In this document: positions 1 to 64,000 of the stretch, piece after piece
How the letters are laid out: each line of letters begins with the position of its first letter
Position numbering within the stretch: position 1 is the first letter of the stretch
Origin: Chloroflexota bacterium
GTDB taxonomy: Bacteria; Chloroflexota; Anaerolineae; B4-G1
Reading direction: 5' to 3'
Assembly (NCBI GenBank): GCA_012514315.1
Contig: JAAZAN010000205.1
Location: forward strand, 1-64,000
DNA length: 64,000 nucleotides
Made by a program: the position numbers and the translations under genes
The notes under the pieces: model-generated
The model's input: the letters and a program-made list of their open reading frames with translations, nothing else
Database searches by the model: none
What the model was told of the DNA's origin: nothing

Positions 1-98
1 ATCCGACGTAATCACACCGCCAACCGCACCTCGTCGGGAGCATCGACAGTATACGCTGAAAAGGGTCGCAGTCAAGCCTTTCCAGGACAAGGGTACCA

Positions 99-127
99 TT
101 GGCAGACTCCGGATTATGCGCTAGAAT
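99..127 (+). promoter_or_regulatory. sigma70-like promoter upstream of the histidine kinase
   Basis: TTGGCA (99-104), 17-nt spacer, TAGAAT (122-127), about 44 bp before the GTG at 171. Confidence 0.5.
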
Positions 128-170
128 GGCCGCTATTGGTCAGGGGTATCCCTAACGGTGAGGTCACATC

Positions 171-1427
171 GTGCAATCCACTCCGCTCACATTCGACACG
201 AAGGAGTTCCTTCGCCCACTGCTGTTCGGTCTGCCCGAAGAGGACCTGGACCTCTTGGCTCAGAAGGTGGTGATGAGGCGGTTCGAGACGGAGGCAGTCA
301 TCTGTCGTGAGGGCGAGCCAGGCGAACACGTGTACATTGTGGTGGATGGATGGGTCGGTATCTACAAGCGGGTTGATGACAGGACTGAGCGGCACATTCA
401 CACTGGTGGGCCTGGCGAGTTCTTCGGTGAGATCGCCGTACTCCGTGAAGGCGCGCGAAGCGCCACAGTGCGGGCAACTGAGCCGACTACGCTGCTGGAA
501 ATCGACAAAGATACGTTCCTCTCCATCCTGGGTCGCAGTCCGTCGCTGGGCATTCGCTTCCTGATGCACGCGACGACGCGCTGGATGGACTCCGACAGAC
601 AATCGATCGAGGCGCTCCAGCGCGCCAATCAGGAGCTGACAGGAGCGCTGCAGCGACTCGAGCGTCTGGACCGCACCAAAACCGACTTCATCCAGGTGTC
701 CGCGCACGAGCTCCGCACCCCGCTCGCCGCACTCTTGGGCTACACACAGATGATGGAGAAGCACACGACTGTCCAGGATGATCCCGAGCTACGGATGCTT
801 ATGAACGGCATCCTGACCAGCACGCAGCGGCTGCATCGGGTGTTCAACAGCATCTTAGATGCATCTCGGGTGATGAATGAAGGGCTCAAGATCTACCGCA
901 GTCCGGTCAGTATCCCCGTGATCTTCCACGGCATCCTGACTGACTACGCAACGGTGATCGACGAACGCAAGCTGACGGTCGAAATGAGTGGACTGCAGGG
1001 TCTGCCCTTCCTCTCAGCTGCGCCTGACCTGCTGACAAAGGCATTCCACTACCTGGTCAACAACGCCATCAAGTACACGCCCGATGGCGGCACGATCACC
1101 ATCACGGTCAAGACGCTGGACGACACTGAGCAGGGAGCGGCGATCGAAGTCGCCATCCGCGACACGGGAATCGGCATTGCACCGGAGGATCTGGACCTGA
1201 TATTTGAGAAGTTCTACCGTACGGGCCAGGTAGCACTCCATTCCTCGGGTGCGACCAACTTTCGCGGCGGCGGCCCTGGGCTGGGCCTAACGATCGCCCG
1301 CGGGGTGATCGAGGCTCACGGAGGCCGAATATGGGCAGAGAGTCCCGGCTACAGCGAGGCGGAATGCCCGGGAAGCACCTTCTACGTACGCCTGCCCATC
1401 ACTGCGCAGGCGTCAGTCACCTCGTGA
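171..1427 (+). CDS. cyclic-nucleotide-binding domain sensor histidine kinase
   Basis: N-terminal cNMP-like domain (FETEAVICREGEPGEHVYIVVDGWVGIYKR); H-box SAHELRTPLAALLGYTQMM; HATPase GGGPGLGLTIARGVIEAHGGRIWAES. Confidence 0.9.
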   Translation: MQSTPLTFDTKEFLRPLLFGLPEEDLDLLAQKVVMRRFETEAVICREGEPGEHVYIVVDGWVGIYKRVDDRTERHIHTGGPGEFFGEIAVLREGARSATVRATEPTTLLEIDKDTFLSILGRSPSLGIRFLMHATTRWMDSDRQSIEALQRANQELTGALQRLERLDRTKTDFIQVSAHELRTPLAALLGYTQMMEKHTTVQDDPELRMLMNGILTSTQRLHRVFNSILDASRVMNEGLKIYRSPVSIPVIFHGILTDYATVIDERKLTVEMSGLQGLPFLSAAPDLLTKAFHYLVNNAIKYTPDGGTITITVKTLDDTEQGAAIEVAIRDTGIGIAPEDLDLIFEKFYRTGQVALHSSGATNFRGGGPGLGLTIARGVIEAHGGRIWAESPGYSEAECPGSTFYVRLPITAQASVTS

Positions 1428-1486
1428 GCAATCGAACGACGAAGCAACCACCATCTCGAGGCCAAGACACCTCGCTCTGCCTGAGC

Positions 1487-3085
1487 TCAGGGCATACCCA
1501 CAAGCACCATCTCTCTGGGACACTCGACCGCAAAGTCGAAGCGCACCACCTGCCGCTGGCCAGGCTGCAACTGCAGGATCCATTCGAGCTGGCCTGTCTC
1601 CGTCGCGCTACTGGGCTCTGGTTGGGACATCTCCAGTCGCACTTTGACCTCTTCGTGTCCTGATAGCGGTATCTGGTCACGCAGTATGAGCGTTGACACC
1701 ACCGACAGATGGTTTTCGACAGTGATCGCGTACCCCTGCCTCTGACGACGCCGGTCGCCAATCAGCCGCTTGTCTATCTCACGGCGGACCATCTCCCGCT
1801 TGATCTCAAACCGATCATCGGAGCCAAGGACAAGATCGATCTCTCCCTGGGGTGGAGTGAGATCCACCGCCGACTTCCCAAGGTACTCGGTTCCCACGAA
1901 GACAGCCGCCGGACCAGGCAGTAGCGTATAGGGACTGTCGTTCGGGACCCGCGCCCAACGAAACACGGCCCCAACCCGCTTGGGCGCCGCGACGTAGTCC
2001 AGCCGCGGTGCGAGCGCAAACTTAGCCACAGTCACACGGTGCTGTGCGCCGTCCGCCGCGACGCTCACTTCTCCGGGAATGATGTAGGAGACGGCCGAGC
2101 CACTGTCTGCGACTTGGGCCGTCAGCGTGCGTGCCTCCTCGACGGCAGGCACAGCCGGGACCCCTTCGAATGGTGCTACGCTAAGCACGGCATCCCCATC
2201 GTCCATCGCGGACCGCGCCGAAGCCCGCACCAGCACCGGTTCGCTGGAGGGCATCGGAACCGCCGGGCCGACGATCCACGGAGCAAGCTCGGGGACCGCC
2301 TGTGCCAATGCGGGACGCGCGGTCGAGAGGGTTAGCGCAACGCCCTCCCAGTCCTCACCAGTGCGTTGGCAAACAGCGGCATGGTACATAATGACGAGCT
2401 CGGGCGCGCCATTCGCCTCGTTCAAACGGAAGTCGTACAGCGGCTGCCACCCTGCGCCACGGATAACGTAGGACAGCTCCAGCACCAGGTCCCCGGCTGC
2501 CTGTACCTCACACTCAATGATCACGGTGCGGCGCTCGCGCCCGCCCGCGCCCTGTAGCTCCTGCAGCTCTCGTCGCAGTTTGTCGATCTTGCGTTCACGT
2601 GAACGCCGCGCCGCCGCAAGCTCCACAACCGTCGTGTTGATTGCGTCCAGGCGTTCTCGAAGCAGATCGAAGAGGTGCATCTGAGCATCGGCAGTGCTCC
2701 TCCCATAGGCAAGGCCGCGGGCATAGACCTCCGTGTGCCTCCCCAGCGATCCGACTGCAGTCCGTTCCTCCTCGAGCGTGGCTATGCGGTGATCAGCGCC
2801 CTCCTGCTCACGCTCCAGACCCTCGATCTCCCGCTCAAGCTCTCGCACCCGATCCGCCGGGGTGTCCACGTAGTGCTCACGGCGCACGTCCAGCCCTATC
2901 AGGAGAGCACGCGCCGTCCCCTCCGCTGCCACACGCACAGAGTCCACATCGATGCTGGACGGCAGATCCGTCACCTCCAGCCGGTGATGACCGGAACCTA
3001 GACTGACTGTCCCACGTCGAGTTACTTGAGCACGATCCGGAAAGACGGTTACCTGCGCAATACACGTGTCGGCAGTGCTTGTCAT
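1487..3085 (-). CDS. DUF4139 / mucoidy inhibitor MuiA-like protein
   Basis: CIAQVTVFPDRAQVTRRGTVSLGSGHHRLEVTDLP N-terminus, coiled coil, beta-rich C-terminus; ATG at 3085 overlaps the upstream stop (ATGA). Confidence 0.75.
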   Translation of the reverse strand: MTSTADTCIAQVTVFPDRAQVTRRGTVSLGSGHHRLEVTDLPSSIDVDSVRVAAEGTARALLIGLDVRREHYVDTPADRVRELEREIEGLEREQEGADHRIATLEEERTAVGSLGRHTEVYARGLAYGRSTADAQMHLFDLLRERLDAINTTVVELAAARRSRERKIDKLRRELQELQGAGGRERRTVIIECEVQAAGDLVLELSYVIRGAGWQPLYDFRLNEANGAPELVIMYHAAVCQRTGEDWEGVALTLSTARPALAQAVPELAPWIVGPAVPMPSSEPVLVRASARSAMDDGDAVLSVAPFEGVPAVPAVEEARTLTAQVADSGSAVSYIIPGEVSVAADGAQHRVTVAKFALAPRLDYVAAPKRVGAVFRWARVPNDSPYTLLPGPAAVFVGTEYLGKSAVDLTPPQGEIDLVLGSDDRFEIKREMVRREIDKRLIGDRRRQRQGYAITVENHLSVVSTLILRDQIPLSGHEEVKVRLEMSQPEPSSATETGQLEWILQLQPGQRQVVRFDFAVECPREMVLVGMP

Positions 3086-4713
3086 CGTCCCCCTCTCCCC
3101 CTCAAGCCGGTCAGAATCGACATCATCCGCAGTCCCAGTGCCCGCGCCCACATGCCGAGACGCACCGAGAGCCGCTCGTCCTCCGGCGCGTAGGCCTGAT
3201 CTCCCGTGATCAAGTGGAGCGCGCGCTCAACACTGTGGGGAATGATATCGCCTGCCATACCGTATCCGATGCAGTCATATCCAACCAGGTATAGGTTGTT
3301 GATCGGAGAACGGGGATCCAGCCGCTGATCACCGCTCTGTCCCATACGATGGGCCATCTCGGCCGTCCACAGGCCCGTGTAGAACATGGGCAGCTCCATC
3401 TCGGCGACGCCATCGTAGTTGGGAAAGACCTCGCGGAGCTGCTGCCGCACACGCGTCAGTTCGCGCTGGCAATTGAGCGGGCGATCCATCACCCAGAAAA
3501 CGTCGAGTATGTGCCGCCCCTCTGGGGCAAGACTCGCGTCGAAGTAGGTCGGCGCATAGCAGTTCAGGGTTGGATCCCAACCCATCGTGTGCAACAGCGA
3601 GTGATCATCATCGCCGAGCAGATTCTCCCGTGTTCCCAGCACCAGGCAGGCCACGTCGGCCGGCACGGCGGCGCGTAGCCGTGCCACGTAGTCCGCCGGA
3701 AGGTTCTGCTCACCTACCAGGGTGATCAACCGGTTGAGGCCGGCATTGTGGATCACGATGTCGGCCGATACCTCGCGGCCATCCGCCAAGCGCACACCGG
3801 TTACCCGCCCATCGGTCACCTCAATGCGATCCACACGGGTGGATGTGGCAATCCGTCCACCAAACTGATTGATCACATGCGCCAGTGCATCCACGATCGC
3901 CTTCGTCCCCCCGACTGCTGTCCCCCAGTCGGCCATGTTGCGGATCGAATCGACGATCGCACGCTTCGTCTCCATCGCCGAGAATGTGTCCACGGTCTGC
4001 GATGCGAAGCAATACGTGATGATCGTCTGGACGTAGCGCACATACTCCTCGTTGCCAGGAACATACCGCTCGATATACTCACGAGCCGTCATCTCGTCGG
4101 GGTAGACTCGCCAGGGATTGTACATATCCGCCATCCAAGCGAGCACTTGGGCCATGCCGGAGTCTCCCCCAACGATGGTCGATTGGGCCTCGTCTAGTGA
4201 CGCAAACCGACGTCCATCGCGCGTGACCACCCAGTGATCACCCATCGACCCAACGTCGTGGATCGTCACCCATTCTATGGGCGCCTCAAGACGATTGCAG
4301 AGCCGGCCAATACGGCTATTCGGCCCGGCGCAAGTCCACGCAGCCGTTGTGATTGCATATTCCTGATACATCAGATGCGTGTACTTACCCCCAATAAACG
4401 AGAGCTGCTCTAATACGAGGACACGACGACCTGCGCGCGCCAGCGCTGCAGCGGTCAACAGCCCACCGATGCCCGCCCCAATGATCACGGCGTCGTATCG
4501 TTCGCCAACCGGAGCGAGATCAATTGGCGGATCGAACCCCGAGAACACATTGTTCGGACAGGCAGCCGCACACGCGCCACACTCAGTGCAGGAGTCGGCA
4601 TCGATCTCAGGCCAGGCCTTTCGTTCAACCTGAAGCGTGATCGCCGTGTGAGGGCAGGCGATCACGCAGTAGCTGCATCCGCTGCAGCGAGCACGGTCGA
4701 CGACGATGGTCAT
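3082..4713 (-). CDS. two-[4Fe-4S] ferredoxin domain fused to FAD-dependent, phytoene-desaturase-like oxidoreductase
   Basis: CSGCSYCVIACP and CTECGACAAACP motifs; dinucleotide-binding YDAVIIGAGIGGLLTAAALARAGRRVLVLEQ; SD GGGGAGGTG before ATG 4713. Confidence 0.85.
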   Translation of the reverse strand: MTIVVDRARCSGCSYCVIACPHTAITLQVERKAWPEIDADSCTECGACAAACPNNVFSGFDPPIDLAPVGERYDAVIIGAGIGGLLTAAALARAGRRVLVLEQLSFIGGKYTHLMYQEYAITTAAWTCAGPNSRIGRLCNRLEAPIEWVTIHDVGSMGDHWVVTRDGRRFASLDEAQSTIVGGDSGMAQVLAWMADMYNPWRVYPDEMTAREYIERYVPGNEEYVRYVQTIITYCFASQTVDTFSAMETKRAIVDSIRNMADWGTAVGGTKAIVDALAHVINQFGGRIATSTRVDRIEVTDGRVTGVRLADGREVSADIVIHNAGLNRLITLVGEQNLPADYVARLRAAVPADVACLVLGTRENLLGDDDHSLLHTMGWDPTLNCYAPTYFDASLAPEGRHILDVFWVMDRPLNCQRELTRVRQQLREVFPNYDGVAEMELPMFYTGLWTAEMAHRMGQSGDQRLDPRSPINNLYLVGYDCIGYGMAGDIIPHSVERALHLITGDQAYAPEDERLSVRLGMWARALGLRMMSILTGLRGRGGR

Positions 4714-4836
4714 CAGCACCTCCCCGGAACTGGGTTTGTAGTGACAGGAACATCCACCTAAGCGCTGCCTCACTGCATAGATCGTGTCTGGCGCTATCCA
4801 GCGTGACACGACTCCCGGACGACGTTGGCTATCGCT

Positions 4837-6162
4837 CTATCGGTGGCACAGAACCGCTGCCGCCAGGTGATCGAGAGCCCGCTCGCCATACGCGGCATAT
4901 CGCTGCTGTCTGCCCCGCACCGGCGGATCCAGCGGTGGAAGCAATCCGAAGTTCGCCTTCATCGGTTGAAAGCTCGTCGGATCACATCGACTGACGTAAT
5001 AACAGAGCGCCCCAAGCATCATCGTGGGTGGGAGGACAACAGGAGCCTGCCCCAACATAGTCCGGGCCGCGTTCGTCCCGGCGACCCAGCCCGTGCCAAT
5101 GCTCCCGACGTATCCTTCCACGCCCGTGATCTGACCGCCGAAGAACAGCCCGTCCACCTTTCGGAAAGCCATGGTCGGTTCAAGCAGCAGCGGTGCGTTG
5201 ATGAAGGTGTTGCGATGCATATGCCCATATCGGACGAAGCTTGCGTTCTCCAGACCAGGGATCAGCCTGAAGACACGTTCTTGTTCGCTGTAACGGAGGT
5301 TAGTCTGGAAACCTACCATATTGTACAATGATCCGGCCAGGTTGTCCTGACGCAGCTGTACCACCGCGTTTGGCCGCTTACCGGTACGAGGGTCTCGTAG
5401 GCCAACCGGGCGCAGTGGTCCAAACGCCAGCGCCTCCTCTCCTCGTGCGGCCAACACCTCGATGGGTAGGCACCCCTCAAAGAAGCGTGAATCCTCCTGC
5501 TCGAAGCTGCGCAACGCGATACGGTCAGCCGCAACCAGCTCGTTCACGAACCGTGCGTACTCGGCTGCATCCATCGGACAGTTGATGTAGTCCGCGTCGC
5601 CCTTCCCGTAGCGCGACGCACGAAAAGCCACGGTCATATCGATCGATTCGACGTCCACGATAGGCGCAAGCGCATCGTAGAAATACAGCTGGTCCTCGCC
5701 GGTGAGTCCCACCACTGCGTTCGCCAGCAAATCCGAAGTCAACGGGCCTGTGGCGATGACCGCAGGCGGCTGAGGAATCTCTCGTTGCTCCTCACGAACC
5801 ACACGGATCAAAGGGTGCTCCTCGACTCGTCGCGTGACCTCCTCGGAGAACCGCTCGCGATCGACAGCCAGCGCACCTCCAGCCGGGACTCGGGTGGCGT
5901 CGGCGCATTCCAGCACGAGCGAGCCCAAATACCTGAGCTCCGCCTTCAGCAAGCCGCCCGCCCGATCGAGCAGGTCGGAACCCAGGCTATTGGAGCACAC
6001 CAACTCGGCCAGCCGATCACTCACGTGGGCTGGCGTCGAGCGTCGAGGGCGCATCTCAACAAGCGTGACCTCCACGCCCATCTGCGCCGCCTGCCACGCC
6101 GCTTCGCAGCCTGCCAATCCTCCACCGATAACGCGCAGCTCACGGGTCAGTTGCTCAGCCAT
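4837..6162 (-). CDS. trmFO: methylenetetrahydrofolate--tRNA-(uracil-5-)-methyltransferase TrmFO
   Basis: [31 protein letters not shown]...[50 protein letters not shown]. Confidence 0.95.
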
Positions 6163-6410
6163 TCCTCGATTGTACCACAGATGGCGCTCAAGCATATTCG
6201 CGGTAACATAGGTCCTGCACTAACTACTCCATCGTCTGCTCGCGTGCCGAGCTCCCATCGTGCTCGACGTTCGCTACTGACGCCCTCAGGCCCGTGCGTC
6301 GCCTCCAATTTGTGCTTCAGACACCTTCCCACTATACTCTGAATGATGGAAAGTCCAGCCCAGCACACATCTGAAAGATGAGGTCCTCTGAGTACGAAGG
6401 CAGGTCACCC

Positions 6411-7253
6411 ATGAGCTCAGCACAATTCGACCAGCAGACCCGTTTCCTGATTGACTTCCAGCTTACCAGCGTACCTGCACTGGTCGGCCTCGACGTGCCC
6501 TCGCCTGCCGCAGCGAGTATATTGGGTGTACGGGAGGACGATCTGCGAACATATCTCAGTCAGGCTGAGCAGTGCGTTCGGAGCACTGCCACGGAGCTAC
6601 TCGCACAGCCGGAGCTTGCGTCGGTGATCGATCAGTGGCCCGTATCGGCCGGCGGATCAGTAATGACTGTCGGTGACTCGATCACCATCCACCGCTACGG
6701 ATACGCTGAGATCCTGCGGCGGATGTTCGCGCTTCGCCGCCCGGCTGACGAGATACATCTGGTGAACGTCGCACAATCCGGCTATACCTCGGCAGACGGT
6801 CTGCTGAACACGTACACGCAGTACCTATCCTACCAGCCCGACTGGGCTTTCATCATGTACGGCTGTAACGACTGCAAGCGTCTGGACGGCAACCGCACGC
6901 TGGTGTCCATCACCGAGTACCGCAATAACGTAGCGGACATTGTGCGCGCGTTTCAGCGCCATAGCGCAGCGCGGATCGTTCTGTTGACGCCAACCCCGGT
7001 GGTTGAGCCGATGATAGACTCCGACCCGGACTTCCAGGCCGCGCGGTTGCGATGGGACAATCGGGACCTGGCCGCTTGTGCCCAAGCTGTACAAGAACTC
7101 GGCAACGAACTGGATGTCCCAGTCATCGACACGTTCTCGGCAATCAGTAATCCGAACCCGGCAGTCTACGTTGAGGACGGTCTGCATCCCAATGCCGAGG
7201 GACAACGGATCATCTCAACCTACCTCATCCGAGCACTGATGGCGGTGTTCTGA
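6411..7253 (+). CDS. SGNH/GDSL hydrolase family protein
   Basis: MTVGDSIT block I, YGCNDCKR block III, DGLHPNAEGQ block V. Confidence 0.85.
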   Translation: MSSAQFDQQTRFLIDFQLTSVPALVGLDVPSPAAASILGVREDDLRTYLSQAEQCVRSTATELLAQPELASVIDQWPVSAGGSVMTVGDSITIHRYGYAEILRRMFALRRPADEIHLVNVAQSGYTSADGLLNTYTQYLSYQPDWAFIMYGCNDCKRLDGNRTLVSITEYRNNVADIVRAFQRHSAARIVLLTPTPVVEPMIDSDPDFQAARLRWDNRDLAACAQAVQELGNELDVPVIDTFSAISNPNPAVYVEDGLHPNAEGQRIISTYLIRALMAVF

Positions 7254-7290
7254 TTGACGACAGCTTACCGGACTTAGGAGGCCTATCCCG

Positions 7291-8388
7291 ATGAACTCAC
7301 GACAACGCGTTCTCGCTGCGCTCACACGCAAAGAGCTTCCCGATCGAGTCCCGCTTCAGTTTGACCTGTGCCGCTCACTCCTGGATCGGTTTGGTGAGCG
7401 GTATGGGGTTCCCGTGAACTACACAACCTCATGGTACGAGGATGTTACTTACCGTATCTCTGGCAATGAGCTTCGTGTGGCAATGGGCAGCGATTGCATC
7501 GTTGTCGGAGCGAGCCTGCCACGAGGCTACACGCATCCGTCAGATGCGCACGGTAACCTAGTGAACGAGTTTGGCATGCACTTGCGTCAGGGGCCGGTCT
7601 ATATGGAGGTGATCGCTCCTCCGCCCATGGCGCACTTCACCACGGCCCAGGATGTGGTCGAGTTCGAGTTCCCCAACCCGCTGGCTGATGGCCGCTTCGA
7701 CGACGCGGAGCGCAGCATCGCGGCCTACCGTGGCGAGTACTTCATCATTGGCGACATGGAACTCACGATGTTCGACCTGATGCATCTGGCGGTCGGTATG
7801 GAGAAGCTACTGACGGATATGGCGATGGGTGCCTCCTACATCGAACCGCTGATAGACCGGTGCAAGGACTTCTCGCTCGCTATCGGTAGGAGACTGGTCG
7901 AAATGGGCGTCGACGGGATATGGGCGGGCGATGACTTCGGCGGTCAGAACGGTATGCTCATCTCGCCCCGCATGTGGCGTCGGTACTTCAGGGAACCATA
8001 TCGGCAGATCTACTCCGAGCTCAAGACAATCAACCCCTGTGTGATCATCATGCAGCACTGCGACGGGGCTGTCGCGCCAATCCTCGACGACTGGATCGAG
8101 GTCGGGCTCGAAGTCTTCAATCCCGTCCAGCCGAACGTGCCAGGCCATGATCCTTCCGATTTGAAGCGACAGTTTGGCGATCGGATGTCCTTCTGGGGTG
8201 CAATCGACCAGCAGACCCTGCTACCCTTCGGTACCCCGGCACAGATCGAGGCTGACGTCAGGGCAAAGATCGAAGTACTGGGCGCCGGCGGGGGGTACAT
8301 GGTCGCCCCAGCCCACATCATTCAGGCTGACACCTCTGTGGAGAATGTAGAGGCCTTCATCAACGCGGTGAAAACCTTCGGCAAGTAG
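7291..8388 (+). CDS. uroporphyrinogen decarboxylase (URO-D) family protein, probable methyltransferase-type
   Basis: MNSRQRVLAALTRKELPDRVPLQFD; GIWAGDDFGGQNGMLISPRMWRRYFREPYRQI; FWGAIDQQTLLPFGTPAQIEADV. Confidence 0.85.
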   Translation: MNSRQRVLAALTRKELPDRVPLQFDLCRSLLDRFGERYGVPVNYTTSWYEDVTYRISGNELRVAMGSDCIVVGASLPRGYTHPSDAHGNLVNEFGMHLRQGPVYMEVIAPPPMAHFTTAQDVVEFEFPNPLADGRFDDAERSIAAYRGEYFIIGDMELTMFDLMHLAVGMEKLLTDMAMGASYIEPLIDRCKDFSLAIGRRLVEMGVDGIWAGDDFGGQNGMLISPRMWRRYFREPYRQIYSELKTINPCVIIMQHCDGAVAPILDDWIEVGLEVFNPVQPNVPGHDPSDLKRQFGDRMSFWGAIDQQTLLPFGTPAQIEADVRAKIEVLGAGGGYMVAPAHIIQADTSVENVEAFINAVKTFGK

Positions 8389-8395
8389 GGTTTAG

Positions 8396-9901
8396 ATGGC
8401 AACTTACTTCGAACAACTCAAAGCGCGACTCGCTCAGGTCTCAGATCTTCAGCGGGCCGCCGCGGTTCTGGAGTGGGATCAGCAGGTCAATATGCCCCAC
8501 GGTGGCAGTAATGCGCGTGCCCGTCAGTTGGCAACACTGCACGAACTGGCTCACACGCTGTTCGTTGCAGAGGTGACTGGCGACTGGCTGGAGCACGCTG
8601 CCGCCGAGGTAGCCGCAATGTCACCCGACTCAAACGAGGCGTGCCTCGTGCGAGTGACTCGCCGGGACTATGATCGGCTCAGGAGAGTGCCGGGTTCTCT
8701 GGTCGCCGAACGGGCTCAGGTGACCGCCGAGGCGTTCCAGGCATGGGAGCAGGCGCGGGCCGAATCCCGATTCGCCATGTTTGCGCCGCACCTGCAGCGT
8801 GTCCTGGATGTCACCTCCCGATCCGCCGAGGCGCTCGGCTACGAAGACTGCATCTACGACGCCCTACTGGATCAGTTCGAGCCAGAAATGAGGACGAAGG
8901 ACGTCACCGGTATCTTCGCCGAGTTGCGGAACGGGCTTGTTCGACTGGTGCGAGCGATCTCGGATCACGGCAGGCCAATCGATGACTCCGTCCTTTCTCG
9001 GCGTTTCCCTGAAGCAGCTCAATGGGATTTTGGCCTCACCGTCTTGGAGGATATGGGATTCGACACAGCCTGCGGGCGACAGGATCGGTCGGCGCATCCT
9101 TTTACGACATCCTTCTCTCCACACGATGTGCGGATCACGACCCGCATCAACCCCAACCAACTTCATTCAGGACTTTTCAGCACCGTGCACGAAGGCGGAC
9201 ACGCATTGTACGACCAGGGCATATCGATGGAGCTCGATCGGACGCCCCTGTGCGACGGGGCATCCTTCAGCCTTCACGAGTCCCAGTCCAGACTCTGGGA
9301 GAACATCGTCGCCCGAAGCCACTGCTTCTGGACGCATTACCTGCCTCGTCTCACTGAGTACTTTCCTCAGCAACTGGCTGATCAGACCGTTGACAGCTTC
9401 TATCGTGCGATCAACAGGGTAGAACCATCGCTGATTCGTGTTGAGGCCGATGAAGTCACCTACAACTTGCACATCTTTCTGCGCTTCGAGCTCGAGCAGG
9501 AGCTGCTCGAGGGACGGCTGAAGGTATCCGAGCTGCCCGAGGCATGGAATGCGAAAATGGAATCGTACCTGGGCATTCTCCCCGGTGACGACGCAACCGG
9601 CGTGTTGCAGGATGTGCACTGGTCAAGCGGGTCGTTTGGATACTTCCCATCATACGCACTGGGCAACCTGCTCGCAGTGCAATTCTACAACCAGGCGCTG
9701 CAGGACATGCCCGAGCTGCCCGACCAGATCGCCCAGGGTTACCTGCACCCGTTGCGCGCCTGGCTGCGCGACCACATCCACATTCACGGGAAGAAGATGA
9801 TGCCAGACCAGCTGGTGAGGCAGGTGACAGGACAACCGCTGAGCGCGGCGCCGTTCTTGACCTACCTGGAGACGAAGTACGCGGAGATCTACGGGCTCTG
9901 A
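8396..9901 (+). CDS. M32 family carboxypeptidase (Taq carboxypeptidase-like)
   Basis: HEGGHALYDQG zinc motif; AAVLEWDQQVNMPHGG; ESQSRLWENIVARS. Confidence 0.93.
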   Translation: MATYFEQLKARLAQVSDLQRAAAVLEWDQQVNMPHGGSNARARQLATLHELAHTLFVAEVTGDWLEHAAAEVAAMSPDSNEACLVRVTRRDYDRLRRVPGSLVAERAQVTAEAFQAWEQARAESRFAMFAPHLQRVLDVTSRSAEALGYEDCIYDALLDQFEPEMRTKDVTGIFAELRNGLVRLVRAISDHGRPIDDSVLSRRFPEAAQWDFGLTVLEDMGFDTACGRQDRSAHPFTTSFSPHDVRITTRINPNQLHSGLFSTVHEGGHALYDQGISMELDRTPLCDGASFSLHESQSRLWENIVARSHCFWTHYLPRLTEYFPQQLADQTVDSFYRAINRVEPSLIRVEADEVTYNLHIFLRFELEQELLEGRLKVSELPEAWNAKMESYLGILPGDDATGVLQDVHWSSGSFGYFPSYALGNLLAVQFYNQALQDMPELPDQIAQGYLHPLRAWLRDHIHIHGKKMMPDQLVRQVTGQPLSAAPFLTYLETKYAEIYGL

Positions 9902-10902
9902 TTCGACGCTCCGGGGGCTTTCCGAAGAGAGGGATTCGTCCCTCCCATTCCGCCCTCCGGGTTCCCGGTCGCGGGCTGAACGCCCTCGATCCAACGTCCA
10001 TAGATGCGTTGTGTCGGGTACGCGAACTCCACATCGGGCTCACTGGCAAAGGCATTCAGAATGTCCTCCCAGATCTGCGCCTCAGTCGATCGCCGACGAC
10101 GCGGTTCACACAAGTACCGTACAGTCAGTTCGACACCACTCCATTGGGGATCCACCCTCGCATAGACAATCGGGGTGAATGCGTGATACATGATCAGGAA
10201 CGGCGAACGTTCGCGCTCCAGTCGTTCTTTCGCCTCTTGACTTAGCTCCGCGTCGTGGCGTTGCGCGATCGTCTGCAGAATGGACTTGGCTTTCTGCCAG
10301 TCGCTCTCGAACGTCACGTGCACCGGTATCTCGTTCCAGATATACGCCAGTCCTCGGGTGTAGTTCGCCACCGGCTGCTGAAAGACCAGACCATTGGGCA
10401 CGTGGATTATGCGCCCGGTGCTTTGGTCGGCCTGGACCCAGTTCTCGATCTCCAACATGGTGAACATGAACAGACGCACAGCGACCACATCGCCGGCGTG
10501 TTCCCCAACCTGGATCCGATCCCCCACATCAAAGGGCCTGCGCCACAGGATGAAGGCCCAGCCGGCCAGGTTGGTCACCGGTTCCCGAAGTGCAACCGTG
10601 AATCCAGCCGAGAGCAGGCCCAGGAACGTCGCCAGCGACTGCAGCCCATCCGTCCACAACCGCACGATCCAGACCAGCCCGATTGCTCCGAGCACGTAGG
10701 CTGTTGACACTCGCCAGCGATAGCGCAGACGCATATCTTGCGTGCGCCACTCAGCCAACACGACGATGATGCGGCGCAATAGCCATAGGCCGAGCACGAG
10801 GGCCAGCGTTTTGAGCAGCCGCAGCTCAACATCGATCGGCAAGCCAACAAGAGACTCTGTCTTCGCCAGGGCCGATATGACCAGACGATCAACCACGCCC
10901 AT
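9889..10902 (-). CDS. MscS-family mechanosensitive ion channel protein
   Basis: N-terminal TM helices; LLSAGFTVALREPVTNLAGWAFILWRRPFDVGDRIQVGEHAGDVVAVRLFMFTMLE. Confidence 0.85.
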   Translation of the reverse strand: MGVVDRLVISALAKTESLVGLPIDVELRLLKTLALVLGLWLLRRIIVVLAEWRTQDMRLRYRWRVSTAYVLGAIGLVWIVRLWTDGLQSLATFLGLLSAGFTVALREPVTNLAGWAFILWRRPFDVGDRIQVGEHAGDVVAVRLFMFTMLEIENWVQADQSTGRIIHVPNGLVFQQPVANYTRGLAYIWNEIPVHVTFESDWQKAKSILQTIAQRHDAELSQEAKERLERERSPFLIMYHAFTPIVYARVDPQWSGVELTVRYLCEPRRRRSTEAQIWEDILNAFASEPDVEFAYPTQRIYGRWIEGVQPATGNPEGGMGGTNPSLRKAPGASNQSP

Positions 10903-11263
10903 ACCATGCTCCAGAACTGGATGACCCTTCCCGCGCACAGTATAGCACAGAAGCAGCACCGTGATAGCGGTAGTCAGTCGCTTGGTCCAGCCACACCTGC
11001 CTTCCAGCGCCGCCGTGCGGCACTGAGCCTCAGTGACAGGATTGAGGTGTCTCCAATGTGGACCCAGGTGTCGTCGAGTATATGGGCAACCCCGCAGGCG
11101 GCTTCGGCCTTCTCGAGGCCCTCGCAGACTCCGACGTTGCAGCCCGCCCACTCAACACGTGTGTCGATCGACTCCACCAGCAGGGGTCTGTCTGCGTGCG
11201 GGGGCGTATGAACTCCAGCTCATCCGCGCAGCCAGGCGCATGGATCGAGGGCGCGCACCTCTG

Positions 11264-12955
11264 CTATGTCTTGAACAGCTTATCCCGCCCTCGAGGTATC
11301 TCAAACAGCAGCGCCTCGTCGCGGTCGAGATCCTCAGTCCGGCGCTCGGCGAACCACTGACACCAACGCGCCGGCGCATCAACGTCCTCAGCGCCGTGCT
11401 CAGTGAAGCGAGTACGTACCCGACAGAGCACCGGTGTGTTCACCCCGGCGCCCGCAACAATCGCTTGCCCCTTCGAGAGCGCAGGCAACTCGTACAGCAA
11501 GTCGCGTCCCACGCTCTCCACACTCTCGGCCACACGAGCTTGATCCACAGGGTTCACAATGCGCAGGATGAACTGGGTCATGCACTGTGAGAGCACGTCC
11601 GTATCCAACCGTCCCGGTCGCTGGCTGATCAGCCCTACTGCAACCCCAAACTTGCGTCCCTCTGACAGGATCGTCTTCAGAATCTGCGAACTGACCAGAT
11701 CCGCTGATGCTGGGGCGAAGTTGTGCGCCTCTTCGATTAGCACAAAGGCCGGATACGGTAGATACGTCTCATCACCGATAGAGGCCAACTCTCTCTCTGT
11801 GTCCATGCGGGCCTGGAGCAGCCGCCGCAGGAGTGTCGCCACGACAACCTGCTGTTCGCGATGCTCGACCTCATTGAGCTGAAGTATGGTGCACTGGCCC
11901 GGCTTGAACAACTCGTCAAGCCGCAGGCTTCGCATGTCGTCGAAGATCTTCGAGTTTTCCAGCCGTGAGTTCACACGCCAGATGACGGCCCCGGCCGTGC
12001 CGTAGTCATCCTGACCCTCACGGTGTTCCTCCTGGGCTTCGCTTCTATCTCCACCGCTCACCCCCTCCTCAGCCTCGCGAATGGCAATCCGGAACTGTGC
12101 TAACGTCCATCTCGGGCCGAACTTGTGACCCACCAGATGGTAGGCACGGCCCAGGACGTAGTGCATCCGCTCCGACAGCTCGGGCAACAGGTAGCGCAGA
12201 TCACCCAGTGTCAGCGACGAGATGCGGACCTTGACATGGTCCGGGCGGATGATCTCCACATCCGGATGGTAGCCATCGTCCCCTACGAACTGAGGACGCT
12301 CTCGCATCTGCGTCAGTGTGCTGTACTCGGCGTGCGGGTCGATGATCAGGACAGCGGCCCGATTGCGCGGCGCCATCAGTTCCTCGATCAGAACCCCCGC
12401 GAGATAGCTCTTGCCCGCCCCGGTACTTGCGATGATCGCCAGGTGCGTACTCGTCACTGCGCGCAGGTCGACTGTGACGGGCACTTCGCCCGCCGGCCGA
12501 CTCAGCAGGGAACCGATGTGCGCCGAGCCAGCCTCGTCTGCACCCCGCTTACTCAGGACATCCGCGAGCATCTCGCTGTCCGCCACGAAGATAGGGGTGC
12601 CCGCACGCGGCGGCAGACGCGGGTTCACGAAGTCGCCGAGTGCGCTGTCGTAATAACCGAGTACAGCCACAGCGACTTCAAACAACTCGTGTTCGTCGCC
12701 AACGTAGCCAATCATCGCCGCCACATCAGCAGGCGATACCTCGGGGTCTGCCAGGAACCCATCCGGGAACAACCGCACCGGTCGACGCCCGGTCACGCGA
12801 CCCAGAACGCGACGTGGAGTCTCGCCAACCGGGGCCTCGTAGTACACGAACTCGCCCACCTTGGCCAATCCCTCGCGATCAGGGCTGACGAAGAGATATT
12901 CGTGCGCACTCTCACCGGGGCCTTTCGTGATACCGATCGGACTGAACTGTCTCAT
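11264..12955 (-). CDS. herA: HerA-like DNA translocase/ATPase
   Basis: Walker A ASTGAGKSYLAGVLIEELM; LIIDPHAEYSTL; VLIEEAHNFAP; GLISQRPGRLDTDVLSQCMTQFILRI; 4-bp ATGA overlap with the upstream gene. Confidence 0.9.
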   Translation of the reverse strand: MRQFSPIGITKGPGESAHEYLFVSPDREGLAKVGEFVYYEAPVGETPRRVLGRVTGRRPVRLFPDGFLADPEVSPADVAAMIGYVGDEHELFEVAVAVLGYYDSALGDFVNPRLPPRAGTPIFVADSEMLADVLSKRGADEAGSAHIGSLLSRPAGEVPVTVDLRAVTSTHLAIIASTGAGKSYLAGVLIEELMAPRNRAAVLIIDPHAEYSTLTQMRERPQFVGDDGYHPDVEIIRPDHVKVRISSLTLGDLRYLLPELSERMHYVLGRAYHLVGHKFGPRWTLAQFRIAIREAEEGVSGGDRSEAQEEHREGQDDYGTAGAVIWRVNSRLENSKIFDDMRSLRLDELFKPGQCTILQLNEVEHREQQVVVATLLRRLLQARMDTERELASIGDETYLPYPAFVLIEEAHNFAPASADLVSSQILKTILSEGRKFGVAVGLISQRPGRLDTDVLSQCMTQFILRIVNPVDQARVAESVESVGRDLLYELPALSKGQAIVAGAGVNTPVLCRVRTRFTEHGAEDVDAPARWCQWFAERRTEDLDRDEALLFEIPRGRDKLFKT

Positions 12956-13551
12956 ACCCCACCCCCTAGTGGACCGATCAGCGCGCGCCACGTCAGCTCA
13001 CCCCTCAGTACCGAAAGCCCCTCCGCCTCGTTGGGCACAAGGACGCACAATTGCTCGACGACCTTCAGAACCAGGTAGCGCGCCAGCGGGCTCCCCAACG
13101 TCAGCAGCATGGGCGCATAGCCAACCTGTACACCGTGGTCTGGTGTCCGATGGAACGCGACAACCGCACCGTCGTCCATCCTCTCGACCAGTGCGTCAAT
13201 CTGGGCCGCCAGCGGAGGCACCCCGTGAATCGCTGTCCCTTCGGGCCCAAACATACCCACCGCCGTGATCCCGACCAATGTAGACTGCTCAGCCAGATAG
13301 TCGGGCGAAAAGACAGATAGATCGGGCGCCGGCGAGAGGCGCGGGCCGAGACTGCCGAACTCGGGATTGAGCAGGACTGTGTCGTAGATCAGTCCAACCA
13401 GGTCGCCGTTACTATCGCCCAGTGGGATGCGCACGAAAGTACCGAACGCATAGTCAGGGGCGGACGCGGGCTGCCCGATCTCGCCCGGCCCGTATATTTG
13501 ACAGATGTAGTCGGTGTGTGAGTTGGATTTGACAAGCTTTCCGATCGGCAC
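12952..13551 (-). CDS. HAS-barrel-like protein lacking an ATPase domain, between nurA and herA
   Basis: VPIGKLVKSNSHTDYICQIYGPGE...FGTFVRIPLGDSNGDLVGLIYDTVLLNPE resembles HerA N-terminal HAS barrels; GTG start 13551 with SD AAGGGAGG 6 nt upstream. Confidence 0.6.
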   Translation of the reverse strand: MPIGKLVKSNSHTDYICQIYGPGEIGQPASAPDYAFGTFVRIPLGDSNGDLVGLIYDTVLLNPEFGSLGPRLSPAPDLSVFSPDYLAEQSTLVGITAVGMFGPEGTAIHGVPPLAAQIDALVERMDDGAVVAFHRTPDHGVQVGYAPMLLTLGSPLARYLVLKVVEQLCVLVPNEAEGLSVLRGELTWRALIGPLGGGV

Positions 13552-13622
13552 AGATCGCCTCCCTTGGTGAGTCGCCGCCCGCGGATGTTGCACCGTGATC
13601 CCACTGAGCGCCCAGCCGAGCT

Positions 13623-14789
13623 CTACCGCCGGCCCTGCTTGCTCGCTGCCTTCCGACTCAGCCGCAATGGAAGGCCCTCACGTTTCGCGAACTCCTGGAA
13701 GAGCCGGTAGAACCGTGCACGGTCCTGCATAGTGATCACCGCGACGGCATCCGCAGCCTCCACAGCGTACGGGTAACCGTTGCCTACCACGCATTCTGCA
13801 CGCACCACGTCCACGGTATGCTCCAGCTCGCCGTCCTCCACCACCCACCGAGGCACTTCTAGCCGAGCCGGCGGGCGATCGGACGTCGTCTTAAGATAGA
13901 CGAAACAGACTTGCTCGTAGTATCGTTGCAGCACGGAGTCGTCCCGCGCACAGACAAACGCCGTGCTCCGATCTCCCCACCCCATTCTCGAGCGCAAGAG
14001 CGCACCATCGCTGACCGACTGATGCGACTGCTTGCCCATCACCGCGTCGAGCATAGCGACCAGATCGCGCGCGTAGCTCGTGTCGACATAGCCCACCACC
14101 GGCACACGATGCGCCTCCGACGCAGCCAGCAGTGCCGTCACGGCGTCCACATACGCGCGCTGTCTTTCCGGCAGCATGTGCTGCACGAACGAGAGAATCA
14201 ACGATCCGTCGAAGAAACAGACCGGTCTAACCACCGGATCACGTTGGTCGACGACGAACTCGATCAGCTTCTCGCACTCCAGCACAAACCGTCGGGCGTT
14301 CACTCGCCAGTCGGGAAAGCCTGCCGGATCCTCCTCATCACTCGCCAGCTCGTCCGGTGCAAGCACGTCGAAAGCGATGTCCTTCACGTAGGGTCGGGCT
14401 GCGTCGTGAGGATTCATGAACCAGCCCACCTGCACGGCCCCTACCGGCATCGAGAAGTCCTTGCTCGGCGTGATCTGCGATCCGTCGACCGCTACAGTAG
14501 GCACCCCTCTGAGCACACCAAGCGCCCATGCTCGGGCCTCCTCGTGGTCCACCCAACGGCGCCCAAAGGGCATCACCACGCGAGGGCACATGTCGTGCTC
14601 GGCTGTCGGTCGCGCTCCCGGTGCATCCATGCCAGCCAGCGCGGTATCGATCTCCTCGCGCGTCATACTCGCCAACCGGTCCAGGGATCGCTCGTAGTCC
14701 GCCAATGCATCACGCAGATCGGTCTCGAATCCGACGAACCGTTCTGCTTTCGCTTCCAGTGCGGCGACTGCTTTGCCCCGGTGTAGCAT
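13623..14789 (-). CDS. nurA: NurA-domain nuclease
   Basis: TVAVDGSQITPSKDFSMPVGAVQVGWF and VCFFDGSLILSF acidic motifs; adjacent to rad50/mre11/herA; TGATG overlap with rad50. Confidence 0.85.
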   Translation of the reverse strand: MLHRGKAVAALEAKAERFVGFETDLRDALADYERSLDRLASMTREEIDTALAGMDAPGARPTAEHDMCPRVVMPFGRRWVDHEEARAWALGVLRGVPTVAVDGSQITPSKDFSMPVGAVQVGWFMNPHDAARPYVKDIAFDVLAPDELASDEEDPAGFPDWRVNARRFVLECEKLIEFVVDQRDPVVRPVCFFDGSLILSFVQHMLPERQRAYVDAVTALLAASEAHRVPVVGYVDTSYARDLVAMLDAVMGKQSHQSVSDGALLRSRMGWGDRSTAFVCARDDSVLQRYYEQVCFVYLKTTSDRPPARLEVPRWVVEDGELEHTVDVVRAECVVGNGYPYAVEAADAVAVITMQDRARFYRLFQEFAKREGLPLRLSRKAASKQGRR

Positions 14790-17491
14790 CAGGCCTCCAC
14801 GCGACTCACGCCGTTCTCCTTGACGATACGCACGGTGTTGTCCGTGTTACGTTCGAATGTGTCATCGTGGCTGATCACAAACAACTGCGAGAACCCCTTG
14901 ACGCGAAGTATCTGCTCGGCCAGATTCTCACGCCGATCGTCATCCAGATTGGCGGTCGGTTCATCGAAGAACGCAACGTTGACCGAAGAGACCTCCCTCA
15001 GAAGCGCCAGTCGCACGGCCAGCGCCGCGACCATCTGCTCCCCTCCAGACAGTTGGTGGAACTCCCGCTCGCGTCCGACCGTGTTCAGCATGATACCGTA
15101 GTCCTCGGTCCACATCAGCTTGCTCGTGTGGTCGCCCATGATGTCCGCGTGAAGCCGGGCCGCCTGCAACGAGATGATATTCACTAACGTTCGGGTCACC
15201 TGTGGCCCGGCTTCACGCAGCACCTGGCGTACAGTATCCAACAACGCGCGCAGTTCGCCCAAGTCCGTGTGGCGTTCCCTGGACGCACGCAGCGAGTCCA
15301 TCGCCTGACCAAGGCGCTGGATCTCCGACCTTGCTTCATCAAGCTGAGCACGCTGAAGCCGCAGACGTTCTTCCACAGTCGACACTCGAACCATCAGCTC
15401 GTCGCAATGCGCCACTACCCGTTCGTAGGCCGTCGCATCATACTGCGCCGCATACTTCTCACGCTCATCCTGGCGCTGCAACAGAACGGCCTGAGCTGCC
15501 TCCAAATCGCTGCTCAGATTGACTGCCCGCTGCCTATGCGTAGGAAGAGTCTGCGCCTCGCGCGCGTGCTCCAGGTAGCGCCGATGATCAGGCAGTTGGG
15601 CGTCACGCTCGGCGCGCTGCCTGTCTATCCTGTCATCCAGCCCAGCAAACGTTTCCAACTCCTCCGTCACGGACGCCAAGCGGCTGCGAAGTCCCTCAAC
15701 CTCCTCGCGCACTATCGCCAGCCTATGTTCGATGCCCCCTTGCCGTTCGGCAATGTCTCCGGCACGCTGGGCTGCCCGGCGCGCATCACCCAATTCGGCC
15801 AGCGCCACTGTCAGTCGTTCGACCTCAGCTGGTGCGCCTGCCAGATCTGAGACAACGGCTTTGGCTCGTTCGACCAGCTCCTGCTGACCAGCAATCTGGT
15901 CAATCAGGCTGGTTTCCTCGTCTGGCCGCGGTACCAGTCCCAACTCGCGGTCCAGTTCCTCAAGCGCCGTGCCTACTGTATCGCGCGCGGACGCGGTCTC
16001 CCGCTGGTCTTCCCGCGCTGTAGCCAGTGCTGACTCCAATGCCACCAAGCGATCACGATTGCGGGACAGAAGCTCTTCCCGATGCTCAGTCGTGAGCGGC
16101 CCCTCACAGACCGGACAGACCGCTGTCTCTACGTCCTCCAGTGCCGCCGTCTGCTCGCTTACCTGATCCCGCTCCGCCCCAAGCGCCCCAATCTGAGCGA
16201 CCAACTCATCCCACCGCGCGGCCAGCGCCTCCAGCTCACCGCGACACCTCGCAATCTCCTGCTCGATCTCAGCCCGCCTATGGAGCCCGTCGCGGACCTT
16301 GGCCAACCGCTCCTGCAGCGATTGGAGCCTCTGTTGCTCGCGGACAAATTGGTCCTCTGCACCGTCCAATCGGTCGCGGGCCCGCTGCGCTTCCGCCAAC
16401 GCTTCCTCAAGCTCCAGTTGTCTCTCAACCTCAGGAGCAAGCCGCTCCAGCTCTGCTCTCGCCTCGGCCACCGCGGCCAGCTCTGTCTTCAGCGCAGCGA
16501 TCTGTTGGTCGGCTAGAGCCATCTGCGTCTCGGCAGAGTGACGCAGCCGCTCCAGGCCGTCTCGCTCCAGGCGCTGTTCCTCGAGATTTCGCAGCGCTTG
16601 CTCCGCGACCAAGTAGGCTTGATGGCCACTCTCGCTCTCCAGCACTGTAGCCTGCGCTGCCTCAGCCCGAGCGACCGCCGACTCCGCCTCGACCAACTGC
16701 ACCTTCAGAGCCTGCGCCTGAGCTCCCACGCGCGCGATCAATTGAGTCAACTCATCCAGTGTCCGCTTGAGCTTTTCCAGTTCGCGCTTGTGCACAGACG
16801 CTTCTTGAAGAAGCCGCTGAGACTCAGTCAGTGTCTTCTCATCAGCCTGGATACGCATTTCGAGGTCGGCCGCCTTAGTCTCCAAGCCGGGGAGTGCTCT
16901 GACCTCTGCCTCCAGGCCCGCGATGCACTTCTCCTCCTCGACAATCAGGCCGTCAAGATGGCGACGAGGCTCGCGAAGTGAGGACCACGCTTGATCATAC
17001 TCCTCGACACGGAGTAGCGGATCGAACGTATCTTTTCGTCTCCGGGCAGGCTCCAGGAACACGGCTGTGAGGAGCCCTTGCGGTACACCGACCGCATCGC
17101 GGAACAGCGCCGCGAGATCAGCGAACTCCCCGACACCCAAGTATTCCGCTAACCACGCCATCGTCTCGGTCTTGCCATCGGCCAAGCGCTGATCGATCTC
17201 TGGATCGTACACATAGAACTGGCTACTGGCGCCACACTTGCGCACCACCTGGTAGCACCGTTCATCATCGTCAACCACGTGGACCGTAACCGTCCCCACC
17301 CTCTGGCCCTCGCGCACAAACTGGGCCTGCGTGGTGGGCAGGTAGTCAAACAGTGCGAATCCAACGGCTTCCAGCAAGGTGCTCTTGCCCGCACCGTTGG
17401 GTCCGCAGATGGCGTTCGTACCCGCCGTGAATGCAATGCGTTCCCGATGGTAACTCTTGATGCTGTCCAGGTCAACCTGTACGATCCTCAT
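14789..17491 (-). CDS. Rad50/SbcC-like SMC-family ATPase
   Basis: Walker A GPNGAGKSTLLEAVGFALF; zinc hook CPVCEGPLTTEH within coiled coils; LSGGEQMVAALAVRLAL signature; FFDEPTANLD Walker B. Confidence 0.95.
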   Translation of the reverse strand: MRIVQVDLDSIKSYHRERIAFTAGTNAICGPNGAGKSTLLEAVGFALFDYLPTTQAQFVREGQRVGTVTVHVVDDDERCYQVVRKCGASSQFYVYDPEIDQRLADGKTETMAWLAEYLGVGEFADLAALFRDAVGVPQGLLTAVFLEPARRRKDTFDPLLRVEEYDQAWSSLREPRRHLDGLIVEEEKCIAGLEAEVRALPGLETKAADLEMRIQADEKTLTESQRLLQEASVHKRELEKLKRTLDELTQLIARVGAQAQALKVQLVEAESAVARAEAAQATVLESESGHQAYLVAEQALRNLEEQRLERDGLERLRHSAETQMALADQQIAALKTELAAVAEARAELERLAPEVERQLELEEALAEAQRARDRLDGAEDQFVREQQRLQSLQERLAKVRDGLHRRAEIEQEIARCRGELEALAARWDELVAQIGALGAERDQVSEQTAALEDVETAVCPVCEGPLTTEHREELLSRNRDRLVALESALATAREDQRETASARDTVGTALEELDRELGLVPRPDEETSLIDQIAGQQELVERAKAVVSDLAGAPAEVERLTVALAELGDARRAAQRAGDIAERQGGIEHRLAIVREEVEGLRSRLASVTEELETFAGLDDRIDRQRAERDAQLPDHRRYLEHAREAQTLPTHRQRAVNLSSDLEAAQAVLLQRQDEREKYAAQYDATAYERVVAHCDELMVRVSTVEERLRLQRAQLDEARSEIQRLGQAMDSLRASRERHTDLGELRALLDTVRQVLREAGPQVTRTLVNIISLQAARLHADIMGDHTSKLMWTEDYGIMLNTVGREREFHQLSGGEQMVAALAVRLALLREVSSVNVAFFDEPTANLDDDRRENLAEQILRVKGFSQLFVISHDDTFERNTDNTVRIVKENGVSRVEA

Positions 17492-17492
17492 C

Positions 17493-18764
17493 CTACGCCT
17501 CAGCGCCCTTCATTCCCAGTAGCTCATCCCGTCCCTGTCGCAAGGCATCGATAACCATCTCGGGGGGAGCCCCATCGAGCGTCAGACGTTTCACGTTGAG
17601 GACTACGTCGGCCCATTGCTCCGACGCCGGGCGGAACCGCGCATCCCGCTCCAGCAGCTCGCGCACAATCTGGTGTTCCAGCTCAGGTCGACTCGCTTCC
17701 ATATCGACGTCAACCGCCAAGTCAGTCGGCTGACTCAGATTGCGGACCCGTGTCACCAGCGGCCTCCATGCCGCCTCGCACATGCTCTCGATGTGTTCGA
17801 GGTCTAGGTCGAATCGGTTGAACGGCAGCACGCCTCCCAAGATCAGCTCGATCACCGGTCTATCCTTGCGCCCGACGATCGCATCGTGCTTCGCGATCAG
17901 CCCGGCCACCGCGTCGTAGACGGCCTGAGGCGACCCATACCCATCGACCTCGAGATACATTCGGTGGAATGGACGCCGCGATACCGGCGTGAGGACCGCT
18001 TGATGGACTGGATCGCCTCCCGGATTCACGTCGACGACGAAGTAACCCCGCTCGGGCCATGCAACTTCATCCATCGTACACGTCTCGGGGCTTCCTGGAT
18101 TGTGGATCCAGCCATCGATCGCGCACGGCTTGTGGATATGTCCCAACGCCACGTAGTCGACCTTTCCACGCAGCAGCCCCAAGTCATCGGTCGTGAGTGT
18201 GCCCGGGTACTTCGGCAGCTGTCCCTCGAGTCCAGCATGAGCCGTCAGCACAGTGTACTGCACGCCCGTGGAGTCGGTTCTTTCCAGTGCATCCACAAAC
18301 AGCCGGAACACTTTACCTGTGGCGGCCCCGTAGTACTTGATGCCGTATACGCGCACGCCACCCGGCAGATCAACGAACGCGCCTCCAGCGCCACCGTGCG
18401 GATCCAGGATCATGCGGCCTTCGTCGAAGCGGGGATTGAGCAGTCGCACATAGCCGAGCGCGTCGAGGAAGTCGACCCACGAGTACTGGTCGCGATAGTG
18501 CGCACGCTCGTGGTTCCCCTCAACAGCCAGGACCGGAATCCCGGCCTCACGCAGTCGCGCCAGCCCTTCGATGGCGACCCTCATGGCGAGTGGGTCAACC
18601 GTTCTCTTCTCGAAGAGATCGCCGGCAAGGATCATGAAGCTCACATGCCGCTGTATCGCTTGGTCACAAATCGCCAAATATGCCCGGCTGAAATCGTCGA
18701 AGCGCTCCCGGCTACCGTACTGCTGGTAACCCAGGTGGATATCGGCAGCATGGATGAAACGCAT
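17493..18764 (-). CDS. Mre11/SbcD-like exonuclease
   Basis: MRFIHAADIHLGYQQYG, ILAGDLFEK, VEGNHERAH, LTAHAG, ALGHIHKP phosphoesterase motifs. Confidence 0.95.
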   Translation of the reverse strand: MRFIHAADIHLGYQQYGSRERFDDFSRAYLAICDQAIQRHVSFMILAGDLFEKRTVDPLAMRVAIEGLARLREAGIPVLAVEGNHERAHYRDQYSWVDFLDALGYVRLLNPRFDEGRMILDPHGGAGGAFVDLPGGVRVYGIKYYGAATGKVFRLFVDALERTDSTGVQYTVLTAHAGLEGQLPKYPGTLTTDDLGLLRGKVDYVALGHIHKPCAIDGWIHNPGSPETCTMDEVAWPERGYFVVDVNPGGDPVHQAVLTPVSRRPFHRMYLEVDGYGSPQAVYDAVAGLIAKHDAIVGRKDRPVIELILGGVLPFNRFDLDLEHIESMCEAAWRPLVTRVRNLSQPTDLAVDVDMEASRPELEHQIVRELLERDARFRPASEQWADVVLNVKRLTLDGAPPEMVIDALRQGRDELLGMKGAEA

Positions 18765-18798
18765 ACTTGGCAGTCCTCTCCTCTGCGAATGCACCGGT

Positions 18799-18826
18799 AG
18801 TATAGGCGCCCTGTCGCCTAAGTCAA
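18799..18826 (-). promoter_or_regulatory. sigma70-like promoter for the mre11-rad50-nurA-HAS-herA operon
   Basis: Minus strand TTGACT (18826-18821), 16-nt spacer, TATACT (18804-18799), about 35 bp before the ATG at 18764. Confidence 0.6.
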
Positions 18827-18943
18827 GGGCGGTTCTCACTGTCAAGCCTCCTCGCTCTGTGCTATACTCGTCGACACGCCCATGGCACTTCATCTCGCTG
18901 ACTCTTCGTATCCACTGTAATCACATCGGGAGGAGCACAATCC

Positions 18944-20296
18944 TTGTCCAGCTATGCTGATCGCCCCAACATTCTGATCATCATCACCCACGACCTGGGC
19001 ACGCGGCTGTCCTGCTATGGCGAGAGCTCGGTTCAAACGCCCGCACTCGATAGCCTGGCTGCCAGCGGAGTCCGCTTCGCCAATCACTTCTGCACTGCAC
19101 CCTACTGCAGTCCGAGCCGCGGCGCCATCTTCACCGGCAAGTACCCTCATACCAACGGGCTGATGGGATTGACGAACCTGAACTGGGATCTTCCAGACGC
19201 GAACGCCACCCTGGCGCGCATCCTCGGCAGCGATGGGTACGAGACCTTCCTGCTCGGCTTCCAACACGAGGTACGGGGAAACGAGCGGCTGAACACCTAC
19301 TTCCAGCACGTCAGCGAGCGCGCACTACCCCATGACTGTGATACGGTCGCAGACCTGGCGACATCCTTTCTCACAGAGCGGGGTTCATCCGGTCATCATA
19401 CACCATTTTATGCGCGCGTGGGGACCACCGAAGTACACCGACCATACGACGGCTATGAACCCGATGACCCCACCACCGTGGATGTACCGCCATATATGAA
19501 GGACACGCCCGGCGCCCGTGAGGACCTGGCCCACTTCCACGGAGCAATCCGCAGGACTGACCGATCCGTGGGCCGGATTCTGGAGGCCTTGGAGCGCTCG
19601 GGACTGGCCGAGAACACAATTGTCGTGTTCACTACCGATCACGGCATCGCATTCCCCAGGGCGAAGGCGACACTGTACGACCCAGGCATCCGCACTGCCC
19701 TGCTACTGCGCTGGCCGACACGGGTACCAACAAATCACAGAGTGGACGATATGATCACTAACATTGACCTGCTGCCCTCGCTGCTTGATGCAGCGGGCAT
19801 TGCGCTGCCGCCAGATCTGCAGGGCCGATCCTTCCTTCCACTGTTAGTCAACCAGCCCTACACGCCCCACACACAGGTCTTTGCGGAGCTGAACACAGTC
19901 CCCGGTGACGTCAAACGCTGCGTTCGAACAGCGAGGTACAAACTCATCCGCAACTACGACGAGGGGGCCCTTCTGCAACTGCCCACCGATATCGAAAGCA
20001 GCCCCACACGCCGCGATATGGGCGACGACCATCTGGCGCCCCGCCCTGTCTTGGAGCTGTACGACCTGGAGCTAGATCCGTGGGAGGTGGACAGCCTGGC
20101 CGGTCTGCCCCGGATGCGCCAGGTGGAGATGGACTTGACCGAACGGCTCGACCGCTGGCTGTATGAAACAGATGATCCCATCCTGCGTGATCCGATCACC
20201 CGTCCGGATGGAGAGGCAGAGATTCTCCAGAAGCTGTGGCGAATCTACGGCGGCCAGTTCCGCAACCCGGCCTACGATCGTTTCATCGCTCAATAG
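18944..20296 (+). CDS. sulfatase (Cys-type)
   Basis: FCTAPYCSPSRGAIFTGKYPHTNG sulfatase signature; TTG start with GGGAGGAG SD. Confidence 0.92.
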   Translation: MSSYADRPNILIIITHDLGTRLSCYGESSVQTPALDSLAASGVRFANHFCTAPYCSPSRGAIFTGKYPHTNGLMGLTNLNWDLPDANATLARILGSDGYETFLLGFQHEVRGNERLNTYFQHVSERALPHDCDTVADLATSFLTERGSSGHHTPFYARVGTTEVHRPYDGYEPDDPTTVDVPPYMKDTPGAREDLAHFHGAIRRTDRSVGRILEALERSGLAENTIVVFTTDHGIAFPRAKATLYDPGIRTALLLRWPTRVPTNHRVDDMITNIDLLPSLLDAAGIALPPDLQGRSFLPLLVNQPYTPHTQVFAELNTVPGDVKRCVRTARYKLIRNYDEGALLQLPTDIESSPTRRDMGDDHLAPRPVLELYDLELDPWEVDSLAGLPRMRQVEMDLTERLDRWLYETDDPILRDPITRPDGEAEILQKLWRIYGGQFRNPAYDRFIAQ

Positions 20297-20400
20297 CTGA
20301 ACGCGTCTGAGCGTAATGAAGTAATCGGCACGCAGACTGGTTTGCACGGCAGACTCTTGAATAGACTACCACAGCACACGGTCGGCGCGGATGGTGACGC

Positions 20401-21420
20401 TCAATCGACGATCTGAATCATCACCTTCACGATCTGCCCCGGCGCGGCATCCCAGTCCACAAACGCCTGCGCTGCCTCATCCAGCGGGACCACCCGTGTG
20501 ATCAGATCCGCGAACGGGAATTCGCGACGTTCGATCATCGCAACCACCGCCGGGAACTCCAGCAGCGCATTTCGCGAGCCCATGATATCCAGCTCCTTGC
20601 GAACGAACTCAGTGCTGTCATAGGTCACCGGTTGCTTGGCGTAGCCTACGTACACGACCCGTCCCGCGTAGGCCGCCGCCTCGACCGCCAGCCGATACGT
20701 GCCGGGCAACCCCACAGCCTCGATCACCACGCTCACTCCGTCCCCGTCAGTCTGGTCCTGCAATGCGCCGAGCAGATCGCACGTGGACGAATTGACCGTA
20801 TGCCGGGCGCCGAACCGCTCCGACAGCGCTAGCTTGCCATCGTCGATATCGGCCGCGATCACTGTCGCACCCTTGCGGGCCGCAGCCGCGATAGCTCCCA
20901 TCCCGATTGCACCGCACCCTATCACCAGTACCGTATCGACCTCACTCACCCGCCCCCGGTTCGCTGCATGATAGCCGACGGTCATGGGCTCCACCAGGGC
21001 CAGCTCCTGAAGCGTCAACACATCGCTCGAGACGATGTCGGCGTAGTGAACCGAGATCCGTTCCGTCAGGGCCCCGTCTCGTTGGACTCCGAGGGTGCGA
21101 TTGAACTGGCAGCAGTTGCGTCGCCCCGCGCGACAGGCCGGACAGTCGCCGCAACTGGAGTACGGAGACACCGTCACGCGTGCCCCAATGTGCACAGAGT
21201 CGGGCACCCGGTCACCCTTGGCAGCGACCACCGCGCCAATCTCGTGGCCTGGGATCAGAGGGTAGGTGACGTTGGGCGAGAGTCCCCGGAAGGCATTGAG
21301 ATCGGACCCGCACAGGCCAATGAAGCGGATACTGAGCAAGACGTCATCAGGACCCAGCTCGGGTTCCTGCAGATCAACAGTAGTGACTGTGCCAGGCCGC
21401 GCGATCGATACAGCTCTCAT
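20401..21420 (-). CDS. zinc-binding medium-chain alcohol dehydrogenase family protein
   Basis: GLCGSDLNAFRG, PLIPGHEIGAVV, CGDCPACRAGRRNCC structural zinc motif. Confidence 0.92.
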   Translation of the reverse strand: MRAVSIARPGTVTTVDLQEPELGPDDVLLSIRFIGLCGSDLNAFRGLSPNVTYPLIPGHEIGAVVAAKGDRVPDSVHIGARVTVSPYSSCGDCPACRAGRRNCCQFNRTLGVQRDGALTERISVHYADIVSSDVLTLQELALVEPMTVGYHAANRGRVSEVDTVLVIGCGAIGMGAIAAAARKGATVIAADIDDGKLALSERFGARHTVNSSTCDLLGALQDQTDGDGVSVVIEAVGLPGTYRLAVEAAAYAGRVVYVGYAKQPVTYDSTEFVRKELDIMGSRNALLEFPAVVAMIERREFPFADLITRVVPLDEAAQAFVDWDAAPGQIVKVMIQIVD

Positions 21421-21648
21421 GAAGCACTCCAATCCATACCCAGTTGTCGGACGAAGCAACCAGTGTGCAAAGCGTGCCGGCAATTATAGCCGACGGCACC
21501 TCCGGGCGCAACGCCAGCCCGCCAGGAGGCGCACAGACGGGCATCCGGACGCACTCTCATCATCAGACTGCGCTCAACGGTACGCGGGCATTGCCCTCTC
21601 CGTGTCCTGATGTACAATACGAACATCCCATATTCACAGAGGCAGGGC

Positions 21649-23145
21649 GTGACAGAGACCACCATCACATTGCACACCGACTTCCAGATTGCGCCGGTTG
21701 ACCCACGCATCTTCGGTGGCTTCCTTGAACAAATGGGGCGATCGATCTACCAGGGCGTCTACGATCCAGCCTCGTCGCACGTGGATGAGGACGGGTTCCG
21801 CCGTGATGTGCTTGACGCGCTGCGCGGGTTGGCAATGCCCGTCGTGCGCTACCCTGGCGGCAATTTCGCCTCCGGATACCACTGGCGCGACGGCGTGGGA
21901 CCGCGCGATCAGCGTCCTACGGTGCGCGAACTGGCCTGGCAGAGCATTGAGCCCAACTCGATCGGCACAGACGAGTTCATGCGCCTGTGCAGGAAGATGG
22001 ACTGGGACCCGATGATCACGGTCAATCTGGGAACTGGGACGCCAGAGGAGGCACGTGACTGGGTGGAGTACTGCAACTGCGCACCTGGAACCCGCTTTTC
22101 CGACATGCGGGTGGCGAACGGCAGCCCTTCACCCCATAGCGTGAGCCTATGGTGTCTGGGAAACGAGATGGACGGACCATGGCAGTTGGGCCACGTACCT
22201 GCAGGTCAGTATGCTGTCCGGGCACAGCAGGCAGCCAAGATGATGCGCGACGTTGACTCAGGAATCGAACTCGTTGCTTGCGGTTCGTGTGCCACAGGAC
22301 TCGCCACCTATATGGATTGGGACCGTGAAGTACTCGAATACCTGGGCGATTACGCCGATTACATCAGCCTCCACCGCTATGTAGGCAACGACGTGAATGA
22401 CACGGCCGACTTCCTGGCGATCACCAACTCCATCGACCGACAGATCGAGGACATGGATGCCGTGTGCCGGTTTGTCCAGGCCCGCCGGCGGAGCAAGGCA
22501 CGTACCTACCTCTGCTTTGACGAGTGGAACGTCTGGTACCGGGCTCGCGGGAGCGCTCACCAGGATGGCATGGGACGGTTCGCCCCGCATCTGATTGAGG
22601 AGGTCTACAATCTGGAGGACGCGCTCGTTGTGGCTGGGTTCCTGAACAGCTTCATCCGCCACGCCGATGTGCTCAAGATTGCCAACCTGGCCCAGCTCGT
22701 GAACGTCATCGCGCCACTACTCACCCGCGGAGACCAGCTCCTCGTTCAGTCCATCTACTACCCGTTCGCTATGTTCGCACGCCGGCGCGAGGGTGTGGCG
22801 CTGCAAGCCGCCGTGTCTGGGCCCACCTACGAGGGAAGGACCAATGGGGAGGTCACGGTAATCGACTCCAGCGCCATCCTCAACGGCGACACGCTGCACG
22901 TCTTCCTGACGAACCGAAGCCTCGATCAGAGCGCGACGGTGCGGATTCGGGTGGAGGATCGGGCAGCTACGGCGATCGACAGCGCTGAGATCGTCACAGG
23001 CGAAGGGCCGGCTGCAGCCAACTCCTTCGAGCGACCCAACGCGGTCACATCGCGCGCTTTCAGCGATGTGACCATCGTAGACGGCGCCGCGTCCGCCGTC
23101 ATGCCGCCCCTCGCAGCAGCAGCCGTCAGCCTACGGCTCTGCTGA
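21649..23145 (+). CDS. GH51-like alpha-N-arabinofuranosidase
   Basis: IFGGFLEQMGRSIYQGVYDP, LWCLGNEMDGPWQLGH acid/base motif, FDEWNVWY nucleophile motif; GTG start inferred because the ATG at 21610 overlaps a TACAAT -10. Confidence 0.88.
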   Translation: MTETTITLHTDFQIAPVDPRIFGGFLEQMGRSIYQGVYDPASSHVDEDGFRRDVLDALRGLAMPVVRYPGGNFASGYHWRDGVGPRDQRPTVRELAWQSIEPNSIGTDEFMRLCRKMDWDPMITVNLGTGTPEEARDWVEYCNCAPGTRFSDMRVANGSPSPHSVSLWCLGNEMDGPWQLGHVPAGQYAVRAQQAAKMMRDVDSGIELVACGSCATGLATYMDWDREVLEYLGDYADYISLHRYVGNDVNDTADFLAITNSIDRQIEDMDAVCRFVQARRRSKARTYLCFDEWNVWYRARGSAHQDGMGRFAPHLIEEVYNLEDALVVAGFLNSFIRHADVLKIANLAQLVNVIAPLLTRGDQLLVQSIYYPFAMFARRREGVALQAAVSGPTYEGRTNGEVTVIDSSAILNGDTLHVFLTNRSLDQSATVRIRVEDRAATAIDSAEIVTGEGPAAANSFERPNAVTSRAFSDVTIVDGAASAVMPPLAAAAVSLRLC

Positions 23146-23188
23146 GCGACGGCCCGAGAAGATACCTTTCTCTACCACAAGGAGCCCT

Positions 23189-24472
23189 ATGAGATCCAGT
23201 GCCGCACACCATGAGATCGTCGTGCCATACGGACACGAGAGCCGAGTACTGCGTGTTCCGGCCGACAACATCATTTGGGTTGTCGGTCCCGGCAACGCAG
23301 AGCCTGTGCCCGATCTCCCAGCGGCTGTCCAGGCCGCTATCCGCTCTCCCATCGCCGCGCCGACACTGCCTGAGTTGGCTCGCCGCCACGGCACACAGAC
23401 GGTCCTATTGATCGACGACAACACCCGCTCAACACCTCAGGCACGCATCCTTCCGGTCGTCTTGGATGAACTCAACGCCGCAGGAGTCCCCGACTCTGAT
23501 ATCTCGGCATTGATCGCGCTGGGCACGCATCGCCCGATGTGTGAGGCGGAGTGCGTGGAACACTTTGGACAGGAGGTCATGGACCGTATCCGAGTGGAGA
23601 ACCTCCCTCAGAGCCCCGCCGATTTCGTCGATCTTGGTACAACACCGCTGGGTATCCCGGTACAGGTCAGCCGCCGCTACCTGGAGAGTGACCTGAGCAT
23701 CGCAGTGGGAAACATCATTCCGCATATGTACGCCGGTTGGGCCGGGGGCGCCAAAATGGTGCAACCCGGTGTGACCAGCGCGCTGACTACCGCCAGAACC
23801 CATCTGATGGCCGGGCCGTGCGTCTACGATATCCTGGGTAAGATTGACAATCCCGTGCGGCGCGAAATGGAGGATATCGCCGCACGGTCAGGGCTCAAGT
23901 TCATCGTCAACGTCGTCCTCAACGGAGACCACGAGGTTGTCGCTGTCGTGGCGGGTGACGCTGTCGCTGCTCATCGTGAGGGCGTACGTATCGCGGAGCC
24001 CATCTACACAGTCACCATCGACCAGAAGCCGGACATCGTCGTGGCCAGTTCATATCCAGCCGACCGCGATCTCTGGCAGGGCGTCAAGCCGCTGAACAAC
24101 TGCGGTATGATGGTGCGCGACGGCGGAACGCTCATCCTGCTTCACCCCGCGCCAGAGGGTATCGCGCCCGATCACCCCGGAATGGTCGAACTTGGCAGGA
24201 CTCCCGCAGATCTGGTCTGTGAGCTCGCATTGCGCGATGAGCTCTCGGACGGCGTCGGCGCCGCGACGTATGTGGCGCTCGACCAGACTCGCCGTCGCGT
24301 TCACGTGGTGCTGGTCAGCATCGGGATCAGCGCCGCCGAAGCAGATCGTATCGGGCTACAGGCAGCGACGTCCTTTGAAGATGCACTAGATCAGGCCCTT
24401 GCCCGCCATGGTGAGCAGGCCACCATCGGCGTTGTCACTCGCGGTGGTGACATCGTCGCCCGTATGGCCTAA
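23189..24472 (+). CDS. LarA-like nickel-dependent lactate racemase family protein (DUF2088)
   Basis: LIDDNTRSTPQARILPVVLDEL, ALGTHRPM, GNIIPHMYAGWAGGAKMVQPGVTS. Confidence 0.9.
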   Translation: MRSSAAHHEIVVPYGHESRVLRVPADNIIWVVGPGNAEPVPDLPAAVQAAIRSPIAAPTLPELARRHGTQTVLLIDDNTRSTPQARILPVVLDELNAAGVPDSDISALIALGTHRPMCEAECVEHFGQEVMDRIRVENLPQSPADFVDLGTTPLGIPVQVSRRYLESDLSIAVGNIIPHMYAGWAGGAKMVQPGVTSALTTARTHLMAGPCVYDILGKIDNPVRREMEDIAARSGLKFIVNVVLNGDHEVVAVVAGDAVAAHREGVRIAEPIYTVTIDQKPDIVVASSYPADRDLWQGVKPLNNCGMMVRDGGTLILLHPAPEGIAPDHPGMVELGRTPADLVCELALRDELSDGVGAATYVALDQTRRRVHVVLVSIGISAAEADRIGLQAATSFEDALDQALARHGEQATIGVVTRGGDIVARMA

Positions 24473-24507
24473 GCGATACTCCCGATCGATCTGACCAAGC
24501 CGACGCC

Positions 24508-25395
24508 ATGCAATCCATCGGGCTAGCTCTCGTCTCGATTGCGCTATGGAGCTTCCTGGCCCTGCTCAGTGCCAGGGTCAGTCATCTACCGCCGTTTCTG
24601 ACGGCCGGCATCGCTTTGTGCGTCTCGGGGATCGGCGGCCTCGTATGCTGGCGCGCATGGCGTGTTCCGCTCAGGACGATCGCGGTCGGTGTAGCTGGCA
24701 TCTTCGGGTATCACCTGCTCTACTTCGTTGCCTTCCGACACGCGCCGCCCGTTGAGGTTAGTCTGATGAACTACCTCTGGCCCCTGCTAATTGTCCTGCT
24801 GTCCCCTGCGGTGCTGCCAGCATACCGTCTGCGTGTGCACCATTTGACCGGCGCGTTGTTGGGCCTGTGCGGCGCTGGACTGATTGTCACAGGCGGGCAT
24901 CTGGGATTGGACCTGGCCTCCCTGCCTGGCTACCTAAGCGCCACAGGCGCTGCGTTGATCTGGGCCATCTACTCGTTGGCTGCCAAGCGGCTGCCTCCCT
25001 TCCCCACTGCCACCGTCGGCGTCTTCTGCTTGCTCTCGGGCGTGCTGTCGCTGAGTGTGTTCTGGGCGACGGCAGATGCGGCAGTGACGGCGCACACGCC
25101 AACACCCACCGACTGGGTCACGCTGATGCTGATGGGCGCAGGTCCACTCGGGGCTGCCTTCTTCACCTGGAAGGCGGCGATGACCCGCGGCGACCCCCGC
25201 GTCATCGGATCACTGGCCTATATCACTCCGCTGACCTCGACGCTTGTGCTGGTAGCCCTGGACGATCAGCCATTGGGGCCGACGGCAGCGCTGGCGATGG
25301 TTCTGATCGTCGGCGGCGCCATCCTGGGATCTCTCGACCTGATACGGCGGGGGGAGGTCGCGTCAGCGGGTACGTCGGGTCGCCTGTCGTGGTGA
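24508..25395 (+). CDS. EamA/DMT-family transporter
   Basis: Multiple hydrophobic helices; EVSLMNYLWPLLIVLLSP; LAYITPLTSTLVLVALDDQPL. Confidence 0.88.
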   Translation: MQSIGLALVSIALWSFLALLSARVSHLPPFLTAGIALCVSGIGGLVCWRAWRVPLRTIAVGVAGIFGYHLLYFVAFRHAPPVEVSLMNYLWPLLIVLLSPAVLPAYRLRVHHLTGALLGLCGAGLIVTGGHLGLDLASLPGYLSATGAALIWAIYSLAAKRLPPFPTATVGVFCLLSGVLSLSVFWATADAAVTAHTPTPTDWVTLMLMGAGPLGAAFFTWKAAMTRGDPRVIGSLAYITPLTSTLVLVALDDQPLGPTAALAMVLIVGGAILGSLDLIRRGEVASAGTSGRLSW

Positions 25396-25403
25396 CATTG
25401 AGC

Positions 25404-25432
25404 TTGACAGACATCGCGGCCGGTCATATAGT
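25404..25432 (+). promoter_or_regulatory. sigma70-like promoter upstream of the epimerase gene
   Basis: TTGACA (25404-25409), 17-nt spacer, TATAGT (25427-25432). Confidence 0.6.
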
Positions 25433-25496
25433 CTGGACATCGGCTCATCGCGTCGGAACGTGAGCCACCCAACTCACCGTCAGGAGGTGTCATCCT

Positions 25497-26459
25497 ATGC
25501 AGATCGGAGTCTTCATCGCGCTGTACCGCAATCTGTCATTCGAGGCGGCGCTGGACCGTGCGGCAGCCGCCGGGGTAACGGCAGTAGAAATCGGTTCAGG
25601 TAGCTTCCCCGACAGCCCGCACTGCCCCGTGGCCGCGCTGCTCGAAAGTGAGGATGCCCGTGAGGCCTATTGGCAGGCCGTTCGTTCGCGCGGTCTCACG
25701 ATCAGCGCGTTCAGTTGCCACAACAACCCCATTCATCCCGATCCCGAAGTCGCTGAACGCGACGATATGGTTCTGCGCAAGAACATTCAGCTTGCCAACA
25801 AGATGGGTGTTCCCGTAGTCGTCACATTCTCCGGCCTACCGGGCGGCGCGCCAGGTGACAGGACGCCCAACTGGGTCACCTGTCCCTGGCCGACAATATT
25901 CAGCGAGGTCTTGGACTACCAGTGGAACGAAGTCGCCATTCCGTACTGGCGGGAGATCAATCAGTATGCCGCCGACCACGGCATCAAGATCGCTCTCGAG
26001 ATGCATCCCGGTTTTCTAGTCTACAATGTCCACACGATGCTGCGCCTGCGGGAGGCTGCGGGTCCTCAAATCGGCTGCAACTTCGACCCCAGCCACCTGT
26101 TCTGGAATGGCGTCGACCCGGTCGCCGCGATCCGTAGGCTGGGCGAGGCGATCTTCCACGTACATGGAAAGGACACCTACGTCGATCCCTACAATACGGC
26201 AGTCAACGGATGCATGGACCACAAACCCTATCGCGGCGTGGCTGAGCGATCGTGGGGTTTCCGAACTATCGGCTATGGCCATGATACCAAGGTCTGGAAA
26301 GACATCATGAGTGCGCTGCGCCTCATCGGGTACGATTACGTCGTCTCGATCGAACACGAGGACCCTCTCATGACCAGCGACGAAGGGCTTGCGAAGGCAA
26401 TCGACGCGTTGAAGCAGGCCTACATCGTCGATCAGCCCGGCGATATGTTCTGGGTATAA
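25497..26459 (+). CDS. sugar phosphate isomerase/epimerase (xylose-isomerase-like TIM barrel)
   Basis: ISAFSCHNNPIHPDPEVAERD, IALEMHPGFLVYNVHTMLRL, NFDPSHLFWNGVDP, YVVSIEHEDPLM; SD AGGAGGTG. Confidence 0.9.
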   Translation: MQIGVFIALYRNLSFEAALDRAAAAGVTAVEIGSGSFPDSPHCPVAALLESEDAREAYWQAVRSRGLTISAFSCHNNPIHPDPEVAERDDMVLRKNIQLANKMGVPVVVTFSGLPGGAPGDRTPNWVTCPWPTIFSEVLDYQWNEVAIPYWREINQYAADHGIKIALEMHPGFLVYNVHTMLRLREAAGPQIGCNFDPSHLFWNGVDPVAAIRRLGEAIFHVHGKDTYVDPYNTAVNGCMDHKPYRGVAERSWGFRTIGYGHDTKVWKDIMSALRLIGYDYVVSIEHEDPLMTSDEGLAKAIDALKQAYIVDQPGDMFWV

Positions 26460-26623
26460 GCGAGGGCTCGCGTGCTCCATACCGCAGCGTCGCGTCAGGC
26501 CGAGGCTTGGGGGTCGCCGGTCGTCGGCGTGCTGTGAGAACCCAGGTCTCGGTATGCGACTCAGCGCAGCAGTCAAAGCGGCGCCGAGCCAGGTCAGAAT
26601 GCAGGAGGCCAGCGCACGGGACA

Positions 26624-27631
26624 TCACCCAGATGACAGACTCACAACCGCATTGAGAGCGGCGCGCAGGCTCCCAGGATCAGCCAGGTTCGCACCCACGC
26701 GATCGAACGCGGTACCGTGCGCGGTCGTACCACCTGCGACCGGCAGCCCCATGTACAGCGTGGCGCTGACGTCTCGCGGCTGCAGCTTGCGCGCGATGTT
26801 GGCCTGATCATGGTACATACACACAACTCCGTCGAACTCGCCGGTCAGCGCCCGCACGAAGATCGCGTCCGCTGGGATCGGCCCCTCTACGAGTATCCCT
26901 TGTGCGCGTGCCATCTCGATCGCCGGCCCGATCTCGTCGATCTCCTCACGTCCAAACAGCCCACCCTCTCCGCCGTGGACGTTCAACGCCGCAACACCGA
27001 GACGCGGGTCAGCCCGTTTGGCCCGGACCAGCGCAGAGTGGAGCTGCTCAACGCGCCGTCTCACCCGATTCTTCGTGATCAGGCCAGGAATATCCGCGAA
27101 GGCCACATGGTCTGTCACATTGATTGTCCAGAGTGGTCCCATCACTCCGACGAGAAACGCTTCCCGACTCCCGGTGACATCCCCCAGGAAGCAGAGCTCA
27201 TCCGGGTAGTCGTAACCAGCCAGATGAAAGGCTTCCTTGTTCATCGGCGCCGTGACAACGCCCGCTGCACGGCCCGATGTCGCGAGATCGAACGCCGCAC
27301 GGAGGCATAGCGCGGCGACCTGACCGTTGGCCGGATCCACACGCCCCAGCCGCACCGCCCCAGTGTCAAGACCATCCGGCTCGAATACTTCGATGAACGC
27401 CAGCGACGGGCGGCGCTCACCCGGCCGCTCCACCGCGCCGAACTCCAGGGGTACTCCTATTCCGTCCGCAACACCGGCCAGAATCTGCCGATCACCGACG
27501 ACGAAAGGCTGAGAGGAGTCGAAGATGGTCGGATCGGAGAGCAGTTTGACGATCAGTTCCGGTCCAATGCCTCCAGGGTCGCCCATCGCAAGTGCGATAA
27601 GGGGCCCTCTACGCGCCGAGGTTCCAGGCAT
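26624..27631 (-). CDS. PdxA-family 4-hydroxythreonine-4-phosphate dehydrogenase-like protein
   Basis: IALAMGDPGGIGPELIVKLL; VTAPMNKEAFHLAGYDYPD; CMYHDQ; AHGTAFDRVG. Confidence 0.88.
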   Translation of the reverse strand: MPGTSARRGPLIALAMGDPGGIGPELIVKLLSDPTIFDSSQPFVVGDRQILAGVADGIGVPLEFGAVERPGERRPSLAFIEVFEPDGLDTGAVRLGRVDPANGQVAALCLRAAFDLATSGRAAGVVTAPMNKEAFHLAGYDYPDELCFLGDVTGSREAFLVGVMGPLWTINVTDHVAFADIPGLITKNRVRRRVEQLHSALVRAKRADPRLGVAALNVHGGEGGLFGREEIDEIGPAIEMARAQGILVEGPIPADAIFVRALTGEFDGVVCMYHDQANIARKLQPRDVSATLYMGLPVAGGTTAHGTAFDRVGANLADPGSLRAALNAVVSLSSG

Positions 27632-27746
27632 TCTCTCCTTCCAGAAATGCGCCCAAGCAGCTCTTCAGTCGCCCCCCGTCACACGATTACGGGCACGCCC
27701 CAGGCCGTGTGCTGGGGCTCACCACCTGGGCCGGACACACAGACCG

Positions 27747-27827
27747 CTAGAGAGCCAACCAGAGCGCCAACGCGACGATCAGAACGGTCGTCACGACAAG
27801 CACCACAGCCGCTACAATCTCGCCCAT
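27747..27827 (-). CDS. 26-aa single-TM-like microprotein
   Basis: MGEIVAAVVLVVTTVLIVALALWLAL; starts 19 nt after the reductase stop; SD-like GGGGGGAGAG upstream. Confidence 0.5.
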   Translation of the reverse strand: MGEIVAAVVLVVTTVLIVALALWLAL

Positions 27828-27846
27828 CGGTACTCTCCCCCCATCC

Positions 27847-29163
27847 TCAGGCCATATCATACTCTTCGGAATGGATTCGGCTGAGCGGAATCCTGAGTTG
27901 CCGCAACGCACGCCGCACTGCACCAAGCATAGGCAGCGGCCCACAGATGAAATAGATGTACTCATTCCGCTCCGGCGGAAGATGGCGATCGAGGACATCT
28001 GCCGTCACGTATCCGACTTCGCCATCCCATCCCTCTGGCGGCATCTCCAGCACGTGCACGACATTCAGGTTGAGGCGCTCCTCAAGTACATCCAGCTCTT
28101 CGCGAAAGGTGATGCTATCCCAACTCCAGTTGCCATAGAACAGGATCACCGGCCGCTCATCGCCGCGATCCGCCATCGTGCGCAGGATGCTCATCATCGG
28201 CGCCGACCCGATCCCACCCGCAATCAGCGCGTAGGCCGTGGCATCGGACTGGGTTGCGTCGAACGTGCCATAGGCCCCATCCACATAGACCCGTTCACCC
28301 GGAGCCAAACCTCCCAGTTGTGATGTGAAGTCTCCTAGTGAGCGGACGGTGAACTCCAGCCGCTCCGGATGCTCAGCACTAGAAGTCATCGAGAAGGGGT
28401 GCTCGCGGATGCCGAACGGAGACTGCCCGATCGTCAGCCAGGCAACTTGACCTGGTCTGAACGTCATGCCGGAATGCCCCACGGGATTGAGCGACAGCGT
28501 CACCGAATCACCTCGCTCCGGGATCAATTCTGCCAGCACGTAAGGATGCCGAGTCAGTAGCCACGGTTTGATTAGGCGCACGTACACCTGGAACGCAGCC
28601 CACACGAGCGCCAGCCCAATCCAGAAGATCCGCTGGAATGGACTCGCTGAGTAGTAGTTCACTTTGAGCATGTGGTAGAAAGCCAGAACAGTAGCCAGAA
28701 TCGCTGCTACTGCGTGACTGCCACGCCAGGGTTCGTACACGATAGCGAGCTTTCGACGCCAGACCGAACTGACCACAAGAAACGTCATGGCTACCACGGC
28801 CACTAGTGCAGCGCGCGCCCGCCACGGCGCGGAAAAGATATCGAGCAGACGAAGGGTATATGGGTTGTTCACGAACAGGATCACCGGATGAGCCAGGGCC
28901 AGGATCCACGCGAGTACCGAGATACGGTGATGGAAGCGGTACAGTGTGTCCAATGGGAACAGAGTGCTCAGCGCGGGGATGCGCCCCGTCGGCACAAACT
29001 GGAGCCCCAGGAGAGTCAGCGCAGCGAATCCCAGGCCGACGGAGAAGTCGCGCCAAAACTCGCGTTGCGGAGGGCGGGGCGCAAGGACAAGCAGAAACAG
29101 CGGACCGAACACCATGATGAAGTAGGCGAACAGCCAGAGCGCAATCCTCACATTCCGTTTCAC
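27847..29163 (-). CDS. ferric-reductase-like transmembrane protein with FAD/NAD(P)H oxidoreductase domain
   Basis: FHHRISVLAWILALAHPVILF and EPWRGSHAVAAILATVLAFYHMLKV heme-helix His residues; REHPFSMTSS FAD motif; IAGGIGSAPMMSILR NAD(P) motif. Confidence 0.88.
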   Translation of the reverse strand: MKRNVRIALWLFAYFIMVFGPLFLLVLAPRPPQREFWRDFSVGLGFAALTLLGLQFVPTGRIPALSTLFPLDTLYRFHHRISVLAWILALAHPVILFVNNPYTLRLLDIFSAPWRARAALVAVVAMTFLVVSSVWRRKLAIVYEPWRGSHAVAAILATVLAFYHMLKVNYYSASPFQRIFWIGLALVWAAFQVYVRLIKPWLLTRHPYVLAELIPERGDSVTLSLNPVGHSGMTFRPGQVAWLTIGQSPFGIREHPFSMTSSAEHPERLEFTVRSLGDFTSQLGGLAPGERVYVDGAYGTFDATQSDATAYALIAGGIGSAPMMSILRTMADRGDERPVILFYGNWSWDSITFREELDVLEERLNLNVVHVLEMPPEGWDGEVGYVTADVLDRHLPPERNEYIYFICGPLPMLGAVRRALRQLRIPLSRIHSEEYDMA

Positions 29164-29173
29164 AACGCCCTCC

Positions 29174-30298
29174 TCAGTCGCTCACCGCGGGGCGAACCAT
29201 GTATTCCAGGTCCACCCTCACCTGCTGACCCAGGTCCTCAAGGCTGTCGTACATCAGTTGCAGAGCGTATGTTGGGTTGTGCACGTAGGCTCCACGATCT
29301 TGTACAACGAAATGGTAATTGTACGTTGTCCGGACCAGCCTGGGCGTCCACGTCGCGTAGCCGTTTCCGCCGTTGATCTCTGCCTCATCGGGTTGGCCAT
29401 TGCCGTTGGTGTCGATGAAGAAGAAAGGAGATCTGTCGGCGTACACGATGGGCGTCCCGATTACCTCTGTCGCGTAGGCCTGAATGGCAGCGTACAGTGC
29501 ATCATGCAGCGTCAACAGCTCATCTCGGATACCCTCGTCCACGTCCCCATCGCCATCATAGTCGAGCGCGCTCGTGCGGATATCGCGCACATCACCGAAT
29601 TCGACCACGTTCAGGTGGCACGGGGAGCACTCAGCGGCCGTGATCCGTAGACTGTGAGCATCGTGGCATTCCGCACACGTGCTCAACCCCTGAGCATGAC
29701 CGAAGTAGCCTGAGTACGCCTTACCCTCGTACTGGTAGCCCACCTGCGCCTCTGCGCCCCACTTCGTGGCCGCGGCGATGCCGTAGTGTACATTGATGAA
29801 CGATAGATCCGGTGAGATCACATCATCGGCCACGCCACCAAGGACCTGGTTCACCTGACCTGCAGACTGCCGACCCTGGTGGCAGGTGGCGCACTTAGCC
29901 TCGGGGCCCAATCGATCCACCTCCTGCCCCGATGGAAAGACAACGCTCGTCAGACGATCAGCCGCGGGATTGTGGCACGCGACGCAGAACACCGTGGTTC
30001 CGGTCTTGGCCTCCCGATCGACAACCCGTGGTTCGCTGCCGTCGGCGCCCAGGTAGTCCAGCATCCCATAAGTACTGTGACATCGCGCACAGTAGACGGG
30101 GATCACCGCAGGGTCGTCGTTGTCCCATCGCACGAATGACACGGAAGTTGCGTCGGCATGGGCCGATGTGGACCATCGACTACTGATCTCAGCGACGGGC
30201 AGATCCTCGCGTCGGTTGAGCATTACCCCGGCTGCCGCAAGCCCTACCGCCGCTAGAATTAGCGTGACCACCACCAGGTATTCCCGGTTGGGTTTCAT
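29174..30298 (-). CDS. membrane-anchored pentaheme c-type cytochrome
   Basis: Five CxxCH motifs (CARCH, CVACH, CATCH, CAECH, CSPCH); N-terminal hydrophobic anchor; SD GAGGAG. Confidence 0.9.
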   Translation of the reverse strand: MKPNREYLVVVTLILAAVGLAAAGVMLNRREDLPVAEISSRWSTSAHADATSVSFVRWDNDDPAVIPVYCARCHSTYGMLDYLGADGSEPRVVDREAKTGTTVFCVACHNPAADRLTSVVFPSGQEVDRLGPEAKCATCHQGRQSAGQVNQVLGGVADDVISPDLSFINVHYGIAAATKWGAEAQVGYQYEGKAYSGYFGHAQGLSTCAECHDAHSLRITAAECSPCHLNVVEFGDVRDIRTSALDYDGDGDVDEGIRDELLTLHDALYAAIQAYATEVIGTPIVYADRSPFFFIDTNGNGQPDEAEINGGNGYATWTPRLVRTTYNYHFVVQDRGAYVHNPTYALQLMYDSLEDLGQQVRVDLEYMVRPAVSD

Positions 30299-30339
30299 AG
30301 CCGCGCTCCTCGTGAAGTGAGATGAACGTCAGGTGAAGC

Positions 30340-30369
30340 GATGCGGCGCACCGAGCGATGCGCCGCATC
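30340..30369 (-). promoter_or_regulatory. perfect 11-bp stem-loop between leader ORF and cytochrome gene
   Basis: + strand gatgcggcgca (30340-30350), 8-nt loop, tgcgccgcatc (30359-30369); no T-run follows on the transcribed strand. Confidence 0.8.
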
Positions 30370-30376
30370 CTTTCTT

Positions 30377-30411
30377 GGTCCGGCTAACCCACCAGGAGGT
30401 GGAGCCGGACC
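30377..30411 (-). promoter_or_regulatory. stem-loop overlapping the leader ORF stop codon
   Basis: ggtccggct (30377-30385)/agccggacc (30403-30411) plus ccacc (30389-30393)/ggtgg (30398-30402), aac bulge, agga loop. Confidence 0.8.
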
Positions 30412-30434
30412 GGCTTGCCTAAGTTACTATCCAT
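30384..30434 (-). CDS. 16-aa putative leader peptide MDSNLGKPVRLHLLVG
   Basis: ATG with SD AAGGAGGAGGTG (30452-30441) 6 nt upstream; lies between a consensus promoter and the cytochrome gene; TAG inside the hairpin 3' arm. Confidence 0.55.
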   Translation of the reverse strand: MDSNLGKPVRLHLLVG

Positions 30435-30466
30435 AAGCACCACCTCCTCCTTGTGAAGATGGCCTG

Positions 30467-30495
30467 ATTATGGATCATATCTACCCAGTTGTCAA
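30467..30495 (-). promoter_or_regulatory. consensus sigma70-like promoter for the leader/cytochrome operon
   Basis: Minus strand TTGACA (30495-30490), 17-nt spacer, CATAAT (30472-30467). Confidence 0.7.
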
Positions 30496-30702
30496 CCCTA
30501 GCCGCACTAGCTCTCGGTCTGCGCCGATGCATCGCCTTGGCATGATTCAGCAGTAGCCCGAATCTACCTGCCAGTTCGATGCGACGCACCGTATTGTACG
30601 GGTTCCTGCGCCCACCGACGCATCGTCGGCGCGACCATTGCCGGAGGGGCTTCGGCCGCTGCAGGACCACCTACCTGGCGTGTTCATTGACTCGATGGCT
30701 AC

Positions 30703-30730
30703 TTGATCCCACTCGATTCTCACGTATAAT
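30703..30730 (+). promoter_or_regulatory. sigma70-like promoter for the Rieske gene
   Basis: TTGATC (30703-30708), 16-nt spacer, TATAAT (30725-30730). Confidence 0.6.
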
Positions 30731-30789
30731 CAGGCCAGTGGACGATCACACTACACTGGCCAGCGAGCCATTGGGAAGGAGTCGCTGAG

Positions 30790-31131
30790 ATGGGAGACTT
30801 TGTCAAAGTCGCGAGGACTTCGGAGATTCCACCGGGAGCACGGAAGTCGGTCTGGGTCGAGGGCATCCGGGTGCTGGTTCTCAACATCGGAGGCACGTAC
30901 TACGCCGTAGATGATAGCTGCCCGCACCGCGAGTGCTCGATGGAGCACGCCAAACTGAAGGGCACGACCATCATCTGCCCATGCCACCTGGCGCAGTTCG
31001 ACTTGGAGACAGGCGAGGTCTTGGCCGAACCGGTTGAGTTCCCGCCCACCGGGCCGCTGCCGGTTCACCAAGCGAAGACAGAAGGGCTCGATATTCTGGT
31101 TGCATTGACCACCGATTTCGACTCAATCTGA
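30790..31131 (+). CDS. Rieske [2Fe-2S] ferredoxin-like protein
   Basis: CPHRECSMEHAKLKGTTIICPCHLAQFDLETGEVL. Confidence 0.92.
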   Translation: MGDFVKVARTSEIPPGARKSVWVEGIRVLVLNIGGTYYAVDDSCPHRECSMEHAKLKGTTIICPCHLAQFDLETGEVLAEPVEFPPTGPLPVHQAKTEGLDILVALTTDFDSI

Positions 31132-31285
31132 CACAGCATCAATCATCTGGGATTGGCCGACACCGCCGGCCAGCATATAGCGCCTATGCGCCTGAGGGAT
31201 GTCGCGGATCGTGGCGAAACCGCGCGAGCGCGACGCGGCGCGAGCATTCTCTCAACGTGGGCGCCGCCAAAGGAGCACTCTTCGT

Positions 31286-32728
31286 ATGCCTTTCGATGCC
31301 GTTCAGCCCAACATCTTATGGATCTGCACAGATCAACAACGCTACGACACAATCAACGCACTGGGCAACTCTCACATTCACACACCGCACCTCGATCGTC
31401 TGGTGACCGAGGGCGTAGCGTTCACCCACGCCTTCTGTCAGACGCCGATCTGCACGCCCAGTCGCGCAGCGTTTCTGACTGGAATGTACCCGAGCACAGT
31501 ACACGCGTGCACCAACGGGAACAGCCACTGGGCTGAGGCCGCGCCGCTGGTGACCAAGCTCCTGGCGGATGCCGGGTATGATGGCGGACTGGCAGGCAAG
31601 CTGCATCTTGCAGGGGCGCAAGGCCGCATCGAACCCCGCCCCAGTGACGACGGCTACCGAGTCTTCCATTGGAGCCATCACCCGATGCCCGACTGGCCCG
31701 ATGGACACGCGTATGCCGACTGGGTCGCCGCTCAAGGCTTCGACCTGGTGGAGATGTATCGACATCCCGAGAGAATCCCGCCAGAACTGCACCAGTCGAC
31801 GTGGTGTGCTGATATGGCAATTGAGTTCGTGCAGGAACAACGTACAAAACCCTGGTTTATGAGCGTGAACTGCTTCGATCCTCACGCACCCTTCAATCCG
31901 CCTCAATCCTATCTGGACCGCTACGATCCGGCCGAGTTACCAGCCCCATCATATCGCGTCACCGATCCGACAGCTCAGTCCCGCCTTGAGGGCGTCGACT
32001 TCCAGACCGCTCCGCGCGACCCCGAGACCTTCGGTGCGCGCGAGATCAAGGCGGCCTACTATGCTATGATCGAGTTGATCGACTGGAATGTCGGTCGGAT
32101 GCTGGAGGCTTTGGAGCGGAGCGGCCAGCGTGAGAACACGCTCGTCATCTTCACTAGCGATCACGGGGAGACGCTTGGCGACCACGGTCTGCTGCTCAAG
32201 GGGTGTCGCTTTTACGAGGGGCTCGTGCGCGTACCACTCATCATGTCGTGGCCAGAGCGATTCTGCAGCGGTCTGATCAGCGATGCGCTGGTTGAACTGA
32301 TCGATGTCGCCCCCACGCTCCTGGACGCTGTCGATCTACCCATCGCCAGCCGGATGCAAGGGCGCTCGCTACTGCCCATTTTGACCGGTTCGGCTGATCC
32401 ACACACGCATCGCGAATTCGTTCGATCAGAGTACTACCACACACTGAACCCGGCTGAGCGACCTGATATCGAGCTGAACATCACGCCGAACAGTCCGAAG
32501 ATCCGGGGTTCGTACGCCACGATGGTCCGCGACAGACGCTACAAGCTAGTAGTCTATCACGGGCACGAAGAGGGTGAACTATTTGATCTCGAGCACGACC
32601 CGGAGGAATTCGAAAACCTCTGGGATCACCCCGAGTACCGTGACATCCGCTTCGCGCTGATGAAGCGCAGCTTCGATGCACTGGCCCTCGCCGTCGACAT
32701 CGGCCCCGAGCAGATTGTCTACTACTAG
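31286..32728 (+). CDS. sulfatase (Cys-type)
   Basis: FDAVQPNILWICTDQQRYDTINALGN; FCQTPICTPSRAAFLTGMYPS; DHGETLGDHGLLLKG. Confidence 0.92.
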   Translation: MPFDAVQPNILWICTDQQRYDTINALGNSHIHTPHLDRLVTEGVAFTHAFCQTPICTPSRAAFLTGMYPSTVHACTNGNSHWAEAAPLVTKLLADAGYDGGLAGKLHLAGAQGRIEPRPSDDGYRVFHWSHHPMPDWPDGHAYADWVAAQGFDLVEMYRHPERIPPELHQSTWCADMAIEFVQEQRTKPWFMSVNCFDPHAPFNPPQSYLDRYDPAELPAPSYRVTDPTAQSRLEGVDFQTAPRDPETFGAREIKAAYYAMIELIDWNVGRMLEALERSGQRENTLVIFTSDHGETLGDHGLLLKGCRFYEGLVRVPLIMSWPERFCSGLISDALVELIDVAPTLLDAVDLPIASRMQGRSLLPILTGSADPHTHREFVRSEYYHTLNPAERPDIELNITPNSPKIRGSYATMVRDRRYKLVVYHGHEEGELFDLEHDPEEFENLWDHPEYRDIRFALMKRSFDALALAVDIGPEQIVYY

Positions 32729-32815
32729 CCTTCCGGCATTAAGGCAACAGACTGTCGAGACACTCGGTCCACCGGTATCGTCGACCCGTAACCCGCAGCG
32801 CCAACTGGAGGCGCC

Positions 32816-34279
32816 TCAGCAAGTCGACCCACGGCGGCGCGGGATCAGCCGGCCAGTGTCGGGATCCAGCAACATAAATCCGCCGGAGAACTGCATCCAG
32901 CCGCCGGCGGCAAGGTGGTCCAGAACAGCCCGTCTCAACCTCGTGTCGCGGGGTGCTGTGGCTAGATCTGCCGGTCGTCCATCAAAGACATAGTCGAAGA
33001 TATCGTCACCGTCAGAGATGAAGGGAACGGGATACTGATGATAGTCGTTCTGGAATCTGACGATATTGGCTGAAGGCGACAGCATCCGCCTGAGCTGCGG
33101 ATCCAGTATCCATGACTCACACGTGAGCGCCATGAAACGGGTCTCAGGACAGAGATCGGCGTAGAACTGCACTGCCCAGTTGTATGACTCCCAGCAGGAT
33201 TTGCTGGTCAGTCTGTCCCCTTTTGGAATGTGCACTTCCAGGATCTTCGCGCCTCTTGCCAACACTTCATCCCATTCATCGAGCGATAACCTGACCATCT
33301 GACGTTGACAGACCGCGTCCGTCGTCAAGGGATGGCCGCACGCGACACCCGGCTCCAGGGTAAGCGTCGCCCGCCACACCCCTAGGCCAGAGTCTTCCTT
33401 ATCCGCCGGAATGCGCAGCCCGCGCTGATCGTACGCCACCCCATCGCCCGAGAGCACCCGGACCTCGTCGGCGCCATTCTGTCGGAATACGCGGATGTCC
33501 TGGCCGAACGTGCCTGGCTTGAATTGCAGACGCCCAAGTTTGAAGAGCTTCCCCGTAAAATGGTAGTACAGCCAGTCGATCAGGCTCAGCCCCCATCGCC
33601 CGGCATGTTTATCTCGATAGTCCTCCATCACAATCAGGAAGTCGGACAATGTGTCCCGCAGGATCGAGTCCGGTAGCCCCTTCTCTCGATACAACGCAAC
33701 CATCCTCGGCAGAGCCGAGAGAGCGACCACAGCAGTGAACATCGGCGCATGCTCCCCGAGCAGGCTAGTCAGTTCTGGCCAGTGACTGCAGACCCGCGTT
33801 ACCGTCTCACCCGACTGCTGCGCAAACACGAACTGACAGTACCACACCCACCGCTGGGCTGCGGGGCTTGCTCTCAGTGTCCTGAACACCGAGAAGAAGG
33901 CTTCGATCAGATCCTTCGGCAAACGGAGCAGCGAGATATAGCTAAGCAGATAGGCATCCTGGAGAAAGTCCACTCCACCTTCGGGAAAGCTGGACTGTGA
34001 GGCCGCCCAGCTCTCATGATCGATCTGGACATATCTCTGCACCCCCAGTTCAGTCAGCACTTCATCTGGCAAGGGGACATCGTGAACTACCACGCCCATG
34101 AATGGTTCGTCCTCCCTGAGGAATAATCGCGACAGTGCTCCCCTGCGCCCGTCTGTCTCGAACCGCACCCACAGTCTCGATACCGGAGAGCACAATTTCG
34201 GCATGCTACCACAACTCCGCGAATCAGTGTAGGCGGCCCCACTGATACAGGTTCCGGCTGAGACCACCTGAAGTGCCAC
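32816..34279 (-). CDS. conserved protein, possibly acyltransferase-domain (DUF5596-like)
   Basis: Full-length ORF with no antisense competitor; ILEVHIPKGDRLTSKSCWESYNWAVQFYADLCPETRFMALTCESWILDPQL region; family assignment from memory. Confidence 0.6.
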   Translation of the reverse strand: MALQVVSAGTCISGAAYTDSRSCGSMPKLCSPVSRLWVRFETDGRRGALSRLFLREDEPFMGVVVHDVPLPDEVLTELGVQRYVQIDHESWAASQSSFPEGGVDFLQDAYLLSYISLLRLPKDLIEAFFSVFRTLRASPAAQRWVWYCQFVFAQQSGETVTRVCSHWPELTSLLGEHAPMFTAVVALSALPRMVALYREKGLPDSILRDTLSDFLIVMEDYRDKHAGRWGLSLIDWLYYHFTGKLFKLGRLQFKPGTFGQDIRVFRQNGADEVRVLSGDGVAYDQRGLRIPADKEDSGLGVWRATLTLEPGVACGHPLTTDAVCQRQMVRLSLDEWDEVLARGAKILEVHIPKGDRLTSKSCWESYNWAVQFYADLCPETRFMALTCESWILDPQLRRMLSPSANIVRFQNDYHQYPVPFISDGDDIFDYVFDGRPADLATAPRDTRLRRAVLDHLAAGGWMQFSGGFMLLDPDTGRLIPRRRGSTC

Positions 34280-34415
34280 AGGAAGACGAGCCCGCTTACC
34301 CGCGCGCCAGCCGGCATCAGCAACTGGTGACTGGTGTGAAGCGTGCTATAATGCAGTCAGATTGGGGATGATCGTCCAGTCCCGTCAAGTCAGTTCCCGA
34401 CCGAATGGAGCCGGA

Positions 34416-35141
34416 ATGACCACCTTGTCAGTGTTTCTCCCAGCGTACAATGAGGCGCCAAACGTTCGTAGAGCCGTCGAGCACGTTTCATCTGTGGCAC
34501 AAGGCATTGGTGCGGACTACGAGATCATCGTCGTTAATGACGGTAGCCGGGATGGAACTGGCGACGTCGTCCGCGAGATGATACCCGAGGTCCCAAACCT
34601 TCGCTTGGTGGAGCATTTCCCCAATCGTGGATACGGTGGTGCACTCAAGGCAGGCTTTGCCGCTTCAACCGGCGATCTGGTTGCCTTCGTTCCTGCTGAC
34701 AATCAGTTTGACTTCCGAGAGATCAGCCGCTTCCTCGATCAGATCTCACAGGCGGACATCGTCTCAGGATACCGTGCCGATCGACAGGATCATCTAGTCC
34801 GCAAACTCAACGCTTTGGGCTGGAATCTGGTCGTCCGCGTGCTGTTCGGTTACCTGTGCCGTGACATCGATTGCGGGTTCAAGCTGATTCGACGCGAGGT
34901 GATTGAGCATGTGCCGGTGGAGTCAGATGGGGCGATGATCGACACCGAGTTACTGGCCGGGGCACGTGCCCGTGGCTACCGCATCGCTGAAGTGCCTGTC
35001 ACTCACCTGCCGCGCGTCGCTGGAGAGGCGACTGGCGCCAATGTGCGAGTCATCCTCCGCGCATTCCGAGATCTGATTCGGTTCCGAGTCCGTCTCACCG
35101 GGGAGCTGCGTGCTGAGAAGAGGCTTTCCCGCCAAGGTTAG
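34416..35141 (+). CDS. glycosyltransferase family 2 (dolichol-phosphate-mannose-synthase-like)
   Basis: TLSVFLPAYNEAPNVRRAVEHV; EIIVVNDGSRDGTGDVV; FPNRGYGGALKAGF; DNQFD; DIDCGFKLIRREV. Confidence 0.92.
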   Translation: MTTLSVFLPAYNEAPNVRRAVEHVSSVAQGIGADYEIIVVNDGSRDGTGDVVREMIPEVPNLRLVEHFPNRGYGGALKAGFAASTGDLVAFVPADNQFDFREISRFLDQISQADIVSGYRADRQDHLVRKLNALGWNLVVRVLFGYLCRDIDCGFKLIRREVIEHVPVESDGAMIDTELLAGARARGYRIAEVPVTHLPRVAGEATGANVRVILRAFRDLIRFRVRLTGELRAEKRLSRQG

Positions 35142-35148
35142 AGATCAG

Positions 35149-35898
35149 ATGTCCAAGGCGTCCCTCAACAATCAGCCCCCCACCCCGCCCGGGTCAGAAG
35201 TCGAATCCGTGGATCTAGGTCGAGTCGAGAGTGAGCTTAGCCACGGATTTGGGAACCAGGGACTACTACTGCAGGCACTGACCCATCCTTCGTTTGCGAA
35301 TGAGCACCCTGACTATGGAGGTGAGGACAATCAGCGCCTGGAATTCCTGGGCGACGCCGTGCTCGATTTCGTCTCCGCTAGTTGGGTGTACCATCGGTAC
35401 CCATCTTTTGATGAGGGTCGGATGACGCGTCTGCGTGCTGCACTGGTGCGCACCAGGATGCTCGCCTCATTCGCCCGCAAGGTCGGAATTGACCGGGCGC
35501 TGAGGCTCGGACGTGGAGAGGAGGCATCCGGTGGGCGCAGGCGGGACGCCAATCTCTGCGACGCGTTTGAGGCGGTTATCGGCGCGCTGTATCTAGATGG
35601 CGGATTGGCACCGGTGCGCACCTTCGCGGAGCCGCTGCTGGCGTCGCACGCGGATGCGATATTGGCAGCGCAGACTGACTGGGATGCGAAGAGCCGTCTC
35701 CAGGAATGGAGCCAGGCCGAACTGGGAGTCACACCGAGCTACCGCATTGTCGAAGAGTCAGGACCTGACCACGCCAAGACCTTCGTCGCCGAAGTCCTGC
35801 TCAACGGCGACGCCGTGGGTAGAGGCGTGGGAAACAGCAAGCAAGTCGCGGAGCAGGCCGCAGCGCAAGTCGCCTGGCGACAAGTGCAGCAAGACTAG
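35149..35898 (+). CDS. rnc: ribonuclease III
   Basis: LTHPSFANEHPDYGGEDNQRLEFLGDAVLDFVSA signature; C-terminal dsRBD SRLQEWSQAELGVTPSYRIVEESGPDHAKTF. Confidence 0.96.
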   Translation: MSKASLNNQPPTPPGSEVESVDLGRVESELSHGFGNQGLLLQALTHPSFANEHPDYGGEDNQRLEFLGDAVLDFVSASWVYHRYPSFDEGRMTRLRAALVRTRMLASFARKVGIDRALRLGRGEEASGGRRRDANLCDAFEAVIGALYLDGGLAPVRTFAEPLLASHADAILAAQTDWDAKSRLQEWSQAELGVTPSYRIVEESGPDHAKTFVAEVLLNGDAVGRGVGNSKQVAEQAAAQVAWRQVQQD

Positions 35899-36001
35899 GG
35901 CGCGCTGACACACGGCCGTGATCGCCGTCACAATCGCCACAGTGCTGCCCCCGCTCGCTCTACCGCAGCCCGCGGTTGAGCAGCAGTACACCTCGGGTCG
36001 A

Positions 36002-36844
36002 TCATTCAGGTGACAGCAGCGTGATCAGGGTAACCTCAGGCCGGCAGTTGAAGCGTATGGCCGGGCGTGTGAGGCCTACCCCCCGATTGACGTACAGCCG
36101 CATCTGGCCAAGGTCGTACAGACCAGCAGGATACTTCCGTGCAAGAATCGGCAGAACCGGGGCGCCTACGAGGGGGATACGTACCTGACCACCGTGCGAG
36201 TGACCGGAGAGCTGTAGCGCAACCCGACCGGTTGCCGCAACCACATCAGCGTAATCCGGTTCGTGCACCAGGACAAGGAGCGTCGCATCGGACGGGACCT
36301 GGCGGAGTACTCTGTTCACGTTGGGCCATCCGACCAGTGCATCGTCCAGACCACCGACCCACAGGCCGTCACGCACGCACCTCGCTTCGTTGCGCAGCAC
36401 CACAATCCCCGCCTTAGTTAAGGCTCCAGCAACCTTCACGGCGCCACGACGACAGTCGTGATTGCCGAGACAGGCCAGGGCTTGGGTGGCCCGCGCCAGT
36501 GGAGCTAGCTCCCCGGCACACGCATCCGCATACGAGGCCGACTGATAGACATAGTCACCCGTCAGGACAACGAGGTCTGGCTCCAGATCGATGCTCATGC
36601 TCACCGCCCGCGCGATGTCTTGCGCACGCACATCGGGCCCACAGTGAATATCCGAGAGCTGCACGATCCTGAACCCGCCCAGTCTTGAGGGTAATGTCTC
36701 GACTCGCACGTCGACGCGTTCGAGCACCAGACGGCGCGGCTCCACCGCGGACATATAGCCCACGCCACCCGCCGCGGACAGGACCAGCATCCCACCGCAG
36801 CCCGATATCTGTCCCAGAAACTTGCGTCGTGTTACTCTATCCAC
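36002..36844 (-). CDS. metallophosphoesterase with Tat-like N-terminus
   Basis: RRKFLGQISGCGGM N-terminus; IVQLSDIHCGP, VLTGDYVYQS, CLGNHDCRRG, LSGHSHGGQVRIP; start tentative (GTG 36844). Confidence 0.88.
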   Translation of the reverse strand: MDRVTRRKFLGQISGCGGMLVLSAAGGVGYMSAVEPRRLVLERVDVRVETLPSRLGGFRIVQLSDIHCGPDVRAQDIARAVSMSIDLEPDLVVLTGDYVYQSASYADACAGELAPLARATQALACLGNHDCRRGAVKVAGALTKAGIVVLRNEARCVRDGLWVGGLDDALVGWPNVNRVLRQVPSDATLLVLVHEPDYADVVAATGRVALQLSGHSHGGQVRIPLVGAPVLPILARKYPAGLYDLGQMRLYVNRGVGLTRPAIRFNCRPEVTLITLLSPE

Positions 36845-36994
36845 AGTGTCTGACCAATACTCTCTGTCACACGGAGGCAAGGGCCGACATAAGGACAGAT
36901 CCACACCGCTATCGGCCAACGGTCTGCACTCACTGCCCAGCGACGGTGACATCCACTCAGGCTTCCTGGCGGATTATACCCGTCGCGGCCAGAT

Positions 36995-37023
36995 TTGCAA
37001 TCTGCGCCCAAGCGGGGTATACT
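36995..37023 (+). promoter_or_regulatory. sigma70-like promoter for smc
   Basis: TTGCAA (36995-37000), 17-nt spacer, TATACT (37018-37023). Confidence 0.55.
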
Positions 37024-37074
37024 GCGCCTTGCGTGGGCGCAGAAGCGCTCAGCGGTCCTCCTGATTGGACATGT

Positions 37075-40000
37075 ATGCGGCTGAAAAACCTCACCCTGCA
37101 GGGCTATAAGTCCTTCGCCACGAAAACCGAGTTTCTCTTCTCCGAGGGCATCACAGCCATCATCGGCCCCAACGGATCAGGGAAGAGCAATATCGCTGAC
37201 GCCATCCGCTGGTCGCTCGGTGAGCAGAGCATGCGCAGTCTGCGAGGTCGTTCCTCCAGCGACATGATCTACGCTGGGGGACGCCGCCGATCGCAGGCCG
37301 GTATGGCGGAGGTGATCCTCAATCTGGACAACGGGGATGGCGCACTACCCATCGAGTTCAGTGAGGTCACAATCACGCGACGCGCATACCGTTCTGGGGA
37401 TAACGAATACCTGCTCAACGGGTCGCGCGTACGGCTTCGGGACATCGGCGAGCTTCTCGCTGAAAGCGGACTGGGCCAAGGTGGGTATGCCATCATCGGT
37501 CAGGGCATGGTTGACGCAGCCTTGTCGCTCCGACCTCAAGAGCGACGTGCACTCTTCGAAGACGCTGCTGGAATCAGCCTGTACCGTGCTCGCCGCGAGG
37601 AAACACTGTCGCGCCTGGACGACACCCAGCGCAATGTCGAGCGCGTGCAGGATATCTCCAACGAGATTGCCCCCCGGGTTCGTCGTCTTGAGCAAGAAGC
37701 CGAGCGCGTGGAAGAATACCGCCGACTGGCCGCTCACCTGAAACGATTGCAGTATACCTGGTACGGCTATCGTTCTGGGGCTCAGCAAACCGCACTCCGC
37801 CGTGCCCGTGAGCGTTCGGATATGCTTGAGGCCCGGCTGAGCGAACACCGGCTCGAATCTGAAGCGCAGGATCGAGAGATGAACCTGCTCCGGGAGCGTG
37901 AGAGTGCTTTGCGGGCAAAGCTCCAGGATTGGCACAAGCAAAGCGCCCAGCTCCATGCTCGCGCAGACGAGACGCGGCGGGAACTGGCCGTGGCGGAAGA
38001 ACGCGCGCGACTCCTCACCGCACGTCAGGCGGAGCTACAGGCAGAGCTCGATGCGGCTCACACGCAACGGGAGAGCCAGCTCCAGCGAATCGCGCAGGTC
38101 GAGTCTCAGGCGCAGGAACTGCAGCAGCGCATGGCCGAACGACAGGAACACCTAGAGCGGGTTGAGGTCGAGTGGAAGTCCTTGCGTCAGAAAGCTAGCG
38201 AACCACAGCAGCGCCGTGCCGAGGTAGAGCACGAGATCCGTGAGAGGCGAGCCAAGCTCGACCGACTGAATCAGGCCCTCGCCGCAGCACAGCGTGAGGT
38301 CTCGAGACTTGAGAACGAGCGAGCAGTCGCTCTCGAACGCGCCACCTACCTGGAGCAGCGATATGAGGAAACGCTGGTCAGCCTCGAGCCGCTGGTCCAA
38401 CAGATCGAGACACAGCAGCAACGAGTCGATCAGGCCCGAGAAGGGGTCCAGGAGCTTGAGGCGATCCTCACCAGTCAGACAACACGTGTGGCCAACCTGG
38501 AGAACCAATGGGCAGTCGCACAGAAGCAGACGCCTGAACCTGACCCGCACATGGCTGCCGTCGAGACCGAGATCAGGACCAATCAGGACCAGCTCCGGGT
38601 GTCAGGCAAGACGCTGGAGTCAGCACGCGCCGAGTTGGCTCGCCTGATCGGCGAGCACGAGGCCCTGACCCGGATGAACGAGTCGTGGGCTGCCTATGCT
38701 GTGGGCGTGCAGGCTGTGCTGCGCGAAGACCTGCCGGGTGTTCTGGGGCCGCTTGCTTCGTTGATGGATGTGCCCGTCGAATGGGAGCTCGCTATCCAGG
38801 CAGCGCTCGGCGATGACTTGCAGGCCGTGGTTCTGGAGAGCTCGAAGCTGGTGAGCCGTGCACAGGAGATTGTAGCGGCGGACGGGGGCCGAGTGACTCT
38901 TCTGGCCATGGACAGTGTGAACTCGGGCCACAGACTCCCCTCAAGTTCACTGCGCGCGGCTGATGTCGTTACGTGTGACGCCCCAGTACGCCCCATAGTT
39001 GAGGCCATTCTCGGGCAGGTTGCCCTCGTCGCCGACGTGATCGAGTTGAGAGCCCTGTTGCCTCTCTTGCCGCCGGGAAGCTGCTGCACAACATCCACAG
39101 GCATTGTGATCCGCTCCAATGGTGCAATCACCGTCGGTCGGACCGGAAGCGGCGACGTCCTGGTCACTGAACGCCTCCAACGCAAGCTCCCAGAGGATAT
39201 CGAACGAGCACGAGCAGAGTACGCGAGGATCGAAGCCCAGAACCAGCAGTTACAGGAGCACAAGAACACGCTGGAGGGCCGCCTGAGAGCACTGCATCGC
39301 CGGGTCGAAGCCGACCACGAAGCAGTGCTCCGCGCTGAACAGGAACAGCTGAACCAGGCCAACACCCAGGTCGCTGTTGCGCGTGAGAGTCTGCGCAGCC
39401 AACAGGCTACGCTCAGACGGGAACAGACTCTGCTCAACGAGTTGCGCCAGCGCGGCCGAGACACCCACGATCGGGCACTTCATCTCAAGGCTGAGCGTGA
39501 CCAGTTGATCGCCAGGTTTGCCTCGTCCCCTGGTCCGGACGCTGAATGCCTTTCACCAGATGGATTCGAGTCCTCACAGACCACAGATTGGGGCGATGAA
39601 GAGACATCCCCAGAGCTCGTCAGCGCACAGGCGGCATGCGCCCGCTGTGAACGCGATATCCAGTTCGAGCTACAACAGATTGCCGGACTCGAGCGCGAGC
39701 TTGAGACGGTCATTCGGGAAGCGACGGGAGCGATGGAGGCAGCAACGCACTTTGAACGCGAGACCGTGTCCGTGATTCGCACGGACGTCGCCGTCGCGAC
39801 CGAGGCCTTCCGCAGCCAGGAGGCGCAGGTCCAGAGAGAGCGTGGACTTCTTGAGCGACACGACACTCAGATTGCCGCTCGCGAGCGCCGTCTCGCAGAA
39901 CTCGGCGCCGAGCAAGAGTCGATTTCCATCCAGCTAGACGACTTCAACGCCAGGGCAATGGACCTGGAGCAGCACTTGCGCACACTGCGCGGCCACATTG

Positions 40001-40917
40001 GGCCGGCCGAGGATGAGATGGTCCAAGTCACCGAGTCCACATCACGTCTCGAGGACGCTCGACGACAGACGCAGGAGAAGATCCGCACGGCAGAGCTGCG
40101 CTACGGACAGGCTGAATTGGAGGTTGCGCGACATCAGGATGAACTTGACTTGCTGGCGCGGCGCATCGAGGAAGACCTGGGCCTGGTGGAGCTGGAGCTC
40201 GTTGAGCGTGTCACTGCACAGACGCCATTGCCACTTCAACCATTCGTTTCTCGACTGCCGATAGTCGAGATCCTGCCGGATGGCATCGAGGATGAGATCA
40301 AGCGACTCAAGGCTCGGATGAACCGGCTCGGAACGGTGAATCCAAATGCACCCGAGGAATATGCTGAAGCGCGCGATCGCTTTGAGTTCCTCAACGAACA
40401 GATGCACGACCTTGAAGTGGCATCGAGCAAGCTCCGTGACGCCGTCGAGGAACTGGACACGTTGATCGAGACAGCCTTTCGCGAGACATTCGATGCAGTC
40501 TCCACCCATTTCTCGGAGTTATTCGCGACACTGTTCAAGGGTGGATCGGCGCGACTAGAACTGACAGAACCTCAGGATCTGATGCGCAGCGGTGTAGAGA
40601 TCATCGCTCGACCTCCGGGCAAGCGCGCTCAGCGTCTCGGGATGCTGTCCGGTGGTGAGCGCGCCCTGACCGCTGTGGCTCTCCTATTCGCGCTCCTGCG
40701 TGTGAGCTCGACTCCTTTCTGCGTGCTTGATGAGGTGGACGCTATGTTGGACGAAGCGAATGTTGGCCGGTTCCGCCTCGTTCTCGAGGAGATGGCGGAG
40801 AAGACGCAGTTCATCGTAATCACACACAACCGCGGAACGGTCGAATCTGCAGAGACGATTTATGGCGTCTCCATCAGCACTGACGGAGTGTCGCAGGTGG
40901 TATCGCTCAAGCTGTGA
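37075..40917 (+). CDS. smc: chromosome segregation protein SMC
   Basis: [58 protein letters not shown]; hinge; [32 protein letters not shown]. Confidence 0.97.
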   Translation: [1280 protein letters not shown]

Positions 40918-40946
40918 GCTAAGATGCCATACAAGGAGTAATACCC

Positions 40947-41954
40947 GTGCACGGTAACAGGGCGCAACAAACACTCGCTTCGACGCAGGCACCGCATGTA
41001 GCACTCCTGGCGACAGGAGGCACCATCGCCATGCGGTTCAGCGAATCCGCCGGCGGTGCAGTCCCTGATATGGAGACGGAGGGATTTATCCCTCCCCTAC
41101 CCCCTGAATCGCCAGCGGTGACGTTGGAGCAGATCGGCCCGATGCCAAGCGCACATCACGGCATCGACACACTGTGGACGATCCGCAACCGCGTGGGGAT
41201 GCTGATCGACGAACCGGATGTATGCGGTGTCGTCGTCACGCACGGCACGGACACGATGGAGGAAACAGCGTACCTTCTTGACGCCACCGTGCCAGGCGAC
41301 AAGCCCATCGTGCTGACGGGCGCGATGCGGACCCAATCAGACCTGGGATATGAAGGGCGGGCAAATCTCGAGTCAGCGATTCGTGTGGCAGCGTCCACCG
41401 AAGCGCGAGGACTGGGCGCTGTTGTGGTCTGCAACGACGAGATCCACGCAGCCCGTCACGTGACGAAGATGCACACGCTCAGCCCTGCCACGTTTCAGTC
41501 ACCCGGATGGGGCCCTTTGGGACGAGTCGCGTTCGACACGATCAGGATCGCCGGGCGCACGCGGCGCTCCGTGCTCCCCTGGCAGGGTTTGGAACCCAAT
41601 GTAACGCTCATCAAGCTCTGTGTGGGACAGCAGGCGGAGATCCTGGATTGCCTGGTGACGCAGGGAATGCGCGGCATCGTAATCGAGGCATTCGGATCGG
41701 GTCGTGTTCCACCCTGGTGGGTATCGGCCATCGAGCAGGTAAGAGCACAGGGCCTGCCTGTTGTCATTGCCAGTCGGTGCCCGTCCGGACCGTTGGGAGA
41801 TGAGTACGGCTACAAGGGCGCCTACCGCACTCTGGCAGGCCTGGGCTGCCTCTTTGCTGACGAACTGAGCGGCCAGAAAGCCCGAATACGTTTGATGGTT
41901 GTGCTGGCAGCCGCCCAGTCAACCCATGAGATCGCAGAACTATGGACACAGTAG
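40947..41954 (+). CDS. asparaginase
   Basis: LLATGGTIAMRFSESAGG; VVVTHGTDTMEETAYLLD; GAMRTQSDLGYEGRANLESAIRVA. Confidence 0.93.
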   Translation: MHGNRAQQTLASTQAPHVALLATGGTIAMRFSESAGGAVPDMETEGFIPPLPPESPAVTLEQIGPMPSAHHGIDTLWTIRNRVGMLIDEPDVCGVVVTHGTDTMEETAYLLDATVPGDKPIVLTGAMRTQSDLGYEGRANLESAIRVAASTEARGLGAVVVCNDEIHAARHVTKMHTLSPATFQSPGWGPLGRVAFDTIRIAGRTRRSVLPWQGLEPNVTLIKLCVGQQAEILDCLVTQGMRGIVIEAFGSGRVPPWWVSAIEQVRAQGLPVVIASRCPSGPLGDEYGYKGAYRTLAGLGCLFADELSGQKARIRLMVVLAAAQSTHEIAELWTQ

Positions 41955-41979
41955 CGCAACAGTCAGAGATCAAGGAGGT

Positions 41980-42333
41980 GTGACACTGGAACCCCTGGAG
42001 CTTGCGCGGCACATCGCCGACGCTATCGCGGAGAAGAAAGGCGAGGATACCATACTGCTGGACATCCGCGACGTCTCGCTCATTGCGGACTACTTCATCA
42101 TCAGCAGTGTGGCCAGCGATCGGCAGAAGCGGGCCATCGTGAACGAGATCACCGCCAGCACGAAACATTCCCTGGGCGTCAGACCCTTGCGCGTAGAGGG
42201 TGACGCAAGCAGTGACTGGATTCTGCTCGATTACGGCAGTGTGGTAATCCACCTGTTCTCGCACGAGGCGCGCAGGTACTACGATCTGGAAGGCCTCTGG
42301 CGAGACGGGAAGATCATCGTGCGCATTCAGTAG
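41980..42333 (+). CDS. rsfS: ribosome silencing factor RsfS
   Basis: ELARHIADAIAEKKGEDTILLDIRDVSLIADYFIISSVASDRQKRAI; DWILLDYGSVVIHLFSHEARRYYDLEGLW; exact start uncertain. Confidence 0.93.
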   Translation: MTLEPLELARHIADAIAEKKGEDTILLDIRDVSLIADYFIISSVASDRQKRAIVNEITASTKHSLGVRPLRVEGDASSDWILLDYGSVVIHLFSHEARRYYDLEGLWRDGKIIVRIQ

Positions 42334-42381
42334 GCGACACGGGGATAGCGCGCCACCCAGACTACTGAGTGATCATCCATC

Positions 42382-42413
42382 GACGAAGGGCGCTCTTACG
42401 AGCGCCCTTCGTC
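42382..42413. terminator. strong hairpin, likely terminator between convergent rsfS and ndk
   Basis: gacgaagggcgct (42382-42394), 6-nt loop, agcgcccttcgtc (42401-42413); perfect 13-bp stem. Confidence 0.7.
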
Positions 42414-42448
42414 ATCTGTCGCCATCGCACCCCACGTTTGGGGCGGCT

Positions 42449-42913
42449 CTACTCGGCGATCCAGTCGTCGATTGCACGCTTGTACGGCAAGACCTCGCTC
42501 TCAGAGAAGTAGAGAGCAATCTCGGCCGCCGCCGTCTCAGGGCCGTCGGATCCATGGACCAGGTTCCGTCCGATCTCCAGACCATAGTCAGCTCGGATCG
42601 TCCCCGGAGTAGCCTCGACGGGGTTTGTCGACCCCATGGTCCGCCGGACGACCTCAATCGCGCGACTCCCGTCCAGCACCATCACAACAACAGGACTGGA
42701 TGTGATGTAGCGGATCAGAGGAGCGTAGAAAGGCTTCCCCTTGTGAACCGCATAGTGCTGCGAAGCGAGCTCTTCATCGATATGAATCAGCTTCATTGCC
42801 GCGATGCGGAGGCCTCGACGCTCGAAACGCGCGATGATGTCGCCAACCAAGCCCCGCTGAACCGCGTCCGGTTTGATGATGATCAGTGTTCTCTCCAATG
42901 TGCAGTCCTCCAA
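42449..42913 (-). CDS. ndk: nucleoside diphosphate kinase
   Basis: ERTLIIIKPDAVQRGLVGDIIARFERRGL; NPVEATPGTIRADYG; NLVHGSDGPETAAAEIALYF. Confidence 0.97.
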   Translation of the reverse strand: MEDCTLERTLIIIKPDAVQRGLVGDIIARFERRGLRIAAMKLIHIDEELASQHYAVHKGKPFYAPLIRYITSSPVVVMVLDGSRAIEVVRRTMGSTNPVEATPGTIRADYGLEIGRNLVHGSDGPETAAAEIALYFSESEVLPYKRAIDDWIAE

Positions 42914-42916
42914 GCC

Positions 42917-45900
42917 TCATAGATCGTTCAGTGCACGACGATACGTCTGCAGCGCTTCTTTAAGTCGGCCGTCCTTCATATACGCATCGCCCAGCATCTG
43001 CTGTACCTCGACTCCCGGGCGCTCTGCGACACGTTGCTCCAGATCCGGGATGACGATATCCAATAGCTTTCCCGCGCGAATCAGGCGTGAGTATGCGCGC
43101 ATCGACTGGGGCTGATCTCCCGCATCCCAAAGGCGGCGTCCAAGCTCCAGCCACGACGGGTAATCCCGACGATCGCGGTCAACCGCTCGCCTCAGTGATT
43201 CGATCGCGGCCGCAGGCGGCTCAGGTGCATCAGTCATCGCCGCTGCCAGAGCTTCCGCGGCACGAACTGGCACTTCCAGCTCGGCCGGTTCAAGCTGCTC
43301 GACCTCGACAACCTCTTCCTCTGGTTCCAGAGGCATAGCTTCAAGCGGGGCATCGGCTGGCCCTACCACTGGCTCCTCGCCCTCACTGGTTATTGCCGTC
43401 ACGACCTCGACCTCTTCCGGCGCCCCCACTTCGACCGACGCAGCCTCCTCAATCGCCAGTGTCGTCGTCTCGGCCACAGCCGGCGCCTCAAGCAACACGG
43501 CTTCGGGCTCCTCGGGCGCCCCGGCCTCTGGCGCTGCTGCCTCGCCCTCCTCCGACACCTCTGCTTCGATCGACGCCGCCTCAGCCATTGCCAAAGTCTC
43601 AACCGGTTCTGCCTCAGGCTCCTCGGGCGCCTCAGCCTCTGGCGCTGCTGCCTCGACCTCCTCCGGCGCCTTTGCCTCTACCGGTTCATCCTCCTCGATC
43701 GCTGGCACAGTCTCCGATACCAGTGAGACTGCCTGAAGCGGCGCTGCCGCGTACTCTTCGGACGCCTCGATCTCTGCCGCTGTTGCCTCGACCGCCTCCG
43801 ACGCCTCTACCTCGATCGGCGCCGCCCTCTCAATCGCCGGCCCTGTCGCCTCAGCCGCTGCCAGCGTCTCAACTGGCACGGTTCCAGGTTCCCCGCCGGC
43901 TGCTTCAGCCTCAGGCGCCGTTACCTCAGCCTCCCCTGATATCTCAGCCTTGACTGGAACGGACTCGCCAGCAAGTGACTTAACTTCATCAGCTGCCACT
44001 GGCTCAGGCCCCTCGACCCCGGGAGCCTCTGGCGCCGCTGCCTTGACATCTCTCTGTGCCTCCGTTCCGAGGGGGACTCCGTCGTCAACCGCGGCGACAC
44101 CCTCGTCCACCCCGATTGCCGTCCATCCCCAGGCTTCTACCTCCTCCACAACCGGTGTTTCCTCAGACTCCTCAACCAGTGCAGCCTCAACAGTCGCCGG
44201 CGACTCCCCTTCCGGCTCAGCCTCGACCGACGCGCCCTGATCAACAGCGGTGACGTCCTCCGTCTCCGCTTCTGACACTTCGGCCGTCGGGCGCCCCATG
44301 ATCGCAGCCATACGTGCCTCGCCCTCGGCGACCGCCCGAGCTTGCAGTTCCTCCTCACGGCCTGCAGCGAGTGATTCAAGCCAGGCAAGCGCCTCATCAC
44401 CCGATGGCACCCGGTCCTCCATCAACCATTCAGGAAGCCCTGTCTCCGGGACGCCTGCCACAACACTCTCCGGCGCACCACCTGCCTCGACAGCTGTCTC
44501 GTCTACCGGAACCTCGGGTTCTCGCGACAGACCGTCCGATACTTCCGCCGGTCGTCCCATAATCCCGGCCATACGCGCTTCGCCCTCGGCCGCAGCACGC
44601 TCAGCCAGTTCGTCTTCCTTGCCGGCCGCCAATGATTCGAGCCAGGCCAACGCGTCATCACCGGACGGCACGCCTTCGGCGTCCTCGAGCCAGGATGGCA
44701 TCTTTGTTGGCGGCACCTCGTCCGGCAGTTCGGCCTCCTCATCGGCCTGCGCATGCAGAATGGCCAGCCACTCAGGCAGCTCTGCGGAGACCGGGGGTTC
44801 GGGAGGCTCGGCCTCCTCGCCGCCAAATACCTCAGGCGCCAGACCCGCTAGCCAGTCGGGCACTCCCGTCGAGATCGCGCGAGCCGGTGCGAGATCTTCC
44901 GCTTTGGTCTCGAGCTCCTCTCGATCTCGGACAGCGACTGAGTCCGGTGAAGAAGGCGCCTCGTCATCACTCCGCACGGATCGTTCCCCCCTGAGCTGGT
45001 CCTCCGTCTCCTCAACCCAATCAGATATCTCGACCGTCTCCGCTGGTTCCTCGCTCTCGCTCAGCAACCAGTCCGGGATCTCAGTATCGGCCTGCTGTTC
45101 CACCTCAGAAGTCGGCCTGACAGGAAGCTGGGACTCGTCTTCGGTAATGCTCGCCCAATCCTGCTCCTCCGCCTCTCGCTCAACCTCTGTCGCTCGCCCG
45201 CCCGCAAGGATCTCCGTCAGCCAATCCGGGGCTTCCTCAGACACACCCTCCGCTTCCTCGCCTTCGGTTACCTCGGCGAGCTCGGCCCACCCCACGGCCT
45301 CACTATCTCCCTCTGCCTCCGCTCTCTGCACATCTGGTGTGATCCCCACCAGCCAATCGGGGGCCTCCTCAGGCACAGCCTCCGCTTCCTCGCCTTCGGT
45401 TACCTCGGCGAGCTCGGCCCACCCCACGGCCTCACTATCTCCCTCAGCCTCCGCTGTCTCCTCATCCGAGGCCATCCCTATCAGCCAGTCCGGAGCGCCC
45501 TCAGACACAGCCTCCGCTTCCTCGCCTTCGGTTACCTCAGCGAGCTCTGCCCACCCCGCGGCTTCACTAGCTCCCTCAGCCTCCGATGTCTCCTCATCCG
45601 AAGCCATCCCTATCAGCCAGTCCGGAGCGCCCTCAGGCACAGCTTCCGCTTCCTCGCTCTCAGCTATCTCAGCGAGCTCGGCCCACCCTACGACCTCACC
45701 ATCTCCCTCAACCTCCGCTGTCCGCGCATCCAAGGTGAGCTCCTCTAACTCGATGAGCTCCTGTTCCTCGTCCCCAAGAGGCAGTCCCTCAGGCTCAGAC
45801 TCCACCTCGACATCCTCCGACACCGGCGAGGCGCTGGTCTCTGATATGGCCTCAAGGGACTCCTGAACGGCCGAAGCCTGATCGAGCTCAGCCAACATCT

Positions 45901-46837
45901 CACCGGACTCCTCGGCAAGTGACATCTTCTGAAGCCACGCAGGCAGCTCGATTTCCGCCTGGAGGGGGGCCCCAGTGTCGGCCAGCTCAAGATCTGTCTC
46001 GGGCAGCCGGGCAGCCTCCGCTGCCTCAAGATCCGCTACCCATTCTGGCAACTCAGCGTCAACCAGCGCACCGTAGTCCAGTATCGGGACAACTACGGAT
46101 CGCTCGGGCAAGACAGAATTCGAGCCCAGCAGCCCTTTCGCCACCTCCCCGGTGGGGTCAAGCGCTTCAGCTCGTCGCACGTAGAACTGGACCTCGTCAC
46201 GCCCACTGCGCGTCCAGATATCCGCGAGGATCAGATTTGCCTTCAGGCAGAATGGAAGATCGTTCAGGACCTTCTGGCAGGCATCGGCCGCCTCAAGGCG
46301 TTGCTCGTCACGCCAGTACGCTTCGGCAAGCGCAACCCTCAAGTCCACGCGATCGGGACACTCCTCAACGAGCGTGCGCAGCGCCGCGATGGCCCTGGAC
46401 AGCAGATCGCCCCTCAGGTATAACCGCGCCAATGCCGCACGCGTCAGTCCGACGCGTTCGGGCGTCAGGCCGTCGCGCCGTCCATACAGATGCCGCAGTT
46501 GCTCATCGAGAATCCGGTTGTTCGGATCTAGCTCGAACGCCCGTTCGAGACAGTAGATCGTTCCATCCAATTCGCCACGACGGCTGTGCACTTCACTGAT
46601 TCCGACCCAGGCCACCATATCCTCCGGATCGGCGCTCAACACGCGGCGAAAGAGATCTTCCGCCTGTTCATCCTGGCCAGCTTCCAGCATAGCCTCGGCC
46701 ATGAGCCGATATGTGGAAACATGCTTGGGATGGAACTTGAGGATCTGCTTGCCGTGTGCCACAGCTTCCGCGTACCTGCCCTGCTGAATCGTGGCCTGAA
46801 TCAACTCACCGTAGCTTTGCAGGGATATGTCAGTCAC
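42917..46837 (-). CDS. large TPR-repeat protein with Glu/Ala-rich repetitive central region
   Basis: N-terminal TPRs (YAEAVAHGKQILKFHPKHVSTYRLMAEAMLEAGQ); C-terminal TPR (GRLKEALQTYRRALNDL); acidic repeats with many PxWL motifs. Confidence 0.85.
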   Translation of the reverse strand: MTDISLQSYGELIQATIQQGRYAEAVAHGKQILKFHPKHVSTYRLMAEAMLEAGQDEQAEDLFRRVLSADPEDMVAWVGISEVHSRRGELDGTIYCLERAFELDPNNRILDEQLRHLYGRRDGLTPERVGLTRAALARLYLRGDLLSRAIAALRTLVEECPDRVDLRVALAEAYWRDEQRLEAADACQKVLNDLPFCLKANLILADIWTRSGRDEVQFYVRRAEALDPTGEVAKGLLGSNSVLPERSVVVPILDYGALVDAELPEWVADLEAAEAARLPETDLELADTGAPLQAEIELPAWLQKMSLAEESGEMLAELDQASAVQESLEAISETSASPVSEDVEVESEPEGLPLGDEEQELIELEELTLDARTAEVEGDGEVVGWAELAEIAESEEAEAVPEGAPDWLIGMASDEETSEAEGASEAAGWAELAEVTEGEEAEAVSEGAPDWLIGMASDEETAEAEGDSEAVGWAELAEVTEGEEAEAVPEEAPDWLVGITPDVQRAEAEGDSEAVGWAELAEVTEGEEAEGVSEEAPDWLTEILAGGRATEVEREAEEQDWASITEDESQLPVRPTSEVEQQADTEIPDWLLSESEEPAETVEISDWVEETEDQLRGERSVRSDDEAPSSPDSVAVRDREELETKAEDLAPARAISTGVPDWLAGLAPEVFGGEEAEPPEPPVSAELPEWLAILHAQADEEAELPDEVPPTKMPSWLEDAEGVPSGDDALAWLESLAAGKEDELAERAAAEGEARMAGIMGRPAEVSDGLSREPEVPVDETAVEAGGAPESVVAGVPETGLPEWLMEDRVPSGDEALAWLESLAAGREEELQARAVAEGEARMAAIMGRPTAEVSEAETEDVTAVDQGASVEAEPEGESPATVEAALVEESEETPVVEEVEAWGWTAIGVDEGVAAVDDGVPLGTEAQRDVKAAAPEAPGVEGPEPVAADEVKSLAGESVPVKAEISGEAEVTAPEAEAAGGEPGTVPVETLAAAEATGPAIERAAPIEVEASEAVEATAAEIEASEEYAAAPLQAVSLVSETVPAIEEDEPVEAKAPEEVEAAAPEAEAPEEPEAEPVETLAMAEAASIEAEVSEEGEAAAPEAGAPEEPEAVLLEAPAVAETTTLAIEEAASVEVGAPEEVEVVTAITSEGEEPVVGPADAPLEAMPLEPEEEVVEVEQLEPAELEVPVRAAEALAAAMTDAPEPPAAAIESLRRAVDRDRRDYPSWLELGRRLWDAGDQPQSMRAYSRLIRAGKLLDIVIPDLEQRVAERPGVEVQQMLGDAYMKDGRLKEALQTYRRALNDL
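45182..45709 (-). repeat. in-frame tandem repeat, 4 copies of 132 bp (44 aa) within the TPR protein
   Basis: Equivalent ctcg/tgccca sites at 45281, 45413, 45545 and 45677, spaced exactly 132 bp; consensus EGDSEAVGWAELAEVTEGEEAEAVSEGAPDWLIGMASDEETAEA. Confidence 0.9.
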
Positions 46838-46925
46838 GTGAGACCTCCCTCCGAGTGCGATCCTTCCAGTGGACGCGTCCCGATACCTGTTACCATAGCG
46901 ATTATGCTACGCCTTGTAGGAAAAG

Positions 46926-47966
46926 TCAATCGACCCTGTGCAATCGTCTGATCGTGCTTAGCAGCGCGTCCACCTCGCGTTCACCGCGCGGCGACGCACC
47001 CACAGGGTCAGCAAGTTCCCCACAGACCCCGTCTCCGCACAATGCTTTGAGCGCGTTGAGAACGCCCCATGCCAGCACATCAGGATCATATCCACCCTCC
47101 AGAACAAACACGATACGACCTTCGCATAGCTCACAAGCCATCTGGACCAACCGAGCCTGCAGCGCGCCATAGCCCGTGAGAGTGAGATTCATGGCCGCCA
47201 ATGGGTCGCGCCAATGCGCGTCGTAGCCCACCGACACAAGAAGCACGTCCGGATCAAATCTCGTGGCCACAGGCCACAGTGCTTCATCGATAACGCGCGC
47301 ATACCCCCTGTCACCGACTCCCGCCGGAAGAGGAACGTTGAGTACAGTGCCTTCTCCGACTCCCTCACCCGTCTCACGCCAATGACCTGTACCTGGATAG
47401 TGAGGATACTGATGCACCGAGAAGTAGAATACATCCGGGTCGGAGGCAAAGACCTCCTGTGTGCCATTTCCATGATGCACATCGATGTCAGCGACGAGGA
47501 TTCGCCTGACCAGCCTATGGGCAAGGGCCGCCCGCGCTGCCAGTGCCACGTTATTGAGCAGACAGAAGCCCATCGCACGGGCCGAGGTGGCATGGTGGCC
47601 TGGAGGTCGGACAAGGCCATACCCGTTGGAGATCTCACCCGACAACACGGCCTGAACCAGATCGATCGTACCTCCTGCGGCGAGGACGGCCACATCATAG
47701 CTACCGTTGACAACGTAGGTATCAACGTCGACATAGCGACCAGCGCCCAACGAAGCGCGTTTGATAGTTTCGAGATGGCTCGCTGTGTGAACCGCCAGCA
47801 GTTCCTCCTGGGAAGCTTTGCGAGCTGGGATCCGGACCAGGCGGTTGAGCACGCCGCCTTCTTCCAGCACAGGCCAGACCCGACTCAGTCGCTGCGCGCT
47901 CTCCGGATGTCCAGGCGAGTTGTGACGTAGAAACTCGGGATCGTACAAGAATCCAGTACCCAGCAC
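46926..47966 (-). CDS. histone deacetylase / acetoin utilization-like deacetylase family protein
   Basis: HNSPGHPESAQRL; RPPGHHATSARAMGFCLLNNVALAA; LVADIDVHHGNGTQEVF; VSVGYDAHWRDPL. Confidence 0.94.
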   Translation of the reverse strand: MLGTGFLYDPEFLRHNSPGHPESAQRLSRVWPVLEEGGVLNRLVRIPARKASQEELLAVHTASHLETIKRASLGAGRYVDVDTYVVNGSYDVAVLAAGGTIDLVQAVLSGEISNGYGLVRPPGHHATSARAMGFCLLNNVALAARAALAHRLVRRILVADIDVHHGNGTQEVFASDPDVFYFSVHQYPHYPGTGHWRETGEGVGEGTVLNVPLPAGVGDRGYARVIDEALWPVATRFDPDVLLVSVGYDAHWRDPLAAMNLTLTGYGALQARLVQMACELCEGRIVFVLEGGYDPDVLAWGVLNALKALCGDGVCGELADPVGASPRGEREVDALLSTIRRLHRVD

Positions 47967-47977
47967 AGCCCTCTCCG

Positions 47978-49372
47978 TTACCGACGGCGCCGGCCGGACC
48001 GGCGCTGGATGGCCCCGCCCCGATATGGCGGAGCCACGATCGCGAACAAAGTGCAACGACTGACGTCGAGCATACGTGTCGCCAGACGGGGGTCGAGTTC
48101 CTCGATTGGCGTTGCGGTGGTGATCACCGTGGGCAGACGAGCGTTGTAGCGGTAATCAAAGATCTGATGGAGCTTCTCTCGCGCCCACGGCGTGGCAGAT
48201 TCGGTGCCTAGATCATCCAGTACGAGCAACGGTGTGCGCCGCACCTGCTCAAAGCGTTTGTCGAACGACACCAGCGTCTGAGGGTTGAACGATGCACGTA
48301 GGTGATCCAAGAGATCGGGAACAACAACGAAGAGCGCAGGGTGCCCTTCCGCCATTCGCTGGTTGGCTATGGCTGCGGCAATGTGTGTCTTGCCGGTTCC
48401 ATACGTTCCGGCAAGAATGAGCCAGTCACGCGGTTGTCTCGCAAACTCCTGCGCAACCTGAACGACGCGCGCCAGGTTCTCATACTCATCCTGTGAGATC
48501 TCGCCCTTTCGCAGATCGAACGTCTCAAACTGCTGTTCCGAGTGCAGCGTCAGGCTGCTCAGGTCAGACTGGTCCTGATCGATACCCGCGCGACGATAGT
48601 CAGGAGCAGCGATCGAGACAATCTTGCTCAATCCCAGATCGACAATGCGAGAGCGAAGCCTCAGCGGGATATCCTCCAATTCATGGTTCGTCGTGATCAC
48701 AGTCGGCAGACGCGCGTTGTATCGATAGTTGATGATCTGAAAGAGCTTCTCCTGAGCCCACGGAGTGCTGCTCTCCGTTCCCAGGTCGTCCAGGATGAGC
48801 AAAGGAACGGTCCGCACGTTCTCAAACCGTGCATCATAGCGCACGTCACTCGTTGGTGAGAACGCAGCTCGAAGGTGATCCAGAAGGTCCGGGATTGTCG
48901 TAAACAACACGGGATCTCCACGATCTATGCAGGCATTGGCGATGGCCGCCGCCAAGTGGGTCTTTCCGCAGCCGTACCCTCCTCGAAGAACCAGCCACCC
49001 CTCGGGCCCCTGGGCAAACTCCACAGCCTCCTCGAAGGCCCAGCGCAGATTCGCCCGCTTGTCAGGCGAAAGCCCGTGTCCTTCCGGCACGAACGAGTCG
49101 AACGTCATACGTCCGAGCACGTCCAGATCGCTCTCAGAGCGCAGTGTCGCTGCACGCTGTTCCGCTATCTTAGCGAGTCGACACCTGCACGGAATCAGCC
49201 TCCCGAAGTCCGGATGGTCAATTGGAGCTCCCGAACGCAGGTACCCAATTCCGTTGCACAGCGAACACACAGTCTCCGGCTCGGGCGGTCCATCAGTGCT
49301 GGATGAACTCGCCGTACTCGCCTTCGATGTAGCGTCGACGATCAGTTTCGTCACCTCGCCTATCTGCTTCAT
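47978..49372 (-). CDS. tandem DnaC/IstB-like AAA+ ATPase (two AAA+ domains) with N-terminal Cys cluster
   Basis: Two Walker A (GGYGCGKTHLAAAIAN, GTYGTGKTHIAAAIAN), two Walker B (VPLLILDDLGTESSTPWA, TPLLVLDDLGTESATPWA), two sensor-I-like YRYNARLPTVIT; N-terminal CSLCNGIGYLR...CRC. Confidence 0.9.
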   Translation of the reverse strand: MKQIGEVTKLIVDATSKASTASSSSTDGPPEPETVCSLCNGIGYLRSGAPIDHPDFGRLIPCRCRLAKIAEQRAATLRSESDLDVLGRMTFDSFVPEGHGLSPDKRANLRWAFEEAVEFAQGPEGWLVLRGGYGCGKTHLAAAIANACIDRGDPVLFTTIPDLLDHLRAAFSPTSDVRYDARFENVRTVPLLILDDLGTESSTPWAQEKLFQIINYRYNARLPTVITTNHELEDIPLRLRSRIVDLGLSKIVSIAAPDYRRAGIDQDQSDLSSLTLHSEQQFETFDLRKGEISQDEYENLARVVQVAQEFARQPRDWLILAGTYGTGKTHIAAAIANQRMAEGHPALFVVVPDLLDHLRASFNPQTLVSFDKRFEQVRRTPLLVLDDLGTESATPWAREKLHQIFDYRYNARLPTVITTATPIEELDPRLATRMLDVSRCTLFAIVAPPYRGGAIQRRSGRRRR

Positions 49373-49970
49373 CCCCTCTGCCTTCAGCGGCCCACCGCTC
49401 AAGTATGGCCCGCACATACCGCCAACTACGCTTGTTCATCGCAACAGCTTCGCGGAATGCATCCTCAATCCATTCGGGCGGATAGGATCGCTCCGCATCG
49501 CGCAACTCGTCGGCAAGCAGTGGCGTGAGTACACCGATGTTCTGATGATAGAGCTCGAATATACTCGGTCTACCAGCCACTTCCACCGCCTCTGGCCATT
49601 CGCCCTGACCGATCTCGGCGACAGCCGCCCGGCCCTTGGCCGAATTCGCGAAATAGACGCCGCACTCCCCGTCCCCTGTTGTGATCGTCGTGTACAGCAG
49701 CGTTCCCCGGTCCACAAGCCTCTGGAGCGTACATTCGAGATCGACCAGCGAACCGCCTCCCAACGCGGACAGCACCTCTTTGTCCTGCAGAATATCCTCG
49801 TGCCGGACATACCGAACCTGACGATGTTGACGACCGAGACGCCAGAGGATCAGTAAGGTAAGCTTCAGCTCCGCCAGGTCGTCGATCATAGGGATGAGAT
49901 CGGTGAAGATGGACTCAGGCAGAGCAACCGTAGGACTCCTGCCAGCGGGAAAACCGGCAAATACACGCAT
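49293..49970 (-). CDS. DnaD-domain primosome-like protein
   Basis: PESIFTDLIPMIDDLAELKLTLLILWRL N-terminus; IFELYHQNIGVLTPLLADELRDAERSYPPEWIEDAFREAVAMNKRSWRYVRAILERWAAEG DnaD C-terminal motif. Confidence 0.85.
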   Translation of the reverse strand: MRVFAGFPAGRSPTVALPESIFTDLIPMIDDLAELKLTLLILWRLGRQHRQVRYVRHEDILQDKEVLSALGGGSLVDLECTLQRLVDRGTLLYTTITTGDGECGVYFANSAKGRAAVAEIGQGEWPEAVEVAGRPSIFELYHQNIGVLTPLLADELRDAERSYPPEWIEDAFREAVAMNKRSWRYVRAILERWAAEGRGDEADRRGDETDRRRYIEGEYGEFIQH

Positions 49971-49991
49971 ATCTGATATCCTAGTCCACCG

Positions 49992-50903
49992 CTATGCCGC
50001 AACGCGTGCCAGATAGATGGCAGCGTTCCCCTCGTGTGATGAGTAGTAACTCACCCAAAGAGTATCCCCGTACCATACCAACCCCGGGTAGCTGCAGTCT
50101 CCACCAGACGGCAATGCGAGCGCCTCACGAGTCACGCCCAGCTTGTGGTCCAGCCAACACAGTGCCATGCGCTGGCAACCCTCATAAAGCCGTCCACCCA
50201 CCAGGCAGCGTCTATCGGGAAGCACAATCAGGTTTGGCCCACCGACCTGGACTCCCAGGTCCAGCCACCGCCACGCCTGGTAGGGGGGGCGGGCAATACC
50301 AAGGAGCGCAGACCGCGTATCCTGTTCCCGCCGCAACAAGCACAGACCGGTGTCATCATCAAGGAAACGCAATGTTGCTTCGTTCGGGAATCCGGCATCG
50401 CACAGAGTCTCCACGAGCACGTCAAAACGCTGTCCGTCGGTGCTGCGGTACAGCCGCACCCGACCGCCACCCCGCGCGGATCGCTCGTAGCCCACGCCAT
50501 ACGCCATTCCCAGGTGCCACGTTACACGCCAGATCCAGAACCCAGGGTCCCCCACGGCCACCGGGCCATCCCATGCCCTTCCATCATCTGAAAAGTAGAC
50601 CACTGACTGGTGACTGGCGGGAGCCGGCTGGTGAAGGGCTGACGCTGCACAGAGCATCAGCCGGCTGCTGGGTGTGATGCAGAGCTTTGGATCCCGCAGG
50701 TCGCCGGTCTCCGATGTGTGCAGTGCCATAGAGCTCCATTTCACGCCATCCGACGACGAGATGACGCGAAGTGCACCATGGGGAGACACATGCGCCTCTC
50801 CCTCACGGAACGTGCAAAACCACGCATCGCCGAACCGCGCCAGGTCGGTGAACGCGCTATGGGGCGCGGCATCCCATATCTTCCTGACGTTGAGAAGATC
50901 CAC
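49992..50903 (-). CDS. sialidase/BNR-like beta-propeller protein
   Basis: VISSSDGVKWSS, VYFSDDGRAWDG, RLYRSTDGQRFD Asp-box-like repeats; GTG start 50903 with AGGAGGT SD. Confidence 0.7.
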   Translation of the reverse strand: MDLLNVRKIWDAAPHSAFTDLARFGDAWFCTFREGEAHVSPHGALRVISSSDGVKWSSMALHTSETGDLRDPKLCITPSSRLMLCAASALHQPAPASHQSVVYFSDDGRAWDGPVAVGDPGFWIWRVTWHLGMAYGVGYERSARGGGRVRLYRSTDGQRFDVLVETLCDAGFPNEATLRFLDDDTGLCLLRREQDTRSALLGIARPPYQAWRWLDLGVQVGGPNLIVLPDRRCLVGGRLYEGCQRMALCWLDHKLGVTREALALPSGGDCSYPGLVWYGDTLWVSYYSSHEGNAAIYLARVAA

Positions 50904-50980
50904 CCTTCTACCTCCTAGTGACCCGATACGAACTCTCCGGGCGGTCCCGTGTGTCCCACCAGCCAGCCGAATCCCCAAGG

Positions 50981-52324
50981 TCAGGCAAGGCCGACCGGTG
51001 GAGGCCGCATTTCGGCATCGAGGAACTGCGCCAGCCGTTTCCTGAAGAAGAGCTGTACGACGCCCGTAGGGCCGTTCCGATGCTTCGCGACGATCACTTC
51101 AGCAATGTTCTGTTGCTCAGTTTCCGGATGATACATGTCATCACGATAGATGAACATCACCACGTCAGCATCCTGCTCCAATGAGCCAGACTCGCGCAGA
51201 TCGGACAGCATGGGCCGTTTGTCGGTTCGTTGCTCAACCGCGCGCGAGAGCTGAGATGCAGCCACGACGGGAACACCCAGCTCCCGTGCGAGTGCTTTGA
51301 GCGAGCGTGAGATGTATGACACTTCCTGAACCCTGTTCTCGGACCTCACATCGCCCACCATCAGCTGCAGATAGTCGACGAAGATAAGATCCAGGCCGTG
51401 CTCCGAATGGAGACGCCTTGCCTTGGTACGGAGCTGCAACACCGAGACGGCTGGCGTGTCATCAATGTAAATCGGGAGTTCGGATACCTTGCCTGTGGCC
51501 TCGGCGAAGAGCGGCCACTCTTGGTCCTCAAGCCGTCCCAGCCTCAGTCGTTGAGCGTCAATCCCGGTCTCCGCTGAGACGATACGCTGCACAATCTGCT
51601 CATTGGACATCTCCAGACTGAACACCGCAACGGTCTTGCCGTGACGCGCTGCATTCCTGGCGACTGAGAGACACAGAGACGTCTTGCCAACAGAGGGACG
51701 CGCCGCAATGATGATGAAGTCCGACTTCTGCAGCCCTCCCAGCAGGCGATCCAGGTCTGCAAACCCAGTCGGCACCCCCAAGGGCTCCCCTTGGTGGGCG
51801 TACAGGTACTCAATCCGATCGTAGTAGGCGTGCGCAATGGCGCTGATCGGCGCCAGGTCGCGCGTAATGCGGCGCTGCGACACGCTGAACAGTGCTTGTT
51901 CAGCCTGGTCGACAACCTCATCGACATCCTCGGTCTCCTTGTACGCAAGTTGAGCAATCTGACTCGCCGCAGAGATGAGACGTCGACGAATCGCCGCGTG
52001 CTCTGTGATATGTCCATAGGCCGCGACGTTGATCGCACTCGGCACCGCGTTAATGAGCCGCGTGACGTAGGCCGCCCCCCCGACCTCATCGAGCTGACCA
52101 CGACGCTCCAACTCATCGCACAGCGTGACGAAGTCCACCGGATCACGCCGCTCATGCAGCGCCAGGATCACCTCATAGATCCAGGCGTTCTTCTGAATGT
52201 AGAAATCGTCCGGCTTGAGGAAGCTGGAGACCCCGAACAGCGCCTCAGGATCGATGAGTAGAGAGCCGAGAACCGCCTCCTCGGCCTCGACGTTGTGGGG
52301 AACCATCTTGTCGGGCGTTGCCAT
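50981..52324 (-). CDS. dnaB: replicative DNA helicase DnaB
   Basis: [87 protein letters not shown]. Confidence 0.97.
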
Positions 52325-52335
52325 TGGGGCTCCTG

Positions 52336-52827
52336 CTACTGAAGGGGTAGATCGTCCAGATCCAGCGTATTGATGAAGTCACGGAACGCCGAGAGCTCCT
52401 CATCTTCTGAGTCCTCACCCACATCGGGCTGCGGAGTGATTCCTGCCTCAGCCATTACCTCGTCCGCCACATATATCGGCACTTCGGCCCGGACGGCCAG
52501 CGCTAGCGCGTCCGATGGTCTCGAATCGATGTCCAACGTTTCGTGACCCACTTGGACGCCAATACGCGCAAAAAAGGTGTTGTCGTGCAGCTCTGTAACG
52601 ACAATCCGAGAGATCTCCCCCCCCATCTCGCCGATCACGTTGAAGAGCAGGTCGTGGGTCAATGGACGCTGTACCTCCATATCTCTGAGCCGCATGGCAA
52701 TCGCCTCAGCTTCGTACGGCCCGATCCATATCGGCAGGTACCTCTCGGACCCAATCTCCTTGAGCACGACAATGCGATGCGCAGACATCAGACTCACACG
52801 AATACTATCGACACTCACCTCTATCAT
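52336..52827 (-). CDS. bifunctional nuclease (DUF151) family protein
   Basis: [69 protein letters not shown]. Confidence 0.93.
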
Positions 52828-52968
52828 CGTCCCCCCTCCAAGCGCGCCCCCTGCACCCATGGGCATTATACACCCACGACCAACGTGTGCCAACCGTAGT
52901 CGAAATGCGTCACTCCAGCCGACGTCTAGGCGATGATGCAGGAGCAGCACCGTCAGGCGGGGATCAAT

Positions 52969-55900
52969 CTACTGCCTGGCAACCACGACTCTACTGACAG
53001 CGATCCGATCGTGACCCTCTAGTGTGGTCAGCCGCAGTCCTGTGTGCACATCGTATAGCCCCGCACAGATCGTATACTGGCCGTCCGGTGTATCCCGTCC
53101 CATCGACAGGACACGGGAGTCGAACACGTACTCGCCCGGTAGCCATCCGGTCGTCGGACGCCGCCACGCCGCAGGTTCGCCATCCGACTGCGCCACGATA
53201 TGTCCACTGCCGTCTATCAGGTGCAGAAAGACCCGATAACTCACCTCTGTCTCATCCTCTGCGCGCCACACCAGGGTGACATTGAGATCCGCGGGAGGCG
53301 AGAGTGGCGCGCCAACAGCGTCGAGGTCAGCCCCGACCAGGCTCGCAACCGGGCCCACCGCATCCCATAGCGCTGCATCGACTGAAACGTCCGTCCGAGG
53401 CGCCTCCCACGTACGCTCTGGATTGCGTAGTGCAATCGTCCCGATAGCCCAGAAGCGAGAAGCCGCCATACCGACCTCATACCCGTATACGCCGTCAGGA
53501 ACTCGTGACGGGATGCGCAGCACCAACTGAGTTCGCAGACGGTCCCCTGCTCTCCACTCCTCCAGTGGGTAGTTGCGGGCAATTGCGTACTCATCAGTCC
53601 ACAGCACGGATCCGTCGCGCGCGACCAAACGCAGGTGGAACGTTGCCCCCTCGTCGCCTATCTGCCGCAACATCCGAGGATCGATCACCTGCCACAGCAG
53701 GCTGACTGACACCGGGTCACCTGGCGCCGACTCCTGCCGGTCAATTCCCGCAGCTATCAAGTGCACTCCAGGCAGCGCTGCACCATCTAGCACGGTCAGA
53801 CTGGGGTCAGGCTGGTGCTCACCTCGACCGGCGTGGCTTATGGTCAACTGCCCGAAGTCCACCTCAGCCACCGTCTGGTGCGTGTCACGCCGGACCAGTG
53901 CCACACGAAAGCGATACTCGCCTGGCGGCGTGCCGTCCTTCATCGTCAACACAAAGGGATCCATGATAATGTGATCGGGAGTCCACGCGTCGGTTCCCGG
54001 AGCGAAACGCCAGTCAGTCGGTCGCGCCGCATCTCCGGCGCTCCACACCAGTCCCTCGGAGTCCACAACCTGGATCACGCGATCGTAGACCACGCCGATC
54101 GGCCGGGACGGTCGCCAGTACGGCGTGATGGTCACCGTCGCATCGGCAGGAAACCGTTCGTGAGATTGATCATACCCCAGCATGCGCAGATCGCCGGTCA
54201 GGTCAATGACCTCAGTATGGTCAACACCGTGGATGGTATCTCCAACCGCAAGTGGCCGGCGCAGAGGAGTGTCAACTTGGTCAAGCAGCAGCTTGCCCCC
54301 GAGAAATCCAAAGGCCAGAAGAATTACCCACCACCATGCCAATGAGACATTGTCCACCATCGGAGTGTCACACTGGCCGGCCAACCGGCGTGGCCGCCGG
54401 CCCCTGACCATCAACAGCATAACCAGCCCGAGCGCACTAAGCGCCCATCCCAATCTGCGCGCTATCGTTGATCCAAGACGAACCTGCACCACGTGCTGCC
54501 CTGCCGGGACCGTGAACTGCAACAGTCCATGGGGAGCGCTGGATTCAGTCGGCCACAGGACGCCGTCCAGTGTGACCGACCATCCCGGAAAGTAGAACTG
54601 GCGATACGTGAGGACTGTCTCGCCAGAGAGCTCGACACGATAGGTCGCATCTGTAACTCGATTGCCGGGCTGTGCCTCCACATGTGCATTCGGGGGAACG
54701 GTGAGACGATCGGGCGCTTCGCCAGCCGCCAATTCATCCCGCAGGTCAGATGTGTCGGGTAGCTTGTCGACCCACAGCGGCAGGAACTCGCCGAGCGTCG
54801 TGGTGCCGATGAACAATGGCGGATGCTCGAACGCCATGAGGTCCGCCATCGCGAGGTCCTCAGACACGTCCTCGCGAGGCGGGTAGAGCCAGCCCGCGGT
54901 TGCCACAAGAACCGCGGCTGAGAAGCCACACAGCGCGAGCAGTGCTCCCCGTCCAGCCCGCACCTCCGTGAAACTAGCGCCCGCCATCATCGCGGCGGCC
55001 AGTGAGGCAGGCCCCAGGAAACGCCAGGGATAGAACGTCAACTGGAGCGGGCGCAACACCTCCCATATTGGTCGAGTCAGAACAGTCGTCATCGCGACGG
55101 ACAAACAGAGCACAATGACCCATCCGACCACACACTTGCGAGCCCTCAAGGTGAGGCATCGCCAGCGTCCGGGAAGGGCGAACGCCGCAATGATCAGAGG
55201 AACGAACGGCAGCGAGCGAACCACAGGGGGATTGAGTAGAGACGGATCGGCTGGTAGTCGCGGCCACGACACCAACTGCGGTAGCGAAAGGAAATTGGCT
55301 CGAAAGCTGTACCCCTGACCGATCGCGACATCCGACTGGATCCAGCCGGCTTCAGCCACCGCGGGAAGCCAGAAGAACGCGCTCAGCAGCCCACCGAGCA
55401 ACAGGCCCGCGATCGGATGCACGAGATGTTCCCAACCCAGCCGATAGCCGAGCCACAGTAACCAGGCGCCCAGCACAATCAGGATCTGGAGTAAGATCCC
55501 GTGGTGACTGAGCATCATAGCAGCAACAGCCATCGCCACTAGGCCGAGCCATCGCCCACGAGAGATCGCCGCTCGCCTGATCGCGAGAATCAGCAGCGGC
55601 AGCCAACTCAATGCCAGACTCTCGGGTAGGCTTCCCCTGACGTGCGCATCGTAAAGCAGATAAGGGCTGGTCACATACCCCACGGCGGCCACCCAACCGC
55701 CCATTGGTCCGAACTCGTCCCGGCCCAGTAGATAGGCAAACCACGCCGCAAGCACAAACTGCCCGGTTCCCACCAGCCGGTATGCCGTGGTGATGCCAAG
55801 CCCCACCTGGTGGAGAGCTACAACGGCCAGATGCGCCAACAGGGGGAAATAGTTGCCGACAGGATATCCGTATCCATGTACCAAGTCAGGGAACCATCGG

Positions 55901-56139
55901 GGCCAGAGCTGACCCCAATCCACCAGGCGACTCAGCGCAAATGCACGGTATAGGTGAGGCAGTGCGTCGTTCGTGCGTGGGATCCCGGTTCCAAAGAATG
56001 GCGTGGCAGCCACGAGAGCGATCAGTGCGAGGCCGATAGCTGTGACGCATCTGGACTCACGCGCTTCGCATCCTCGTTCAGACCGCGCAGCGGACCGGCG
56101 TTCCATACTACACTCGCCCCCCCGATCGTATCGTCTCAC
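52969..56139 (-). CDS. very large membrane protein (YfhO/PTPS-related-like) with C-terminal beta-rich modules, paralog 1
   Basis: Polytopic N-terminus (PHLYRAFALSRLVDWGQLWPRWFPDLVHGYGYPVGNYFPLLAHL); C-terminus SYRVFVHLIDGSGHIVAQSDGEPAAWRRPTTGWLPGEYVFDS. Confidence 0.8.
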   Translation of the reverse strand: MRRYDRGGECSMERRSAARSERGCEARESRCVTAIGLALIALVAATPFFGTGIPRTNDALPHLYRAFALSRLVDWGQLWPRWFPDLVHGYGYPVGNYFPLLAHLAVVALHQVGLGITTAYRLVGTGQFVLAAWFAYLLGRDEFGPMGGWVAAVGYVTSPYLLYDAHVRGSLPESLALSWLPLLILAIRRAAISRGRWLGLVAMAVAAMMLSHHGILLQILIVLGAWLLWLGYRLGWEHLVHPIAGLLLGGLLSAFFWLPAVAEAGWIQSDVAIGQGYSFRANFLSLPQLVSWPRLPADPSLLNPPVVRSLPFVPLIIAAFALPGRWRCLTLRARKCVVGWVIVLCLSVAMTTVLTRPIWEVLRPLQLTFYPWRFLGPASLAAAMMAGASFTEVRAGRGALLALCGFSAAVLVATAGWLYPPREDVSEDLAMADLMAFEHPPLFIGTTTLGEFLPLWVDKLPDTSDLRDELAAGEAPDRLTVPPNAHVEAQPGNRVTDATYRVELSGETVLTYRQFYFPGWSVTLDGVLWPTESSAPHGLLQFTVPAGQHVVQVRLGSTIARRLGWALSALGLVMLLMVRGRRPRRLAGQCDTPMVDNVSLAWWWVILLAFGFLGGKLLLDQVDTPLRRPLAVGDTIHGVDHTEVIDLTGDLRMLGYDQSHERFPADATVTITPYWRPSRPIGVVYDRVIQVVDSEGLVWSAGDAARPTDWRFAPGTDAWTPDHIIMDPFVLTMKDGTPPGEYRFRVALVRRDTHQTVAEVDFGQLTISHAGRGEHQPDPSLTVLDGAALPGVHLIAAGIDRQESAPGDPVSVSLLWQVIDPRMLRQIGDEGATFHLRLVARDGSVLWTDEYAIARNYPLEEWRAGDRLRTQLVLRIPSRVPDGVYGYEVGMAASRFWAIGTIALRNPERTWEAPRTDVSVDAALWDAVGPVASLVGADLDAVGAPLSPPADLNVTLVWRAEDETEVSYRVFLHLIDGSGHIVAQSDGEPAAWRRPTTGWLPGEYVFDSRVLSMGRDTPDGQYTICAGLYDVHTGLRLTTLEGHDRIAVSRVVVARQ

Positions 56140-56617
56140 GGCTCGATCGCAATCACGTCGAGCGCGACCCGGCTATCCTGAATGGGTCGGTCGGCATCCG
56201 ATACAGTGAAGCGCTCCCGGGCAAGCCCTGTCGGCGCGACGACCGCCAACCACCGGCCACGATGTTGCTCACGGTCGACGACCCACAGCGCGCGAAGTGC
56301 ACGATAGTGGAAGAGCGGTGTGACGCTCCTCACAAGGGCCGAGGCGATGCAAGGGGAGTACGGTATCGAGAGCCCCAGAAGCTGCCCCCCCGCAACCAGG
56401 TAGACGTGCATCGGCGAGTCTCCTACGTCAAGACCGGGGCGTGTGAGCGCGAGAGACTGGATGCCCCGAACGATATCACGCTCCCGCAGAGCGAACGACG
56501 CTTCACCCACAGCGTATTGGGAATGCTGGTCAGGCGCCAAGTTCGCAGGGCAAGACCGACCAGTGCCACCAAGACAGTCGCAAAATCCGGTATCACTATC
56601 GAACGTCGCACACGCAT
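56136..56617 (-). pseudogene. frameshifted, internally truncated GT-C (PMT/GT39/ArnT-like) glycosyltransferase remnant
   Basis: Frame 1 MRVRRSIVIPDFATVLVALVGLALRTWRLTSIPNTLWV continues in another frame as VGEASFALRERDIVRGIQSLALTRPGLDVGDSPMHVYLVAGGQLLGLSIPYSPCIASAL; break at an LWxDEA-like site. Confidence 0.7.
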
Positions 56618-56633
56618 TCCCCGTACCGCTACA

Positions 56634-59600
56634 CTAGTCCGTGTGAGGTTCGACGGTTACCGAACCCAGATCAGCGTAGTCATTTCCATCGTCAGTTACA
56701 AGGCGTCCCGATTCAGTATCGTATAGACCTACACGAAGTTCATACGCGCCGTCGAGTAGACCCTCGGGAATATTCAGCAAGTGCGTGTCAAGGATGTACT
56801 CGCCTGGCGCCCATCCCGACGTGGGCCGGGACCACTCAGCCGGCACGCCATCCGATTGAGCGACAGTGACACCATCGCCATCGACCAGGTGTACGAAGAC
56901 CCGATAGGAATCGGAGGTTTCCACCTCCGCCTGCCAGACCAGTTTCACCGTTACGACCTCACCAGCGCGCGCCGTGGACGGGTCGAGATCGTATCCGATG
57001 AGCGTCGCCAACCCACCGAACAGAATCCCTTGAGGACAGCACACTTGCGGCGCCTCGAACAGACGATCAGGCGCCGACACCGAAAGGTCCACCGGCAACT
57101 CCACCGTATCGCCGTCGGGCCACAGTGTGAGCCGCAACCGATAGTGACCGTCCTCCATAGCGGCAGGTAGCCTCAAGGGATACTGCCCCCGCCACACATC
57201 GCTGACGTCCCACCGTGATGTTGGAAGACGCGCTCCCACGGGAATTCGCGCGAACCGCACCTCGGGAGTCTCTCCCGATGCTCGCAACATCTCGACGTCG
57301 ATAGTTGCATCTGTCTTCATCGTGTCGCGCGCGAGCCAGAACAAGGTAAGCAGATACGGGTCACCGGGAGCCGCCTCGCGGCGGTCGACGTCCATACCGA
57401 GCAGCATCAGAGACCCCAGCTCCAGGTCCAGGCGATACTGCATCGTCATACTCTGAGGGTCGACCGGATGCACCGGGCGAGCGACGCGCAGTAGTCCGAT
57501 CGCGAGACTTGGACCTCCCGCGCGCCCCTCCGGTTCCAGGACGCGCATCGGCCGTAAACTATCGTGCTCGAAGAGCGTCAACTCTAGATCGTAGACACCG
57601 GGTTGAGTACCCGCGATGAGCGCCACCTCATGGCTGTCTTGCGCAAACGTGCCTGGCGGCCACGCCCACGTCTGCGGCGGTGATCGGAAATCGCGAGGCG
57701 CCGCAGTGTCTCTGTGACTCCACCGGAGTCCATCCCCATCCAGCACAGCCAGCGTCCGCTGGTACCGACCACGTGGCGGCTCCCACGTTGTCCAGTAGAG
57801 ATCGACACGAGCCACATCGTCTGCCGAGACGACCTCATCCACCAGATTGTAACCCAGCAGCACCAGCCCACCCTCAAAGGCGGTGTTCAACTCAACATCA
57901 AGTCCCGGCAGTCGGCCTCCTGAGAGGCCTTGATGGATCAGCGGATTATCGACTTTGCGCAGCAGGCTGACGCCACCCAGCATCACAGCACCAAAGGCCA
58001 ACCAGGCCCAACTCAACCGTCGCTCGCGCCGAGGGCGGACCGCGCGCTGGGGCGGTCGCCGCTTCAACCCAACTACTGCTATGGCCCACAGTATCCCCAG
58101 GATCGCGGCGGATGCCAGCGACGCAGCATCGGCCACCGCACGCGTCGGTGTCTCCGTGAAACGGACAACTATCTCGTGCTCTCCAGCGGGCACCCCGAAA
58201 GTGATCCGCCCGATGTCTTTCTCAGGCGCCGTTGTGGCGCGCGCACCATCCACCGTGACCTGCCAACCGGGGTAGTCGAGTACATTCACAACCGCTGTGA
58301 ACGGCTCTGTAGCCGTGACAACGAGTGCACCGCCAATGGGCAGCTGCTGCTCGTCGTACAGACTCCCCGGCGGCAGACTCTCCTCATTGATGAGCGTCGC
58401 AGCCGGGACATCTGGAAGGTAGGTTGCGGTACGAGGCAGGTACTCCCCTTTCGCCGTCGTGCCGATCGTGTACGACGCCTGCTCGAACTCCACGATATCG
58501 CCGACATCGTATGTCTCTCTCACGGGACAGTACCGTGGGTCGAACCAGAATAGACTGCCCAGCACGATGGCCGCTGCCGCAAGCACGGCACACAGTGTCC
58601 CGGGCCAATGGGATGGAAGGAGATCTACCGCGCTCCCGACTAACAGCGCGAGACATACGGCCGCCGGACCCAGCAAACGCCACGGAAACTGCACGACCTG
58701 GAGCAACGGTAGGCCGGCCCAGACCGTCCCGCTGCTCCCGGTGGTGAGCCAGGTGTATCCGGCAGCGGCCAGGGTACAGCAGACAATCATCGCGCGCACC
58801 AGGACTGAACGCGCCCTTCGAATGCCAATCACCGTGGGGACGGCCAGGAGCACCGTGACAAGCCCGAGCGCTCGCGGTGGTGAAGGATTCAGCAAGTCGG
58901 CATGGATCATTTGAGGGAGCGCCAGGAGCTCTCGCAGGTCGATGAAGTTGTTCCAGTAGACGAACACCGGAGGCACGAGTAGCCGATCGATATGCACCGC
59001 CGATCGCTCGTGAAGCGCCGGCGCCCAGAAGAACGCTGCCAGTCCGAGACCGAGCGCCATCGCACCGGCTGCCATACCCAATCGTTGCCAGCGCTTTCGC
59101 CGAACCGGCAACGCCCAACTCGTGGCCACCGCGACCGCCACCAACAGCGGACTGAACGTCAAAGCGAATGCGTTGTGTGTCAGAACCATAGCGGCGTATA
59201 GCAGCGCCGCAGCTCCCAGCCATCCACCCCCACCTCGCCGCACAAGCCGCGTCATGGACCAGAGTGACAACGGCATCATCACCCAGGCTACCGACTCGGC
59301 CAGGTTGCCGCGAAAGAACACGTCGTACCCCAGGTACGGCGAGTACATGATGGCAATCGCTGCCACAAGCGCACCCCGTGACGAGAGGAGGTCACGAGCC
59401 CACAAGTAGACACCCAACCCGGCGCCCAGGATGGCTCCCATAAATGCCACGATCAGTGCACGGGGCGCACTGACACCTAGCAGCGTCAACACGACCGGGA
59501 AGTAGTAGGAGAGCGGTGCGTAGAAGTTGAACAATGGGTATCCGTATCCCAGGGCCATATCCGGGGCCCATCGAGTGTACAGCACACCCTCGCGAATCAG

Positions 59601-59762
59601 TGCGTCCAACTGAACCAGACGAAGCAGATGGAATGTGAAATCGTCTGAACAGACCGCCACCATCCCGAACCACGGTTGGATCGCGACAAGACCAGATGAG
59701 ATCACCGCCAGAGGGCCGACAAGTTTGCGGACCGCACTGAACTGAAGGCCCGTGCTATCCAT
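56634..59762 (-). CDS. very large membrane protein (YfhO/PTPS-related-like), paralog 2
   Basis: LLRLVQLDALIREGVLYTRWAPDMALGYGYPLFNFYAPLSYYFPVVL; C-terminus SYRVFVHLVDGDGVTVAQSDGVPAEWSRPTSGWAPGEYILDTH. Confidence 0.82.
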   Translation of the reverse strand: MDSTGLQFSAVRKLVGPLAVISSGLVAIQPWFGMVAVCSDDFTFHLLRLVQLDALIREGVLYTRWAPDMALGYGYPLFNFYAPLSYYFPVVLTLLGVSAPRALIVAFMGAILGAGLGVYLWARDLLSSRGALVAAIAIMYSPYLGYDVFFRGNLAESVAWVMMPLSLWSMTRLVRRGGGGWLGAAALLYAAMVLTHNAFALTFSPLLVAVAVATSWALPVRRKRWQRLGMAAGAMALGLGLAAFFWAPALHERSAVHIDRLLVPPVFVYWNNFIDLRELLALPQMIHADLLNPSPPRALGLVTVLLAVPTVIGIRRARSVLVRAMIVCCTLAAAGYTWLTTGSSGTVWAGLPLLQVVQFPWRLLGPAAVCLALLVGSAVDLLPSHWPGTLCAVLAAAAIVLGSLFWFDPRYCPVRETYDVGDIVEFEQASYTIGTTAKGEYLPRTATYLPDVPAATLINEESLPPGSLYDEQQLPIGGALVVTATEPFTAVVNVLDYPGWQVTVDGARATTAPEKDIGRITFGVPAGEHEIVVRFTETPTRAVADAASLASAAILGILWAIAVVGLKRRPPQRAVRPRRERRLSWAWLAFGAVMLGGVSLLRKVDNPLIHQGLSGGRLPGLDVELNTAFEGGLVLLGYNLVDEVVSADDVARVDLYWTTWEPPRGRYQRTLAVLDGDGLRWSHRDTAAPRDFRSPPQTWAWPPGTFAQDSHEVALIAGTQPGVYDLELTLFEHDSLRPMRVLEPEGRAGGPSLAIGLLRVARPVHPVDPQSMTMQYRLDLELGSLMLLGMDVDRREAAPGDPYLLTLFWLARDTMKTDATIDVEMLRASGETPEVRFARIPVGARLPTSRWDVSDVWRGQYPLRLPAAMEDGHYRLRLTLWPDGDTVELPVDLSVSAPDRLFEAPQVCCPQGILFGGLATLIGYDLDPSTARAGEVVTVKLVWQAEVETSDSYRVFVHLVDGDGVTVAQSDGVPAEWSRPTSGWAPGEYILDTHLLNIPEGLLDGAYELRVGLYDTESGRLVTDDGNDYADLGSVTVEPHTD

Positions 59763-62700
59763 CGCGCGCAATCTCCACCTCCGCATTCAACAGGAGGCGT
59801 GTCTCCAGACCGTCCGTATATGGGGTGTCAACAGGCAATCGGTCGTCGGTTATCGGGTCGTACAGGCCGACCGCCAGAACGTAGCGCCCGGACTCCGCGT
59901 CCGGTGGTAGGACGATCGTGTGCGAATCGACGATCACCTCGTCGGGAAGCCAACCAGTCATCGGACGGCTTCCATCAGCCGGCGTGCCGTCATGCTGCGC
60001 GACGATGTTCCCAGCGGCGTCGAGCAGGTGAACGAACACAGCGTACCCAGTATCAGTGGTCGCCTGTGCACGCCAGACCAGCGTCACATTCACCTCCTGT
60101 CGCGGCCTCACACGTATCTCGGACAGGGAGAAGCCCAGCAACTCCGCCTGCCCACCGAACACTGCCCCGGCTTGATAATCGAATGGCGGCGCGGCGTAAG
60201 TCCGTAACGGCGCGTTCACAGTCACATCCACCAGTGGAACCGATGGCGCCATCGCGTTGGCCTCATGGTCCAGCAGATCGACGCAGAGCGTATACGTTCC
60301 ACTGGATGTCGTCGCCGGCACGAGAAAGGATCGTCCGTCTCGCACGAGCTCCCCCCGCTGCCAGGCAGATGTTGGGTAGGTAGAACGCCCTGGCACAAAA
60401 CGCTCCTCAGCCACCGATGTCCCCGTCGGATCAACCAGCCGCAGGCGGGCCGTGTAGTCAGCCTGCGGCGCCGCTTGCGCGCGCCAGAATAACGTCAGAG
60501 GCAGCCGGCCGCCCGCATCCACCGTGGTCGGCGGACGGATCAGTCCTACAACCTGCACACCGTCCCCAACCGGCTGGTTCAGTGCCACATCCATCTTGGG
60601 TGTCGCGGACAGAACACCGCGAGAGGAGTGAACCACCTCTACCGACGCGATCTTGAGCGCAGTCCCTGCCAGAGGACCACCCTCATCTCGCGGTTCCAGC
60701 CGCCGACCAGTGGAGATGTCGTACACACCGACGATCAGGTCGTAGACGCCCGGGGGAGTACCCGGCCAGACCTCAATGCGGTGTTCGTCGTAGCCATACA
60801 CGTCCAGCTCCCAACGTGAGGTCGGATGGCCCGCCGGATGCTGGCTATCCCTCTGTCCATAGCGTCTATCCTGGTCATCCACCAGGTGCACCGCAACGCT
60901 GTAGTCGGTGTCCAGCGGACGAAGCACGCGCCAGTAGAGCGTCAAGTCGGCCACGCCGTCTGTATTCACCGATAGGAGTCCTGACGTTGCGCTCGCGCCC
61001 GATGGCGTGGTCAGTTCGTAACCGAGCAGCCCCATCTCGTCGCCGAAGCTCACGCGCGTGGGGTGCGCCAATCCTGCCACCGATTCCCCGTCGAAACGAG
61101 TCCGACGGAAGACGTTCTCGTGGCTGTCCAGATACACGGTCTTGACTATGGTGAGCAACAGCGCCACGCCCGCGCACCATAGCGCCGCCCGCCGAATGGC
61201 AACCTCCTGACGACGGCCATCGCCCGCCTCCCGACGTTTGGAGGGCAACGCGAATGCTACGAGGAGGAGGAAGCCGGAGCTCACAATCGAGACCCACGTG
61301 GCGCAGCGACGAAGTCGCGTATCACCAAAATGGATCGCGATGTGGTGGCGGCCAGCAGGGACGTCCGCGCCCAGAAGCCCGTGCTCTCCCGACGGGAAGA
61401 GAACCAACGACTGCCCATCGATCCGACCCGACCAGCCAGGAAAGAAGTACCAGTTGAAGATGGCCTGAAAGTCCTCGGGCGTCTCGATTTCTATGTCGAC
61501 CGAGGTCAGTCCATAGTCGGCCCGATGCACCCGGGCCCCTTCAGGCAAACTGGCAAGTTCCAGGCGAGGGATAGCCGCATCCGGTCCTGCGGCCTCATAG
61601 AGTGACAGCAGGGATTCGGCCGAAGGCAAGGTCTGAACCCACACGGGCAAGTAGTCTCCTGCCGATGTTGTACCTAACCCGCCGGTCTCAAGCTCAAACT
61701 CAATCAGCGTCAAGGGCGTCGGCTCTTGCTGAGGGGGATAGTACGGTGGGAACAGCCAAGTCAATGCGTAAACCGTGACACCCACCACAATCAAGGGCAA
61801 TCCAACTGAGCGACAGCCGGACAGGCGCGCCGCACCCGCACCGGCTAACATGGCGAGGAACAGACTGCCCAGTCCAAGAAACCGCCAGGGGAACTGCACA
61901 AATCGCATCAATGGCAGGCTCTCCCAGATAACCGTCGAAATGGGCAACATCACGAGAGTCAGACAGACGACAAAGACCGTCAGCAAGATCACGTGCGACC
62001 GCTTCTCGCCCGCCTTATTGATCCAGATCGATGCGGTCGCCCACGCCGCCAACGCCAGCTGCACCCACCCGTAGCTCCGCGGTGTGGGGCGGTTAATGAG
62101 CAGCGGGTCAACCGGGTGGGGCCCCTGCAGCAGCTGAGCAAGGCTGGTGAAATTGTTGTGGAAATCGAGAGCGAGTGGCGCGTACAGTCGGTGAATCTGG
62201 ACGTAGCTCTGTTCGAAAATCGCGGGCATCCAGAAGAACGCCGCCATGCCTGTGCCCGCGATCACAACTGCCGCACTCCGGAACAGATCGGCCGGTCGTC
62301 GTTCGCCCAACAGCCATAAGCCCACAATATACAGCAGTAGGAGCGGCGTCGTGACGAGCCCCAAGATGTTGTGGGTAAGGATCAGCGCGGCGTAGGACCA
62401 CCCAGTCAGAACAATGTCGCTCCAACGCCCAAAGCGCACGAGACGTCGTGAAGCCCAGAAGAGAATTGGGACCCATGCCAATCCCCAGACTTCCGCCAAT
62501 GCGCCACGGTCGTACAGATTGTAGAGGAAATAGGGGGAGTATACATAGCACACCGCGCTAGCCCAGCCGGCCCTGCGTCCAAACACGCTCCGTCCCCAGG
62601 AATAGGCGCCAACGCACGCCACCCACACCGCCAAGATCAATGAAACCTGCAGCGTGCTCTGGGTACTGAGGCCAAGCCACTGAAGTGGCAACGATATCAG

Positions 62701-62976
62701 GTAGCTTAGCGGGGCGTAATAATTGAACAGAGGAAACCCAAACCCAAATCCCATATCGGGCGCCCAGCGTGGGTAGATGACACCCTGGCCCAGCGCGCGC
62801 CGCATCTGGGCCAGGCGGTGGAAGTGCAGCAGCCCGTCTGCTGTCCACGGCAGGGCGTCCCCGATCAGCGGCTGGACTGACGGCAAGGTGACAGCCAGCA
62901 GGAGCAGCCACTCGACAACAGCCGACAAACGCACGCACCGCACCGCCTCAGGCTGTATCTGTCGCCGCATGCTCAC
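59755..62976 (-). CDS. very large membrane protein (YfhO/PTPS-related-like), paralog 3
   Basis: HFHRLAQMRRALGQGVIYPRWAPDMGFGFGFPLFNYYAPLSYLISL; C-terminus GYAVFVHLLDAAGNIVAQHDGTPADGSRPMTGWLPDEVIVDSH. Confidence 0.82.
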   Translation of the reverse strand: MSMRRQIQPEAVRCVRLSAVVEWLLLLAVTLPSVQPLIGDALPWTADGLLHFHRLAQMRRALGQGVIYPRWAPDMGFGFGFPLFNYYAPLSYLISLPLQWLGLSTQSTLQVSLILAVWVACVGAYSWGRSVFGRRAGWASAVCYVYSPYFLYNLYDRGALAEVWGLAWVPILFWASRRLVRFGRWSDIVLTGWSYAALILTHNILGLVTTPLLLLYIVGLWLLGERRPADLFRSAAVVIAGTGMAAFFWMPAIFEQSYVQIHRLYAPLALDFHNNFTSLAQLLQGPHPVDPLLINRPTPRSYGWVQLALAAWATASIWINKAGEKRSHVILLTVFVVCLTLVMLPISTVIWESLPLMRFVQFPWRFLGLGSLFLAMLAGAGAARLSGCRSVGLPLIVVGVTVYALTWLFPPYYPPQQEPTPLTLIEFELETGGLGTTSAGDYLPVWVQTLPSAESLLSLYEAAGPDAAIPRLELASLPEGARVHRADYGLTSVDIEIETPEDFQAIFNWYFFPGWSGRIDGQSLVLFPSGEHGLLGADVPAGRHHIAIHFGDTRLRRCATWVSIVSSGFLLLVAFALPSKRREAGDGRRQEVAIRRAALWCAGVALLLTIVKTVYLDSHENVFRRTRFDGESVAGLAHPTRVSFGDEMGLLGYELTTPSGASATSGLLSVNTDGVADLTLYWRVLRPLDTDYSVAVHLVDDQDRRYGQRDSQHPAGHPTSRWELDVYGYDEHRIEVWPGTPPGVYDLIVGVYDISTGRRLEPRDEGGPLAGTALKIASVEVVHSSRGVLSATPKMDVALNQPVGDGVQVVGLIRPPTTVDAGGRLPLTLFWRAQAAPQADYTARLRLVDPTGTSVAEERFVPGRSTYPTSAWQRGELVRDGRSFLVPATTSSGTYTLCVDLLDHEANAMAPSVPLVDVTVNAPLRTYAAPPFDYQAGAVFGGQAELLGFSLSEIRVRPRQEVNVTLVWRAQATTDTGYAVFVHLLDAAGNIVAQHDGTPADGSRPMTGWLPDEVIVDSHTIVLPPDAESGRYVLAVGLYDPITDDRLPVDTPYTDGLETRLLLNAEVEIARDG

Positions 62977-62985
62977 CCAGTCCCA

Positions 62986-63978
62986 CTACTGCTCAAGTAC
63001 TACGACTGATGCCGCGTCGTCTGGACAACGGATCCCTGACATCCAGGCAGGAAGTCGTCCGGATTCGTTGTAGATGCCCACCTGCACCCGAAAGGGCTGG
63101 TCACCCTCGAGGTCCCCGATGTAACGGATATCGCGGATCCGATCTCCTCTCTCCCACATCCAGATCGGCACCATGCCACCCAGTGCCGGCCCGTCGATCT
63201 GTCCCACGAGCATATCATTGCGGTCCCGCACGTGAACGAATATCTCGCCATCGACCGGTCCCGCAGCCCACCAGTCAAGCACAATCCTCCACCGACCATC
63301 GTCGGAGCGCAGCGCGGCGGCCGCCTCAATGCGCGCACCACCACCGAAATCCACGAGAGCGTCGTTCACAGGCTGTTGCGTCGCGGTCAAGACGCTACCT
63401 ACTTCATCCAACCGGTACCGTCCGGCATCGTATCGCGCCAGCCAGACCGTGCGGTGAATGGTCGCGAAGCTTCGTATGCCTTCCCAGTTCAGCCCCTCGC
63501 CTGCCGCTCCAAAGACATCCTCTGTCTCTGCACGCACCGGGGTGAAGATCGCCGCCTCCGCGTCCCTATAGCCGATGTTCACCTCAATGAACTCGCTCAC
63601 GTTTGAGTACCACGGGATGAAAATCACATTCTCGAGAATCATAGCGTAGGTCTTCCGCTGCGATGCCAGGGCAGTAGGCAGGTTGACTATGGCGAGCGGT
63701 TCGTGTTCGCGCGGAGCTGCAGCCAACAACAGGTCCTGGTACACGTCATTTAGCGCGATGAACAGACCTCGCTGGCGCCCGAGGAACACCCCATTCGATA
63801 GCACGATAGAACCCGCGAGGAACAGTCCGACCGCGCGACCGAGTCTGACATCCTGGAAAAGGCTTGCCACTCCATCCACAAGCAAAGCCCACACAGTGAC
63901 GATCCCCACCGATGCCAGCATCAACAACCGTGGTGAGATGTAGAGATAGCTAAACGGCAGGGCCACTATGGACGGCAA
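62986..63978 (-). CDS. membrane protein with related C-terminal module, likely 5'-truncated by the window edge
   Basis: Hydrophobic N-terminal segment; C-terminus GEIFVHVRDRNDMLVGQIDGPALGGMVPIWMWERGDRIRD resembles the paralogs' terminal module. Confidence 0.6.
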   Translation of the reverse strand: MPSIVALPFSYLYISPRLLMLASVGIVTVWALLVDGVASLFQDVRLGRAVGLFLAGSIVLSNGVFLGRQRGLFIALNDVYQDLLLAAAPREHEPLAIVNLPTALASQRKTYAMILENVIFIPWYSNVSEFIEVNIGYRDAEAAIFTPVRAETEDVFGAAGEGLNWEGIRSFATIHRTVWLARYDAGRYRLDEVGSVLTATQQPVNDALVDFGGGARIEAAAALRSDDGRWRIVLDWWAAGPVDGEIFVHVRDRNDMLVGQIDGPALGGMVPIWMWERGDRIRDIRYIGDLEGDQPFRVQVGIYNESGRLPAWMSGIRCPDDAASVVVLEQ

Positions 63979-64000
63979 CGCTCCGCACAGCCACCACCAC

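Follow-up and report, generated by a model that had tools for sequence, protein, structure and literature searches.

The window analysed here, a 64,000-nt stretch of genomic DNA with a GC content of 61%, carries on its minus strand a compact element that lies upstream of a gene for a multiheme cytochrome c (Cytochrome_C7, PF14522; 29174-30298, minus strand). The element has a sigma-70 promoter (30467-30495), in which TTGACA (30495-30490) and CATAAT (30472-30467) are separated by a 17-nt spacer and match the consensus at 11 of 12 positions. It is followed by a 5' box, GCCATCTTC (30455-30463; GCYATCYT in the class consensus), and by a very strong Shine-Dalgarno (SD) sequence, AAGGAGGAGGTGG (30440-30452), which the class retains as a near-invariant AGGAGGTGRTG. 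A short ORF of 16 codons plus stop, MDSNLGKPVRLHLLVG (30384-30434), extends from an ATG at 30434-30432 to a TAG at 30386-30384. Embedded in this ORF is the segment CCACCTCCT (30394-30402), a perfect complement of the stretch AGGAGGTGG of the SD region (30448-30440) and hereafter referred to as the anti-SD. Hairpin H1 (30377-30411) consists of a 9-bp outer helix, GGTCCGGCT/AGCCGGACC, and a 5-bp inner helix, CCACC/GGTGG; the stop codon of the ORF overlaps the start of its 3' arm. The last part is hairpin H2 (30340-30369), with 11 bp of perfect pairing and 13 bp as folded, which is poor in U residues. Apart from the 5' box, all of these parts on the minus strand had been noted in a first-pass annotation of the window, and each was confirmed in place, including the perfect 9-nt match between SD and anti-SD, the mutual exclusion of this pairing and H1, and the 11-bp perfect H2 stem with no U-tract behind it. 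Two elements of the picture are additional to that annotation: a second segment able to pair with the SD, namely the 5' box, which pairs with 30447-30439 in a hairpin (SL1), and the occurrence of homologues beside other genes. On the opposite strand, a divergent promoter-like site (TTGATC-16-TATAAT, 30703-30730) precedes a Rieske ferredoxin-like gene at 30790.

Folding of the window copy gave a minimum energy of -83.5 kcal/mol (z = -6.2 relative to dinucleotide shuffles, none of 200 being as good). When the SD:anti-SD helix was forced, the energy was -74.6 kcal/mol, as compared to -84.8 kcal/mol for the free fold containing H1, and the two structures cannot coexist. In simulations of the growing transcript, a chain ending at 30393 has a probability of 0.998 of pairing SD with anti-SD; stepwise extension shows this helix to be gone by 30378, once most of the 3' arm of H1 has been made.

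The pattern GGAGGTGG-N25-55-CCACCTCC occurs a single time in the 4.29 Mb genome. Used as an exact query on 149 genomes, this pattern was too strict and unspecific, and among the matches listed only the window copy was element-like. The same search exposed palindromes of the type GGAGGTGG...CCACCTCC, approximately 50 nt long, of which there are 27 in genome G061 (e.g., L048) and 29 in genome G124 (e.g., L049); these dispersed repeats do not seem to be related to the element.

Homologues were found by other means. A blastn search with the leader DNA within the order to which the window belongs yielded two, both from the family of the window but from other genera. The first sits between a tRNA-Met gene and a glycosyltransferase-like gene, the second near a contig end, and both retain the SD, the 16-codon ORF, H1 and H2. 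Extending the search to the class added about twenty more. A covariance model (R1) built from 20 sequences and applied to the class with a threshold of E ≤ 0.01 matched 243 of 397 genomes, with one match per genome and a single exception with two. The second match in the latter genome (L209 in G389) is a false positive on reading of the sequence despite its E-value of 8.7e-5, and so is a palindrome in genome G688 (L181, E = 1.7e-5); R1 E-values are thus rough and weak matches need reading. The window copy is matched at 30333-30473 (minus strand), as the sole match in its genome, with E = 1.2e-23, a value obtained by construction since this copy belonged to the seed alignment. R1 also reaches outside the class, matching 61 of 399 genomes of the phylum, while a second model, R2, built mainly from non-class sequences, matches 74 of the 399, many of them in families that R1 missed; several loci were recovered by both models. 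In locus L231, no element was seen at the position examined by script. Copies are rare in the window's own order (blastn found them in 3 of 49 genomes, and R1 gave 3 convincing cases in 41), which is odd for an essential RNA. The phylum carrying the element is probably Chloroflexota, given that Chloroflexi metagenome-assembled genomes account for three of five named cytochrome relatives. As far as comparison of sequences can tell, the window contains one copy of a small RNA gene that is conserved across a bacterial phylum and mostly present once per genome.

This distribution bears on the possibility that a strong SD and GC-rich hairpins merely happened to pair. Such an origin might be entertained for an isolated locus, since SD and anti-SD are short and the window is 61% GC, but homologues in dozens of families share the layout and their pairs covary. 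Chance is thereby refuted and deserves practically no credence, in agreement with the first-pass remark that the combination was hard to explain in this way.

The same annotation had described the element as an attenuator-like leader of the multiheme cytochrome operon, and this part was not supported. Of 149 related genomes, 45 encode relatives of the cytochrome. For 13 relatives (12 from related genomes, with 49-56% identity, and one from Hoeflea, with 44%) the upstream region was inspected, and none has a comparable leader; homologues of the element lie beside unrelated genes. The cytochrome-leader hypothesis was therefore rejected as a general explanation. The conservation at orthologous cytochrome loci that had been proposed as a test was not found in the upstream regions inspected, whereas the ORF, the SD complement and the hairpins are kept at other loci. 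Homologues from 35 families, 106 loci in all, were surveyed for the nearest following long ORF within 300 nt, which runs on the opposite strand in 48 cases and on the same strand in 46, counts that depend on mechanical ORF calls, some of which may be spurious. At least one copy with an opposite-strand next gene is found in 20 of the 35 families. With the following gene in either orientation about equally often, the element is not generally a leader.

Some neighbours recur, under names assigned from reading the sequences and not from a family search. A homoserine-dehydrogenase-like gene in the same orientation follows at approximately 10-190 nt in 14 loci of family f37 (L096-L119, L149), where the element could have been co-opted as a leader. 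An AIR-synthase-like neighbour is found in families f15, f17, f30, f36 and f47, and in f20, f22, f28 and f32 the neighbour is an opposite-strand HNH-type gene. In seven families an opposite-strand tRNA cluster lies nearby, with tRNAs for His, Gln, Phe, Gly, Ala and Leu in most; the loci concerned are L134, L135, L138, L139, L146, L147, L156, L162 and L165, and in several of the families an HNH-type gene lies in between. The side of the tRNA cluster may be the ancestral location of the element.

Control in cis of a downstream operon, by attenuation or a translational switch and at least as a local co-option in the window, has to be weighed against this background. Leader-peptide attenuators of the trp, his and erm type have a short ORF that overlaps alternative hairpins and is followed by a terminator. 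The element does have a short, presumably translated ORF overlapping an alternative hairpin; it differs from these attenuators in that its codons include no run for one regulatory amino acid, no antiterminator was seen, and no regulated operon is conserved downstream. H2 forms without involvement of SL1 or H1 in the structure predictions inspected, with no competing pairing noticed. In the window, the ATG of the cytochrome gene is only 41 nt past H2, and no other minus-strand promoter-like site was found between positions 27500 and 31500. As H2 is also U-poor here, the element may additionally serve as the 5' UTR of the cytochrome gene in this genome, and the f37 arrangement mentioned above also speaks for cis control. 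Against cis control stand the varying downstream genes, on the opposite strand in about half of the loci, and the cytochrome orthologues that lack the element; we regard it as improbable, even as a local co-option.

The 106 loci share a common anatomy. A -35 and a -10 box spaced by 16-18 nt are present upstream in 87 of them, as compared to 0.8 expected from shuffled sequences; the promoter of the three copies in the window's family is closer to the 5' box than the tested stretch reached. The 5' box conforms to GCYATCYT in the class and resembles GCCGTCCAGGC in much of the rest. The SD reads AGGAGGTGRTGC, a near-perfect complement of the 16S rRNA 3' tail, which is GGCTGGATCACCTCC in five of nine related genomes searched. 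In 105 of 106 homologues the ORF is 14-22 codons long, and other frames mostly close early; the rule used to pick start codons favoured ORFs of 12-26 codons and slightly biases this count. The sole exception (L146 in G077, a single-contig genome of 77% completeness) has a truncated ORF of nine codons, possibly due to a one-base indel in the assembly. In 87 of 99 loci, the start codon and the anti-SD core are separated by a multiple of three nucleotides, exceptions being mostly families that have the anti-SD in another frame within an ORF of similar size. Altogether, the maintenance of frame and length argues for translation of the short ORF and bears out the earlier view of a real reading frame behind a strong SD, now found conserved in dozens of families. 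In most families a U-rich tail follows H2, giving it the appearance of a plain terminator, and the window's family has the poorest tail. Family-wide, then, the sequence provides for a promoter and a terminator-like hairpin of the element's own, outside any longer mRNA, as in dual-function sRNAs; the window copy, with its U-poor H2, may depart from this.

The peptide follows a different pattern. Depending on the family, the anti-SD is read as ASP, HHL (f1, f5) or ITS (f12), and it lies in another frame in f1, f5, f12 and f81. Sequences resembling KPVRLHLLVG, whose conservation had been proposed as a test of the locus, occur in the window's own family and in one other but not more widely, whereas the anti-SD nucleotides are kept over a far greater range. 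By this measure, anti-SD nucleotides are conserved more than the peptide. These data are relevant to the idea that the element is a small-protein gene, with the 14-22 residue peptide as the product and the SD, anti-SD and H1 acting only to limit its synthesis through autoregulated translation. Frame and length conservation would fit such a role, as would the recurrence of N-terminal MDSS or MNDSKR and of a (S/T/G)(A/T/P)VASP core. However, residues are not conserved where the anti-SD changes frame (the four families above), and serine codons at positions 2-9 of the ORF are AGT in 164 of 243 cases across the 106 loci, unlike later codons, which suggests a constraint at the RNA level. We consider a peptide-only role unlikely.

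The proposal that SD:anti-SD pairing and H1 form alternative states received support from compensatory changes in dozens of families. The ORF contains a copy of the 16S 3' tail whose complementarity to the SD of the same element extends to as many as 14 bp, and RNAalifold returned the SD:anti-SD helix as the consensus structure of two plain MAFFT alignments, one of the class set and one mainly of non-class sequences. Among 69 aligned sequences, 92.8% of the cells in this helix are paired, and one of its pairs occurs as AU in 36 sequences, GC in 21 and GU in 11 and is broken in none; since this alignment was fitted to SD:anti-SD and H2, the counts lean towards both, H1 and SL1 being outside the model. 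All eight consensus pairs of H1 show changes on both sides in an alignment that was not fitted to H1. In SL1, 98.8% of the cells are paired in the 69 sequences, with one-sided changes only. The strongest evidence for the putative switch comes from family-specific extensions beyond the SD core, where sequences differ between families and still match on both sides: GCGAC:GTCGC in f12 (14 bp in all), GCTA:TAGC in f47 (13 bp), and GCCCAT:ATGGGC and GCCTGT:ATAGGC in f65. Two loci with GGGGGTGATG in place of GGAGGTGATG (L227 and L234) were passed over by the script, and their extension pairing is visible by eye. The SD:anti-SD pair score is 9.9 for an element's own partners, 9.1 for partners swapped between families and 5.4 for shuffled ones; the difference between own and swapped partners is small because the SD core is invariant. 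A further candidate pairing, between the 5' box and the start of the ORF (GCUAUCC:GGAUAGU), fails by eye in several families and was dropped.

Simulations across the families reproduced the behaviour of the window copy. The probability of SD:anti-SD pairing in the nascent chain exceeds 0.5 in all 35 families, and once H2 is included only five (f9, f15, f17, f71 and f81) still have it as the main predicted state. The largest nascent pairing of the SD with the ORF is 0.82, as compared to an average of 0.42 with shuffled ORFs, a gap slightly overstated by the coarser steps in which the latter were scanned. The final fold predicted for the RNA mostly leaves the SD in a helix, often the one with the 5' box; a ribosome would therefore have two competitors for it.

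The structure also prompts comparison with described RNAs. In Rfam 15, no family, SAM-III/SMK, Chloroflexi-1 and Yfr1 included, matched the element at the gathering threshold; matches at relaxed thresholds were to unrelated families, weak and far below gathering scores, and were discarded. Scanned at the gathering threshold, the homologue loci gave tRNAs only. SAM-III (the SMK box) and other SD/anti-SD switches use an internal anti-SD to sequester the SD in one of two exclusive folds, and ligand binding to switches of this type controls the downstream gene. The element shares with them the blocked SD and the two exclusive folds; it differs in having the anti-SD inside the very short ORF that it blocks, in lacking a conserved downstream gene and in having no Rfam match. 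The Chloroflexi-1 motif (RF01698), a candidate structured RNA reported from Chloroflexus aggregans (PMC2864571), is absent from the Rfam matches of the tested loci even at relaxed thresholds. Dual-function sRNAs that encode small proteins, such as VcdRP (PMC8672173) and SR1 (PMC8501984), are likewise discrete RNA genes with a short ORF; here the ORF is shorter, the distribution is phylum-wide, and the coding sequence contains an antagonist of its own SD. Yfr1, a cyanobacterial sRNA of 54-69 nt in which two hairpins flank an unpaired ACUCCUCACAC, is similarly encoded by a short gene present throughout a phylum and has an ultraconserved motif that resembles an anti-SD (PMC2190773). The element is longer than Yfr1, has an ORF and a complementary SD of its own, and carries the motif inside H1, partly in the stem, and not unpaired between two hairpins. 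The nearest ideas are thus Yfr1 and the dual-function sRNAs and, structurally, the SD/anti-SD translational switches. Nothing equivalent was found in the open-access literature searched, a scope that leaves most subscription journals outside, and the element seems to represent an RNA family not described before, mostly single-copy and spread over a large phylum that has been little studied.

Parallels with Yfr1 suggest a route by which the RNA could act in trans, with CACCUC in H1 pairing to the SD regions of its mRNA targets and the SD and ORF of the element itself masking or unmasking the anti-SD according to ribosome supply. The better conservation of the anti-SD nucleotides relative to the peptide would be expected of such an sRNA, as would the mostly single copy, the separate promoter and the terminator-like hairpin; moreover, several families have CACCU in an internal loop of H1 as folded. 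Still, the motif is partly inside the H1 stem, and a plain antisense RNA needs no ORF, yet one is kept in 105 of 106 loci. Trans-pairing overlaps with the explanation we prefer, to which it adds a specific output; stated in this specific form, it seems to us rather unlikely.

The explanation that we favour, with some reservation, is a standalone, translated RNA gene built around an SD/anti-SD/H1 switch. Its SD would have two alternative internal partners, the 5' box (in SL1) and an anti-SD within the ORF that resembles the 16S tail. Folding simulations suggest that the anti-SD, once transcribed, captures the SD, and that completion of H1 then withdraws the anti-SD, which would free the SD for the 5' box or for a ribosome. 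Loading of a 30S subunit on the SD, or translation up to the stop codon in H1, might decide which fold prevails, and the RNA would then behave as a translation-gated switch. That gating by ribosomes is the actual function of the element can be put forward only tentatively. The output is most likely the RNA itself, by way of an exposed anti-SD or of ribosome engagement, an RNA-level output being favoured because the peptide changes between families and the anti-SD nucleotides do not. A still more speculative extension is that the RNA senses initiating ribosomes, 30S loading during a short window of transcription choosing between SD:anti-SD and H1. This idea draws on the presence, in one RNA, of both a site that the 16S tail could bind almost perfectly and a copy of that tail.

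As no Rfam model exists, routine annotation would miss the element; R1 and R2 could seed one. The element carries, within its coding sequence, a copy of the 16S tail able to block the ribosome-binding site in front of it, with covariation extending past the SD core; whether ribosome loading sets the fold of an RNA can thus be tested directly on it. It is also a candidate for a global regulator, and the open-access literature searched describes no such RNA from these bacteria. If it does sense initiating ribosomes, translation-initiation capacity would be reported or buffered throughout the phylum, via a trans-acting anti-SD or the peptide.
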